A DNA stretch of 11,697 nucleotides from an uncultured Bacilli bacterium. Lineage in GTDB: Bacteria; Bacillota_I; Bacilli_A; RF39; UBA660. Below are positions 1-11,697 of the stretch, in pieces. How positions within the stretch are numbered: position 1 is the first letter of the stretch; each line of letters opens with the position of its first letter. The stretch is taken from the NCBI GenBank assembly GCA_944363745.1, contig CALVVD010000017.1, positions 1 through 11,697 on the forward strand, in the 5' to 3' direction. The position numbers were made by a program, and so were the translations under genes. The notes below the pieces were generated by a model that had not been told where the DNA came from, made no database searches, and worked only from the letters and a program-made list of their open reading frames with translations.

Positions 1-246
1 ATGTATATTAATCAAATTTCTCTTTATAAAAAATATCAAAATAATAATTTAGGGAAATTATTTTATAATTATCTAGTCGATGCCTATAATGAGAATATTT
101 ATGCTCATGTTGATATAACTAATAGAAATTCTATGAAATTTCATTGTAGTTTAGGATTTTATCCTATATCTGTCGAAGTAGATGAAAACTTTTATGGGGC
201 AAAAAATTATACAAGTTTGCTTTTAGTAAAAGAAGTAAGGAAGTGA
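1..246 (+). CDS. GNAT-family N-acetyltransferase, C-terminal part (5' end outside window)
   Basis: The 81 residues visible match the second half of a GNAT acyl-CoA-dependent acetyltransferase. A segment YQNNNLGKLF (about residues 12-21) resembles the acetyl-CoA pyrophosphate-binding motif Q/R-x-x-G/A, with Asn where Gly is usual. The segment NRNSMKFHCSLGF (about 41-53) is the typical motif B region N-x-x-S-x-x-F/L-x-x-x-x-GF. Full GNAT domains are about 140-160 residues, so the N-terminal strands lie upstream of the window and the ATG at base 1 is probably internal. The substrate cannot be told. It ends in two tandem TGA codons, 6 bases before the parC start and in the same frame, so it is almost certainly cotranscribed with parC. 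Confidence 0.75.
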   Translation: MYINQISLYKKYQNNNLGKLFYNYLVDAYNENIYAHVDITNRNSMKFHCSLGFYPISVEVDENFYGAKNYTSLLLVKEVRK

Positions 247-252
247 TGAGTA

Positions 253-2754
253 ATGGCTAAAAAATCTGAAACTAAAGAAGTATTAGAACGTATTTGGGAT
301 TATACTCTTGAAGATATAATGGGAGAGCGTTTTGGAAGTTACTCTAAATACATCATTCAAGAGCGTGCTATTCCTGATGCTAGAGATGGATTAAAACCTG
401 TACAAAGAAGAATTCTTTATTCTATGTATAAAGAGAAAAATACATATGATAAAGGATATCGTAAAAGTGCTAAGACGGTTGGAGACGTTATAGGTAATTA
501 CCATCCTCATGGTGATTCATCTATTTATGATGCCATGGTTCGTATGAGTCAGTCTTGGAAGACTAGACTTCCTTATATTGATATGCATGGTAATAATGGT
601 TCTATCGATGGAGATAGTCCCGCTGCCTATCGTTATACAGAAGCAAGGCTTTCTAAAATTGCTAATGAAATGTTACGTGATATTAATAAAGATACCGTAG
701 AAATGGCTCCTAACTTTGATGATACAACCCTTGAACCTACTGTACTTCCTGCAAGATTTCCTGCTTTATTAGTATATGGTGCCATGGGTATATCAGCAGG
801 ATATGCTACTAATATTCCGCCTCATAACTTAGGAGAAGTAATAGATGCTACCATTCATAGAATTGATAATCCTAATTGTTCTTTAGATACCCTAATGAAA
901 TATGTTAAAGGACCAGACTTTCCAACTGGTGGTATTGTTGAAGGTATTAAAGGAATTAAAGATGCTTATGAAACAGGTAAGGGTAGAGTAATTATTAGAA
1001 GTAAGTATGCTTTTGAAGGAAACTCTTTAGTAATTACAGAGATACCTTTTGAAGTTAATAAAGCTTTACTTGTTAAGAAGATAGATGATATTCGTCTTGA
1101 TAAAAAAATAGATGGTATTGTTGAAGTTAGAGATGAGTCTGCAGAAGATGTTAGAATTGTTATTGATTTAAAGAAAAATCTTACTAATGCTAATAAAGAG
1201 TTAATTGTTAATTATCTATTAAAAAATACTGATTTACAAATTAGTTATAACTTTAATATGATTGCCATTGTCAAGAAACGTCCTCGTTTACTTGGTTTAA
1301 AAGGTGCTCTTGATGCTTTTATAGATCATCAAAAAGAGGTTATTACCCGTCGTAGTCAATTTGATTTAGATCATGCTAAAAGTGAATTACATATCGTTGA
1401 AGGACTTATTAAATGTCTATCTATTCTTGATGAAGTAATACGTGTTATTAGAGCATCTAAAAACAAAGCCGATGCTAAAGAAAATTTAGTTAAAGAGTTT
1501 GACTTTTCTATGGCTCAAGCAGAAGCGATTGTAACATTACAACTATATCGCCTAACTAATACTGATGTTGTAGAACTAGAAAGTAGAATGGCTACCTTAA
1601 GAAAAATAATAGAAGGACTTAGTGCAATACTAGGTAATGCTGAAGTTTTAAAGAAAGTTATGAAAGATGAATTACGTAAAGTACGTAATGAATATGCCTT
1701 ACCTAGATTAACAGAAATAAAAGATGAAATAACTGATATTAAGATAGATACAACGGTCATGATTCCTAAAGAAGAGGTTATTGTTACTATTAGTCGTGAT
1801 GGTTATATTAAAAGAACTAGTTTAAAGAGTTATAGTGCTAGTAAAGATGAAAGTACTACTTTAAAAGAAAATGACTACTTATTAGGTATATTTGAAATGA
1901 ATACTTTAGATACTTTGTTAGTCTTTACTAATTTAGGAAATTTCTTATATATTCCAGTTCATACTATTTATGATTTAAAATGGAAAGAGTTAGGTAAACA
2001 TATTAGTAATTTAATTCCTTTAGGAGAAGGAGAAGAGGTTATTAATGCTATACCTGTTAAAGAGTTTGATAATAATAAAAATATTATTATATCTACAGCG
2101 AATGGTATGATTAAAAGAACAAGTCTTTCTGACTTTAAGATAACTAGAATTACTAAGCCTAGTTGTTGTATTAAATTAAAAGATGATGATAGAGTAGTTA
2201 GTGTTATGTTAGATACTTGTGATAATATATTTATAGAAACTAAACTTGGATATGGTCTTTTATTTAATAAGGAAGAAGTTCCTATTGTAGGTATAAAAGC
2301 TAGTGGTGTTAAATCTATTAAACTAAAAGATGATAATGTTGTTAGTACTATTAACTTTGATAATCTTGATAATAATTATTTAGTTGTTATTACTGATAAA
2401 GGTACTGGTAAAAGAGTTAAATTAACAGAGTTTGAGATTACTAGTAGAGCAAGACGTGGTGTTATGACTATTAGAGATGTTAAGACTAATCCATATAATG
2501 TAATTAATGCCTTTATTTCTAATAATAGAGAACATATTGGTCTTAAGAATGGAGAAATTAATATTATAAAAGTATCAGAATTACCTATTGTTGATCGTTA
2601 TTCTACAGGAAGTAGTATTAATAAAAAAGGTATTAGTGAAGCTTTTCTTTATAAAGATTTTATAGAAAAGAATGATGAAGATAAAGAAAAAAAGCAAATA
2701 TCACTTGAAGATGTAGATAAAAGATTGATGACTATAGATGACTTTTTGAAATAA
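253..2754 (+). CDS. parC: DNA topoisomerase IV subunit A (ParC)
   Basis: This is the ATP-dependent type IIA topoisomerase subunit that breaks and rejoins DNA and decatenates daughter chromosomes with ParE. The 833 residues are full length for the family. The winged-helix/tower core covers about 1-495: RDGLKPVQRRILY at 44-56, the quinolone-determining region YHPHGDSSIYDAM at 83-95, GNNGSIDGDSPAAYRYTEA around the catalytic Tyr128 (with Arg127), and SAGYATNIPPHNLG at 181-194. A C-terminal beta-pinwheel from about 505 carries blade repeats such as DGYIKRTSL (516-524) and NGMIKRTSL. No canonical GyrA box QRRGGKG is seen, which favours ParC over GyrA; SRARRGV near 735 is the nearest look-alike. Ser89 and Asp93 occupy the usual quinolone positions (S80/E84 in S. 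aureus GrlA), so no classic resistance change is visible. AAGGAAGTGA precedes the ATG. parE is not next door; it may lie upstream of the acetyltransferase. Confidence 0.95.
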   Translation: MAKKSETKEVLERIWDYTLEDIMGERFGSYSKYIIQERAIPDARDGLKPVQRRILYSMYKEKNTYDKGYRKSAKTVGDVIGNYHPHGDSSIYDAMVRMSQSWKTRLPYIDMHGNNGSIDGDSPAAYRYTEARLSKIANEMLRDINKDTVEMAPNFDDTTLEPTVLPARFPALLVYGAMGISAGYATNIPPHNLGEVIDATIHRIDNPNCSLDTLMKYVKGPDFPTGGIVEGIKGIKDAYETGKGRVIIRSKYAFEGNSLVITEIPFEVNKALLVKKIDDIRLDKKIDGIVEVRDESAEDVRIVIDLKKNLTNANKELIVNYLLKNTDLQISYNFNMIAIVKKRPRLLGLKGALDAFIDHQKEVITRRSQFDLDHAKSELHIVEGLIKCLSILDEVIRVIRASKNKADAKENLVKEFDFSMAQAEAIVTLQLYRLTNTDVVELESRMATLRKIIEGLSAILGNAEVLKKVMKDELRKVRNEYALPRLTEIKDEITDIKIDTTVMIPKEEVIVTISRDGYIKRTSLKSYSASKDESTTLKENDYLLGIFEMNTLDTLLVFTNLGNFLYIPVHTIYDLKWKELGKHISNLIPLGEGEEVINAIPVKEFDNNKNIIISTANGMIKRTSLSDFKITRITKPSCCIKLKDDDRVVSVMLDTCDNIFIETKLGYGLLFNKEEVPIVGIKASGVKSIKLKDDNVVSTINFDNLDNNYLVVITDKGTGKRVKLTEFEITSRARRGVMTIRDVKTNPYNVINAFISNNREHIGLKNGEINIIKVSELPIVDRYSTGSSINKKGISEAFLYKDFIEKNDEDKEKKQISLEDVDKRLMTIDDFLK

Positions 2755-2777
2755 GTCGTCTTTTTTTCTTTTTTCTA
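2737..2777 (+). terminator. Rho-independent terminator of parC
   Basis: GATGACTT (2737-2744) pairs with AAGTCGTC (2753-2760) with one G-U pair and an 8-base loop, followed by seven T, a C and six more T. The hairpin includes the parC stop codon (2752-2754). Confidence 0.85.
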
Positions 2778-2800
2778 CATATTATTTAATAGGTGATGTT

Positions 2801-3160
2801 ATGTCTAAGGAGAGTTTTAAAGAATTTATTAAAAATAAACCTTATCTTGCTAAAGCTGTATTTGATGGTAAGATTAGTTTTCAAAAATTATATGAAGCAT
2901 ATGATTTGTATGGAGAAGATAGTGATGTGTTTAATAGTTATTTAGATACTAATAGTAATATAGCTACTACTAATAATAAAACTACTTCTTTTAATGAAGT
3001 AGTTAATATGTTTAGAAATATGGATCTTGATACTATTCAAAAAGGAGTAACAAGCTTACAGAAAGCAGTTAATTTAGTAGAAGAAATTATTCCTAAACAT
3101 GATAATGAAAATGTTCCTAATTATAATGAAAGACCTATTAATAGGTATTATGAGGATTAA
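2801..3160 (+). CDS. ylbD: YlbD-like putative coat protein
   Basis: A 119-residue protein resembling Bacillus YlbD, annotated in that group as a putative spore coat protein. The N-terminal part, FKEFIKNKPYLAKAV followed by FQKLYEAYDLYGEDSDVF (about residues 6-44), matches the family pattern of a basic helix ending in a W/F-x-x-LYE-x-Y-x-LGEDD segment. The middle is Asn/Thr-rich and low complexity (about 50-63). A C-terminal amphipathic helix (about 65-97) precedes a polar tail. AGGTGA lies 3-4 bases before the ATG. The stop codon overlaps the next start by one base (TAATG), so it is translationally coupled to ylbE, as in Bacillus gene order. Whether this organism sporulates cannot be told here, and the protein could serve another role. 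Confidence 0.7.
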   Translation: MSKESFKEFIKNKPYLAKAVFDGKISFQKLYEAYDLYGEDSDVFNSYLDTNSNIATTNNKTTSFNEVVNMFRNMDLDTIQKGVTSLQKAVNLVEEIIPKHDNENVPNYNERPINRYYED

Positions 3161-3381
3161 TGCAAGTAGAAACACAAATTAAAATAAAGAGTAAGCCTAA
3201 TTTATATAGATATTTAAGGGAAAACTCTTATTGGTATAAATATTTAAATAGAACTCCTTTATCACTTTCTTCTTTAGAAGAAGAAATGAAAGAAAGATAT
3301 AAACTTAGACCTGTTGATAAAATAGAGAATATTTCTAATACAATGAAATTAGTACAATCATTTTTAGATATTATGAGATGA
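3160..3381 (+). CDS. ylbE: YlbE-like small protein
   Basis: A 73-residue protein with the YlbE family signature: YLRENSYWYKYLNRTPLSL (residues 18-36), like the Bacillus R-x-x-PYWYRRLSRNP block, then a C-terminal helix ending SNTMKLVQSFLDIMR. Function in Bacillus is not established. It follows ylbD with a one-base overlap (TAATG) and a GAGGA ribosome binding site inside the ylbD end, the same order as in Bacillus. It ends in TGA and its last 18 bases overlap the end of the convergent gene on the minus strand. Confidence 0.75.
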   Translation: MQVETQIKIKSKPNLYRYLRENSYWYKYLNRTPLSLSSLEEEMKERYKLRPVDKIENISNTMKLVQSFLDIMR

Positions 3382-4302
3382 TTTTTCTAATTTCTTTTTT
3401 TTATCAAAATTTTCTTGTTTATCAGTTATACTGTCATAAATATAATTTAAAGCTTCCATATGATTATCTAAGTTTATATTTCTTTCAATACTATGATATT
3501 TCTCCTCTAAGTTATTAGCTCCTTGTTCTGTTAATGGTTCTAATAAGTTATCAAGATAATGTTTTCCTATAATTAGGATACTCCAATCACTTATGCCATC
3601 ATCATTTATTTTTAATAGTGTGATCGCTTCTTGACAGAAAGGAGTTATACTTAAATAATCTTTAAGGTCATCAGTAATATTTGGATATAAATTTTTTAAT
3701 GCATTATATCTATTAGCAAGGATAGAACAAGTAGTTTGATTAATCTTTTTAGTTTTCAATTCATCATATAAATCTTTATATAGAAATAAAAATTTATTTA
3801 TAATATCTTCTTTTAATTCTTTAGTAATAGTATTATCATCACTAATTTTACCTATAAAGTTTTCAGCAGTATCTAAAATAAAGTAATAATTCATCAATGA
3901 ATAACCTGGTAAATATCTATTTAACATATTAGTGTTTATGTAATTATTAAATCCTAAAGTAGCAAGCGTCTTAGTGTATTCAAAAAAATCTTCATCACGA
4001 AGAGCGATAGAAAGTAATAATATTCCTAATCTTTCTTTAGGTAAATCTACATCTATGCCATTTAAAATTTTTATTTCTGTGCTTGGGGCTTTTTCTTGTA
4101 TTCTATCTTTATATAAAACATTCAACATTCTATAAGCAAGATCTTCATCTATTGTGTCTAATTTTTCCTCAAGCAAATCATTAAGCATTTCAAAATTATC
4201 TATGTTTTTATTTATAAAAAACTCTTGTTCTGCTTGTTGATTTAAAATTAATAAATAATCTAATAATTTTTGTTCTTCTTTAGTTAATTCTATTTTTCTC
4301 AT
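3364..4302 (-). CDS. Hypothetical protein, 312 aa, all-helical
   Basis: I do not recognise this family. The 312 residues look cytoplasmic: no signal peptide or membrane segment, many Lys/Glu/Asp/Leu/Ile, and a predicted all-alpha pattern with two short hydrophobic helices (RLGILLLSIALRDEDFF, about residues 91-107, and WSILIIGKHYLDNLLEPL, about 243-260). The end is highly basic (KKKKLEK). The ATG at 4302 is supported by AGAGGG seven bases upstream and a TATAAT promoter element just beyond. It is inserted on the opposite strand between ylbE and ylbF, overlapping the ylbE 3' end by 18 bases. The open frame is long, with a good ribosome binding site, so it is very likely a real gene. Helical-repeat or scaffold-type roles are possible but unsupported. 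Confidence 0.8.
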   Translation of the reverse strand: MRKIELTKEEQKLLDYLLILNQQAEQEFFINKNIDNFEMLNDLLEEKLDTIDEDLAYRMLNVLYKDRIQEKAPSTEIKILNGIDVDLPKERLGILLLSIALRDEDFFEYTKTLATLGFNNYINTNMLNRYLPGYSLMNYYFILDTAENFIGKISDDNTITKELKEDIINKFLFLYKDLYDELKTKKINQTTCSILANRYNALKNLYPNITDDLKDYLSITPFCQEAITLLKINDDGISDWSILIIGKHYLDNLLEPLTEQGANNLEEKYHSIERNINLDNHMEALNYIYDSITDKQENFDKKKKLEKSSHNI

Positions 4303-4322
4303 AATATCCCTCTTGTTTTTAT

Positions 4323-4345
4323 ATTATATAACTTATTATAGTAAA
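4323..4345 (-). promoter_or_regulatory. Probable promoter of the 312-aa orphan gene
   Basis: On the minus strand two TATAAT hexamers occur (plus-strand 4323-4328 and 4335-4340). The nearer one sits 20 bases from the ATG at 4302, leaving a leader just long enough for the AGAGGG site. A matching -35 is weak (TTTAAT at 17-base spacing). Confidence 0.4.
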
Positions 4346-4359
4346 ATTAAAGAAAAATA

Positions 4360-4368
4360 TGATATATT
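4360..4368 (+). promoter_or_regulatory. Extended -10 element before ylbF-rsmD
   Basis: TGATATATT reads as an extended -10 (TG-n-TATATT) 17 bases before the preferred ylbF start at 4386. No good -35 is seen. It is divergent from the orphan-gene promoter in the same 83-base gap. Confidence 0.35.
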
Positions 4369-4385
4369 ATTTGTGGGTGTTGTTT

Positions 4386-4655
4386 ATGAAATGGGAAGTT
4401 ATCTACCAAGAATTACTTCTTGATCTTAATAATTCTATGATAAAATATGAAATAGATAAAGCACTTGATGATATTTATAGTGATAAAGAACTTATTAAAC
4501 TAATAGAACTTTATCATAAAAATAATTCTGATAGTATTAGATTATCTATTTATAATAATGAAAAGTTTAAGAAATATAAAACTTTAGAAAATGAATTTAA
4601 TATGTTAATATTAGAATTAAATAAAATATTTTTAAATCTTAGGAGTTCATTATGA
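4386..4655 (+). CDS. ylbF: YlbF/YmcA-family protein (RicF-like)
   Basis: An 89-residue, all-helical, Glu/Lys/Leu-rich protein. Weak sequence similarity plus position directly before rsmD identify it as YlbF-like. In Bacillus, YlbF (RicF), YmcA (RicA) and YaaT (RicT) form the Y-complex that works with RNase Y in mRNA maturation and affects competence, biofilm and sporulation. The Bacillus protein is about 149 residues and has a Cys-rich tail that helps bind an iron-sulfur cluster; that tail is absent here, so cluster binding by this subunit is unlikely. An upstream in-frame ATG at 4359 lies inside the apparent promoter, so the ATG at 4386 is preferred; its ribosome binding site is poor (GGGTG). 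It overlaps rsmD by four bases (ATGA). The family call rests mainly on context. Confidence 0.6.
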   Translation: MKWEVIYQELLLDLNNSMIKYEIDKALDDIYSDKELIKLIELYHKNNSDSIRLSIYNNEKFKKYKTLENEFNMLILELNKIFLNLRSSL

Positions 4656-5197
4656 AAATAATTAGTGGTAAATATAAAGGAAGAGTATTAAAGGGTTATA
4701 CTTTAAAAGGTACTAGACCAACTATGGATAGAGTTAAAGAGTCATTATTTGCAAGTATTCAAAATAAAGTTAAAGATAGTGTTTGTCTTGATTTATTTGC
4801 AGGTAGTGGTAATCTTGGTATTGAAGCTTTAAGTATGGGTGCGTGTGAAGTTATATTTGTAGATAGAGAATATATGGCTAGTAAAACTATAAAAAGTAAT
4901 TTGAGTATATTAGATAATAATTTAAATACTACTGTTCTTACAATGGATTATTTAAAAGCTTTAGAAAAACTTTATCCTAAAAAGTTTGATATTATCTTTT
5001 TGGATCCTCCATATAAAACTGATTATATAAAGAGATCTTTAGATAAAATAAGTGCTTTAAATATGTTAAATACTTTAGGAATAGTTGTTTTAGAAAGTGA
5101 TAGTTTAGATAAGTTAAATTATAATTCTTATTATGAAGAAATTAAAACTAAAAAATATGGAGATAAATATATTAGAATATTAAAAAAGAAAGACTAG
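4652..5197 (+). CDS. rsmD: 16S rRNA (guanine(966)-N2)-methyltransferase RsmD
   Basis: This enzyme transfers a methyl group from S-adenosylmethionine to N2 of G966 (E. coli numbering) of 16S rRNA in the 30S subunit. The 181 residues are the usual length. Features are ISGKYKGR at 4-11, the family block TRPTMDRVKESLF at 21-33, SAM-binding motif I LDLFAGSGNLGIEA at 46-59, acidic Asp71 at the end of strand 2 (IFVDRE), and catalytic motif IV LDPPY at 117-121. AGGAG lies within the end of ylbF and the start overlaps the ylbF stop (ATGA), so the two are cotranscribed and probably coupled. In Bacillus coaD follows; here the downstream gene is on the opposite strand and coaD is absent. Its stop shares CTAG with the convergent kinase stop. 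Confidence 0.93.
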   Translation: MKIISGKYKGRVLKGYTLKGTRPTMDRVKESLFASIQNKVKDSVCLDLFAGSGNLGIEALSMGACEVIFVDREYMASKTIKSNLSILDNNLNTTVLTMDYLKALEKLYPKKFDIIFLDPPYKTDYIKRSLDKISALNMLNTLGIVVLESDSLDKLNYNSYYEEIKTKKYGDKYIRILKKKD

Positions 5198-5211
5198 TTA
5201 TCTTTCTTTAT
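5185..5211. terminator. Possible bidirectional terminator between rsmD and kinase
   Basis: AAAGAAAGA (5185-5193) pairs perfectly with TCTTTCTTT (5201-5209) around a 7-base loop containing both stop codons. The stem is AT-rich with only two G-C pairs, so it is weak; each arm gives a U-rich 3' side in one direction. Confidence 0.4.
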
Positions 5212-6573
5212 TTTGAAATAAAAGGTCGTTCCTTTATTCTTTTTGGAAGTTACTCCATAATCATAGTTATGTAATAGTAAAATATTTTTTACAATAGATA
5301 GTCCTAAACCAGTACCATAAACATATCTTTTATGATTTTTCTTGCTACGATAATATCTATCAAAAATATGATCATATTCACTTTTTTCTATACCTTTACC
5401 ACTATCTTTAACCATTATCTTGTAATAATTGTTTTCTTCTTTTACTTCAATAATAACTATTTTATTATCTCCTGTGTAGTTTAGAGCATTATTTAATAAA
5501 TTATATATTACTTGTTCTATTTTCTTTTGGTCAGCTTTTATTATTAGTTTATCTATGTTTTCATGAATAAATTCTATTTTATAACCATCTTTTTCTATAT
5601 AAATATTATGATGATTTATTATTTTTTCAATTATTTTTATTAAATCAAATTCCTCTAGTTCTAATTTTTCTAAGTCATTTTCTACTTTAGTTAAAGTTAA
5701 GATATCATTAACAAGATTAGTTAAACGATCTGTTTCTTCAATAATTATATCTAAGTTAGAGATAGTTTTTTCTTTATTATTAATATTAATATCTTTAATT
5801 AATTCAGCATAAGCTTTAATCATAGTAAGAGGAGTTTTTAAATCATGAGATATGTTAGCCATTAAGTCTTTTTGTAATTCTTCTGTTTTAGATAATTCTT
5901 TTTTCATATCATTTAAGGCATTAGTTAAGTCTATAAGTTCTTTAATATCACTATCTGTTTCAAATTTTGTATTCATTTTACCTTTAGATATTAACTTAGC
6001 AGCTTTAGATATTTTTATTATGGGATTAGATAATCTTTTAGAAATAAAATAAGCAATTACAATACTTAATAGTAGGACAACAATACTTACAATTATTAGT
6101 TGTTCTTCTATAATACTAATAGTAGAATCTAATGGTATTAGAGATGTTGATATAAATATATATAAATTATTACTTAGTTTTGTAGCGGACATTATGCTTT
6201 TTTCTTTAGTAAAATTATTAACTAAATTATAAGTTTTAGTATTTTTGTTACTATTAATAAAATTCCTTTTAACAGCTTTACTTCTTAAATTACAGTTACT
6301 ACTATAAGTAGAGTAGAGATTATCGCCATTAATATTAGTTAGTTCAATACAAACATTTTCACTATATGATACTTTATCTAGTTTGTTATATAAAGAAGTA
6401 GAGTCTTCTGTTATTAAGATATCTTTGGCAAGATTTTTTATAGTTCTAGTTTTAGTCCATTCATAATAAGTGTTAAAAAAGATAACTTGGAAGAAAAAGA
6501 GAAATATTAATATTACTAAAGAGAAAATAGCTAGGTATTTAAATATTTTAGTAGATAGTTTATTGTTCATCAT
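5194..6573 (-). CDS. Membrane sensor histidine kinase of two-component system
   Basis: A 459-residue sensor kinase. TM1 is about residues 12-33, an extracytoplasmic sensor region about 34-157 contains two Cys (75, 94), and TM2 is about 158-178. A HAMP domain (about 179-232) follows. The dimerisation/phosphoacceptor block ISHDLKTPLTMIKAYAE carries His243. The ATPase domain shows the N box NLLNNALNYTG (358-368), G1 DSGKGI (390-395), F box DHIFDRYYR (401-409) and G2 YGTGLGLSIV (419-428). All catalytic motifs are intact. It belongs to the common HisKA class; the stimulus is unknown because the sensor region matches nothing I recognise. Its start overlaps the end of the response regulator gene by 14 bases (11 if the second ATG at 6570 is used), so the pair is coupled. 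Confidence 0.93.
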   Translation of the reverse strand: MMNNKLSTKIFKYLAIFSLVILIFLFFFQVIFFNTYYEWTKTRTIKNLAKDILITEDSTSLYNKLDKVSYSENVCIELTNINGDNLYSTYSSNCNLRSKAVKRNFINSNKNTKTYNLVNNFTKEKSIMSATKLSNNLYIFISTSLIPLDSTISIIEEQLIIVSIVVLLLSIVIAYFISKRLSNPIIKISKAAKLISKGKMNTKFETDSDIKELIDLTNALNDMKKELSKTEELQKDLMANISHDLKTPLTMIKAYAELIKDININNKEKTISNLDIIIEETDRLTNLVNDILTLTKVENDLEKLELEEFDLIKIIEKIINHHNIYIEKDGYKIEFIHENIDKLIIKADQKKIEQVIYNLLNNALNYTGDNKIVIIEVKEENNYYKIMVKDSGKGIEKSEYDHIFDRYYRSKKNHKRYVYGTGLGLSIVKNILLLHNYDYGVTSKKNKGTTFYFKIKKDN

Positions 6574-7231
6574 TAAACTTATATCCTATTCCTCTAACAG
6601 TAACAATTAAATCTCTATATTTACCTAGATTATTTCTTAACATCTTAATATGAGTGTCAACGGTTCTATCATCACCATAAAAGTCATAGCCCCAAATCTT
6701 ACTAAGTAATTGTTCACGAGAGATAGCAATTTTTTTATTGTTGATAAAATACTTTAAGATAAGAAATTCTTTAGGAGTAACATTAATTTCTTTATTATCT
6801 ATTTTAATAGTATGTTCTTTAAAATTAACAACTAAATTATGATAAGTATATATATCTATTTCTTTTTTAGTTCTCTTTATAATAGCTTTCATTCTAGCGA
6901 TTAATTCACGGGGAGAGAATGGTTTACATAGATAGTCATCAATTCCTTTATCAAAGCCTTCTAACTTATCTATTTCATCATCTCTTGCTGATAAAATAAT
7001 AGTAGGTATTCTTTTTTCTTTTTGAATATTATTAAGCAAAGTAAAGCCATCCATTTTAGGCATCATGATATCTAATACCATTAAATCAAATTCTTCATTA
7101 TTTAATAGTTCTAAGGCTTTAATTCCATTATCTGCTTCTGTTACTTCAAAGTTTTCTTGTAGAGCATATTCTTTAATAACTTCTCTTATATTTTCTTCAT
7201 CATCTACTATTAAGACCTTATTCTTTTGCAT
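6560..7231 (-). CDS. OmpR/PhoB-family response regulator
   Basis: A 223-residue DNA-binding response regulator, partner of the adjoining kinase. The receiver domain (about 1-115) has acidic Asp10/Asp11, phosphoacceptor Asp54 in VLDIMMPKMDG, Ser81 in ILSAR, and Lys103 in CKPF. The winged-helix domain (about 128-220) shows VTPKEFLILKYF, then REQLLSKIWGYDFYGDDRTVDTHI (in two parts about 170-193) and the terminal VRGIGYKF wing. The ATG at 7231 is chosen because AGAGGTG lies 6 bases upstream. A GTG nine bases earlier overlaps that site and is an unlikely start. The gene has a TTTACT-N17-TATAAT promoter with a leader of about 15 bases. Targets are unknown; autoregulation and control of the nearby envelope genes are possible. 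Confidence 0.93.
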   Translation of the reverse strand: MQKNKVLIVDDEENIREVIKEYALQENFEVTEADNGIKALELLNNEEFDLMVLDIMMPKMDGFTLLNNIQKEKRIPTIILSARDDEIDKLEGFDKGIDDYLCKPFSPRELIARMKAIIKRTKKEIDIYTYHNLVVNFKEHTIKIDNKEINVTPKEFLILKYFINNKKIAISREQLLSKIWGYDFYGDDRTVDTHIKMLRNNLGKYRDLIVTVRGIGYKFNDEQ

Positions 7232-7252
7232 AAGTTTCACCTCTTTTTCCTT

Positions 7253-7281
7253 ATTATACCTTAATTTGATAAATAAGTAAA
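7253..7281 (-). promoter_or_regulatory. Promoter of the two-component operon
   Basis: On the minus strand TTTACT (plus 7276-7281), a 17-base spacer, and TATAAT (plus 7253-7258). The predicted start of transcription, near 7246, gives a short leader holding the AGAGGTG ribosome binding site. Confidence 0.7.
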
Positions 7282-7289
7282 AGAAGAGA

Positions 7290-7369
7290 AGAAAATAAAA
7301 ACTCCATTCTTCCTACATAAACCTTTCAACGTACTAAACGTGAAGCTTCGGATAGAACAGAGTTCTTAT
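7290..7369 (-). ncRNA. Putative small structured RNA (or leader attenuator), unknown family
   Basis: Starting about 7 bases after a consensus promoter, the minus strand encodes about 80 nt whose ends pair. Bases 7350-7369 (minus: AUAAG, AACUCUGUUCU, bulged A, UCC) pair with 7295-7313 (GGAAGAAUGGAGUUUUUAU): about 19 pairs including three G-U pairs and one bulge, followed by a pyrimidine/U-rich run. The interior holds a second hairpin: UUCACGU (7339-7345) pairs with ACGUUGAA (7326-7333) with one bulged U and a UUAGU loop. The G-U pairs would be A-C mismatches in the opposite transcript, which supports minus-strand transcription. It does not match SRP RNA, 6S, tRNA or any riboswitch consensus I know. 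The downstream operon has its own promoter, which favours a stand-alone RNA, but a terminator leader is possible. The rest of the gap 7232-7589 holds promoters and an inverted repeat but no gene. Confidence 0.6.
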
Positions 7370-7375
7370 ATAACA

Positions 7376-7404
7376 ATCATATCATTTTTAATAGTGACTG
7401 TCAA
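7376..7404 (-). promoter_or_regulatory. Strong promoter of the small RNA
   Basis: On the minus strand a perfect TTGACA (plus 7399-7404), exactly 17 bases, then TATGAT (plus 7376-7381), preceded by TGA giving an extended -10 (TG-A-TATGAT). This is the best promoter match in the window. Confidence 0.8.
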
Positions 7405-7475
7405 TGCTAGTATACTCAAAACCATAACTTTTTATGATTAATATTTAGAGCTTTTTTAAAGATAAATGTTAAGTC

Positions 7476-7520
7476 TTTTCACTTCGCAAAAAGCAATTTT
7501 TTGATTTTGCGAAGTGAGAA
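7476..7520. repeat. 16-bp inverted repeat between divergent promoters
   Basis: TTTTCACTTCGCAAAA (7476-7491) and TTTTGCGAAGTGAGAA (7505-7520) are inverted copies with one mismatch (a G-U pair in the plus-strand RNA) around a 13-base spacer. The central 12 bp, CACTTCGCAAAA and its complement, are perfect. No U-tract follows on either strand, so it is not a standard terminator. It ends 11 bases before a -35 box, suggesting an operator or other protein-binding site. Confidence 0.75.
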
Positions 7521-7531
7521 ATGTTTACCTA

Positions 7532-7560
7532 TTTACAAAAAGTGTTTTTTATTATATAAT
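7532..7560 (+). promoter_or_regulatory. Promoter of the small membrane protein gene
   Basis: TTTACA (7532-7537), a 17-base spacer and a perfect TATAAT (7555-7560). The predicted start near 7567 leaves a leader of about 23 bases with AAAGGAG. Confidence 0.85.
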
Positions 7561-7589
7561 ATGTAACACAAAAGGAGTGGGGATATTAT

Positions 7590-7913
7590 ATGAAAGATAA
7601 AAAAGATAATACAAAACAGATTAAATCTATTGTTAAAAATTTAAAGTTTTATAACACATTGGGGGGCATTGCTTTAGGAGTTACAGGTACAAAATTAGTA
7701 GATGCAATGATAGAAGGAGATGTTTTGGGATCTTTGATGAAATTATCAATTTTTTTATGGCCGGCATGTGCATATTATGCTATTAATAAAAGCCTTGATA
7801 GAGAGATTGATAATTTATTTAATGAGAAATTTGATGATACTAATACAAAAGATGATAATGATAGTGTTAATAGTTGTAGAGTATATGGGAAAAATAGAAA
7901 GTTAAAGTTATAA
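7590..7913 (+). CDS. Small hypothetical membrane protein, 107 aa
   Basis: I do not recognise this family. After a basic N-terminus (MKDKKDNTKQIKSIVKNLK) come two stretches likely to lie in or on the membrane: FYNTLGGIALGVTGTKLVDAM (about residues 20-40, moderately hydrophobic, Gly-rich) and VLGSLMKLSIFLWPACAYYAI (about 45-65). The C-terminal 40 residues are polar, rich in Asp/Asn then Lys. The ATG is supported by AAAGGAG 12 bases upstream, a long but usable spacing, and a very good promoter. It is monocistronic and converges on the flippase gene with only four bases between stops. A phage-holin or stress-induced small membrane protein role could be imagined but nothing shows it. Confidence 0.75.
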   Translation: MKDKKDNTKQIKSIVKNLKFYNTLGGIALGVTGTKLVDAMIEGDVLGSLMKLSIFLWPACAYYAINKSLDREIDNLFNEKFDDTNTKDDNDSVNSCRVYGKNRKLKL

Positions 7914-7927
7914 CTTTTTATTTTTTT
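7890..7927. terminator. AT-rich terminator between convergent genes
   Basis: AAAAATAGAAAGTT (7890-7903) pairs with AACTTTTTATTTTT (7912-7925), 14 pairs with one G-U, 8-base loop, ending in a run of T on the plus strand. It spans the stop codons of both convergent genes and may act in both directions, better on plus. Confidence 0.6.
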
Positions 7928-9213
7928 AGACTTGTTTTAACTTGGTATAAGTTATAGAAAGTTGTAAATATTACATTTAAACTTGTTGAAAAAATAAGCC
8001 CCCACATACCTATTTTTAATAAAGAGAAAATAAGTAGGAAGATAGTTCTGATAAGAGTTCCTGCAATAGTTGCCTTAAGTCCCAACCTAGTTAAGCCCAT
8101 GGCATCTAAACAAGCAGAAAGCGGAGCTTGAATATACTGTAAAATACAAATAGGGGCTAGAAATCTTATATATGAGGCACCTTCAGTAGTGTTGTAAATT
8201 ATTTGTAAAAAGAATTCTGGAAAAAGGAAAAGAGCAAGGGATGCTGGTACTCCTATTAAAAGAGAGATAAATATTCCTTGTTTTAGTTTCTTTTTAGCAT
8301 AATCATAATGTTTGTTACTTGTCGCTTTTGATATAATAGGTAGTAAGGCTTGGGATATAGCAAGAGTAAAGAATGAAGGTAGGAGTAATAAAGGCATAAC
8401 AAAGCCACTAATTATTCCATATTCTGTGATGATAAAATTAGAACTATAGCCTACATAAGTTAGAGTACTTGTTAAAATAATAGGCTCTAAGAAATAACCA
8501 AATGATCCGATAAGTCTACTTGCTGTTGAAGGAATACTTATACTCATCGCTTCTTTAGCATAAAACTTATTAAAAGCTAGATCTTGTTTTTTTATAGTAA
8601 GATTTTTTGGTAGGAAGAAAAATAAGACTAAAATAGATGATAATTCACTAATAATATTAGAAAGTATAACAAAAGTAACGGCAACTTCTAAACCTTTATT
8701 TATAAAGATAGGAACACCTATAATAATTAATATAAGTCTTATAATGTCTTCTAAAACATTAGAGGTGACATGAGGTAGCATTTGTTGTTTACCAAAGAAA
8801 TAACTTCTTAAAATACTTGAGGTACTTGTAAGAGGTAAGACTACACATATTGCAAGAATTGGTAGTAAAGCTCGTTCTTCATGGAGAAAATTAAGGGCAA
8901 GGGTTGGAGCGATTATAATGACAAAAGATATTATTAATATATTTATAAATAAAGAAATTGGTAAAAGAGAAAATAATAGTCTTTTATTATTTTTAGAGTC
9001 TTCTGCTATTAGTTTTGATAAAGCCGTAGGGATACCAAATTGACATAGACCTATTAATAGTGAAAAAGTAGGTAATACTAACATATATAGACCAATACCA
9101 ACGCTACCCATTAGTCTACTCATAACTATTTTTATAATCATTCCTAGGGCTTTTGTTAAGAAGCCTCCTACTATTAAAATAATTGTTGATTTGATAAATG
9201 TTTCCTTTTTCAT
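7918..9213 (-). CDS. SpoVB/MATE-type polysaccharide or lipid-linked precursor flippase
   Basis: A 431-residue polytopic membrane protein of the MOP superfamily (polysaccharide exporter/SpoVB/MurJ-like branch), which flips lipid-linked sugar precursors across the membrane. The N-terminal block FIKSTIILIVGGFLTKALG (6-24), then SRLMGSVGIGLYMLVLP (32-48) and GIPTALSKLIAE (60-71), is typical of SpoVB and its paralogues. About 12-14 hydrophobic helices follow. It is somewhat shorter than Bacillus SpoVB (about 518). The ATG at 9213 matches the family N-terminus; a TTG 63 bases upstream (9276) would add an unlikely polar tail. No clear ribosome binding site precedes either start, so the mRNA may be near-leaderless. 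SpoVB-like proteins also occur in non-sporulating species, so this does not prove sporulation. Substrate unknown; cell-wall lipid II or a surface glycan are options. Confidence 0.85.
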   Translation of the reverse strand: MKKETFIKSTIILIVGGFLTKALGMIIKIVMSRLMGSVGIGLYMLVLPTFSLLIGLCQFGIPTALSKLIAEDSKNNKRLLFSLLPISLFINILIISFVIIIAPTLALNFLHEERALLPILAICVVLPLTSTSSILRSYFFGKQQMLPHVTSNVLEDIIRLILIIIGVPIFINKGLEVAVTFVILSNIISELSSILVLFFFLPKNLTIKKQDLAFNKFYAKEAMSISIPSTASRLIGSFGYFLEPIILTSTLTYVGYSSNFIITEYGIISGFVMPLLLLPSFFTLAISQALLPIISKATSNKHYDYAKKKLKQGIFISLLIGVPASLALFLFPEFFLQIIYNTTEGASYIRFLAPICILQYIQAPLSACLDAMGLTRLGLKATIAGTLIRTIFLLIFSLLKIGMWGLIFSTSLNVIFTTFYNLYQVKTSLKK

Positions 9214-9230
9214 ACTATAATATATGATTT

Positions 9231-9324
9231 GTAAATTTAAATAATATGTAAATATTTGTTCGTAAAATTTTGTCAAAATGTGTTGTAAAATATTTGTAAA
9301 AAATTCTGTAAAATTTAGTGTAAC
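9231..9324. repeat. Array of eight GTAAA-like short repeats upstream of flippase
   Basis: On the plus strand GTAAA or close variants (GTAAA, GTAAA, GTAAA, GTCAA, GTAAA, GTAAA, GTAAA, GTAAC) begin at 9231, 9248, 9262, 9272, 9285, 9296, 9308 and 9320. Spacings are 17, 14, 10, 13, 11, 12 and 12, and most copies are followed by AT-rich sequence such as ATTT. The array lies between the divergent flippase and acidic-protein genes. It could be an operator array or AT-rich low-complexity DNA. Confidence 0.5.
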
Positions 9325-9386
9325 TACTTTTTTAATATTAAAGACTATGCTAAACTTAATTTACAAGTGTAGTTGAGGTGATTAAT

Positions 9387-10484
9387 ATGGGTAATGATAT
9401 ATTAGAGTTTTTAGCGACAAGAGAGGTTATTATAGTTTTAGTTATATTAGGAATTATAATAGCAGTTTATGTTGTTTTATGGTTTATAGAATATATGAAA
9501 AGGCATGAAGAGAAAAAGAAGTTGCAGAATAATACAATGGAATTAAATAAATTAGTTAGAGAAGTTCATAATGAATTAAAAAAAGAAGAGAAGAAAGTAG
9601 AGAGTGTTAAAGAAGTTAAAGAAGAGAAGACTGTTAAAATAGAAGCTGAACCTATTAAAGTAGAACCTACTGTTGTAGAGGAACCTAAAATAGAAGAAGA
9701 GCCTATAAAAGAGGTTGTTATAGGTAGTGATGCAGTTAGTTCTGTTGAAGTTAAACCTACTATTATAGATGTTAAAGAAGATAATGTTGTTAGTAATGAT
9801 AGTTTAAAATTAAATGATAAATTTGAAGAGAAAGTAGAAATAGTTGAACCTAGTGTTATTACCCCAGTAGATGCACCTAAGAATGAAGAAGAAGTTATTA
9901 AATATAAAGATGAAGTATATACAAAGACAGAAGCTCAACAAGAGTTAGAGAGAATTACAGAAGAGTTAAGAAAGATAGAAAATGAAGAAAAAGAAGAGAA
10001 TATAGAGCTTACTAAGTATGAGACTGAACAAGAAGAGAATGCTATTATTAGTTTAGATGAGTTAATTGCTAAAGGTAAGACTATTACTGAACAAAATGAG
10101 GTTACACAGTATCAAGATGATGGTAATGAACCTATAAGTATTAGTGAATTAGAAGAAAGATATAGAAATAATAAAGAAGATATAGAAGTATTAGAAGTAG
10201 AAGAAAAAGAAGAGAAGAAGAATAAATTATCTATTGATGATTTCTTAAATGCTAAGTTAGGTAATAATAATAAGACTACTACTACAGTAGCTTATAGTCA
10301 AAGTAATAGTACTTATCATCCTAGTCCTATAATTAGTCCTATTTATGGGATAGAAGAACCTGTAAAGAAGAATACTACTTTAGAGTTAGAGAATACTGCT
10401 AACTTACAGAAGTTTGATGATGAGATTAGAAAGACTAATGAATTCTTAAATAAATTAAGAGAATTACAGGAGAAATTAGATTAG
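9387..10484 (+). CDS. Membrane-anchored acidic coiled-coil protein, 365 aa
   Basis: I do not recognise this family. One N-terminal membrane helix (about residues 14-34, VIIVLVILGIIIAVYVVLWF) is followed by a basic, Lys-rich stretch (38-65), so the long C-terminal part is probably cytoplasmic. Residues about 60-115 are low complexity Glu/Lys/Val/Pro with repeated EPIKVEP/EEPKIEEEPIKE units. Two coiled-coil candidates follow (about 180-205 and 250-275), then a segment KLSIDDFLNAKLG (about 281-293), and a final coil NEFLNKLRELQEKLD. This layout recalls scaffolds of cell division or secretion in Gram-positives, but no homology is claimed. The ATG at 9387 is chosen because GAGGTG lies 6 bases before it; a GTG at 9378 is inside that site. 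Its codons favour T endings (GTT, ACT, CCT). Confidence 0.85.
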   Translation: MGNDILEFLATREVIIVLVILGIIIAVYVVLWFIEYMKRHEEKKKLQNNTMELNKLVREVHNELKKEEKKVESVKEVKEEKTVKIEAEPIKVEPTVVEEPKIEEEPIKEVVIGSDAVSSVEVKPTIIDVKEDNVVSNDSLKLNDKFEEKVEIVEPSVITPVDAPKNEEEVIKYKDEVYTKTEAQQELERITEELRKIENEEKEENIELTKYETEQEENAIISLDELIAKGKTITEQNEVTQYQDDGNEPISISELEERYRNNKEDIEVLEVEEKEEKKNKLSIDDFLNAKLGNNNKTTTTVAYSQSNSTYHPSPIISPIYGIEEPVKKNTTLELENTANLQKFDDEIRKTNEFLNKLRELQEKLD

Positions 10485-10531
10485 AGAGAAGGTAAAAAAT
10501 ATGAGAATAGAGTGTTTACAATGTGTTACTT

Positions 10532-10541
10532 GGGGGGGGGG
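10532..10541 (+). repeat. G10 homopolymer tract
   Basis: Ten consecutive G in a strongly AT-rich genome. It lies in the gap between the acidic-protein gene and the surface-protein gene. It also falls inside a short frame starting at ATG 10501 (GAAGG 8 bases upstream) that reads MRIECLQCVTWGGGSLVNI and stops at 10560. One more G would extend it to 34 codons, one less would end it at 15. Tracts like this slip during replication and are common at phase-variable loci, although an assembly error is possible. Confidence 0.7.
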
Positions 10542-10591
10542 CAGTTTAGTAAATATTTAAGTAATAAAATTACTTTCTTTCATAGTGTAAG

Positions 10592-10626
10592 AAGAATAGA
10601 GTAGTGTTTTATTCTATTCTTTTTTT
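10592..10626 (+). terminator. Rho-independent terminator or attenuator before surface gene
   Basis: AAGAATAGAGTA (10592-10603) pairs with TATTCTATTCTT (10610-10621), 12 pairs with one G-U, 6-base loop, then five T (10622-10626). It ends the transcript of the acidic-protein gene. Only 22 bases separate it from the next start codon. Confidence 0.8.
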
Positions 10627-10648
10627 GTGTAATGAAAGTGAGGTAATT

Positions 10649-11437
10649 ATGAAGAGATTATTGTTAGAAACAAGTTTTAGTAAAATTTATATGATTGGTA
10701 TGATACTAATAACTTTATTAGTAGTAGGAGGATACTTTTCTTATGCAATGTTTACAGTAACAAAAGAGAAGAGTAATGCAATTAGTATAGTAACTGGTAA
10801 TTTAACTTATGAACTGTTAATAGATGGAGAAGAAGGAAATACGTTAACAGTACCATCTAATACAGTAAAGGATTTTACAATTACCTTAAGTAATATTAAT
10901 AATAGAATAGCAAGATTTAATTTTTATTACATTGGAGACTTAGCCTCTAATACAAAAGTAGGTTATATAGCAGAAGAAGAAACAAATACCTTACCAGATG
11001 AGAAAGGAATAAACTTAGAAAAAGCAGATACAACAGGAAGCAGTAATACTTATATAATAAGAGTAATAAATAATTCAGGAAAAAGTGTAACAGTTAATTT
11101 AGGAGTAAGTGTAGGACTAGATTATAACGATTTAAGTCTACCAGAAAAAGGCCATTTATTTGAAGAGATAACACATAAAGGAGAAGTAGGAACAGTAGTA
11201 TTAAGTAATATAAGTAAAGATAATATATACGATGATGGAGTAGATACTTTTACTACAGGACAGTATCCTAACAATTACGTCTGGTATAGTGGAAAATTAT
11301 GGAGAGCGGTGTCTGTAAATAATGAAGAGAAGACAGTTAAGTTAGTAACCCAGTGGAATATAAGTGCAATTCCATATAATGCAAGTGGAAATACGTCTTT
11401 TGAAGGAAGTTATATGGAAGTTTCTACAATACTCTAG
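10649..11437 (+). CDS. Signal-anchored surface protein, apparently truncated (262 aa)
   Basis: A short basic start (MKRLLLETSFSK) leads into a membrane segment (about residues 13-34, ending GGYFSYAMFT) and then a beta-rich, Asn/Thr/Val-rich extracellular part (40-200) ending in a module YVWYSGKLWRAVSV (210-223) plus VKLVTQWNISAIPYNASGNT (230-249). Anchor plus F-T-x-T...N-x-I-x-x-GNLTYEL resembles TasA/camelysin-type exported proteins, weakly. From memory, large repeat-module surface proteins of uncultured gut Bacilli carry the same WYSGKLWRAVSV module and continue past FEGSYMEEWLN; here the frame changes after FEGSYME to VSTIL and stops. The +2 frame continues FYNTLGSLDKTITTI before a stop at 11467, consistent with a small deletion or frameshift. 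The ATG at 10649 follows GTGAGGTA; an upstream GTG at 10604 is in the terminator hairpin. Codons are strongly A-ending, unlike its neighbour. Confidence 0.7.
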   Translation: MKRLLLETSFSKIYMIGMILITLLVVGGYFSYAMFTVTKEKSNAISIVTGNLTYELLIDGEEGNTLTVPSNTVKDFTITLSNINNRIARFNFYYIGDLASNTKVGYIAEEETNTLPDEKGINLEKADTTGSSNTYIIRVINNSGKSVTVNLGVSVGLDYNDLSLPEKGHLFEEITHKGEVGTVVLSNISKDNIYDDGVDTFTTGQYPNNYVWYSGKLWRAVSVNNEEKTVKLVTQWNISAIPYNASGNTSFEGSYMEVSTIL

Positions 11438-11519
11438 GTAGTTTAGATAAAACAATTACGACTATCTAATCAATAAATCACTATGTTAATTATTCAATTT
11501 TCTTTGTCATAAACACCTA

Positions 11520-11577
11520 GATTTTGATTTTTTGAACGGTGAAAAAAATCAAAATCGGGGCTTCACCCCATTAGGGT
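11520..11577. repeat. Compound hairpin element with pseudoknot potential
   Basis: GATTTTGATTTTTT (11520-11533) and AAAAAATCAAAATC (11543-11556) form a perfect 14-bp inverted repeat with loop GAACGGTGA. Immediately after, GGGG (11557-11560) can pair with CCCC (11566-11569). Loop bases GGTGAA (11538-11543) can instead pair with TTCACC (11562-11567), and ACCC (11565-11568) with GGGT (11574-11577). The GC-rich run stands out from the AT-rich surroundings. No U-tract follows on either strand. Confidence 0.6.
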
Positions 11578-11599
11578 ATTGTTTAATATATTAAAATTA

Positions 11600-11640
11600 A
11601 AAAGTGTTATCAGTATTTAAAATTTACTGGTAACACTTTT
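11600..11640 (-). terminator. Terminator of the XRE-type regulator gene
   Basis: AAAAGTGTTATCAGTA (11600-11615) pairs with TACTGGTAACACTTTT (11625-11640), 16 positions with one imperfect pair (A-C on minus, U-G on plus), 9-base loop. On the minus strand it starts at the stop codon of the gene ending at 11639 and runs into a T-rich tract (TTTTTAATTTTAA). It may be bidirectional. Confidence 0.75.
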
Positions 11641-11697
11641 AATCTATACCTTTAAAAAACTCTATAATTGGAACATCTAATTTTTTAGATAATACAT
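11639..11697 (-). CDS. Probable XRE-family (HTH_3) regulator, C-terminal end only
   Basis: The minus-strand frame entering from the window edge reads VLSKKLDVPIIEFFKGID and then TAA. This is the typical end of a Cro/CI-type helix-turn-helix domain, whose last helices read like A-x-x-LxV-x-x-x-x-FF. Only 18 residues are visible, so the call rests on this pattern and on the terminator that follows directly. Such regulators often sit at borders of mobile or accessory regions. It may control the genes upstream on the same strand, outside the window. Confidence 0.5.
   Translation of the reverse strand, partial: VLSKKLDVPIIEFFKGID

Follow-up and report, generated by a model that had tools for sequence, protein, structure and literature searches.

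A DUF3800-VIII RNA with a predicted promoter of its own and without a DUF3800 gene beside it in an uncultured Bacilli bacterium

The RNA gene and its surroundings

The window analyzed in this study, i.e., the whole stretch of 11,697 nucleotides on contig CALVVD010000017.1 of an uncultured Bacilli bacterium, encodes on its minus strand a short RNA located 57 nt upstream of the ORF of a response regulator (Table 1). A first, sequence-only reading had described this region as a candidate new small RNA and had proposed a covariance search against Rfam. This search returned a single model above its curated cut-off in the whole window, namely, the DUF3800-VIII RNA (RF03075), which was matched by the core of about 69 nt with 51.5 bits (cut-off 40.2) over model positions 1–64 of 64. 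Since the match is full-length, the RNA belongs to a known family and the proposal of a new one is excluded; its assignment to DUF3800-VIII can be regarded as almost certain. The window RNA thus represents an intact member of this family, for which a promoter of its own is predicted.

Table 1. Features at the RNA locus (window positions; all on the minus strand)
Feature	Positions	Strand	Basis
DUF3800-VIII RNA (RF03075), full length, closed structure	7298–7366	-	Rfam match, fold, covariation
Pyrimidine-rich tail and junction; locus L039 has about 1.06 kb extra there, including the DUF3800 gene	7264–7297	-	
Sigma-70-type promoter TTGACA-N17-TATGAT, extended -10	7376–7404	-	scan
Imperfect inverted repeat over the -35/-10 region; clearer in relatives (TTGACAATnACCATnAAAAATGGTAnTATTGTCAT); possible operator	7370–7404	-	by eye
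Promoter-like TTTACT-N17-TATAAT between RNA and response regulator gene	7253–7281	-	scan
Response regulator gene, by whose synteny the site is located in relatives	6560–7240	-	listed ORF; start codon uncertain

The minus-strand promoter with its extended -10 element, the closed fold, and the lack of an open frame had all been recognized by the sequence-only reading, and all three were recovered here. Folding of positions 7280–7372 (minus strand) yielded −25.2 kcal/mol (z −3.51), and none of 200 shuffled sequences was equally low. The fold consists of a 19-bp end-to-end helix with one bulge, an inner hairpin, and a pyrimidine-rich tail behind it; in terms of the RNA family, this architecture comprises an outer helix of 16 model pairs, the conserved internal loop GAA/UUAUGUA, and the inner hairpin. 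No ORF of at least 60 aa among the listed ORFs of the window crosses 7290–7369, no Rfam model for the housekeeping RNAs 6S, SRP, tmRNA, and RNase P exceeded its cut-off in the window, and neither tRNA nor tmRNA genes were detected there by ARAGORN.

The promoter sequence suggests a transcription start near 7369. An exact TTGACA combined with a TG-extended -10 box (at least five of six positions) occurs once in the window and was obtained in 3 of 300 dinucleotide shuffles. A looser scan (9 of 12 positions) gave nine sites between 6500 and 8000, where 11.1 would be expected; what stands out is therefore the near-perfect site alone. In 29 of 33 Bacilli loci including the window (37 genome loci and the window, minus L010, L042, L044, L027, and L036), TTGACA precedes the RNA core by 52–54 nt. 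Many Bacilli copies (L009–L045) also feature, as judged by eye, an inverted repeat TGACAAT...ATTGTCA at about -53 to -20, which overlaps both promoter boxes and is missing or imperfect in L027 and L041; this repeat possibly represents an operator.

Pfam analysis revealed no DUF3800 domain among 9 of the 16 listed window ORFs, and the DUF3800 protein of a related species (locus L039, genome G001) had no tblastn match in the window at E ≤ 1e-5. The RNA at the window's site is therefore very probably orphaned, its DUF3800 gene being missing there, a statement that refers to the window as the visible part of the genome. On the other side of the RNA, a 107-aa protein lacking a Pfam match is encoded at 7590–7913 (plus strand); in relatives, a gene for a similar small protein separates the RNA from the response regulator gene (e.g., L130, 1250–1501).

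The RNA family and its DUF3800 partner

A search for the conserved core pattern in one genome per species (84,980 species) recovered 37 genome stretches, all of which (37/37) exceeded the RF03075 cut-off, and a slightly looser pattern recovered eight stretches from IMG/VR, likewise all above it (8/8). According to their record titles, the genome loci belong mostly to uncultured Bacilli, many of them from gut or rumen samples, and the genomes are mostly metagenome-assembled and possibly incomplete. Compensatory changes in the stem, on which the sequence-only reading had made its RNA depend, were observed in these relatives: after the Rfam structure had been fitted by hand to the columns of 31 chosen sequences (30 distinct), both sides had changed in 18 of 25 pairs compared to 9.9 ± 1.6 in shuffles, with none of 500 shuffles being as high. 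The structure placed on the alignment left 87.2% of the cells paired, a value dropping to 45–53% once the partner was slid by one to three columns. Conservation covers the whole length of the RNA (mean column identity of 80%, alignment A2), and the internal loop is invariant in GAAG on one side and GUAG on the other.

A housekeeping role, also suggested by the sequence-only reading, is not supported by the distribution of the RNA, because only 18 of 288 genomes in a sample drawn from the related order carry it (stricter filters, some missed; 19 with G202). In a sample of the genus of G001, it was found in 9 of 35 genomes, several relatives having remnants or nothing at the window's site. In genome G684, an RNA scoring 47.9 bits is located close to a different ORF. 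The order of the Colidextribacter genome G035 was represented by 345 genomes, 5 of which contain the RNA in a total of seven copies; two of these copies (L125 and L126) are located beside a convergent DUF3800 gene. This patchy spread suggests horizontal transfer. A multi-copy mobile element, as such, was ruled out, 35 of the 37 genomes being single-copy (G015 has two copies, G035 three). Mobilization of solo copies in trans is a weak proposal, because 8 of 44 RNA-bearing genomes, many of them incomplete, contain no DUF3800 at all (G005, G008, G009, G010, G014, G031, G036, and G154). The DNA is conserved from about -66 to +945 around the RNA with differing flanks; this block fits a promoter–RNA–gene unit as well and does not prove mobility.

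In relatives, the RNA neighbors a DUF3800 gene, usually in convergent orientation; the Bacilli units have the stop codon of DUF3800 directly at the 3' end of the RNA. Structure prediction indicates an RNase HII-like fold with invariant acidic residues for these proteins. In the excerpted text of PMC10910872, a catalytic rearrangement is attributed to the RNase H fold of DUF3800, so nuclease activity is not assured. The proteins match the PADLOC model PDC-M04A (E 2.3e-21 for L039 and 7.5e-24 for L111), PDC-M04 being a candidate phage-defense system in PADLOC; the window encodes no protein of this type. A literature search for PDC-M04 by name found nothing, the sequence comparison with solved structures gave a single non-significant match (JetB, E 0.28), and no NCBIfam model was matched above its cut-off. 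Plasmids contributed four distant DUF3800 matches of less than 60% identity.

Starting from the RNA, the 37 genome loci comprised 17 with an unbroken DUF3800 gene (16 of the close Bacilli kind and L027), nine with a broken or truncated gene, eight without a trace, and three phage-like ones. The traceless loci include L028 and L029, whose right flanks measure 233 and 345 nt and contain no match, and whose contigs show no DUF3800. As an intact RNA core was demanded, decayed RNAs are not visible in this search. Starting from the protein, 12 of the 288 order genomes encode a close DUF3800 (62–100% identity, no stops). Ten of these possess the RNA above the cut-off, G202 shows it at 42 bits with laxer filters, and in G148 the gene is interrupted by the contig end. 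Accordingly, the RNA was retained by 11 of 11 assessable close, unbroken genes; distant proteins of 28–33% identity (G183, G034, G206, G198, and G282) and a 40-residue fragment in G113, where no RNA was found, stand outside the count of 12. Conversely, the 18 RNA-bearing genomes of the order comprise ten with an unbroken gene, four with a decayed gene, and four without a gene, i.e., 8 of 18 lack an unbroken DUF3800. The loss is thus one-sided: no assessable close, unbroken DUF3800 was found without the RNA, and the RNA is often found without DUF3800. Protein-first searches over whole classes gave hits in 2 of 395 genomes in one case and in 1 of 391 in the other, query genomes among them, which are too few cases.

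Viral contigs extend this pattern. Ten loci encode DUF3800 at 42–54% identity, and the RNA is adjacent in nine of them (25–63 bits, E ≤ 0.002); the tenth, L165, has a weak match in the expected place (10.4 bits, E 0.54). In a Riemerella phage with a 48% identical DUF3800, the RNA lies in the corresponding place with 34.8 bits, below the cut-off. The nine viral pairs are convergent in six cases and co-directional with the RNA downstream in two (L170 and L174), whereas the RNA precedes the gene in one (L173). That the fold stays the same while the orientation changes argues for an RNA acting in trans as a molecule and against an antisense RNA or a leader. An element acting in cis, either a leader in front of the response regulator operon or an antisense RNA to the convergent DUF3800 message in the style of type I toxin–antitoxin systems, would agree with the position of the window RNA ahead of the response regulator and with the abutting 3' ends of RNA and DUF3800 in the Bacilli units. 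We consider it very improbable, because the response regulator has a promoter-like site of its own downstream of the RNA, and because one fold is found in many contexts, in three arrangements relative to DUF3800, and in phages devoid of DUF3800.

The same site in related genomes

The response regulator gene is present in 28 of the 35 genus genomes. Upstream of it, the RNA stands alone in the window, G154, G678, G681, and G675, and it is accompanied by DUF3800 in G001, where the order is RNA, DUF3800, response regulator. RNA remnants (E ≤ 1e-4) occupy the site in G689, G691, G687, G310, G112, and G683, and weaker ones in G182, G667, G672, and G673 (E 0.46 to 4.1). G115, G183, and G688 offer no usable sequence there, and their labels in the response-regulator tree ('none' for G115 and G183, 'SOLOsplit' for G688) belong to genomes that cannot be judged. 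Solo RNAs are damaged in G675 and G689 and truncated in G691, G687, G310, and G112, which indicates that several lineages can dispense with the solo RNA, whose decay there is real. RNA states are mixed across the tree, and G679, the sister of the window, has no trace of the RNA. At this site, the solo RNA of several relatives (L116, L130, and L133) has an ATPase-like gene ahead of it as well as a different promoter-like sequence (TTGAAA, TATAAT). A palindrome (TCACTTCGCAAAA...TTTTGCGAAGTGA) is located near the RNA at window positions 7470–7520. In L136, L144, L146, and L153, truncated remnants of the RNA are joined to the right half of this palindrome, which suggests a deletion end point.

The window RNA and that of G001 agree in all positions (69 of 69), among them an extra U that G675 shares, and their identity extends over the 25 adjoining promoter positions. 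By comparison, 5 of 51 positions differ in the left flank (p 0.012 against the RNA), 11 of 69 differ when 18 right-flank positions at the junction, whose homology is doubtful, are added (p 6e-4), and divergence in the response regulator amounts to 18.4% of sites. Since G001 is not the nearest relative of the window on the tree, the identity points either to the retention of an old allele or to an exchange of the segment. Instead of a loss in the other genomes, G001 may have acquired DUF3800 by recombination. Among the solo RNAs, those of G154 and G681 have diverged from each other at 1 of 68 sites compared to 23.5% of third codon positions, and those of G154 and G678 at 4 of 68, a value not much below that of the downstream stretch (25 of 291). 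These sequence comparisons suggest, and do not prove, constraint on the RNA in genomes lacking the gene.

Whatever the module did, it is quite conceivable, if somewhat short of probable, that evolution has left the window RNA behind as a relic without present function. The absence of DUF3800 at the site, the decay stages of the RNA in the same place (six clear and four weaker remnants), and the traceless sister genome G679 all fit such a relic. Its lack of any change relative to the paired copy beside a divergent response regulator, the retained near-consensus promoter, and the near-identity of the solo RNAs in G154 and G681 are less readily accommodated; however, the conservation of the window and G154/G681 RNAs is also compatible with a recent loss of the gene.

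Phage copies and the function of the RNA

In SPbeta (SPBc2), Goe14, and Jimmer2, the RNA is present and DUF3800 is absent, and the DUF3800 domain PF12686 was detected in none of 11 RNA-bearing phage records (three phages and eight viral contigs, the latter possibly fragments). The RNA region of the Bacillus phages matches 29 phage records, and the Goe14 record already names its RNA DUF3800-VIII. A second pattern found 45 viral stretches, 17 of which were confirmed with the family model; DUF3800 was encoded in the fetched stretch of one of these 17 (L182). Behind the RNA, L004 and L205 encode a terminase small subunit within about 25 nt, and L203 does so about 480 nt further on, three different PHROG families being represented. 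As the RNA precedes yonK-yonJ in SPbeta and other genes in other viral stretches, this pre-terminase place is recurrent, not universal. The host genome G035 harbors a convergent RNA–DUF3800 unit and two further RNA copies. One of the latter (contig C113, locus L010) adjoins a gene related to that of the L004 terminase small subunit. The window and L010 RNAs had no blastn match in phage records, and literature searches on the SPbeta region and on RNA mimics found nothing. Further structured RNAs accompany some phage copies: in Goe14, the DUF3800-VIII RNA is preceded at a distance of about 1.2 kb by an annotated 'skipping-rope' RNA (L121, 1260–1369), and twister-sister ribozymes are spread over a few kb of phage DNA near the RNA, six in L005 (1582–5397, minus strand) and three in L010 (4512–5692, plus strand).

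Considering the protein that is not found without the RNA, the RNA that often stands alone, and the RNA-only phages together, an RNA inhibitor fits best. The best overall reading of the window RNA, to which we assign a probability of roughly 0.5, is that of an orphaned RNA antitoxin or inhibitor of a DUF3800 nuclease module; the antitoxin mechanism itself, deduced from comparing genomes, has just short of an even chance. The folded RNA would bind the DUF3800 nuclease in trans and hold it inactive, and the pair would constitute a candidate phage-defense or addiction module from which the nuclease gene could go while the RNA stays, never the reverse. The window copy would then be a still competent antitoxin after loss of the toxin gene, which may now be free to decay or may be retained as protection against re-entry of the module. 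Because a relic can descend from either kind of module, the weights given to the mechanisms and to a relic overlap.

An essential RNA cofactor equally predicts a protein that never occurs without its RNA, which counts against the antitoxin reading, and the retention of the RNA by all assessable close, unbroken genes is thus also expected if the RNA were the activating cofactor or guide of a DUF3800 ribonucleoprotein nuclease and the solo RNAs were non-functional leftovers. Nucleases of the RNase H fold include RNA-guided members; in OMEGA/IS605 systems, TnpB with its guide RNA likewise combines a small RNA with a nuclease of RNase H-type fold. DUF3800 has, according to the excerpted texts of PMC12669027 and PMC10910872, been found in some CRISPR loci. 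Unlike OMEGA RNAs, the DUF3800-VIII RNA has a promoter of its own and no variable guide-like end, being conserved throughout and abutting the DUF3800 stop codon with its 3' end in the Bacilli units. Moreover, phages keeping the RNA and its invariant internal loop without DUF3800 are not explained by a pure cofactor, which we therefore consider unlikely.

Among known systems, the inhibitor reading leans, by analogy, on the experimental precedent of AbiF and its RNA RCd22. As given in the excerpt of PMC12373285, RCd22 neutralizes in cis and in trans through direct RNA–protein interaction. Both RNAs (abiF RNA motif RF03085, type III-like antitoxin, for AbiF) are structured motifs tied to one protein family; AbiF belongs to the Abi_2/AbiD/F family, whereas DUF3800 is RNase H-like, and RCd22 is located upstream of its gene with two motif copies, whereas DUF3800-VIII is a single, mostly convergent motif. 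The window RNA resembles its own family in the full-length match, the conserved internal loop, and the stems, and differs in missing the usual DUF3800 neighbor, which lies outside the covariance model. In the type III toxin–antitoxin systems ToxIN, TenpIN, and CptIN, an RNA inhibits a nuclease, as is only hypothesized for DUF3800-VIII, and the RNA-only phage copies would resemble decoys. Also speaking against the antitoxin reading, DUF3800-VIII has, unlike type III systems, no tandem repeats, is mostly not located upstream of the gene, and is not co-transcribed with it in most loci. The nucleases of type III systems have a fold different from that of DUF3800. DUF3800 RNA motifs were reportedly described in a paper of 2017, and our literature search found no function assigned to them.

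A doubtful extension of the inhibitor reading would see DUF3800 and its RNA as an RNA-restrained nuclease defense, the copies of the SPbeta group, Brevibacillus phages, and gut Clostridia phages, several ahead of packaging genes, as decoys silencing the host nuclease, and the window orphan as their chromosomal counterpart immunizing the host. One-sided loss, three arrangements, and RNA-only phages lead to the question of whether the RNA neutralizes the matching DUF3800 in trans. If so, this RNase H-fold family would represent an RNA-controlled toxin or defense nuclease, and the phage RNA copies would be candidates for an RNA-based counter-defense.
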